A DNA stretch of 30,226 nucleotides from a virus, in IMG/VR virus record IMGVR_UViG_3300028796_000002, positions 1-30,226 of that record. One strand, written 5' to 3'. Below the pieces are notes generated by a model. It searched no databases, had not been told where the DNA came from, and worked only from the letters and a program-made list of their open reading frames with translations. Every line of letters begins with the position of its first letter. The stretch's first letter is position 1. The translations under genes and the position numbers were made by a program. Below are positions 1 to 30,226 of the stretch, one piece after another.

Positions 1-1283
1 ATATTGCCGAGCACCGCTTCCTGATCGGTGGCAGTGCGGATCAATTCAATCACGGTCGCTATCGGATTCTCGGTGCCCTTGATCGCCCTCATCATGCTTT
101 CTTGCGAGGCGAATCCCAAGTCCTTGGCGCTGGCGCCCAAGTTCTGCATCAGTCGCTCGAACAGAGCAGCCGACTCGCCGGTGTCTCCGGTCGTCTTGTT
201 GAGCGAAGCCATGATGGCCTCGATCTGAACCAGCGCTTCGGTGCCGCTGTAGCCAAGATCGGTCATGTAGGTGGTTAGCTCGGACATGTGCGGTCCGATC
301 TTGTCAATGTCCACGCTGAGATGTCGGGCACCGGCCGACATGATCTCCATGGCTTCGCCAGCTTGCTCCGGCGCAATTTCGAGATTGCGCAGCACGTCAG
401 CAACCGACCGCGCCATGGCCTTCGGCGCGACGCCAGCGCCCTTGGCCATCAGCGCAATCTGCGGGAAGATTTTCTTGGCTTGGTCCATTGGTATCTGCGC
501 GGTGTCGGCGAGCGTCTTGAAGGCGTCATATATTTCGGCGCTGCTCTCGGCGGTCTTGCGCGCGGTGTAACGGATGGTCTCCTCGTATTCCTTTGCTTCC
601 TTTGTCGTGGCGCCCAGTGCACCCTTCATCAGCCGCATCTTGTTGTCGAACTCGGCAAAGCCCATGAACGAATTCTTGGTGATATCAATCGCCTTGCTCA
701 CCGACATATAACCAATTGCCATGCGGCCGAGCCCGGCGGCGACGCTTTGTATCGCCATGGCGTGCTTGCTCTGGCCTTGCGCGGCCACGTTACCCGCCGC
801 CGCCGCCGCCTTGCCCTGTTCTGCTGCCGCGTTCTTGGTGTCAGTGTAATATTTTCTCAGGGTCTCATTGCTGGCGACGTATGTTTTGCTGGTCTTCTGC
901 ACCGTCTTCGCGGTCTCATCCACCGCCTTGGACTTCACCTTCTCGGATTCAACGAACGTCTTACCGGCTTTGGCGGCCTCGATGTTTCGCCGGTTTAATT
1001 CCTGCGCGTATGCATTGCCCTTGCTGATATCATTCTGGATGATACCAGCCATCGCCTTCGAGGTTTCCTCAGCGTATTTTATCCGCTTCTGGCCAGCCTC
1101 CTTGAATAGTTCGCCCTGCCGGTGCGCCGCCGCCCTGACGGAGACCAGCGTCTTGGCTTCGGTCTCCTTGAACATCTCCTGAACTTCTTTGTTCAGGTTC
1201 TTGAATCCGGCCGTAGCGGACTTGATCGCAGGAGCGGTGTCGTCCTTGCCTGTGATCCTGATTGTCGGGTCTTTGTCGGCCAT
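1..1283 (-). CDS. Tail tape measure protein, N-terminal part (runs off the left edge)
   Basis: Reading the minus strand from the ATG at 1283 gives an open frame with no stop to base 1, so 427 codons are visible and the C-terminus is missing. Tape measure proteins set tail length and are threaded through the tail tube. The visible part begins MADKDPTIRITGKDDTAPAI, a start typical of this family. It continues as a Lys/Glu/Ala-rich, probably helical and coiled-coil region (residues about 20-190), then a hydrophobic and helical stretch around residues 185-330 with the 'A..VL...EIAPEQAGEAME' type pattern seen in tape measure (TP901 core) domains. It lies 4 bp after the tail assembly chaperone, the usual position for this gene. 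Being partial, total length and any C-terminal domain cannot be judged. Confidence 0.85.
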   Translation of the reverse strand, partial: MADKDPTIRITGKDDTAPAIKSATAGFKNLNKEVQEMFKETEAKTLVSVRAAAHRQGELFKEAGQKRIKYAEETSKAMAGIIQNDISKGNAYAQELNRRNIEAAKAGKTFVESEKVKSKAVDETAKTVQKTSKTYVASNETLRKYYTDTKNAAAEQGKAAAAAGNVAAQGQSKHAMAIQSVAAGLGRMAIGYMSVSKAIDITKNSFMGFAEFDNKMRLMKGALGATTKEAKEYEETIRYTARKTAESSAEIYDAFKTLADTAQIPMDQAKKIFPQIALMAKGAGVAPKAMARSVADVLRNLEIAPEQAGEAMEIMSAGARHLSVDIDKIGPHMSELTTYMTDLGYSGTEALVQIEAIMASLNKTTGDTGESAALFERLMQNLGASAKDLGFASQESMMRAIKGTENPIATVIELIRTATDQEAVLGN

Positions 1284-1287
1284 TGCC

Positions 1288-1710
1288 TTACGGCTCCTCG
1301 GTCAGATCAAAACCGGGCTCCATCTCCGGCGGGATCGGGACACCGGGCGCCGCCGTCACCGGCTCGCCGCTGCCGTTGGTCACGCGCGCGGGAGCGGGCT
1401 CGTCGGTCTCCTGCTTGATCGGTATCTCGCCATTGGCGATGTCGTTGCGCACCTCCGGCGTCAGCAGCGCGAAGAACGCTTCCATCACCCGGTCAGCATC
1501 GGGAAAGCGAAGCTCGCGCAGCACCGCCTCCTGCTCACCAGACAATTCCACCATCAAGTCGAACTGGCTTTGCCAGCGGCCCTGATTCCAAAGCAGCACG
1601 TGTCCGAGCTTGAAGGGCCCGAACACGATGCGCTCGATCTGCTTGCCGTTGAATTCAAACGGGGCGAACAGTTCAACAGTCCTGCCGCCCAGTTTGGTGC
1701 TGGTGATCAT
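1288..1710 (-). CDS. Tail assembly chaperone (P2 gpE / Mu gp41-like)
   Basis: A 140-residue protein between the tail tube and tape measure genes, where phages of P2/Mu type encode the chaperone that coats the tape measure before tube polymerisation. The N-terminal half (GGRTVELFAPFEFNGKQIER, residues about 7-26) matches the usual pattern of this family, a short beta-rich start followed by helices. The C-terminal 45 residues are Pro/Glu-rich and probably disordered. I chose the ATG at 1710 because it overlaps the stop of the upstream 54-residue gene as ATGA; the slightly longer frame would start on TTG at 1722. I saw no convincing slippery heptamer for the programmed frameshift known from P2, lambda and some relatives, so a single product is assumed. 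Confidence 0.7.
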   Translation of the reverse strand: MITSTKLGGRTVELFAPFEFNGKQIERIVFGPFKLGHVLLWNQGRWQSQFDLMVELSGEQEAVLRELRFPDADRVMEAFFALLTPEVRNDIANGEIPIKQETDEPAPARVTNGSGEPVTAAPGVPIPPEMEPGFDLTEEP

Positions 1711-1871
1711 ACGTGAATCCAAACCGTGATAACGTTCTCGCCCTTCTCGACACGCTGATCGACGAACTCGACATCAGCCGCCTTGCGTCCGGCACCGTCG
1801 GTGTCGGACACTACCACTCGTTTATTGTCAGCGTGCCTTGACAGCAGGTCAATCAGTTCCTTGACCGTCAT
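1707..1871 (-). CDS. Small conserved-looking phage protein, 54 aa
   Basis: A short reading frame that fills the gap between tube and chaperone genes. It starts with ATG at 1871 in a TGATG overlap with the tube stop and ends in an ATGA overlap with the chaperone start. The product begins MTVKELIDLLSRHADNKRVV and ends in a Glu/Lys/Val-rich strand-like stretch, about half helix and half sheet. Small phage proteins with a 'MTVKELI..L...D..V.V' start are common but have no assigned role that I know. Double translational coupling and exact fit make it a real gene; its role in tail assembly is inferred only from position. Confidence 0.75.
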   Translation of the reverse strand: MTVKELIDLLSRHADNKRVVVSDTDGAGRKAADVEFVDQRVEKGENVITVWIHV

Positions 1872-2503
1872 CAGATGTTCTCAGCACCTTCGGCGATGCC
1901 AGCCTCGGCGATATCAGGCTGGGTGTCCACCGCGTTGCCCGGAATCGCCAGCAGCCGCACCATGTCGTCGTTGAGATCGACGCCGTCGATGCGCTTGATC
2001 GAGGTGAAGAAGTCCCAGCTGTAGATTTCACGCAGCAGCGGGTCTTCCGTCGTGCGCTGCATGAACAGTTGGTACGACACGATGCTCTTGATGGAGAACT
2101 CGTGGCTCATCATGTTGCCCTTCGAGAACGCTGTCGGGTTCACGCGCCCGATGCGGCCTTCCATGATCGCCACGCACTGCAGGGCGGCAGAGGAGCGGCG
2201 GTCGCGGATCAGACCATAGGCCGTGAAGCGCTGATGGAAGCGGGTCTCACGACCGAGGAAGACCATCACGTCCGGGTCCCAGCCAGCGAGATTGAACGTC
2301 GCTTCGAGCTTGTTGATGTGCGACGGAATCTCGATGCCAACGGCGGCGCCGCCGGGGGTGTGGTCAACGTAATTTTCCTCCAGTGTCGGCAGCTTCAGTT
2401 CCTGCAACACCAGATGGGTCGAGATACCGGGAGAGGTCTTTGCGGAGATGTCGCCGCAAATCAAGTTGGCGCTCTCCATCGTGTAAACAGTGTTAGATGC
2501 CAT
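1871..2503 (-). CDS. Major tail tube protein (P2 FII-like)
   Basis: A 210-residue protein immediately after the sheath gene. Tube proteins stack as hexameric rings inside the contractile sheath and form the DNA channel. The sequence shows the family features: a short N-terminal arm, a conserved early strand region (LVLQELKLPTLEENYVDHTP, residues about 32-51), a central 'G..IPSHINKLEATFNLAGWDPDV' type segment, and a beta-rich second half with 'GRIGRVNPTAFSKGNMMSHE'. P2 FII is about 170 residues, so this form is somewhat longer, with an acidic Ala/Glu/Ile tail after residue 190. The ATG at 2503 has a good ribosome-binding site (AAAGGA, 7 bases upstream). Confidence 0.88.
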   Translation of the reverse strand: MASNTVYTMESANLICGDISAKTSPGISTHLVLQELKLPTLEENYVDHTPGGAAVGIEIPSHINKLEATFNLAGWDPDVMVFLGRETRFHQRFTAYGLIRDRRSSAALQCVAIMEGRIGRVNPTAFSKGNMMSHEFSIKSIVSYQLFMQRTTEDPLLREIYSWDFFTSIKRIDGVDLNDDMVRLLAIPGNAVDTQPDIAEAGIAEGAENI

Positions 2504-2535
2504 GGTTCTATCCTTTCAGGCGTGAGCCGGTGACG

Positions 2536-2554
2536 GGCGGCGTCTCGCGCCGCC
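2536..2554 (-). other. GC-rich inverted repeat between sheath and tube genes
   Basis: A perfect 7-bp inverted repeat (ggcggcg / cgccgcc) with a 5-base loop lies in the 66-bp gap after the sheath stop and before the tube start. In the mRNA it would form a stable stem. No U-run follows, so it is not a typical intrinsic terminator; mRNA processing, stabilisation or attenuation are possible. Confidence 0.5.
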
Positions 2555-2569
2555 TCGTCGATGGAGGGG

Positions 2570-4333
2570 TTAGGACGACAGGTTGAGTTGGCTGGCGAGG
2601 TCAGACACCATCGCGTCAACGGCCTGACGGTAACGCGCTGACTCAATGGTCAGATGCTTGAGCACCGGCGGCTCTTCAGCGGCGAAGCCGACAGTCAGAT
2701 GGCCCAACCTGATCTGCTCAGGCGAGTTGCCAGCGGTGCGGAAGTTGACCTTGTAGCCAAGGATGTGCTGGTCCGCGTGGAGGTCGCGCAGGAAGTAGTT
2801 CATGGTGTTGAGAATCGCCTGCACGGTGTGGCCGATGATGTTGTAGCGGCCGAGGAAGTAACGCAGTGCGCGCAGCATGCCGAGATGGATGTAGTCGCGG
2901 CCGCGCATCACGTTGTACATCTGCCACAACGGGTCTTCGCCAGCATTGTCGGTCGAGATCAGCACGAAGCCGCCCGAGGCAATCGCGAAGTCGTCGCCGA
3001 TTTCGCCGCGCACCAGAACCCCGATGTTGGCGCCGAGAAGCTCCTGAGCTTCGTTCGCGGAGTCGGTGAGGTTGAACCCGATCTCCCGGTTGGGCGAGAT
3101 GATGCCCTGCACCGCTTGGTTGGCCGCCGAGTGGAACGGCGCGCCGGTCTCGTGGTCACGACGCACCATGATGCCAGCCATGCGCGGAGACAGCGGACGG
3201 ATGACGATGAACGAGGTCGCCGGGTCCATCACGCGGCAACCGCCGGAAAGCGGGATCAAGCGATGGCTCTGCATCGTCTCGCGCCAATCCAGATCGTTCT
3301 GCATCGAGGAGCCTGCCGACTCCACGATCATCTGACCCATCAGCTGATTGCAAATCGAGGTCGCGCTGGCGACCACCGGGTTGGCACCTGAGACCAGTTG
3401 ACACTCGTACTCAGCGACTTCACCGACGGTGTCCCACACCAGATCAAACGCGGCACCGGCGCCTGCGCCGGTCGAGGTGATCGGTTGAATAGGAACGTCG
3501 CTGGGCTCTTCGGTGCCGACAAGGAAGCCGGGCGATATCACCGAGACCGTCAGCACACCGCCGCCGATGGCGTCTACAGTTTCGACCTTGAGGATGACAT
3601 CGTTGGGCAGCATCAGCTGCTCATCCTTCAGATAGCCGATGCCGCCGGTTGCGACCGTCGCTGTCTGAACGTCGCGGCCGGGCGGCGGCGCCTCGATGGT
3701 TGGCGGCGTCATATACCAAGCGCCGGGCATCTCCAGCGTGATCTGGCCAAGCGAGCCGTTGGAGAGACCGAAGGCATGGCCCACGGCCTGCACCACGTCC
3801 GGACCGCCACCGCTGAAGGTCACCGGATAGAGGTGATCCATCACGTAGTTGGTGCCGGGTGCGGTGCGCTCGATCAGGCCGACGCCGTTGGCCATCTGCG
3901 AGGTGTAGCCCGGTGCGATCAGGATGCGCGGCGTAAAGCCGAGCTTGGGCGCCGCTTTTAGAAACGCCCACATCCCCGTGCCGTTGAGCGAGTCACCGGC
4001 GATGTTGGAGATGGTCTTCTGCAGCTTGACTGCCTGATCTGTATCGGTGCCCTCTGGAGTGCGGACGATGACGATGCGGGCGGCATACTGCGTGGCACCG
4101 AGTTGGTCATTGATGCCGCGCACTGCGTCAGACAGGTAGCCCAACTCGCCGAGCTTCCTCGTCTTCTTGGTATCGTTGGAGTTGAGGAACACCGGCGTGT
4201 TGTAGGGGAAGAGCACGGCATCAGCGAGCGGCGCCGGGCCGACGATGCCAATGGTGGAAAGATCGGCGGCCAATACCGGACGCGCGCCTTCATCGACTTG
4301 ACGAATGCTAATGCCGAAGACTGGATCAGACAT
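2570..4333 (-). CDS. Contractile tail sheath protein (P2 FI-like) with an inserted module
   Basis: A 587-residue sheath subunit; the sheath contracts to drive the tube through the host envelope. The N-terminus (GISIRQVDEGARPVLAADLS) and the segments 'GIVGPAPLADAVLFPYNTPV' and 'FTPRILIAPGYTSQ' are classic for P2-like sheaths, as is the C-terminal part with 'RDYIHLGMLRALRYFLGRYN' and the final helix-rich 'ESARYRQAVDAMVSDLASQL'. P2 FI is about 396 residues. Much of the excess lies in a segment at residues about 222-303 whose Gly-rich beta pattern looks like an independent module (see findings). The start at 4333 follows a strong AGGAGA. The tube gene lies directly downstream. Confidence 0.93.
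   Translation of the reverse strand: MSDPVFGISIRQVDEGARPVLAADLSTIGIVGPAPLADAVLFPYNTPVFLNSNDTKKTRKLGELGYLSDAVRGINDQLGATQYAARIVIVRTPEGTDTDQAVKLQKTISNIAGDSLNGTGMWAFLKAAPKLGFTPRILIAPGYTSQMANGVGLIERTAPGTNYVMDHLYPVTFSGGGPDVVQAVGHAFGLSNGSLGQITLEMPGAWYMTPPTIEAPPPGRDVQTATVATGGIGYLKDEQLMLPNDVILKVETVDAIGGGVLTVSVISPGFLVGTEEPSDVPIQPITSTGAGAGAAFDLVWDTVGEVAEYECQLVSGANPVVASATSICNQLMGQMIVESAGSSMQNDLDWRETMQSHRLIPLSGGCRVMDPATSFIVIRPLSPRMAGIMVRRDHETGAPFHSAANQAVQGIISPNREIGFNLTDSANEAQELLGANIGVLVRGEIGDDFAIASGGFVLISTDNAGEDPLWQMYNVMRGRDYIHLGMLRALRYFLGRYNIIGHTVQAILNTMNYFLRDLHADQHILGYKVNFRTAGNSPEQIRLGHLTVGFAAEEPPVLKHLTIESARYRQAVDAMVSDLASQLNLSS
3425..3670 (-). other. Putative inserted beta module inside the sheath protein
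   Basis: This codes for sheath residues about 222-303. The stretch runs 'TVATGGIGYLKDEQLMLPND' then 'GGGVLTVSVISPGF' then 'TSTGAGAGAAFDLVW'. The spacing of GG.GY..D, G.LT.V.V..PG and TGAGAGA.F.L.W resembles a small module that recurs in many phage structural proteins. It interrupts the sheath fold at a point where shorter sheaths have a loop. The boundaries are estimates and the resemblance is from memory of the pattern. Confidence 0.5.
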
Positions 4334-4340
4334 GTGGTTG

Positions 4341-4355
4341 TCTCCTGTGGGGTTT
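4341..4355 (-). promoter_or_regulatory. Ribosome-binding leader of the sheath gene (AAACCCC...AGGAGA type)
   Basis: On the minus strand the bases read AAACCCCACAGGAGA, ending 7 bases before the sheath ATG. The same AAACCCC-(A)-AGGAGA arrangement occurs before the genes starting at 13329 and 14840, so it looks like a repeated translation-initiation leader, not chance. Confidence 0.55.
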
Positions 4356-4361
4356 GAGAAT

Positions 4362-4655
4362 TTAGAACGTGCTGGGCGGCGTCACGATTTCCAGCTGCTT
4401 GACTGTCAGCGCGTGCAATCGCACTGACAGCAGAAGCTCCGGCTCGGCGCCTGACACCGGAAGCGAGAAGATTCGAAGCTCACGAACGTAGTCGCCGAGT
4501 TGCGGGTCCTGAATGATCGGTGTCACCGACACCTGTCCGACCGGATTGCACACCAGCTTGGTCATGATCGTGGTCAGCGCGACCACCGGAGACACCGCAT
4601 GCCCCGGTGGAATCTGCGTGACCTGCCGCCCCTCGAAGAATGCTATGTCAGCCAT
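4362..4655 (-). CDS. Hypothetical protein, 97 aa, between fibre and sheath genes
   Basis: I do not recognise this family. The product begins MADIAFFEGRQVTQIPPGHA and ends in a hydrophobic strand-rich section ('ELLLSVRLHALTVKQLEIVT'), with no signal peptide or membrane segment. The ATG at 4655 has an AGGAG about 9 bases upstream and overlaps the preceding gene by 13 bp. Its position between the last fibre-associated gene and the sheath suggests a small virion or assembly protein; this is inference only. Confidence 0.6.
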   Translation of the reverse strand: MADIAFFEGRQVTQIPPGHAVSPVVALTTIMTKLVCNPVGQVSVTPIIQDPQLGDYVRELRIFSLPVSGAEPELLLSVRLHALTVKQLEIVTPPSTF

Positions 4656-5098
4656 GGTTTTCGGCTCCTGTTGTTGGTTAGCTGGTCGAGTCTTGCCTGC
4701 AGCTTGTCGGCGTCCAGTCCAAGCTCCTCGATCAGCACCTGCATCATTGAGGGAGGCGGCGGCGGTCGCGGCAAAAACCTTTTCTCCTTGAGGTCGATCC
4801 GTAGCGTTCGCAGCGATTCGTGATCGGCAGGCGCGTCGATCACCTCGAACAGCCGCATGCCAGCGGTGGGAAACAGCATCGAGGGATCGTGCGTTGTGGT
4901 GGCAACCGACAGCCCACCGTCTTCGGTTGGGATTGCAACGACCAACAGCCCCTTGGCGTCGATCAACTGGCGCTGAAATATGTACCAGTCAGCGCCGTCC
5001 GAGACGCGCCGCGAGAAGATGATGTTGTCCGGTAGCTTGACCGGATAATTCTCTGGCTTGTCGCAAGCGACCCACTCGCCATGGTCTATGATTTCCAT
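4643..5098 (-). CDS. Hypothetical protein following the tail fibre; possible fibre-assembly partner
   Basis: A 151-residue protein whose ATG at 5098 follows the tail fibre stop by one base (TGA-A-ATG), so it is translationally coupled to the fibre. The first 105 residues look like a compact mixed alpha/beta fold rich in aromatic and charged residues (for example 'KPENYPVKLPDNIIFSRRVS'). They are followed by a run of prolines (RPPPPPS, about residue 110) and a C-terminal amphipathic helix 'LIEELGLDADKLQARLDQL'. Genes in this position often encode fibre chaperones, but no known chaperone motif is visible. A longer frame starting at 5131 would overlap the fibre gene and has no better start signal. 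Confidence 0.55.
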   Translation of the reverse strand: MEIIDHGEWVACDKPENYPVKLPDNIIFSRRVSDGADWYIFQRQLIDAKGLLVVAIPTEDGGLSVATTTHDPSMLFPTAGMRLFEVIDAPADHESLRTLRIDLKEKRFLPRPPPPPSMMQVLIEELGLDADKLQARLDQLTNNRSRKPWLT

Positions 5099-5099
5099 T

Positions 5100-6992
5100 T
5101 CACGATTCCCAATTTGACGTGTACCAGCCACCCGCGATCAGATGCTGTGGTTGACGCCAGCGCGCCCAATAGACACCGGGGCCGCCGTAGTACGCCGACG
5201 CTATGTTGAGACCGGTGATGCAGGCGTTACCGATCTCAGCGTTCTGGTACCAGTAGCCGCCGAAGTCGATGTCGCCTGCGTGAACCCAACGGCATCTGGT
5301 CACGCATTGGTTGTAGCGATAATTTGCGGCGTCCCACGCATAGGCGCTGGCGCGGCCGTTGACGTAGTCATGCAGCCAGCCGTACTGCGCGGCCCACATG
5401 TGACCGTCATTGTTGATGTACCAAATCCAGCCGCCGCCGTTGTTCAGGAAGCCGATGTTGTTGTCCTGATGGTGGAGGTACATGTTCCCCCACGTATTGT
5501 CGTAGAACCGGATGAAGTTGGCTCCGCCTTCCATCACCATGTCGCCGCGCACGACCAGCGCTCCGTTGCAGTCAATCTGGCCGTGCGAGGTCAGGCCCCA
5601 CGTCGTGGTGCCGTAGCCTTGGGTGTAGATCGAGTAGCAATTGATATGCCCCGATGTCAGCGGACTGCCGCCCATCGAGATGCCGCCAGCGGTGAACTGA
5701 TGCGTGGCGCCGTCATAGAAGTGGTAGGCGGTCTTGGCTTGGTTCAGGTACAGCACGCCGGTGTTGGGCGTCGCCGCACGATAGACATTGAGGTCTCCGA
5801 CAACGCTGGTGGCGCCGGTGACGCTGAGACCGGCCGTTGCAGCGATGGTGCCATAGGCTGTCAGCGCTGCCGTCTGCCGTGAAATGTGCAGGCCCGGACC
5901 GATGTAGGCGCCGCCATCAGTAAAACGCTGCAGCACATAATTGGAGCCAGCATTGCTGCCGGTCTCCGCAGTGTTGTCAGCGAGCACCTCCTGCCAGCGC
6001 AACGCACCGGCCGACGAGTAGGCTTCAACGATCCGGCCCTGCTGTGGGCTGGTTGACTGCAGCCGCAGCGTCGGATTGACCGAGCGGATGGTCAGCAATC
6101 CGTTGACCGTGCCGCCCTGACCGATGATGGAATCGACATAGGCCTTGGTCGTTGCATGCAACGCGTTAGTTGGTGGACCCGGCAATGTTATCTGGCCGCT
6201 CATTTCGCCGCCGGTTTTCATCAGCGCGTTGCCCGCGTACTCGATGATCCTTGAGCGCGTCCACCCGGTAGTCGGAATGGTGGCGTCATTGGAGCCTTGC
6301 GGCGGGTGCACGGCCGTCTGCAGCGCAATGAACGGCACGGTACCGTCACGGCGGATGAAGGCGTTAACGTCGAGGCCTGACTCGGCCAGCGCCTCGGCGG
6401 CGTCCATGATCTCCTGATGCTTGACCAGAACCTCGGCGTGATCGGCCACCACCGTGGCATGCATCGGCGCGATCTCGTCGTGGTAAATCTTGGTCGAGTC
6501 CGCCATGCCCGGCGTCGATGAAATCACCCAGTCGGACCACGGCCCCGGATTGCCGTGATACGCAGTGATGGTGCAGAGCAATTCGCCGTTGGTGTTGTTG
6601 TAACCGTCCAGCCGCGCGATGGCGTAGTCGGTGATGTTGGCCTCACGCTCGACGATCAGGTATGGCGATGGCGTAAACGATGAACGCTGCGGCCCTTCGT
6701 CAATGATGAAATAGGTTGGACCAATCGCCAGCGTTCGCTCGGTTGAGGATGGACCAAGCAGGAAGCCCAGCTTGGTGACCGCGATGATGTCTTCGGTGGC
6801 CGGGATCAGGATTTCGTTCATCCGCGTCAGCGCGGCGGCACGTATTTCCTCGGTCAACTGCTGAACGACATCCTGTTGCGTCTCCAGCGACTGGAAACGG
6901 CCTTCAAGCGAAGGCAGCAACCGCTTCATATAGGGGAGCAATTGCGTGCCAGACTTCAGATCAAATTCTTCGTCGAGCCGTTTCAGCGCCAT
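5100..6992 (-). CDS. Tail fibre protein
   Basis: A 630-residue fibre. The N-terminus (residues 1-75) is helical and likely coiled coil ('FQSLETQQDVVQQLTEEI'), suited to trimerisation or attachment. Residues about 85-170 form a beta region, and 170-215 a helical stretch. A typical fibre-repeat motif ('KTGGEMSGQITLPGPPTNAL' followed by 'TKAYVDS') sits near residues 262-290. After that come Gly/Ser/Thr/Asn-rich beta repeats. The last 150 residues are very rich in Trp, Tyr, Asn and Gly, as in receptor-binding tips. The ATG at 6992 has GAGGG upstream and follows the previous stop closely. It is likely a baseplate-attached receptor-binding fibre; the receptor cannot be inferred. Confidence 0.8.
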   Translation of the reverse strand: MALKRLDEEFDLKSGTQLLPYMKRLLPSLEGRFQSLETQQDVVQQLTEEIRAAALTRMNEILIPATEDIIAVTKLGFLLGPSSTERTLAIGPTYFIIDEGPQRSSFTPSPYLIVEREANITDYAIARLDGYNNTNGELLCTITAYHGNPGPWSDWVISSTPGMADSTKIYHDEIAPMHATVVADHAEVLVKHQEIMDAAEALAESGLDVNAFIRRDGTVPFIALQTAVHPPQGSNDATIPTTGWTRSRIIEYAGNALMKTGGEMSGQITLPGPPTNALHATTKAYVDSIIGQGGTVNGLLTIRSVNPTLRLQSTSPQQGRIVEAYSSAGALRWQEVLADNTAETGSNAGSNYVLQRFTDGGAYIGPGLHISRQTAALTAYGTIAATAGLSVTGATSVVGDLNVYRAATPNTGVLYLNQAKTAYHFYDGATHQFTAGGISMGGSPLTSGHINCYSIYTQGYGTTTWGLTSHGQIDCNGALVVRGDMVMEGGANFIRFYDNTWGNMYLHHQDNNIGFLNNGGGWIWYINNDGHMWAAQYGWLHDYVNGRASAYAWDAANYRYNQCVTRCRWVHAGDIDFGGYWYQNAEIGNACITGLNIASAYYGGPGVYWARWRQPQHLIAGGWYTSNWES

Positions 6993-6995
6993 GGT

Positions 6996-7448
6996 TTAAC
7001 CCTCGCTGGGAGTGGCGGGCGGATTGTCCGGAATGTCGCCAAGCAATTCAGCGGTCTCAATCGAGTCGGCGACCTCAGTCGCTGCGTAACCGGCCATCTG
7101 ATAGGCCTTGCCCGGCGCCAGCATTCGGCCAGCGAACAGCGCTCCCTTGCTGAGCGTGACGGTGTAGACTTTGTCATCCTCGAAAGTCGGCAGCGCCCTT
7201 TCTCTCCTCGGCGGCAACTCCGGCGGATTTTCATTGCTCGGTGTAGCTGGTCCGCCGACCTGATAGGTGCGATCATCAATCCATTCGCCGGGCCGCACCT
7301 GACGGCGCGACCCCTTGCCATTGAATGGCGCCGGTGAAGGTGGACTGGAGTCGTTGCCTTGCGGAATAAGCCTCGCGGTCGCCGCATCGACCTGCGCCTT
7401 GGTGTAGGGATAGTTAACGTTGCGGTTTGGATATTTATCGGTGGACAT
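6996..7448 (-). CDS. Hypothetical Pro-rich protein, 150 aa
   Basis: Not recognised. The N-terminal 30 residues are polar (MSTDKYPNRNVNYPYTKAQV), followed by a Ser/Pro/Asn-rich low-complexity section (residues 30-90). A short beta-rich segment follows ('DDKVYTVTLSKGALFAGRML', residues about 91-110), then a helical and Pro-rich end. A good GGAGAT precedes the ATG at 7448. The 'V.L..G..F.GR.L.PG..Y...G' pattern resembles small phage proteins made near fibre or capsid genes, but I cannot assign a role. The position between a large tail protein and the fibre suggests a linker or accessory baseplate component. Confidence 0.55.
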   Translation of the reverse strand: MSTDKYPNRNVNYPYTKAQVDAATARLIPQGNDSSPPSPAPFNGKGSRRQVRPGEWIDDRTYQVGGPATPSNENPPELPPRRERALPTFEDDKVYTVTLSKGALFAGRMLAPGKAYQMAGYAATEVADSIETAELLGDIPDNPPATPSEG

Positions 7449-7460
7449 GGATGATCTCCG

Positions 7461-9884
7461 TTAGATGAACACGCCGATGTCGATGCGCTCGCCGACAAGG
7501 AAGGTGGATAGCTTGTTGTCGGTCGTGCCCTCGCATCTGATCTTGTATGCTGTGATAGCTGTGCCGCCGAGCGCCGCGAGATTCCACGTGCACGAGCGGA
7601 TCACTGTTGTTGGGTCATCAGGGTCGATCTCGTCCTGTATCAAGGATGGCGTACGCACGTTGGCGTAGCCAGCGCCGACCAACAGTCGAGGAATGAAGGT
7701 GTGGTAGGGCTGCGGTGCGGAGACCGTACCGCCGCGCCACGACTCCAGCCGGAAGTCGCAGTACACGGTGTTGACCGCCGACGGCATCGTTCTTGCGGTC
7801 GAGATGTGCTTGAAGGTGTTGCTGCGACGTGAGGTCAGCGCCCGAGAGTTAAAGGCCACGCCGATGCCCGGCATTTCATCGGTGGTACCGCTCAACAGCA
7901 CGCGGAATTGCAACAGCGCCGGAAGCCCCAGCACCGTAGGTCCGAGCGGACTGCCCTCATAGTAAGAAGCGAGCGGTTTCCACACGCCGCTGATCTGTAC
8001 CTCGAACTGGATCGAGGTGCCGGGCGGACGCGTCGAGTCATAGTTCAAGTCGATCTCGGCGATGCCGCCGCCGAGTTCTAGTGGCGCCAATTGGGTGTAG
8101 ACTCGGTTGGAGAGGAACTGAGCGAACTGCAGCCTGAACGCAAAGTCCTTGGTCATATCGCCCATCGCCCACGCCCCGTCGGTCGAGGTGAACAGCGAGC
8201 CCTGCGCAAACTTGTTGTTGTGCACCAGCGAGATGAAGTGATTGCCAGAGGTTTGCAGAACGAGGGCATAGCGTTTGCCCTTGGCCAGATACGTCGGCAG
8301 GAATTCGAACCGGGTACCATTCGGCTGAATACGCAACAGGTCTGCCGTCTTGCTGGCGCGGGCAATTGTCTTCTGATAGTCCGGCGCTCCGTTGCTAAGG
8401 CACTCGCAGATCAGCGCGTGTACGTCACCGGACGCAGCGATTCTGGTGAAAAACACGTCAGCCGATGTCAGCCAACCGCCCTGTGAATTCAGAAAGGTTT
8501 GCGACACCACAGAGCCTGACAGCCCCTCAATGGTGACGATCTGGCGCCAGTAATAACTGTCAATGATTTCATCGACCCAGAACTGCACCAACCGCGTGAT
8601 GGTGTGGTTGGGGTTGTCCTGCACGTCGAGAATCTGGAACGTCTCGGTGCCGCGCGTCAGGATGTTGCGCACCGGATCGTAAATCAGATCGGTGTTTGGC
8701 GTCATGCCTTGGAGGCCGCCGCCAGCGGCGGTGTTCCAACCTTCTTGGCCAGAGTTCACCGACGATATCCAGTCACGCCCGGATGGCGCGAACCACCACA
8801 CGCCGTTGGCGCATACATAGAACGCCGTGCCCCAGCGAATGCGAGTCCGCGTCTTGGTGCACAATTCCCAAGAGATGGTCTGGAATTGATACTGCGAGAT
8901 CGACAGTTCACTGTCGTTGCCCAGAACTTCGAGCCGCGTTACCTGATTGTATTTTGGCAGCACGAAGTTGGCTTGGTTGACCACGCCCTCATCGAGCGGG
9001 TTGAGCAGAAACATCTGCGAGTCTTTTTGCTGCTCAAACGGAAACCGGATGCCCTCCTCGATCTCGGCGTGATAATCGACATTCATCGGCGGACCCACGT
9101 CGCTTTCGTCGGTCGTCAGGAAGTGGTCCGCGCCCCAGAACGTATAGTTGTCGGGCAGTCCGGTCTTCTCCTTGACCCGCGCCACATCGGCCGCAATCTT
9201 CATTGTGAACCGCATCGACGCGGTGCCGTTGAGCCGGGCTGCCAGTGCAGCCATGTCGGTCGCCAGCGTGTCGAGCCTCGACGCGGTGCGGGTACGCCAC
9301 GCGTCGTTCTCGTTCATACGGCTGTTGAGATCGCGGAGGTTGGGCGCCCGGTTCTCGTCCACCATCGTGATCGAGACGACACCGCTGGAATCCAGCAACA
9401 CCCAGCACACCACCAGCGTGTTGGAGGCAATCGCGGGCTTCTGTGGGTCCGGACCTTCCGGTCCCATCACCGTCGAAATGTTGGCCCACCTGCGATTCTC
9501 GGTCGAGACCACACGCGCCACCGTGGCGCGGGTCACCGGATCGGTCAGGAAGGTTCGCGGCTCGGTATCGGTCTCAGTCTCTTGGCCCCACACCACGATG
9601 CCGACATAGCGCCGCGTCACCACCGGCAACACGCTCAGCAGGTCAAGCGATGAGCCGCCCTCGCTATCGTTGTAGAACACAAGACCGTTGTGATAGAGCC
9701 GTCCGCTGCCGACGGTGACCACCGCAGGCGCCGTCTGCACCGTCGTAAATCCGGTGTACGCCATGTCGGGGATAAGAGTGTCACCGACGATGTGATCAAA
9801 AGAGGCGCGTGGAAACAGACCGAAGTTGTTGAAATCTTCGACAGTGACCTTTTGCCAGTCCTGAATATTGACCTTTCGTTCCAT
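7461..9884 (-). CDS. Large tail/baseplate protein, possibly DUF4815-like
   Basis: An 807-residue protein directly after tail protein I, where myoviruses often encode fibre or baseplate-peripheral proteins. The N-terminus contains a pattern I associate with phage tail proteins carrying a DUF4815-type start: 'QKVTVEDFNNFGLFPRASFD', then 'APAVVTVGSGRLYHNGLVFY', then a repeated hydrophobic strand with 'RYVGIVVWGQE'. Residues about 180-225 are charged and helical, probably coiled coil. The remaining about 580 residues are beta-rich, with many Trp/Tyr and 'GL.G.V' turns, and could fold as several receptor-facing beta-sandwich domains. The start at 9884 has GAGAGG about 9 bases upstream. The family assignment is tentative; a structural tail protein is well supported by context. 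Confidence 0.65.
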   Translation of the reverse strand: MERKVNIQDWQKVTVEDFNNFGLFPRASFDHIVGDTLIPDMAYTGFTTVQTAPAVVTVGSGRLYHNGLVFYNDSEGGSSLDLLSVLPVVTRRYVGIVVWGQETETDTEPRTFLTDPVTRATVARVVSTENRRWANISTVMGPEGPDPQKPAIASNTLVVCWVLLDSSGVVSITMVDENRAPNLRDLNSRMNENDAWRTRTASRLDTLATDMAALAARLNGTASMRFTMKIAADVARVKEKTGLPDNYTFWGADHFLTTDESDVGPPMNVDYHAEIEEGIRFPFEQQKDSQMFLLNPLDEGVVNQANFVLPKYNQVTRLEVLGNDSELSISQYQFQTISWELCTKTRTRIRWGTAFYVCANGVWWFAPSGRDWISSVNSGQEGWNTAAGGGLQGMTPNTDLIYDPVRNILTRGTETFQILDVQDNPNHTITRLVQFWVDEIIDSYYWRQIVTIEGLSGSVVSQTFLNSQGGWLTSADVFFTRIAASGDVHALICECLSNGAPDYQKTIARASKTADLLRIQPNGTRFEFLPTYLAKGKRYALVLQTSGNHFISLVHNNKFAQGSLFTSTDGAWAMGDMTKDFAFRLQFAQFLSNRVYTQLAPLELGGGIAEIDLNYDSTRPPGTSIQFEVQISGVWKPLASYYEGSPLGPTVLGLPALLQFRVLLSGTTDEMPGIGVAFNSRALTSRRSNTFKHISTARTMPSAVNTVYCDFRLESWRGGTVSAPQPYHTFIPRLLVGAGYANVRTPSLIQDEIDPDDPTTVIRSCTWNLAALGGTAITAYKIRCEGTTDNKLSTFLVGERIDIGVFI

Positions 9885-9901
9885 GGATGCAGCCTCTCTG
9901 C

Positions 9902-11308
9902 TTAGAGCAAGTTCGTGACTTGCTGATCAACTGTGGTTTCGGTGAAGGCGCGCTCTCTCAGTTCAATCAAGCGCGTTGGGTCGTAGGCGGTGCGAACGCG
10001 GTCACGCATAGCCTGCGAAACGATGACGGCGCGACAGGCGCGGTCGAAGTCTTGCAGCTGCACCGTGGAGGCGAAGTAATTGTCATCGTGAACAAAGGCC
10101 TCGTCACCGAACCACGAATAGACATCATCGCTGGTGTGGAGGTCGATCATCAGGTCTGCGGTATAGGCAGGCCACGATACGTAATCGACACCGACGAACG
10201 AGATGCCGCCGGTCAGCATCCCAACGATATCGGGGTCGTAGAGGAACACCCGGTCCGCCAGCATGCGCGGCGCGTCGTGTCCGGCGTCGGCGTAGAACAC
10301 CACCGGCGGCGGTGGCGGCGGTTGTGGGATCGTGTTGTACGGCGGCGTCGGCGTGTAGATCAGCGGGTTGGGCTCAGGTGGCGGCGTGTACTCGTTACGG
10401 TAGTCGCTCCAATCCCCAACAAAGAAAAAGCTGTTGCCCCAGCCGACATCCGAGTTGCGCTCATAGCGAACGTCGATGGGATCGAGACCGGGCAGCACGG
10501 TGTCTAGATGCAGCAGCGACTCTTCGTGACTATAGGAGCCATCAATGCGAACGGTGACCAGCTGCGGCACCACGGTTTCGGCGCAGACATATTCATCGTC
10601 GTTGACGAAGTCGCCCTGCATGAAGGCCGGGCCCGCCAGTCCGGGGATCGCCACCCGCTCATAATCCACCGAGACCACATTGTTGATGACCTTGGTGAAG
10701 GTGTAGATTTGCAGCGGGATGTCCTTGCCCTTGATGCGCAGGAACGCCTTGCGGCCATGCAGCGCCGGACCGTCATCCAAACCAACGAAGTCGTTGACAC
10801 CGCCGTGGTCTGAATACAGCACATCGACACCATCCCAGCCGACACCCTCATAGAAGGTGATCCGCAGTTCCGGCATCATGTGAATCCAGAAGTCGTAATT
10901 CTCCTTGCTCAGCGACGGCGAAGCATAGAAAGACTGCGGCGGGCGCAGCGCTTGCACAACGTCGTAACCGCCAGTGAAATCGCGACCAGAAAAATCCAGC
11001 GCCATTTCAATACCATCGAGCGTACCACGCAGGGCTTTGTACTCGAATTGCCTCGCCGTCCATTCACGCTGCGTACTCTCAGACCATCCTTCCTCCCACA
11101 ACAGCGCGCCTTGCGCGTAGGCCAGATAGGGCAGGTTGTTGTAAGAAATCTTGTAGGGGTCCCACTGGTCGATGATGATCTCGGCATAGGTGCCGATCAG
11201 TCGCTCACCATCAACGTCAGCCATCGCCTTCTCAAGGCCGGACGCCGCGCGATAAAGTAGCTTGGCACCGGGCGCCTTGATGATGCCTTCGGTGACGATG
11301 TCGTTCAT
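9902..11308 (-). CDS. Tail protein I (baseplate wedge, P2 gpI-like) with long C-terminal extension
   Basis: Residues about 58-108 carry the gpI signature: 'LPYLAYAQGALLWEEGWSES' followed by a helical 'ARQFEYKALRGTLDGIEMAL'. gpI joins gpJ in the baseplate wedge and links to fibres. P2 gpI is about 176 residues, so the remaining about 290 residues are an extension. Residues 110-305 are beta-rich, 308-336 form a Pro-rich linker with six consecutive prolines, and 340-468 form a mixed C-terminal domain. The ATG at 11308 overlaps the gpJ stop as ATGA, confirming the J-I order known from P2 and Mu. Confidence 0.85.
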   Translation of the reverse strand: MNDIVTEGIIKAPGAKLLYRAASGLEKAMADVDGERLIGTYAEIIIDQWDPYKISYNNLPYLAYAQGALLWEEGWSESTQREWTARQFEYKALRGTLDGIEMALDFSGRDFTGGYDVVQALRPPQSFYASPSLSKENYDFWIHMMPELRITFYEGVGWDGVDVLYSDHGGVNDFVGLDDGPALHGRKAFLRIKGKDIPLQIYTFTKVINNVVSVDYERVAIPGLAGPAFMQGDFVNDDEYVCAETVVPQLVTVRIDGSYSHEESLLHLDTVLPGLDPIDVRYERNSDVGWGNSFFFVGDWSDYRNEYTPPPEPNPLIYTPTPPYNTIPQPPPPPPVVFYADAGHDAPRMLADRVFLYDPDIVGMLTGGISFVGVDYVSWPAYTADLMIDLHTSDDVYSWFGDEAFVHDDNYFASTVQLQDFDRACRAVIVSQAMRDRVRTAYDPTRLIELRERAFTETTVDQQVTNLL

Positions 11309-12264
11309 AGCATGCGACCCGCGAGGGTCACGGTGATGCTGTTAACCCGCACGATCCAGTCGAGCGGCACGAAGATATCTTCTGTAGGCTCGACCACCTC
11401 GATGTGGTGCACGCCGGAGAGCGCGCAGGCTGCGTTGATCGCCATCAGCGAATGATCGTGCCCGAGCCAGTACTGGTTCTCGGCCAGCTTGGTCAGGTTC
11501 TCCTTGATCTGGATCAGCGCCGGTTCAGGCATCGTGCCGGGATAGAGCCACAGCGCAACATTGTAGTTGATGTCCCTGATCTTGGGCGGGTTGACCGAAA
11601 TCACGTCGGTCAGTCCCATGCGGGCTTCGGACTGGATGTAGGCGCGTATCCGCACCAGCTGCTCATCGCTCGGCGATGGAGAGTTGGGCGGCTGCAGCAG
11701 GCAGGTGATCAGGATCGTCGGATAGTAATCATGCTGCACCGAGCGGATCGCGGTGACATCGCGCAATTCCGGCAGCGCGGTCAGCGCCCAGTATTCATAA
11801 GCCTCGGCGGTGCCGTGGGGTGACAGCGTGTTGGGCGAGAGCCATATCCGCCGACGGTAGCGGTCATCGCTTTCGCCCTCCAGTCGCGGCACGCCACCGG
11901 GATAACGTGACGCGATGGCATCGAGATCGGTGCCGATGGCATAGGCCAAGGTGACCGATCTTGCCGCCTGATTGACGCGGTCACGCAGCAACAATTCGAA
12001 ATAGCTGCAGACCTCTTGGTTGATCTTGATCGGATCAAATTCAAGGTTCTCGACATCGTACTGCGCCGCCGATGGCGGATCGTAGCTGGCCCATAGCTGC
12101 TTGAGTCGCGCCATCCGCGCCTCCAGCGTGGTCTCAACGTCGAGCTTCTCCAGCACGATCATCGGCTGCAGGTTGGCTGGCACGAGGATCGAGATGCGCT
12201 CGCTCAGCCGGTCAGCCAGAGACTGTCCGCCGACGCTGCCCGAGAGATCGCTGGTGTCGCTCAT
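11305..12264 (-). CDS. Baseplate protein J (P2 gpJ / Mu gp47-like)
   Basis: A 319-residue protein with the hallmark J segment at residues about 98-160: 'NQAARSVTLAYAIGTDLDAI' followed by a Tyr/Pro/Gly turn, 'GESDDRYRRRI' and 'PHGTAEAYEYWAL'. The protein forms the wedge ring around the hub with gp25 and gpI. Length fits the family (about 300-390). The C-terminal 130 residues contain the expected alternating beta/alpha pattern ('LYPGTMPEPALIQIKENLTK'). It is coupled to W upstream and I downstream by ATGA overlaps, and has GGGGAG about 8 bases before its ATG. Confidence 0.92.
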   Translation of the reverse strand: MSDTSDLSGSVGGQSLADRLSERISILVPANLQPMIVLEKLDVETTLEARMARLKQLWASYDPPSAAQYDVENLEFDPIKINQEVCSYFELLLRDRVNQAARSVTLAYAIGTDLDAIASRYPGGVPRLEGESDDRYRRRIWLSPNTLSPHGTAEAYEYWALTALPELRDVTAIRSVQHDYYPTILITCLLQPPNSPSPSDEQLVRIRAYIQSEARMGLTDVISVNPPKIRDINYNVALWLYPGTMPEPALIQIKENLTKLAENQYWLGHDHSLMAINAACALSGVHHIEVVEPTEDIFVPLDWIVRVNSITVTLAGRML

Positions 12265-12833
12265 AAAATGCTCCCCGGAGGAATGGCTGGTGTGACGCCC
12301 TGACCGAACGCAGGCGCGCCCGCGACCAGACCCGGCTGCCGCTCCCAGATGTTGAAACCTCGTGAAACCAGACCGACTGCTCGCCGCACCTCGGGCGAAG
12401 AATTGCCGAGGTGACCGCGCGGCCGGTAGACGCCGTCCATCCCGGTGGTGAGATGGCCGCTGCCTCGCAATTCTTCCGGCGAGGTCATGATCGAGCCGTC
12501 ATTGCGCTTGGCCACCCGCACCCGCTGGATGCGATAGTTTGGCTCCCACAAATCAAGGCCGGTAGCTATCGCCCAGTAAAACCGAGCGATGGTGTTCTGC
12601 GTGGCGTTCTCGCCGATCAGATGCGGCACGAACGAGCCGCACCACCTGCGCAGCACGCGCTCGTGGTAGCGCGTCGAGAAGATCAGCAGCATGCTTTGGA
12701 TGACGTGATCCCACCCCGTCAGAACCTTGCCGGTGTATCGGTCCATTCCGATACGCACCGGCGACAGGACGATGCGGCCGTTTTTCAAATCCGGCCACAT
12801 GTCCAGTGTTGGGTCGTAGAGGTTGGTGTCCAT
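12261..12833 (-). CDS. Baseplate wedge protein W (GPW/gp25 family) with C-terminal extension
   Basis: The first about 105 residues have the gp25 fold signature: a helix 'GWDHVIQSMLLIFSTRYHER' with the typical 'I..IL.TR..ER' pattern, then 'RWCGSFVPHLIGENAT', then a helix and 'GLDLWEPNYRIQRVRVAK'. gp25-type proteins are about 110-140 residues, so the last about 80 residues are an extension rich in Gly, Pro and Arg with no recognised domain. The gene is followed by J with an ATGA overlap and starts one base after the previous stop (TAG-C-ATG). Confidence 0.88.
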   Translation of the reverse strand: MDTNLYDPTLDMWPDLKNGRIVLSPVRIGMDRYTGKVLTGWDHVIQSMLLIFSTRYHERVLRRWCGSFVPHLIGENATQNTIARFYWAIATGLDLWEPNYRIQRVRVAKRNDGSIMTSPEELRGSGHLTTGMDGVYRPRGHLGNSSPEVRRAVGLVSRGFNIWERQPGLVAGAPAFGQGVTPAIPPGSIL

Positions 12834-12834
12834 G

Positions 12835-13329
12835 CTACTGAACGGGCGCTACGACGGGTTTCTCCGCAGGTACGGTCTCGCCGGGCTTCTTGGCGTCCTT
12901 CGGCTGCCCGGTCCTGATGTCGCGCTCGTTCTTGGCCTTGGTCTGCGGGTCCTTGCTGCCGTGTTTGCTCTTGGCAGCCATAGCCTTCTTCCTGCGCATC
13001 GCCGCCATGGAGCCCGCAAACTGCGGCTCGCCTGACTGCATCTGCTTCGAGTATCGCGGCAACCGCCCCGGCTCTTCGTCCTCGCTGCGCCCGCGCGTGA
13101 TTTGCTTGAGCAGCGCCTTGCTGGATTCGCCGAGCTTCGAGATCGGATCAGTGCCGAGCAGGCCCTGATCAATCCAGTACTGGACCTGCATCGGCGAGGC
13201 GAGAATGTACTTTCCGTTATCGTTGTCTTCGTCCTCGCGAACCCGCAGGCGGCCGAGTTCGTCTCCGACATTCACCGCCGGGTCATAGACATAGAATTTC
13301 GTCAGCACGAGGTGCTTTTGCCTTGCCAT
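12835..13329 (-). CDS. Hypothetical basic protein between baseplate V and W genes
   Basis: 164 residues, not recognised. The N-terminal half looks folded ('LVLTKFYVYDPAVNVGDELG', then a helix around 'SPMQVQYWIDQGLLGTDPIS'). The second half (from about residue 75) is very rich in Lys, Arg, Pro and Glu and probably disordered. It lies between the spike and gp25 genes, where other myoviruses encode small baseplate or hub proteins, so a baseplate role is plausible. The strong AGGAGA leader suggests good expression. Confidence 0.6.
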   Translation of the reverse strand: MARQKHLVLTKFYVYDPAVNVGDELGRLRVREDEDNDNGKYILASPMQVQYWIDQGLLGTDPISKLGESSKALLKQITRGRSEDEEPGRLPRYSKQMQSGEPQFAGSMAAMRRKKAMAAKSKHGSKDPQTKAKNERDIRTGQPKDAKKPGETVPAEKPVVAPVQ

Positions 13330-13335
13330 ATCGTC

Positions 13336-13352
13336 TCTCCTGTTGGGGTTTA
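13336..13352 (-). promoter_or_regulatory. Ribosome-binding leader of the gene starting at 13329
   Basis: The minus strand reads TAAACCCCAACAGGAGA: the TAA is the stop of the spike gene, and AGGAGA lies 6 bases before the ATG. It is the same leader type as at the sheath and at 14840. Confidence 0.55.
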
Positions 13353-14033
13353 CTTGTCGTCGTTCTTGAGCGGGTCCGCGCCAAGCTCGGGCGGCTGGCT
13401 GAAAATGATCTTGCCCTTCTTGACAACAACGAAGTCGGAGCCAGCGCGCAGCTTGGCGCCTTCCTTGTTCGCAGCCAGTCGAACATCCTTGCCGACGCGC
13501 AGCGTGTGCCCGCCGTCCTTATTCATCCGGGCCTTGATGGTGGCCTTGTCGCCGCCGGTGTGGCCCTTGCTGTCCTTCTTCTGGCCACCGCCACCGCCTT
13601 GGCCGCCACCGCCTTGCTTCTTGCTATCGTCCTCCTGCAGCCAGTTGTCGTAGCCTTCCTTGGTCTGCTTGCCGCGATAGTCTTCGAGTTGATAGCTCTC
13701 CTCGCCCTCTGAGGACTCGTTGGCGTGCTCGGGGCGGGGGAAGTCCTTGTTGGGTGCGTAAGGCGAGATCATGCCCTGACCGACATCGCCATTCGGCGCG
13801 ATCAGGCTGAGCGTCTGGCCCTTCTTGTAGTAGCGCGCCTCGGTGGCGCCGCCGCGATGGTTGTTGGTGTTGAGCCACGGCGACAGGATTTCTTCGCCGT
13901 CCTCGTCCTTGCCGAGCACCATGCGCATCTTGTTGCCCTTGACCTCCTTGACCGTGCCCGTCTGAAAGGTCTCGGCCATCTGGCGCCGGAGATCGGCAAT
14001 CTGTCCAATCACTAGGTCATAGTCGTCACTCAT
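13350..14033 (-). CDS. Baseplate assembly / spike protein V (P2 gpV / Mu gp45-like)
   Basis: A 227-residue protein. Residues about 10-95 follow the gpV OB-fold pattern: 'LRRQMAETFQTGTVKEVKGN', 'SPWLNTNNHRGGATEARYYK' and 'GQTLSLIAPNGDVGQGMISP'. gpV trimers form the membrane-piercing tip of the tail. A Gly/Gln/Lys-rich flexible linker (residues about 137-163, two runs of glycine) separates this from a C-terminal 60-residue 'D..HTLRVGKDVRLAANKEG' segment that looks like beta-helix turns. No HxH iron-binding tip motif, as known at the P2 V apex, is visible; the tail ends in acidic residues. The start at 14033 follows GAGGG. Confidence 0.82.
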   Translation of the reverse strand: MSDDYDLVIGQIADLRRQMAETFQTGTVKEVKGNKMRMVLGKDEDGEEILSPWLNTNNHRGGATEARYYKKGQTLSLIAPNGDVGQGMISPYAPNKDFPRPEHANESSEGEESYQLEDYRGKQTKEGYDNWLQEDDSKKQGGGGQGGGGGQKKDSKGHTGGDKATIKARMNKDGGHTLRVGKDVRLAANKEGAKLRAGSDFVVVKKGKIIFSQPPELGADPLKNDDK

Positions 14034-14045
14034 GCGGGAGCCCTC

Positions 14046-14074
14046 GGGGGACGGTGCACATCGTGCACCGCCCC
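14046..14074 (-). other. Strong hairpin upstream of the spike gene
   Basis: A perfect 8-bp inverted repeat (cggtgcac / gtgcaccg) with a 3-base loop, extended by GGGG/CCCC beyond one bulged base. It lies in the 75-bp gap between the Pro-rich repeat gene and the spike gene, ending about 13 bases before the spike ATG. No U-run follows, so a terminator is not supported. Confidence 0.65.
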
Positions 14075-14108
14075 GCCTGTTGCAGTTGTTGTCGGGTTTT
14101 AGAGAGGT

Positions 14109-14840
14109 TTACTTACGACGCTTGGAAGGCGTCGGGACCGGGCGGCCTTCGCCATCCGTCCCCGGAATCACCACGGCGATGGTTTGCCAGCCGTTATCGG
14201 GAGTCCAGATCGCCTTGAACTTGATCGTGCCGGAGATACCCCAACTCGGAGGCACCTCACCATCCGGCGGCAGCACAATCGGGTGTGACGGGAAGGGCGG
14301 CAGACCCTGATCGGGCTTCGGCTGTTCACCCGGCAGTCCCTGATCAGGATGCGGCTGCGAACCGGGCAGACCTTGATCCGGTCGCGGTTGATCGCCGGGC
14401 AGGGTGTTGTCGATGTAGACCGGCAGCCATCCGCCAGTGCCCGGAGGGAGCACGATAGGATGACTTGGGAAGGCGGGCAGTCCTTGGTCCGGCCTCGGCT
14501 GCGAACCGGGCAGGCCCTGATCCGGACGCGGCTGTGAACCCGGCAAGCCCTGATCGGGACGCGGTTGCTCACCCGGTAGACCTTGATCGGGATACGGCCC
14601 GTCAATCGGGATGCCGTAATCGGGATCGACCGGGGCGCCCGGAGGCAACGGCCAATAGATCGGATGCTCGGGATGCGGAAGATCGCCGGGCAGGGTCTGG
14701 TCCGGACGGCCACCTTGACCACCCGGCAGCGTGTTATCAGGACGCGCGCCGCCTTCACTGCCTGCGCCCGGCAACGTGTTGTCCGGACGGGCATCCGATT
14801 GCATCGGAATGATGAGCGCTAGAAATCCTTTTTCAGCCAT
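14109..14840 (-). CDS. Pro-rich tandem-repeat protein ('PDQGLPG' repeats)
   Basis: A 243-residue protein starting MAEKGFLALIIPMQSDARPD. Residues about 17-190 consist mainly of repeats of 11 residues with consensus PDQGLPGSQPR, varying to PDNTLPG and PDQTLPG. They are broken by two copies of 'FPSHPIVLPP' and one related 'EHPIYWPLPPG'. The last 50 residues form a non-repetitive, probably folded domain ('WGISGTIKFKAIWTPDNGWQ'). I have seen similar QGLPG repeats in phage and prophage proteins of Alphaproteobacteria, without a known function. The repeats lack the strict Gly-X-Y register of collagen. It lies upstream of the spike gene and has a strong AAGGAGA. It may be an extended linker or virion surface protein. 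Confidence 0.75.
   Translation of the reverse strand: MAEKGFLALIIPMQSDARPDNTLPGAGSEGGARPDNTLPGGQGGRPDQTLPGDLPHPEHPIYWPLPPGAPVDPDYGIPIDGPYPDQGLPGEQPRPDQGLPGSQPRPDQGLPGSQPRPDQGLPAFPSHPIVLPPGTGGWLPVYIDNTLPGDQPRPDQGLPGSQPHPDQGLPGEQPKPDQGLPPFPSHPIVLPPDGEVPPSWGISGTIKFKAIWTPDNGWQTIAVVIPGTDGEGRPVPTPSKRRK
14300..14410 (-). repeat. 33-bp tandem repeats, block 1, in the Pro-rich protein
   Basis: Three to four degenerate 33-bp units, each encoding PDQGLPG plus four variable residues (GEQPK, GSQPH, GDQPR). DNA copies differ mostly at third codon positions, showing divergence under protein-level constraint. Confidence 0.75.
14475..14590 (-). repeat. 33-bp tandem repeats, block 2, in the Pro-rich protein
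   Basis: Three to four units of the same 33-bp repeat (RPDQGLPGSQP type), separated from block 1 by a segment encoding FPSHPIVLPP and a Trp-containing turn. The same segment follows block 1 in the protein, so the whole block looks duplicated. Confidence 0.75.
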
Positions 14841-14846
14841 CTTGAT

Positions 14847-14862
14847 TCTCCTTTGGGGTTTA
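14847..14862 (-). promoter_or_regulatory. Ribosome-binding leader of the Pro-rich repeat gene
   Basis: The minus strand reads TAAACCCCAAAGGAGA, beginning with the TAA stop of the upstream gene and ending 6 bases before the ATG at 14840. It matches the leader type found at 13336 and 4341. Confidence 0.55.
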
Positions 14863-15501
14863 CTTGAGTAGCTCTAAACGAACCTTGCTGGCCGTGCGGT
14901 TGATGACATCCTGCGCCAGCTGTCGCAGGGTCAAGTCTTCCTCCATTGGGGAGGTCTTGGTCTGGCTACGTGCCTTTGATGACGTTCCTGTGGTCGATGT
15001 CATCGTCACCGGCAGGCGCTTGCCCTTCTGCACATAGGGCAGGATCACGCACCGGCAATGCGGGTGCCTCGGAATATGCTCGTTGGCTATCTCCACCGGC
15101 ATCGGTCCCGCCGCTTCCAGTTCCTGACAATCCATGCAAACCAGATCGTCCTTCTGCGTCACCACGATCACCAATTGACCGGGTCGTCTTTTTCCGAAGT
15201 CGCGATCTTCCCGCTTGGCCTCCAGCTGTTGTCCCTTCGGCGGGTCGAGCAAATCCTTTTTCACCGTCACGTCGTAGTGCAGCTTGCTGCGGTTGGCCCG
15301 GCTTACCTTCATCATGCCGCGCACTTCCTCCAGCGACAGTCCGGTCTTCTTGGTCAGGTCGCTCGCCACCAGCGACACGAGGTTGTCGCCGATCTCGTTG
15401 AGACCGACCGCCAGCTGGGTGTTGTTCTTGCCACCCGCTTTCTCGATCTGCTTGGTGAACTCAACGAGGCTTCTGGTGTCGATCCCGATCTTGAGTGGCA
15501 T
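14860..15501 (-). CDS. Virion morphogenesis protein: minor tail protein Z-like N-terminus with MuF-type Cys/His motif
   Basis: 213 residues. The N-terminal 80 resemble lambda gpZ-like minor tail proteins: 'TQLAVGLNEIGDNLVSLVAS', then 'KKTGLSLEEVRGMMKVSRAN', i.e. helix, 'tGl....vr..' and a basic turn. Residues 121-153 contain a Cys/His cluster: C122-x-x-C125 and H146-P-H-C149-R-C151. It resembles the conserved C-terminal motif of MuF/SPP1 gp7 proteins, which normally sits in a head-associated protein. The C-terminal 50 residues are Ser/Thr/Lys-rich and then helical. The ATG at 15501 overlaps the previous stop (TGATG). A neck or tail-completion role is likely; the Cys cluster may bind zinc, which is inference. 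Confidence 0.6.
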   Translation of the reverse strand: MPLKIGIDTRSLVEFTKQIEKAGGKNNTQLAVGLNEIGDNLVSLVASDLTKKTGLSLEEVRGMMKVSRANRSKLHYDVTVKKDLLDPPKGQQLEAKREDRDFGKRRPGQLVIVVTQKDDLVCMDCQELEAAGPMPVEIANEHIPRHPHCRCVILPYVQKGKRLPVTMTSTTGTSSKARSQTKTSPMEEDLTLRQLAQDVINRTASKVRLELLK

Positions 15502-16418
15502 CAGTCATCCATCTCGACCTTGTCTTTTTTCTCTTTCGGCTTGGCTTCCAGCACGTTGGTGCGGATGGTGCGCAGGTCGATCAGCCCGGCTAGTTCGTCC
15601 TGCTCCATCTGGATATCGTCGTAGCCGATCTCGCGCAGGATCGGCGCCTCGCCTCTCTTGTCAGTCAGGTCGTCGCCGTGCATCGACACCGTCGCCGGGA
15701 TCGAGGCCGGGAGCGGCGCCAGCCCGATAGCCTGCAAGCCCTGTCGGCGCACACCGAGTAGAGCCTGCACACGCTCCCACTCAGGGGCTTCCTCGCGGTT
15801 GACCAGTGCTTGGCAAATCTCACCGGCGTGCTCCATGCCAGCCTCCGGGTTATCCTTGGACACCTGAATGAACCTCTCTATCGGGTGGTCGTGCGGCACC
15901 GCCACGCCGGGCGGCAGGTCCGACACCGTATCGCAGACAAACGACAGCTGCCGTGCCGCCCAGCGCTGGCCGCGTTCAGCCGAGGCGCCGCGCTGGCCGG
16001 AGATGCGATCAACCTTGATCACGATGCTTTTCAGTAGCTCGGCCCAGTCCGACTGCGGATCGCCGAACAGCGCTGCCAGCGCCTGATCCTCGACCATGTC
16101 GAGCGCGATCTCCATTCCCTCATCGGTCAGCGGCGTCTTGATCTGGGCGTCGCCGGTGGTGCCCTCGATCTTGGAGGCGACGCCGATCTCCAGCACCAGC
16201 GTCATCTCGCGGCGCGTGCCGTAGACATCGGTGGCCTCGACCTCGATGCGGTTGTCGGCATCGGTGAACACCACGATGTAGGGCTTGGCCGCCTCGTTCT
16301 GCACCAAGGCTTGGGACAGCGGCGTATTGTCGGAGTCGAACACCCTGTCATCGGCCCACGTCTTGCCACGCAATGCAGCAACCGCCGTCAGCCGGGTGAT
16401 CATCCGCACAATGCTCAT
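15501..16418 (-). CDS. Tail terminator / head-tail joining-like protein with extension
   Basis: 305 residues. The first about 160 residues match the general tail-terminator pattern: an N-terminal helix 'MITRLTAVAALRGKTWADDR', 'VFDSDNTPL' and 'KPYIVVFTDADN', then a strand 'REMTLVLEIGVAS', and later 'ARQLSFVCDTVSD'. Such proteins cap the tail tube and connect it to the head. The family is usually 130-180 residues, so residues 165-305, which include an acidic/basic tail (EAKPKEKKDK), are an extension of unknown role. Both ends use overlapping start/stop signals (ATGA at the start, TGATG at the end), consistent with a neck operon segment. Confidence 0.6.
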   Translation of the reverse strand: MSIVRMITRLTAVAALRGKTWADDRVFDSDNTPLSQALVQNEAAKPYIVVFTDADNRIEVEATDVYGTRREMTLVLEIGVASKIEGTTGDAQIKTPLTDEGMEIALDMVEDQALAALFGDPQSDWAELLKSIVIKVDRISGQRGASAERGQRWAARQLSFVCDTVSDLPPGVAVPHDHPIERFIQVSKDNPEAGMEHAGEICQALVNREEAPEWERVQALLGVRRQGLQAIGLAPLPASIPATVSMHGDDLTDKRGEAPILREIGYDDIQMEQDELAGLIDLRTIRTNVLEAKPKEKKDKVEMDD

Positions 16419-16804
16419 TCGTCCAACACCTTCACCAAGTGCACGTCAGGGCGCCCGCCGGGATCGGCATGGATGAACGTCACGTCATAGGTCTCATTAC
16501 GCTCGGGAAAGAACACCCGGTCACCCTTTTTCAATTCGCACGCCTCGACCGGCTCGAACCTGATTGACAGTGTCGTGTCCACCGTGGCCTGACGCGAGAT
16601 CGAGCCGGACGAACCGAAGCCTTCGACGGCGCCGCGCGACTGGTCGTAGATGCCGCGCGCAATCATCTGTTGCCGCGTCGGGTCAGGCACGGCCGCGCGA
16701 TAGCCGCCGCTCTGCACCGTCATCGGCTTCAGCACCACCGGCTCGCCGAATGCGCGATCAACCTCGTCGTCAACCGGGATGAGATCGGTGGTGACCTTAG
16801 CCAT
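16415..16804 (-). CDS. Head-closure-like neck protein
   Basis: A 129-residue protein starting at ATG 16804 (MAKVTTDLIPVDDEVDRAFG), which overlaps the previous stop by a few bases. The longer frame to 16849 would begin with a Ser/Arg/Pro-rich piece read inside the previous gene and is not credible. The second half has 'ELKKGDRVFFPERNETYDVT' followed by 'VHLVKV', the small beta-barrel pattern of head-closure or stopper proteins (HK97 gp7 / SPP1 gp16 type): 'GD.V.....Y.V..I...G......LV.V'. Neighbours (connector upstream, terminator downstream) fit this role. The assignment is by pattern and position. Confidence 0.5.
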   Translation of the reverse strand: MAKVTTDLIPVDDEVDRAFGEPVVLKPMTVQSGGYRAAVPDPTRQQMIARGIYDQSRGAVEGFGSSGSISRQATVDTTLSIRFEPVEACELKKGDRVFFPERNETYDVTFIHADPGGRPDVHLVKVLDE

Positions 16805-17180
16805 GGGAAAGCGTCGCGGTGACGATGGTGACCTGCTTGCCGACCTCAAGTGCGGTGTCGTCGAGTACGATCTCGAAATCGTGGATTTGGTCCGCCGTCA
16901 CGTCGATGCCGACCGTCATCTCGTCGATGATGATGTTGCCGGAGCCGTCAATGATGGTGCCGATGGCGGCATTGCCGCCGACGGTGACGAATGAGGTTGC
17001 TGGCGATGCCAGATGCAGATCGGCTCCAACCAGATAGAAGCTCGGCTTGGTCATTAGCAAGGTGCACAGGATGACCCGGTTGGCGTCACGCAGCTGGATG
17101 GCACCGTTGCCGTTGCCGCCGTCAATCGAGTAGAGCACTGCCTGCATGCGCAGCCGCTTCACCGTCATCGAGTATTCCAT
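16797..17180 (-). CDS. Hypothetical structural protein, 127 aa
   Basis: Not recognised. The protein is beta-rich and hydrophilic, with 'LRMQAVLYSIDGGNGNGAIQ', 'SPATSFVTVGGNAAIGTIID' and a C-terminal 'LEVGKQVTIVTATLSHG'. It has no signal peptide or membrane helix. The ATG at 17180 directly follows the TAG of the connector gene. Its place between connector and head-closure genes suggests a capsid or neck component, for example a minor capsid decoration or fibre protein. Confidence 0.6.
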   Translation of the reverse strand: MEYSMTVKRLRMQAVLYSIDGGNGNGAIQLRDANRVILCTLLMTKPSFYLVGADLHLASPATSFVTVGGNAAIGTIIDGSGNIIIDEMTVGIDVTADQIHDFEIVLDDTALEVGKQVTIVTATLSHG

Positions 17181-17672
17181 CTAAACCACCGCCACATGAG
17201 GAACGTTGCGCCTGCGATAGGACAGATACATCTGGCCGTAGAGCGTCGCCTGCCAGTAATCGTCCGACGCCGTCGTTGCCGTGTTGCCGCTCTGGGTTTT
17301 CTCGTTGCCGGTGCCGACGCGCTCATAGGAGACCATGCGGTCGCGGAAGCGAACGGTCTTGACCCAGATTTTTCCGACCTCGGGATCGGACGGCGTAGAG
17401 CCTCCACTGTCCGAGCCGCCCTCGTTGATGATCACACCGCCGGAGGCGATGTTCTGCATGGTGAGAAAATGCGCAGCCGCATACATCGCACCGAGCTTGG
17501 CGTCGATTGGCTCCCAGTAGGTGTCAATCCACAGCATGCCCTGATCAAGATAGAACTGGACCTGCTCATCCGACACGTCGGCGAATTCCGGAAAGACCTT
17601 CCGAAATTCGTCAACGGTTGGTGGCATCGCCGGATTGATGGTCCGCAGCCCCGGCATGACAGGGTATGTCAT
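17181..17672 (-). CDS. Head-tail connector/adaptor protein (DUF4054-like)
   Basis: 163 residues. Residues about 18-80 match the adaptor pattern: 'VDEFRKVFPEFADVSDEQVQ' then 'FYLDQGMLWIDTYW', and 'GAMYAAAHFLTMQNIASGGV', an all-helical bundle as in gp6/gp15-type adaptors that bind under the portal. A Gly/Ser-rich loop follows, and the C-terminus contains 'WQATLYGQMYLSYRRRNVPH', also typical for DUF4054. The ATG at 17672 has GGCGAG upstream. Its position after the major capsid gene and one small gene is conserved in many phages. Confidence 0.75.
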   Translation of the reverse strand: MTYPVMPGLRTINPAMPPTVDEFRKVFPEFADVSDEQVQFYLDQGMLWIDTYWEPIDAKLGAMYAAAHFLTMQNIASGGVIINEGGSDSGGSTPSDPEVGKIWVKTVRFRDRMVSYERVGTGNEKTQSGNTATTASDDYWQATLYGQMYLSYRRRNVPHVAVV

Positions 17673-17676
17673 GGGT

Positions 17677-18066
17677 TTATTCTCGCCTGTTGTTCGTCCT
17701 CGGCTGCTCTTCTTGCTGCCTGCCGCGCGGCTCTTCCTTGACGCGTTTTTCCGAATGCGGCGCTGTCGTCGGGTTAGGGTTGGTTACCGGCGTCGTAGTT
17801 GAGGCGGGCGGCGGCGGCTCGGTGGATTGCGCAGGCATCTCATCCTCCGGCTTCTCCTCCTTTTTCTTGCCTTCCGAACCACCGTGACTGCCGGAGACTT
17901 CGAGAGGCTTCGGGTCGCCATGATTCTCCATGGCCTGCTGCAGGTGTTTGAAGTCTGCCTCGGTCATGTTGAACTCTCGCTCTTCACCGCGCTGCAGGAT
18001 CACCTGCTCGCCGCTCTCGGTGATGAAGCCACGCGGCTGAGCGCCGACGTTCTTGATCTTAGCCAT
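17677..18066 (-). CDS. Hypothetical disordered protein after the major capsid gene
   Basis: 129 residues from ATG 18066 (MAKIKNVGAQPRGFITESGE), preceded by CAGGAGA. A longer frame to 18111 has no ribosome-binding site. The first 50 residues form a compact beta-rich part with 'VILQRGEEREFNMTEADFKH', typical of small phage proteins located near the capsid gene. The remaining 80 are Pro/Glu/Lys/Thr-rich and certainly low complexity. The function is unknown; capsid-associated or head-completion roles are suggested by location only. Confidence 0.6.
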   Translation of the reverse strand: MAKIKNVGAQPRGFITESGEQVILQRGEEREFNMTEADFKHLQQAMENHGDPKPLEVSGSHGGSEGKKKEEKPEDEMPAQSTEPPPPASTTTPVTNPNPTTAPHSEKRVKEEPRGRQQEEQPRTNNRRE

Positions 18067-18122
18067 GTTAAGATTCTCCTGTTGAAATGAGGTAGAGCAG
18101 AAGACAGGCACCGGCCTATCTC

Positions 18123-19082
18123 TTAGACGCCGTCGAGGTAGCGGATCGCGGCTGGCATCCTGATCTCGACGCCACCCAAGCGGAAGATGCCGGGAACGTC
18201 AAACACCAGCGGCCCGCGCTGCCAGACCGGCAGGAAGCGGTGCGGCATCGGAATCCACATCTTGAGCACCTGCGGATCGCGGCGATAGGCCACCATGCGC
18301 GAGATGCCGCCGAGGCCAGCGGTCTCAAGGCCGCGCACGCCTGCCAGCGTGATCGGTCGTCCGGTCTGCACCGTGAGCACGTTGTACTGCTTGATCCAGT
18401 CGAGCAGCGTCATCGAGGAGTACGGGATCATCCGCCCGGCCATTCCGACCAGCACCGCCGGTGGAAGCAGGATGGTGTCGGCGTAGTACAGCCAGTTGGT
18501 GCCCTGTGCGATACCCATCATTGCCGAGTTGAGATCGCGTATGACCTGATCATTGGTCTTCGAGGCAAAGGTGGTGGCCGAGCCGGTGCCGTCTGCGGGC
18601 GCCGTCGTGGCCGTCACCAGCGATGAGTTGATCAATCCCTGCATCGCTTTGGGGACCGAGCCGCGCAGCGCGAGGTTGTCAACGAACTCCTCGTAGGCAC
18701 GACGGCATGCTGCCGCCTTGTCTGCGGTGAGGTTGAGGCCGGGGGTGTTCATCGCCGAGGCGACCTCTTCGAGCGTATAGCGATAGCCGATGGCGGCCAT
18801 CTCGATGCCGCGCTCGAACTTCTCGCGGCTCAGTTCAGCCAGCGGCACATCGAGCGCCGTGTGGTGAAACCAATCCGCGCGACCCATCATGTCGGCGCTG
18901 AAATAAGTTATACTTTTAACCCATTCATTGCCGGTGGCGGTATCGACTGGCACGAGGTCTGGATACTGCACATCCGGATATTGGATGCGCACCACCTGAC
19001 TCTCGATGGCCGTTGTCTGATTGACAACGTAGTTGAACGCGACTTGCTGCGCGTCCCTTGCAAACATGCTCTGGTAGTTCAT
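18123..19082 (-). CDS. Major capsid protein (DUF2184 family, HK97 fold)
   Basis: 319 residues, starting MNYQSMFARDAQQVAFNYVV after a CAGGAG. The sequence has the DUF2184 pattern: an N-terminal arm with 'QVVRIQYPDVQYPDLVPVDT', 'ATGNEWVKSITYFSADMMGR', a spine helix 'YEEFVDNLALRGSVPKAMQG', a Leu/Asn central part 'TNDQVIRDLNSAMMGIAQGT', 'DTILLPPAVLVGMAGRMIPY', and a C-terminal 'VWQRGPLVFDVPGIFRLGGV'. Capsid proteins of this family are found in Bcep781-like phages and others. The gene lies directly after protease/scaffold and cement genes. There is no N-terminal propeptide of HK97 type; scaffold function seems to be supplied by the upstream gene. Confidence 0.88.
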   Translation of the reverse strand: MNYQSMFARDAQQVAFNYVVNQTTAIESQVVRIQYPDVQYPDLVPVDTATGNEWVKSITYFSADMMGRADWFHHTALDVPLAELSREKFERGIEMAAIGYRYTLEEVASAMNTPGLNLTADKAAACRRAYEEFVDNLALRGSVPKAMQGLINSSLVTATTAPADGTGSATTFASKTNDQVIRDLNSAMMGIAQGTNWLYYADTILLPPAVLVGMAGRMIPYSSMTLLDWIKQYNVLTVQTGRPITLAGVRGLETAGLGGISRMVAYRRDPQVLKMWIPMPHRFLPVWQRGPLVFDVPGIFRLGGVEIRMPAAIRYLDGV

Positions 19083-19116
19083 CTCTTTAACTCCTGAAGG
19101 GTTTGGCGTTCCGGGG

Positions 19117-19140
19117 GCGCGAAGCTGCGAGGCTTAGCGC
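19117..19140 (-). other. Hairpin between cement and capsid genes
   Basis: An inverted repeat (gcgc-g-aagc / gctt-a-gcgc, one mismatch, 6-base loop) overlaps the stop codon of the cement gene, 35 bases before the capsid ATG. No U-run follows. Confidence 0.4.
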
Positions 19141-19715
19141 TGGATACCCAGTTGCACGACGTTGAGTTCGTTGGCTGGACGTGAGTGCTTCCAGCGCGCG
19201 CCGGGGATCGGACCGATGGCGCCCGTGTTGGTGAGCACGCCGTCGGTGGCACCGAAGTGCACCGGGTCTCCCGCAGCGGTGACAACCGTGGCGGTGGCGA
19301 AGATTTCGCCCTTGGTCAGCACGCCGCAGTTGAAGTATTGCGGATAGGTTTCGGGAGCGAGACCGCTGCCGACCACAGTGATGATCGTCGGATCGAGAAT
19401 GGTGATGCCGACGAAGGCATTGACGGTGCCGCCGATCAGGCAGCCGATGTCGCTCGCGGTAGACTGCGAGACCGCACGGCATGCCGGGATGCCGCCCGCC
19501 GGTGTCTCCACCGAGCGCGTCACCGCGTTGTAGTCCACCATGCGATTAACCATGCCCGGCAGGCCTTGCTTCATCTGCTCGGGGAAGGTGGACTGCGGTA
19601 CGCCGAACGGCGTGATCTCGACTGCCTGATGTTCGTTGCGCGCCACCAACTCTTTTTTCGTGGTGGGCACTTCTTCCTTCTGGTCGTTCCTCTGGTCTTC
19701 TCGAACGTCTGCCAT
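19134..19715 (-). CDS. Structural cement / head decoration protein (Gp24-like)
   Basis: 193 residues. After a charged N-terminal 30 residues, the protein follows the pattern of structural cement proteins that precede DUF2184 capsid genes: 'PEQMKQGLPGMVNRMVDYNA', 'TRSVETPAGGIPACRAVSQS', 'NAFVGITILDPTIITV', 'YPQYFNCGVLTKGEIFATAT', 'AAGDPVHFGATDGVLTNTGA', and a C-terminal 'IPGARWKHSRPANELNVVQL'. Such proteins bind the outer capsid surface and stabilise it. The ATG at 19715 follows CAGGAGTTAA. The acidic/basic head (REDQRNDQKEEVPTTKKE) is longer than I would expect and may be a flexible arm. Confidence 0.8.
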   Translation of the reverse strand: MADVREDQRNDQKEEVPTTKKELVARNEHQAVEITPFGVPQSTFPEQMKQGLPGMVNRMVDYNAVTRSVETPAGGIPACRAVSQSTASDIGCLIGGTVNAFVGITILDPTIITVVGSGLAPETYPQYFNCGVLTKGEIFATATVVTAAGDPVHFGATDGVLTNTGAIGPIPGARWKHSRPANELNVVQLGIQR

Positions 19716-19741
19716 AATCGTTAACTCCTGTTTTCAATGCT

Positions 19742-19761
19742 GATCGGGACGGGTCCTGATC
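19742..19761 (-). other. Imperfect hairpin between protease/scaffold and cement genes
   Basis: Inverted repeat GATCAGGA / TCCCGATC on the minus strand with one A-C mismatch and a 4-base loop, in the 55-bp gap. No U-run follows. Confidence 0.35.
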
Positions 19762-19770
19762 GTGGGAGGG

Positions 19771-20388
19771 TTACGCGGTGTTGCGCTGGCCTGCGGTCTT
19801 CCAGCGATTCATGATGTCGTTGTCGTAATCGCTGTAGGCCTTGACGCGCGGGTCGCCGCCGACCTGCTCGTTGCTGCTGAGCACGTGCACGACCTGCTGC
19901 AGGTTGCCGGGGGTGAAACCGTTGTCACCAACCGCTACCGTCAGCGTGTTGAACGACGCCGCGATCATGTCGTCGGTCCATCCCTTGGCGACTTCGCCGA
20001 GCTTGGCGTTGACGACCTGACGGCGGATTTCCTCGTCGCTCTTTTCTTCGAGCAGGACGCTGTCGAGCAGGGCCTTGGCGCGCTGTTCGACATGGGAGCG
20101 GGCGCGTGCCATCTCGTTCAGCTTCTTCGGCGTCACCTTGGCATCGACCACTTGCTGCTTGAGCGTGGCGATCTCGGCGTCCTTGGTGGCGATGATGGCG
20201 GTGGCGTTCGCCGTCTCGGTGCGCGCGGTGGCGACATCGTTCTGGCAGGTGGTCTGTGCCGCCGTGAGTGCTGCCTGCGCGGCGGTGAGGTCTTTGTCGA
20301 GTTGGGCAATGCGCCGCTCGATCACCTGCGTGTCGCGTTCCGATGCTTCGACGGAGATGCCGTCGATCATGATGGTTCGTGTGGTCAT
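19771..20388 (-). CDS. Possible nested scaffold protein from an internal start in the protease gene
   Basis: An in-frame ATG at 20388 (residue 194, MTTRTIMIDGISVEASERDT) lies exactly at the protease/coiled-coil boundary. It is preceded by AAGG with 8-base spacing and by GGGAGA further upstream. Initiation here would give a 205-residue scaffold lacking the protease, analogous to Nu3 nested in lambda C. The sequence supports a plausible site; actual use is not shown. Confidence 0.4.
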   Translation of the reverse strand: MTTRTIMIDGISVEASERDTQVIERRIAQLDKDLTAAQAALTAAQTTCQNDVATARTETANATAIIATKDAEIATLKQQVVDAKVTPKKLNEMARARSHVEQRAKALLDSVLLEEKSDEEIRRQVVNAKLGEVAKGWTDDMIAASFNTLTVAVGDNGFTPGNLQQVVHVLSSNEQVGGDPRVKAYSDYDNDIMNRWKTAGQRNTA

Positions 20389-20967
20389 GTTTCGTGCCTT
20401 ATCTCCCATACGCAAAAGGGGTCCACCACGTGCGGTATGGGTGATCGCTACGTGATTGGCTCTGATCGCAGTTTGCTTGACGTGATACTTCTCGCCGCCC
20501 GGAGTGACGCCGTCGGCCCACTGCAGTTGCGAGGTGTAGCCGACGGACAATTGCGAACGTCCGCTCTTCACTTCCTCGATGGCGCCCGCATCCATCAAGT
20601 GCAGCGGCACCCGGATGAACTCGCCGTCACGCAGTATCTCGTCGCCGAGATAGCCGACGGCGTTGTCACGCCAGTTGGCAGCGGTGACCGGTTCATCCGG
20701 GTGCTCGATGGTGACCGGCTTGCCCGCCAGCGTTCGCACCGCGTCGCGCGAGAACACTTCGGATTCCGGCCGATAGACCCGCACCTCTGAAAGGTCAGGC
20801 CTGCCAAGTTCAATGCCGCGATACAGCTGGATGCCGGTGCGCGCGATGCGCGGCTGGCAAACCATGTAGCCGTCGGAGGTAACGTGCAGCTTGAAGTGCT
20901 CATCCTTCAGCATCGCTGAATCGAGCACGCACGTTTCCTCGAACGCGTAAGCGTTCTTGTGTTTCAT
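19771..20967 (-). CDS. Prohead protease (DUF2213 family) fused to a scaffold domain
   Basis: 398 residues. The N-terminal 190 match DUF2213-type proteases: 'GRPDLSEVRVYRPESEVFSR', 'AGKPVTIEHPDEPVTAANWR', 'AVGYLGDEILRDGEFIRVPL' and 'KSGRSQLSVGYTSQL'. By analogy with herpes/HK97-type proteases, H89 (in TIEHP) and S141 (in QLSVGY) are catalytic candidates; this is inference. Residues about 205-300 form a long Ala/Thr/Glu/Gln coiled coil ('RDTQVIERRIAQLDKDLTAA'), typical of a capsid scaffold, and the rest is helical. The fusion resembles lambda gpC-Nu3 logic: protease and scaffold from one frame. It directly precedes cement and capsid genes. The ATG at 20967 has AAGGTGA upstream. Confidence 0.82.
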   Translation of the reverse strand: MKHKNAYAFEETCVLDSAMLKDEHFKLHVTSDGYMVCQPRIARTGIQLYRGIELGRPDLSEVRVYRPESEVFSRDAVRTLAGKPVTIEHPDEPVTAANWRDNAVGYLGDEILRDGEFIRVPLHLMDAGAIEEVKSGRSQLSVGYTSQLQWADGVTPGGEKYHVKQTAIRANHVAITHTARGGPLLRMGDKARNMTTRTIMIDGISVEASERDTQVIERRIAQLDKDLTAAQAALTAAQTTCQNDVATARTETANATAIIATKDAEIATLKQQVVDAKVTPKKLNEMARARSHVEQRAKALLDSVLLEEKSDEEIRRQVVNAKLGEVAKGWTDDMIAASFNTLTVAVGDNGFTPGNLQQVVHVLSSNEQVGGDPRVKAYSDYDNDIMNRWKTAGQRNTA

Positions 20968-20994
20968 GATGTCACCTTGAGGTTTTAGGGCCGC

Positions 20995-21279
20995 CTACTT
21001 GCGGTCCTTGTCGTCCAGATAGCGTTCGACGATGCGCCTGATCGAGACTTCATTCTGCGCGATCTTCTGCTCCAGCACCGTGATCTGGTTCTTCATGTCG
21101 TTCATTCGCGCGACGCTGTACTCGGCGCCGCGCGTTTCCATGATGTGCACTCGGGTCTCCAGCTTCACCATGTAGGCCAGCACACTGGCCGCACCGGCGC
21201 CTATCGCGATCATCTGCGCGATCAGGAAGTACACCAACGTCGAGTTTTCCTTGATCCACGACTTGGCGGTCTCCACCAC
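20995..21279 (-). CDS. Small membrane protein with coiled coil (possible spanin- or holin-like)
   Basis: 94 residues from the GTG at 21279 (second GTG at 21276), preceded by AAGGA with 7-base spacing inside the end of the previous gene. The longer ATG frame to 21348 overlaps that gene by 65 bp and starts with an unlikely His/Arg/Pro-rich piece. Residues about 14-37 form one strongly hydrophobic helix (LVYFLIAQMIAIGAGAASVL) and residues about 40-88 a charged coiled coil ('RMNDMKNQITVLEQKIAQNE'). One N-terminal helix plus a coiled coil fits inner-membrane spanin-like or other membrane-anchored phage proteins. No endolysin lies nearby, so a lysis role is speculative. Confidence 0.6.
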   Translation of the reverse strand: MVETAKSWIKENSTLVYFLIAQMIAIGAGAASVLAYMVKLETRVHIMETRGAEYSVARMNDMKNQITVLEQKIAQNEVSIRRIVERYLDDKDRK

Positions 21280-21283
21280 ATCG

Positions 21284-21724
21284 CTATTCCTTGGGTGCGG
21301 GCACGGGGACGGGTGGAGGCTGCACCGGCGGCGGTGCGGTGCCGACACCGAGTGGTGGCGGCAGTTCGTCGTATTGAGGCCTCGGGTCCATCTCGCCCTG
21401 CGGCACTGTCATCGCGACAGGCTCGGGCGGTGGCGGCATCTCGGTCTTGCCCTCGTCCTCCAGCCGCCACTTGGCGAAAAACAATTCGAGCGTGTCCATC
21501 ACCGCCGCGAAGTGTATCTCGGTGCCCTCGATCTCGACGGTGTCGTCAATCACCTCGGTGAGGATGCGACGGGTGGCGACGCCCGGCATCGTGCCGTAGG
21601 GGTTGCCATCGGCATCCCGCAACACCGCCTCGGCGTAGCCGATCACGGTGCCCTCGGGATCATGCGGCGTCGCGATCTCGACCCGCCCCAATTGCCATTC
21701 GGCCTCGACCGTGACGGTGATCAT
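21284..21724 (-). CDS. Hypothetical protein with Pro-rich tail, 146 aa
   Basis: Not recognised. The N-terminal 100 residues form a folded mixed domain: 'MITVTVEAEWQLGRVEIATP', 'GYAEAVLRDADGNPYGTMPG', 'THEF'-free strands and a helix 'FAAVMDTLELFFAKWRLEDE'. The last 45 residues are Pro/Val/Gly-rich and probably disordered, ending in PVPVPAPKE. The ATG at 21724 overlaps the previous stop as ATGA. The repeated appearance of Pro-rich tails in small proteins of this phage suggests extended linkers. Confidence 0.55.
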   Translation of the reverse strand: MITVTVEAEWQLGRVEIATPHDPEGTVIGYAEAVLRDADGNPYGTMPGVATRRILTEVIDDTVEIEGTEIHFAAVMDTLELFFAKWRLEDEGKTEMPPPPEPVAMTVPQGEMDPRPQYDELPPPLGVGTAPPPVQPPPVPVPAPKE

Positions 21725-21927
21725 GCGCGCGCTTCCTTGGCGTGCCCGTTAGACTTGTGCGGCGCCTGCGGCTGTACCTGCATCGGCTGTGCCGACTGGC
21801 CGCTCATCTCCAGCATGCTGCGCAGTACGATGATCTGCATCTGCAGATCGCCGATCAGTGCACGGACATCCTTCTCAACCATCTGGGAAAGCTGGGTGCC
21901 GCGATCTTGGGTCTGTTCGTCTGTCAT
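21721..21927 (-). CDS. Hypothetical small helical protein, 68 aa
   Basis: Starts MTDEQTQDRGTQLSQMVEKD at 21927, with GGAGAG upstream. Residues 10-45 form one amphipathic helix with leucine/methionine spacing ('VRALIGDLQMQIIVLRSMLE'), likely a coiled-coil oligomerisation element; the rest is Gln/Pro/Ser-rich. No family recognised. It is coupled to the next gene by an ATGA overlap. Confidence 0.55.
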   Translation of the reverse strand: MTDEQTQDRGTQLSQMVEKDVRALIGDLQMQIIVLRSMLEMSGQSAQPMQVQPQAPHKSNGHAKEARA

Positions 21928-21940
21928 TGTTCTCTCCGGG

Positions 21941-23404
21941 TTACGGTGGTGCGTTCTTGTAGAGGTGAGTCGGCTGAAGCAGTCCGGCGATCCCCCATTT
22001 GTGGGCGAGATAGCCCTCGATCATAGGTCGAGCGCCTTCAAGATTGTGCGTGACGAATATCACCTCATTGATATCGCCCCACGGCTGGCTTGGCGGGACG
22101 CCCGCGTAGCCTCCAAACATTGTCGGCGCCGGACTTGTCGCTGGCAGCGCCACTGTCGTTGACAGCAAGACGTTGCCATCGCGCGACATCGCCGTGACCG
22201 TGCTCGCAGCGATGCGCGCAAAGCCGATGCCTTGTATGCCGGGCCAGATAAATGCGCCCGCCGGGTTGAAGCCGCCCGCGTAGGTGCCAAAGCGGTTGGA
22301 CGTGGCTTCCAGAATCATCTCGTGGCTGTTCGCGCTGCGCAGCAAAGTCCGCCAGTCGCCCATCGCATTCGGCTTGCTGACCACGTAGAAGTCGAAGTCC
22401 GCCGGAGCGCCGGAAGGATTCATGACCTGCGTCTGCGCGAATTTTACTGCGCTGTTGGCGTAGGTTGGCCGGTTGGCGTCGGTGTTCTGCGTGATCGTCA
22501 TCGCGCCGACACCCTTGTTGATCCATTGACTGACCTTGCCGCCGACAGTGACCACCGAGGCCGCATCGGCGCCGTCGAACCATGCCAGCAGGTTGGTCCC
22601 GAGATCGGTAGGCTTAAACAGCGAGATCGGATTCCACTTGATGCGGAGATAGTTCTCCACCGTCTGCCGCTCGATGTCGGTGAGCTTCCTGTTGTAGACG
22701 ACAAGCTCGGCGATCTCGCAGTCGGCCTGTTGCGACACCGCAACGTCTGAACTGTTGGTGTAGCCGCTGATGTTCATCGTGCCGCCCCAGCCCTTGCTTG
22801 CTGGCGGCGTCGGATGCTGACCGAGCAGCACCCCGTTGGAGAACAGTCGCGAGGTGCTCGCTGCCGATCCGTCTGAGGAGTACAACCTCCACTGCGTCGT
22901 AGCGGTGATGCCGCCAACCGGGCCCGGCGTGTTGAACCAGCCTTCCTGATAAGAACTGTCGAACTCGTTGCCGTGCCATCCGATCAGGAAGTTCGCCGCC
23001 GTATCCAGTGCGGTGAGGATGCGGCCGCCGCGTAACTGCCAGCGCCGCCCCACCACAAACACCGTGTATTCCTTGTCGAGGCTGAGACCCGTCCACCTCC
23101 AGCGCCCCTGCCCTTGGGTGATCCGCATCACCGGCATGGTGGTGTTGAGCGCGTTGGTGCGAAGCGTAGGATTGGGCGGGTTGCCCATGACGACGGGCGT
23201 CGGCCCGTTGGTCCAATTCCTCAGATACGTGATGTCCCCGCCATTGGCGATGCCGGAGCTTTGCTGGGAAATATCAACCCAGATCAAACAACTCGATATG
23301 TCGGTGGGCTTCCACGGCGGCCACACCAAGGTCGAACCGGCATAGACCCGGCTGACCAGCTGCCGGTTGTAGAACAGCCGATCAGCGTAGTTGATCGCGG
23401 TCAT
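21941..23404 (-). CDS. Tandem LamG-like (concanavalin-like lectin) adhesin
   Basis: 487 residues. The N-terminal 30 residues (NYADRLFYNRQLVSRVYAGS, then TLVWPP) match a common phage adhesin linker. Two LamG-like domains follow. Domain 1 (about 33-260) starts 'WKPTDISSCLIWVD' and ends 'IAELVVYNRKLTDIERQTVE'. Domain 2 (about 264-487) starts 'FKPTDLGTNLLAWFDGADA' and ends 'INEVIFVTHNLEGARPMIEG' then 'YLAHKWG'. The shared 'KPTD..S.L..W.D' starts and 'E....YL..KW' ends show a tandem duplication. LamG-like domains bind glycans or other surface ligands. The ATG at 23404 overlaps the stop of the collagen-like gene (ATGA). A receptor-binding role on head or tail is likely. Confidence 0.75.
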   Translation of the reverse strand: MTAINYADRLFYNRQLVSRVYAGSTLVWPPWKPTDISSCLIWVDISQQSSGIANGGDITYLRNWTNGPTPVVMGNPPNPTLRTNALNTTMPVMRITQGQGRWRWTGLSLDKEYTVFVVGRRWQLRGGRILTALDTAANFLIGWHGNEFDSSYQEGWFNTPGPVGGITATTQWRLYSSDGSAASTSRLFSNGVLLGQHPTPPASKGWGGTMNISGYTNSSDVAVSQQADCEIAELVVYNRKLTDIERQTVENYLRIKWNPISLFKPTDLGTNLLAWFDGADAASVVTVGGKVSQWINKGVGAMTITQNTDANRPTYANSAVKFAQTQVMNPSGAPADFDFYVVSKPNAMGDWRTLLRSANSHEMILEATSNRFGTYAGGFNPAGAFIWPGIQGIGFARIAASTVTAMSRDGNVLLSTTVALPATSPAPTMFGGYAGVPPSQPWGDINEVIFVTHNLEGARPMIEGYLAHKWGIAGLLQPTHLYKNAPP

Positions 23405-24195
23405 CCGATGATCACGTAGAGAATTGTCGGATTAGGCGGGTTCAGCGCGTTGTAGGCGGCCTGTGTGATCTGCGTCCACGCCCCCGCCGGTCCCGGTGGC
23501 CCCACCGGTCCCTGTTGACCTACCGCGCGCAACAGAAACGTGACCTCTTGGTTGTTGGCGAAGTTCGCGCCCTGCTGCCCTAAGAACGCCACCGGCACTT
23601 CAAACCAGTCGCCATTATTCGTCGCCGGTCCCAATAGCTTCCATTGTTGATAGTGCGACGAAAATCCACGCTCCTGCACGATGAACTGATCGTCAAACGT
23701 CGCCATGGTGAACAGCGCGGTAGGATCGAGCCCGTCCTGCGTCAGCCGGTCGATGTACCACTTGGTCGCCAGCGTCGGGTTGGCGTTGTTGATGCGGACC
23801 CGCCCGGCGCCGGGATCGGAAGACGCATTATTGGAGTCGAAGCGATACAGAAACATCGACGCCGAGGCGCCCATAGGACCGGGCGGGCCGGGCGGACCCG
23901 GCACGCCACTGGCAGTCAGTTCGCCATCCTGAACACTAAGCCCGTCGCCGATGCTGATGCGCTGCGCCGGTCCGCGCGCGGGATCGTAGCGACCCATCAG
24001 CGTTCCTGAATCCATCTCCACAACGATGTCGTCGTTGAAGTTGGAGAAGATCGCCTGTTGCAGCGGCAGACCGAGATCGTTGGTGCCGAGCCGGTTGACC
24101 ATCCACGCAATCGGATCGGCGGCCTCATCGGGCAGCCCCTGATCGGCGCCGGGCTGCACGACATAGCCGCGCATCTTCACCGAACCCTGCGTCAT
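23401..24195 (-). CDS. Collagen-like tail/virion fibre protein
   Basis: 264 residues from the ATG at 24195, which overlaps the stop of the previous gene as ATGA. A longer frame begins only with TTG (24255) or a less well placed ATG (24210). Two collagen-like stretches are visible: GVPGPPGPPGPMG (about residues 97-109) and GPVGPPGPAG (about 229-238). Between them lies a beta-rich domain with Asn/Phe/Trp patches. The segment 'ISIGDGLSVQDGEL' before the first stretch is a typical fibre-shaft motif. Near the N-terminus 'GADQGLPDEAA' echoes the PDQGLPG repeat of the protein at 14109-14840. The LamG adhesin follows immediately, so the two probably work together in a fibre. Confidence 0.7.
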   Translation of the reverse strand: MTQGSVKMRGYVVQPGADQGLPDEAADPIAWMVNRLGTNDLGLPLQQAIFSNFNDDIVVEMDSGTLMGRYDPARGPAQRISIGDGLSVQDGELTASGVPGPPGPPGPMGASASMFLYRFDSNNASSDPGAGRVRINNANPTLATKWYIDRLTQDGLDPTALFTMATFDDQFIVQERGFSSHYQQWKLLGPATNNGDWFEVPVAFLGQQGANFANNQEVTFLLRAVGQQGPVGPPGPAGAWTQITQAAYNALNPPNPTILYVIIG

Positions 24196-26912
24196 GCCGC
24201 ACGCCACCATGCCGGAGGCGGCAGCGTCGGCTGCCGTGTCCCGTAGCCGTGCCAACCCGTAGTGCCGGGATAGCCGCCCGGAAATGGCGACGGCTCGGGA
24301 TAGGGTGGCCAGAAGGCGTCGGCCGTGCCCTCGATCTGATGCGACGCAGCCACCAGCACGCCGACGCCGCCGACAATGTCATTGCCGTTGAGGTTGGCGG
24401 CCAAGGTCTCCAGATCGCCGGAGCCATAGGCCGTCATGGCGCCGAAGCCGACCACCTTGGCGGGCTTGGCAGTTACGATGCCGATGCCAACCACGTTGAT
24501 GCGGTAGAGGCCGACACCCACCACCTTGGCAGGCGCCGCCGCCAGCGCGGCCGTGATCTGGGAGCCCGAGACGCCCTCGCCCTCGGCGAGGTGGTTGTCC
24601 TGCCTGAGCAGCCCCGAACCCGAGGAGGCGGACCGGCCCGAGGCGGAAACCTCCCCTGCGTCGGCCACCAGCGCGCCTGCGCCCATCGTGGTCAGGTTGG
24701 CGGTGCCGAACAGGGTGGCCAGTCCGGAGGCCAGAGCACCCGAACCCTTGACCTCGGACCGTCCGAAACTGGCGAGGCTCGCTTTTCCGACGGCCAGCGC
24801 CGCCGTTCCACGTGAAACAACCAGCCCCGATGCGGCGACCTGCGACAGGCCAGCCGACAGCGTGCCGGTGCCCGACCAGCGCGCCGCACCAACGCCCGCC
24901 AGCGTGGCGGTGCTGGAAAGCACGCCCGTACCCGAGGCCACGTTCTGGCCCGAGCCGGTGACGATTGACCTTGCCGGGGCGAGGGCGCCCGAGCCCGCCA
25001 CGAATGCGGCGCCGGTGCTCGCCAGCCCGGCGAGACCGGAGGCCAGCGCGCCAGAGCCCTGCGACCGCGACAGACCGACCGAGACGACCCGCGAAGACTG
25101 CGCCTGCGGATCGCCGGTGCCAGCAATGACGACGACGCCCTCGGCGCCGACCACATTGGCCCGCGCGGCCAAGAACACGCCGGTGCCCCATGACAGCCCG
25201 GCGCCCCAGCTATCGAGGACGGCAGCCGGGGCGGAAAGCGTACCGGTGCCCGTCCATCTGGCTGATCCCTGCGAATTTAGCCCGGCTCCCTGCGCATAAA
25301 GGGCCCCCGTGACGACCCAGCGCGCGACGCCGGTGGCCGTGAGGCTGGCGGCCTGTGCCGAGACCGTCCCGGTGCCTTGCTGCGCTGTAGAGCCCGCGCC
25401 CGTGATCGTCGAGGCTGCCGGGGCCAGCACGCCGGTGCCGGAGGGGGCGGCGAGGATGACGCCCGCACCCGACAGGGTGGCAAACGAGATTAAGGCACCG
25501 GTGCCGCTGGCTGCCACAATCCCGTTGGCAGTGATGACGGCGGCCTGCGAAGTCAGTGAGGCGAAGGAACTCACCGACCTCGACAGGCCGACGCCAGCCA
25601 GAGCGGCCGCCGGGGTGACCAGCGCGCCCGTGCCTTGCGATCTAACCAAGCCGACCGAGGCGAGGCCAGCGGACTGCGCCGGGATCGAGCCGGTGCCTTG
25701 AATGACGACAACGCCCTCGAAGGCGCTGACATAGGCGACCGAGGCCAGCAGCGGCGCGGACACCACACGCGAGGAGGAGGTGCCCGCGCCAGCCACCGAC
25801 GCCGCGTTGGAGGACACGACGCCGGTGGCGGCCCAGCGCGTGAGGCCAGAGGCCACCAGCGAGGCAGCATTAGGGGACAATGCGCCGGTGACGATCCAGC
25901 TGGCCACGCCGGAGGCAGTCAACGTCGAGGTGGTCACCAAGGTGCCGGAGCCGTAGTGCCTGACCACCCCCACGCCTGACAGTGACGTGCCAGTCGCGAG
26001 AACGACGCCCGAGCCGGTCGAAAGCGTTACGCCCGGCGCCCCTATGGTGCTGGACGACGCCGCCAGCGGACCAGAGCCATGAGACAGCCCGGCGCCAGCG
26101 CCCGCCAGCGAAGCGGTAGAAGTCAGCGTGCCGACGCCGGTGACGCCGATGAAGGTGGCGCCGGTGCCCGCGAGGGCTGAGTCTGCGCCCGCCAGCGTAG
26201 CCGTGCCAGTCGAGCGCGAGATGCCGGGCGCAGTCAGAGCCGAGACCGCAGCCGTCAGCGTGGCGCTGCCGACCGAACTCGTTAGGCCGTCGCCGAGCTT
26301 GAGGAAGTTGCTCTGCGCATTCAGTGCGCCCGAGGTCGAGCGCGACGCCGAGACACCCGAAGCCACGGCAACGGCACTCGATCCCGCGAGCACGCCGGTG
26401 GCGGCAGCCAGCGAGGCGCCGGTGCCGATAAGCGTGACCACAGACGACGCCAGCACCGAGGTGCCGGTCGAGCGGACATTGCCATTCGCGACCAGCGCCG
26501 TGCCGGTGGTCGCCAGCGCGCCAGTGCCGGACACCGGCGGCGACAGACCCGTACCCGTGGCAACGATGCTCGCGAACTGCGACGGCAGCACACCAGAGCC
26601 GGTTGCCGAGGCGCCTTCGCCAGCGCCCGAGATCAGCGCGTCGGTGGTGGCAACCGCGCCACTGCCGTGCGACAGCCCGGCGCCCGCGCCCAGCAAGAAG
26701 CTCTGGCCCGAATTCAAGGTGACCGGCGCCACTACCGCTGTGACGACGCCAGCACCCGACATCGTCGCGGTCGCCGAGGACAGCGTGCCGACGGCATTGG
26801 ACTTGGCAATGCCGGAGCCTACGATCTTACATGCGACCACACCCGCAGGCGCAACTATCTCGTTGTGAACTCCACGGAGTTCAAACCACGAGACAGCTAC
26901 CCGGACGGTCAT
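24192..26912 (-). CDS. Giant repeat-built fibre/adhesin (about 21-residue Gly/Ala/Ser/Thr repeats)
   Basis: 906 residues. Residues about 30-870 are a tandem array of about 35-40 degenerate units of mostly 21-22 residues with consensus (S/V)GTGAL-x-A-x-A-A-x-L-x-G-x-G plus five to six variable residues (for example 'GTGTVSAQAASLTATGVARW'). The regular Gly and small-residue spacing, with little charge, suggests a beta-solenoid or a shaft of stacked short beta turns; this is inference. The C-terminal 40 residues are Pro/Gly/Tyr/Trp-rich ('WPPYPEPSPFPGGYPGTTGW'). The same repeat type links domains of the upstream protein. There is a strong GAGGAG before the ATG at 26912. No catalytic motif is seen. 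Confidence 0.75.
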   Translation of the reverse strand: MTVRVAVSWFELRGVHNEIVAPAGVVACKIVGSGIAKSNAVGTLSSATATMSGAGVVTAVVAPVTLNSGQSFLLGAGAGLSHGSGAVATTDALISGAGEGASATGSGVLPSQFASIVATGTGLSPPVSGTGALATTGTALVANGNVRSTGTSVLASSVVTLIGTGASLAAATGVLAGSSAVAVASGVSASRSTSGALNAQSNFLKLGDGLTSSVGSATLTAAVSALTAPGISRSTGTATLAGADSALAGTGATFIGVTGVGTLTSTASLAGAGAGLSHGSGPLAASSSTIGAPGVTLSTGSGVVLATGTSLSGVGVVRHYGSGTLVTTSTLTASGVASWIVTGALSPNAASLVASGLTRWAATGVVSSNAASVAGAGTSSSRVVSAPLLASVAYVSAFEGVVVIQGTGSIPAQSAGLASVGLVRSQGTGALVTPAAALAGVGLSRSVSSFASLTSQAAVITANGIVAASGTGALISFATLSGAGVILAAPSGTGVLAPAASTITGAGSTAQQGTGTVSAQAASLTATGVARWVVTGALYAQGAGLNSQGSARWTGTGTLSAPAAVLDSWGAGLSWGTGVFLAARANVVGAEGVVVIAGTGDPQAQSSRVVSVGLSRSQGSGALASGLAGLASTGAAFVAGSGALAPARSIVTGSGQNVASGTGVLSSTATLAGVGAARWSGTGTLSAGLSQVAASGLVVSRGTAALAVGKASLASFGRSEVKGSGALASGLATLFGTANLTTMGAGALVADAGEVSASGRSASSGSGLLRQDNHLAEGEGVSGSQITAALAAAPAKVVGVGLYRINVVGIGIVTAKPAKVVGFGAMTAYGSGDLETLAANLNGNDIVGGVGVLVAASHQIEGTADAFWPPYPEPSPFPGGYPGTTGWHGYGTRQPTLPPPAWWRAA
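24303..26825 (-). repeat. About 63-66-bp tandem repeats encoding the fibre shaft
   Basis: This covers the repeat array of the 906-residue protein, counted by eye at roughly 35-40 units. Units share the coding pattern for GTGAL/GSGVL followed by an Ala/Ser-rich strand and a Gly turn. DNA identity between units is partial, so slippage is old or constrained at the protein level. Confidence 0.75.
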
Positions 26913-26921
26913 TCAATCTCC

Positions 26922-29900
26922 TCACGCCGCCATGGACGGCAACAATGCACCATCGCCGCCCGATGCCGTACTGCCTGCGGAAACCATCACCGCAATACCC
27001 GATGACAGAACGCCGGTGCCGGTGCGCGGCACGTAGCCGACATCACCGAGGCCTGACAGCTGGCTGTAATTGGCAAACTGCAGATAACCAACGGCATCAG
27101 AACCGGGAGTGGCGATCCAAGACGTGGTGTATCTTAGTATATTGCCGCCCGCATACACGTTGGCCGGATCGCTCTTGAGTTGGAAGTAGTCGTTGTCCAA
27201 CTCCGGGCCAACACGATCAACAACGAACGAATAGCTGTTGCCAACAGTGAGCTTGATTGGCGGGTTAAACGTAAAATCAAGCGCGGTGTATGCCGATACA
27301 GCAGTGGTGACGTTAGACGCCTGACCAACTGTCGTCGCTGGCACAGTTGTTTCATTGTAGATTTGTGCGAAGAGCCCGTCCGGCGGAAGGCCAATCGCAC
27401 GTATGAGTAATCTGATTGACGTTAGATCGGCCCTGTCGGCAACAAAGCTCTGACCTATTTTCTTGCCAAAGTTTATCGAGCTTGTCGCACTCGCATTGCC
27501 TAGCTGGGTGTTGGCAAAGTTAAGCGCGCCGGTCGCAACATACTGCGCGACACCGCTTGAAACCATCGTCGCCGGTGCTGGCGCCATCACGCCGGTGGCG
27601 ATGAACCGCACATTGCCAAACGAGACCAGCGCCGTGGTGCCGGTGGTTAGTGTACCGGTGCCGCTGACTGGCGGTGATGAAACATCACCAACACCCGCGA
27701 GGCGGCTGCTGTTGTTGGGAAACGCCAGTATGCCTGTTGCATCATTGGCGGGGACGGTCGTCCACGCGCCCGACACCAGACGTAGTAGCGTGCCACCGGC
27801 ATAAACGTCGTTGTCGCAACGTAGTCGGTAGAAATTGTTTGCATCTATCGCGCCGGTTCTGGCGACGGAAAACGAGTAGCTGTTACCGGCGACAAGGTTG
27901 ATCGGCGGGTTGAACGTGAACGTGTAGCTCTTGACGGTGGTGGTGCGGACAGCAATCGTATCCGACGGCTGATCGCGCGCGGTCGCTGGCGTTGTCTCGT
28001 TGTAGACTTGAAGATAGACGCCGTCAGCCGGAGACCCGCTCACCGCCATCGTCAAGTTGATCGTGGAGAGTTGGCCAGTGATTGCGATAAAGCTCTGGCC
28101 CAACTGCGACGCGGCCACGTCATAGCCAAAGCCATTGTTGGTGTTGGTGGCCACGCCCATAGACTGGCGGGCCACCGACACATCGAGCGCACCCGTACCG
28201 GACCACCCTGTTAGTCCGAGGCCGGTCAGTGCCGGTCCGCCTTGGTCAATCTTAACTGCTGCGGCCTGCGTCGGAATGTAAGCGGTTAGGCTACCGAATT
28301 CGACCTGCGCGCCCCAGAACAGAAGAGACCTGTTGCTGCCCTGATAGTTCGTATAATTCGGCCCGACAGGCGCGACGTTGTCGTCGAGCAGCATCGGATA
28401 CATGGTGGCCTGCTCGGTGAGCGGTGCCGTGAGCGAGCAGCGATACCAACCGTTGCCAACATCCACGATGCTGGTTGCGGTGACGAGCGAGCCTGTTAGT
28501 CCGACGACGCCGGTCGCGATATTGAAGTTGGCATATACGTTGGTGCCAACCTGAATTTGAAACCACGACAACGTCTCAGCTTTGGCATAGATCGAGCACG
28601 TATGATCTGCACCAGCTGTCGAGCCAAGGGTCTGACCAAGCCAGTGCTGATTATATGTCGTACCGTCACTGATCCGCTCGGCCGTCATCGTTGAATTGGG
28701 CGCCATCGCCGCGTCGGCTGTCACCGTCACGGCGACGACGCCCCAAGGCGTCAGATTCATTTCCTCTGATCGCTTGACGATATTGTATCGCGCCTGAAGG
28801 ATCGTTAGCGCGCCAGTGCCGGTCGATGACGAGATCGCAAAGTTGGACGTGACGAACGAATTGACAGGCGTGAGCGTCGCGGTGCCGGAGACCACCGGTG
28901 GCTGCGTGCCGAGCAGCGTCGATGACGCGGCCTGCAGCGGTGGCACCACTATCCCGTCCATCTGCCAGACGGTGAGGACAAGATTTGCAGCGCTATCGGT
29001 TTCCCAGACTTCGCCGCCGCCCTGCCGATCATACGAATACATCGGGGTATAAACCCGGCCGTATGTCATGGCGGTGGCGTAGAGGTTCTCGTCGTCCAGC
29101 GCGCCGATGCGATCTATCGCGACGTGATACAGCTGACCTTTGCTGACCGTGACTGGCGATGCAAACGTAAATTCAACCGGCCCCGTCGTGTTCAGAGGGA
29201 CCGCGTCCACCGAAACGGTGGTTGTGCCGAGTAACGTAACCGGCAGGTAATTCTCATTGGCGGTGGAAATCCGGCACCGCAGGCCATCGGTTGGCACGCC
29301 GTACTTACAGAGCTTTGCAGTTATCTTGGTGACCGAGGTGCCGACGGAGACAAAGGCTTGCCCCTCTTTCTCAGCGCCGTAATTGATAGCGCCGAAAATG
29401 AGGTCCCCGCCATCGCCACCTTCAATGACGATTGAAGCCGGTACGCCGCCCGATGGGCTGGTCGATCCCGAGATGCCGCTTGAAGTGGTCGTGGCGCGCG
29501 CTGACGCCAATGCGCCGGTGCCATCGACCGGCAGCACCTCCAGCGTCTCACCCATCCATGACAGGAAGCCTGCCGGTGTGGTCTGGGTGAACTCGTCCTT
29601 CTCGGTGCGGATCGTTCCGGCAGAACCGACAACGCCACTTTGAAAGTAAAGCGCATGGTCGGTGGTGGGAGCCACCGAAAAATCTATGCCATTCGCTCCC
29701 GTCGCTGGATCCGCCGCTGCATTGCCATTCCAAAAAAGATTATTGATCCGAGCCCAGAATCGCTTGGTGCCGCTATCCCATGCGAGCGACATCACGTCGC
29801 CAATGTTGGGAACACTTTGGAGATTGGCTATAGTAGAGCTGTTGAGAAGCACAAGGCCTTGGTCGCTGATGTATATTGTCTCAGTGTTCCACGTCAGCAA

Positions 29901-30226
29901 ATTACTTGTAGCGGACTTGAGTCCGAAACGGTTGTACAGTGCGTCAACGCGGAATTCCGCATAATATTTACCAGCCTGACCGTTGAGTCTTTTTTGCGTT
30001 GATCTTGCCGCACCATTCGTTCCGGTTGCTGTCGCAGTCTTGTCGCTGTTAGATAGAGCTGTAGTAGCGCCAACGTCGTTGGCGTTCCACGCATCGGCAA
30101 TGGATGGGATCGGGATGACCTCGCCCATCCACGTCGAATAACCAGATGGACCTTGATACTGAAGATCGGCAAGCTCGGTGCGAAGCGAGACAGCATCTGT
30201 ATTGGAAAAAAGATTAGTCCATAGAC
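26922..30226 (-). CDS. Very large multidomain tail/virion fibre protein, 5' end outside the window
   Basis: From the stop at 26922 the frame is open to the right edge with no stop, so at least 1100 residues are visible. The ATG at 30128 is internal or optional: upstream codons still read in frame and give 'GYSTWMGE', matching 'GFLSWMGE' later (positions below count from that ATG). A SPRY-like domain is at about 30-175 ('GKYYAEFRVD', 'KRFWARINNLFWNGN'), ending in RTE and WMGE. Three jelly-roll-like repeats lie at about 256-395, 677-818 and 892-1033 (G-Q-S/A-F ... FNPPI.L..GNSYSF). A carbohydrate-binding-like domain at about 453-625 begins 'RSEEMNLTPWG' and ends 'GSLTAYIPT'. These are linked by GTGAL-type repeats. 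Likely role: adhesion. Confidence 0.75.
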   Translation of the reverse strand, partial: LWTNLFSNTDAVSLRTELADLQYQGPSGYSTWMGEVIPIPSIADAWNANDVGATTALSNSDKTATATGTNGAARSTQKRLNGQAGKYYAEFRVDALYNRFGLKSATSNLLTWNTETIYISDQGLVLLNSSTIANLQSVPNIGDVMSLAWDSGTKRFWARINNLFWNGNAAADPATGANGIDFSVAPTTDHALYFQSGVVGSAGTIRTEKDEFTQTTPAGFLSWMGETLEVLPVDGTGALASARATTTSSGISGSTSPSGGVPASIVIEGGDGGDLIFGAINYGAEKEGQAFVSVGTSVTKITAKLCKYGVPTDGLRCRISTANENYLPVTLLGTTTVSVDAVPLNTTGPVEFTFASPVTVSKGQLYHVAIDRIGALDDENLYATAMTYGRVYTPMYSYDRQGGGEVWETDSAANLVLTVWQMDGIVVPPLQAASSTLLGTQPPVVSGTATLTPVNSFVTSNFAISSSTGTGALTILQARYNIVKRSEEMNLTPWGVVAVTVTADAAMAPNSTMTAERISDGTTYNQHWLGQTLGSTAGADHTCSIYAKAETLSWFQIQVGTNVYANFNIATGVVGLTGSLVTATSIVDVGNGWYRCSLTAPLTEQATMYPMLLDDNVAPVGPNYTNYQGSNRSLLFWGAQVEFGSLTAYIPTQAAAVKIDQGGPALTGLGLTGWSGTGALDVSVARQSMGVATNTNNGFGYDVAASQLGQSFIAITGQLSTINLTMAVSGSPADGVYLQVYNETTPATARDQPSDTIAVRTTTVKSYTFTFNPPINLVAGNSYSFSVARTGAIDANNFYRLRCDNDVYAGGTLLRLVSGAWTTVPANDATGILAFPNNSSRLAGVGDVSSPPVSGTGTLTTGTTALVSFGNVRFIATGVMAPAPATMVSSGVAQYVATGALNFANTQLGNASATSSINFGKKIGQSFVADRADLTSIRLLIRAIGLPPDGLFAQIYNETTVPATTVGQASNVTTAVSAYTALDFTFNPPIKLTVGNSYSFVVDRVGPELDNDYFQLKSDPANVYAGGNILRYTTSWIATPGSDAVGYLQFANYSQLSGLGDVGYVPRTGTGVLSSGIAVMVSAGSTASGGDGALLPSMAA
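27030..27455 (-). repeat. Jelly-roll-like repeat domain, copy C, in the large fibre
   Basis: Codes for residues about 892-1033. It shares with copy B 'GQSF', 'PPDGL..QIYNETT', 'FTFNPPIKL..GNSYSF.V', 'VYAGG..LR' and 'SQLSGLGDV'. Confidence 0.7.
27675..28100 (-). repeat. Jelly-roll-like repeat domain, copy B, in the large fibre
   Basis: Codes for residues about 677-818: 'GQSF', 'PADGVYLQVYNETT', 'FTFNPPINLVAGNSYSF', 'VYAGGTLLR' and 'SRLAGVGDV'. It is close to copy C at protein level. Confidence 0.7.
28944..29363 (-). repeat. Jelly-roll-like repeat domain, copy A (divergent), in the large fibre
   Basis: Codes for residues about 256-395: 'GQAF', 'PTDGLRCRIS', 'VEFTFASPVTVSKGQLYHVA' and 'DRIGALDDENLY'. 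It shares the framework of copies B and C but lacks their 'VYAGG..LR' and 'L.G.GDV' ends. Confidence 0.6.

Follow-up and report, generated by a model that had tools for sequence, protein, structure and literature searches.

A 21-residue repeat array in a putative virion-fibre protein of mostly uncultured phages

Results

Array gene and fibre cassette

The window analysed was a 30,226-nt stretch of viral DNA (positions 1 to 30,226 of IMG/VR record IMGVR_UViG_3300028796_000002) from a contractile-tail phage, which encodes its sheath, baseplate wedge, tape measure and own fibre/spike proteins at 0-13 kb. The array gene P0001 is located on the minus strand (24192..26912, stop codon included) with its ATG at 26912 and its stop at 24192, and codes for 906 residues, exactly the coordinates and length given by the initial annotation when compared with the open reading frame list and translation. 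Two longer contigs of this phage carried an identical gene. The gene is part of a cassette transcribed from the head side in the order portal, Mu-F-like minor head protein, a 125-aa virion protein, further beta-rich proteins, P0002, P0001, P0003 and P0004, and P0004 is followed by a DUF2213 protease and then by the major capsid protein.

Downstream of the array gene, P0003 (23401..24255, minus strand) encodes a collagen-like virion protein with a phage tail-tip C-terminal motif (PF24243, E 1.9e-5). Its TTG falls within the array gene and its true start is therefore probably inside the open reading frame. Homologues of P0003 were 55-63% identical and adjoined the array gene in relatives too, while several relatives of the collagen-like gene had no array in the sequence stretch examined. 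The collagen-like neighbour has 284 aa here and about 500-1255 aa in relatives (L010, L011, L034, L036, L038, L040), and is a second repetitive cassette protein with changing length. P0004 (21941..23404, minus strand), the last large cassette gene, encodes a virion structural protein (phrog_10356, E 3.8e-14) that appeared lectin-like by inspection and had a homologue at the equivalent place in L011. Elsewhere in the structural region, 33-bp tandem repeats with about 80% matches (window positions 14298-14626) lie over a small minus-strand open reading frame (14109-14840) and give it a second, short 11-residue repeat.

The 21-residue unit

The array occupies residues 39-869 of P0001 (24306..26798, minus strand) as delimited by a circular-profile parse, a chain parse and a leave-one-out profile, and consists of 36-39 units of about 21 aa with the consensus TGTGALVAQAATLAGVGVSRS and the pattern TG[TS]G[AVT]L-x-[AS]-x-x-[AS]-x-[LVI]-x-G-x-G-x-[SV]-x-[SW]. 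The wraparound profile returned 36 full units across these residues and the chain (spacing) model 39, in keeping with the 35-40 units and the nearly complete coverage of the protein proposed in the initial annotation. Successive units were 21 residues apart in about half of the cases and mostly 20, 22 or 23 residues apart in the rest. A lag of 21 gave the sole strong peak in the BLOSUM autocorrelation of P0001 (z 11.1-12.5), and in twelve other proteins tested from the same phage the z value at this lag was at most 3.6. A leave-one-out profile trained on 214 units of other phages, with P0001 excluded, scored P0001 at 436 bits against a mean of 3.8 and a maximum of 12.3 for 100 shuffles of the same residues, and the internal repeat was thus significant by profile analysis. 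At the DNA level no array in P0001 was reported by Tandem Repeats Finder, the units being too diverged. The 21-residue repeat array is real and beyond chance.

Conserved positions within the unit alternate and are small or aliphatic (G2 G4 L6 A8 / A11 L13 G15 G17), with L6 conserved in 90% and G17 in 91% of the units. Charge was almost absent at positions 2, 4, 6, 13, 15 and 17, and the variable polar residues sit at positions 1, 9-10 and 20. A, G, S, T and V together account for about 69% of P0001.

The array is flanked by non-repeat ends. The N-terminal 38 residues (26799..26912, minus strand) carry the motif VSWFELRG at residues 7-14 (26871-26894, minus strand), and VSWFxLxG opens both of the separate array genes, P0001 and that of L037, and is also found inside the fused array of L026 with a variant in L068. 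The Pro/Trp-rich C-terminal tail (PGGYPGT...WWRAA; residues 870-906; 24195..24305, minus strand) has P, G, Y and W columns that are invariant in nine relatives, and this motif by itself retrieved the nearest relatives of P0001. Two longer landmark units with the motif EGVVVI are located at residues 399-404 (25701..25718) and 591-596 (25125..25142, both minus strand), positions that are conserved among relatives. Landmark EGVxVI units occurred twice, and once three times, per array in all nine aligned proteins at 85-257 residues apart, with about 4 to 12 units between the two landmarks depending on the relative. The stand-alone arrays of L054, L082 and L108 open with ALGRLALG, and those of L054 and L082 end in RxLxVxA-type repeats. 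Comparison of the sequences indicates that array proteins come with two or more types of end cap.

Fusion and fission with the upstream fibre gene

The upstream fibre protein P0002 (26922..30226, minus strand) is cut by the window edge and has 1933 aa in L002. It contains choice-of-anchor R domains, an RcGTA head-spike-fibre domain and scattered units of the 21-aa array type, and matched the NCBIfam families NF048003 (E 1.6e-33, above the cut-off) and NF041539 (E 1.8e-10). Residues 1298-1491 matched Rcc01080 (PDB 6tb9, E 7e-24). P0001 itself matched no NCBIfam family and so is without the head-spike fibre domain NF048003. A small clustered-cysteine protein (CGDCHLCCK), which possibly holds a metal cluster, is encoded directly upstream of the fibre gene in L002 (528-872) and L010 (4970-5320).

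At the junction of the two genes (26913..26924, minus strand) the sequence TGA GGA GAT TGA is followed by ATG, with the same frame on both sides, and an AGGAG ribosome-binding site (26918-26922, minus strand) lies upstream of the P0001 ATG. The two genes are probably translationally coupled. Stop-codon recoding was considered as a cause of the split and rejected, as P0001 itself ends with the very same TGA stop and the relatives terminate at the equivalent position. P0002-type and P0001-type sequences form one protein with no intervening stop in L010 (2000 aa), L011/L012 (2631 aa), L021 (2774 aa) and L022 (1359 aa), and the array is joined to other N-terminal modules in L018 and L026. In most relatives that share the C-terminal tail, the array makes up the C-terminal 600-900 residues of a modular virion protein of 1,400-3,100 aa. 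The array gene of L037 is also separate, and is out of frame with its upstream gene.

Distribution and library searches

A search with a DNA pattern covering two consecutive units gave 60 stretches from viruses and 11 from bacterial genomes, and the repeat was found in about 40 viral contigs, nearly all of them metagenomic; these counts are lower bounds, as the pattern demands exact 21-residue spacing. Thirty-eight array open reading frames, some from the same phage and two of them bacterial, scored above 130, whereas shuffled sequences reached at most 16. Array sizes included 41 units in the 1003-aa protein of L054, 34 in L082, 17 in L108 and 16 in L057, along with 47 weakly matching units in L065. 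At least two clear arrays were among the bacterial-genome stretches, one on a contig assigned to Desulfocapsa (L123, 15 units) and one on a contig assigned to an alphaproteobacterial MAG (L120, 8 units), while a search of bacterial genomes via the collagen-like neighbour gave no match. A tblastn search of the arrays against phage and plasmid records was empty with the low-complexity filter on, and in a local control with the same filter P0001 was still found in L026 and the match between L057 and L108 was lost, so this absence is weak evidence.

P0001 matched no Pfam family, including collagen, RTX, curlin, ice nucleation and PF12810, nor any catalytic family, in line with the lack of a catalytic signature noted initially. 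Nothing credible was matched in Pfam by nine relatives, and eight further array proteins gave only a weak Laminin_G match in one of them. No repeat family in PHROGs was matched by the array proteins scanned, the array of P0001 and three relatives was unmatched in NCBIfam, and arrays were unmatched in the PDB. A PHROG 'endolysin' match (E 0.02) in one of nine array proteins was weak and composition-driven, and was set aside. None of the four libraries names the repeat. By sequence comparison the repeat is widespread in virion-fibre genes of mostly uncultured phages and is without a library model. Repetitive fibre shafts as such are already known, and the 21-residue repeat is a variant not modelled before.

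Length change and selection

L054 and L082 were 89% identical and were set apart by two clean deletions, one of 63 residues (exactly 3 units) and one of 84 (exactly 4). L033 and L021 differed by one 23-residue unit, and the dN/dS of their arrays was about 0.27, indicating purifying selection. A weak higher-order repeat of 7-8 units was seen in some relatives only. Within P0001, adjacent and distant units were 31% versus 29% identical in amino acids and 47% versus 46% in nucleotides. Recent tandem duplication in this array was rejected, as neighbours resemble each other no more than distant units do, and the units therefore separated long ago; three assembled contigs carry the array at the same length. 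Of the length change by recombination anticipated in the initial annotation, whole-unit changes were thus borne out in relatives and a recent change in the P0001 array itself was not, although such recombination would probably have shaped P0001 as well.

Discussion

Location on the virion

P0001 is likely to be the shaft-like portion of a surface fibre on the virion with which the phage catches its host. A shaft is indicated because the sequence is repetitive, uncharged and domain-free and is fused to binding modules. This reading is consistent with the location of the cassette between the portal/minor-head genes and the DUF2213 protease/major capsid genes, and with the fusion to P0002-type sugar-binding modules in relatives. 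The RcGTA domain in P0002, the linked 125-aa garland homologue, the unit-wise indels, the alternating uncharged conservation, the purifying selection and a beta-helix-like model also point to a fibre.

P0002 and P0001 together may build a filament on the capsid vertex, comparable to the RcGTA head fibre, in which P0001 would be the long and flexible distal portion, although this appears somewhat unlikely. The RcGTA head-spike fibre binds host capsule polysaccharide (PMC7296036, PMC10218006), and its receptor domain in P0002, the position of the genes within the head module and the separate tail-fibre genes beside the baseplate genes all favour a head fibre. The N-terminus of the P0002 family (MALPVTITG), which is conserved with alternating hydrophobic residues, loosely resembles the RcGTA N-terminal anchor, as a resemblance only. 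The sugar-binding domain is however also found in tail fibres, as annotated in Rhodobacter phage RcapMu, and the neighbouring 125-aa protein has a homologue in a garland protein that surrounds tail fibres. Rcc01080 is likewise a flexible virion fibre encoded beside head genes, but has 325 aa, and P0001 itself had no match to it; the RcGTA fibre is anchored by its N-terminus to a base protein, a pentameric jellyroll at the capsid vertices, and no homologue of the base protein was identified here. The Caulobacter phage phiCbK gp76 is a proposed capsid filament with PF12810 glycine-rich domains whose gene was expanded by tandem duplication (PMC3556154). Like P0001 it is a long Gly/Ala-rich virion protein, in this case proposed as a flexible filament on the capsid, and it differs by its PF12810 domains where P0001 is without a Pfam match. 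Location in the head module would not by itself prove capsid attachment, since the long tail fibre and garland genes of Agrobacterium phage 7-7-1 are also near portal and capsid genes (PMC12796354).

Attachment to the baseplate as a side fibre with a garland, formed by the 125-aa protein and the array fibre in the manner of gp014 and gp015 of 7-7-1, was judged rather unlikely. The 125-aa virion protein (phrog_3758; L008:6438-6812 in the phage of the window) was on the same strand and within about 4.4 kb of 23 of the 38 array open reading frames, upstream in 21; it was not detected beside the other 15, several of which are on short fragments. Its family profile matched gp014 of 7-7-1 (PDB 9rkv_A, E 1e-10), a 141-aa garland protein that binds tail fibres and is encoded adjacent to gp015 (PMC12796354). 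The homology and the genetic linkage to arrays, the adjacency of gp014 and gp015 and the PF24243 'phage tail tip domain' on the neighbouring P0003 would all agree with a side fibre. The two systems are alike in having a contractile tail and a gp014 homologue, which the array phage encodes in its fibre cassette. They differ as no open reading frame parsed as a 21-aa array in the 7-7-1 stretches scanned (1-30000 and 46000-69391), and the family of the 125-aa protein is broader than garlands, since another homologue is encoded by a P22-like phage, Sphingopyxis phage VSN-002. The RcGTA and garland leads point to opposite ends of the virion, yet both would agree on a receptor-binding fibre.

Fold of the array

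The initial annotation had suggested a solenoid. AlphaFold2 run on six units with a 40-row alignment of non-overlapping six-unit tiles predicted an all-beta structure with one long strand region per 21 residues (pLDDT 58.5, pTM 0.44), and the model of the full 906 aa, at a pLDDT of 36, was too poor to be used. The weak six-unit model superposed by VIA-align on beta-helices, namely PelI (2.8 A over 121 residues), bactofilin (2.5 A over 95) and haemolysin A (2.7 A over 117), which agrees with a solenoid, while the low model scores and the Foldseek search of the PDB and viral models, where nothing was significant (E above 1), did not bring the confident or known fold that had been looked for. Pectate lyase-type, haemagglutinin-type and bactofilin beta-helices resemble the weak model of P0001 units in about one coil per 21 residues and a small/aliphatic core, and differ in having no sequence similarity to P0001 and no significant Foldseek match. 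A beta-solenoid fits the residue pattern and the AlphaFold model, and is weakly supported and unproven.

An antiparallel cross-beta meander or a trimeric beta-shaft in place of a one-chain solenoid seems unlikely. The core G-G-L-A/A-L-G-G reads almost the same in both directions, which could allow adjacent strands to pair in antiparallel fashion, and the monomer predictions were low in confidence; the six-unit model nevertheless superposes on parallel beta-helices, and residue-size covariation did not distinguish parallel from antiparallel stacking. A flexible disordered linker, a low-complexity A/G/S/T spacer without a fold, would suit the composition and the low pLDDT of the full-length model, but is very improbable given the strict alternating conservation of L6 and G17, the few charged residues, the all-beta prediction, the landmark units kept in position across relatives and the dN/dS value.

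Proposed model and significance

For the putative fibre shaft, the most likely arrangement of the beta-rich units is a narrow solenoid in which each unit forms one coil of the stack; at a presumed rise of 0.48 nm per coil it would be about 17-19 nm long. The fibre would be modular, with sugar-binding domains assigned to P0002 by homology and length and reach presumably provided by the array, made as one polypeptide in relatives and here from two adjacent, probably coupled genes. Its length would evolve by the gain and loss of whole units through recombination between repeats, as seen in relatives and as may have occurred here. More broadly, and tentatively, the 21-residue unit may represent a hitherto undescribed structural repeat, either a beta-solenoid or a cross-beta fibre fold, shuffled as a cassette among many uncultured phages, placed on different receptor-binding modules or split off as its own gene, and tuned in length by inter-unit recombination, which would determine how far a virion filament reaches.

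Phages catch capsules, flagella and pili with flexible fibres on their heads and baseplates. To our knowledge the proteins of such fibres are mostly unidentified, as with the 7-7-1 capsid fibres and the phiCbK head filament, whose protein is either not known or has only been proposed. The repeat provides a sequence handle for one fibre class, comprising its consensus, the gene cassette and length variants that occur naturally, so that any relation of fibre length to the number of repeats can be tested directly.
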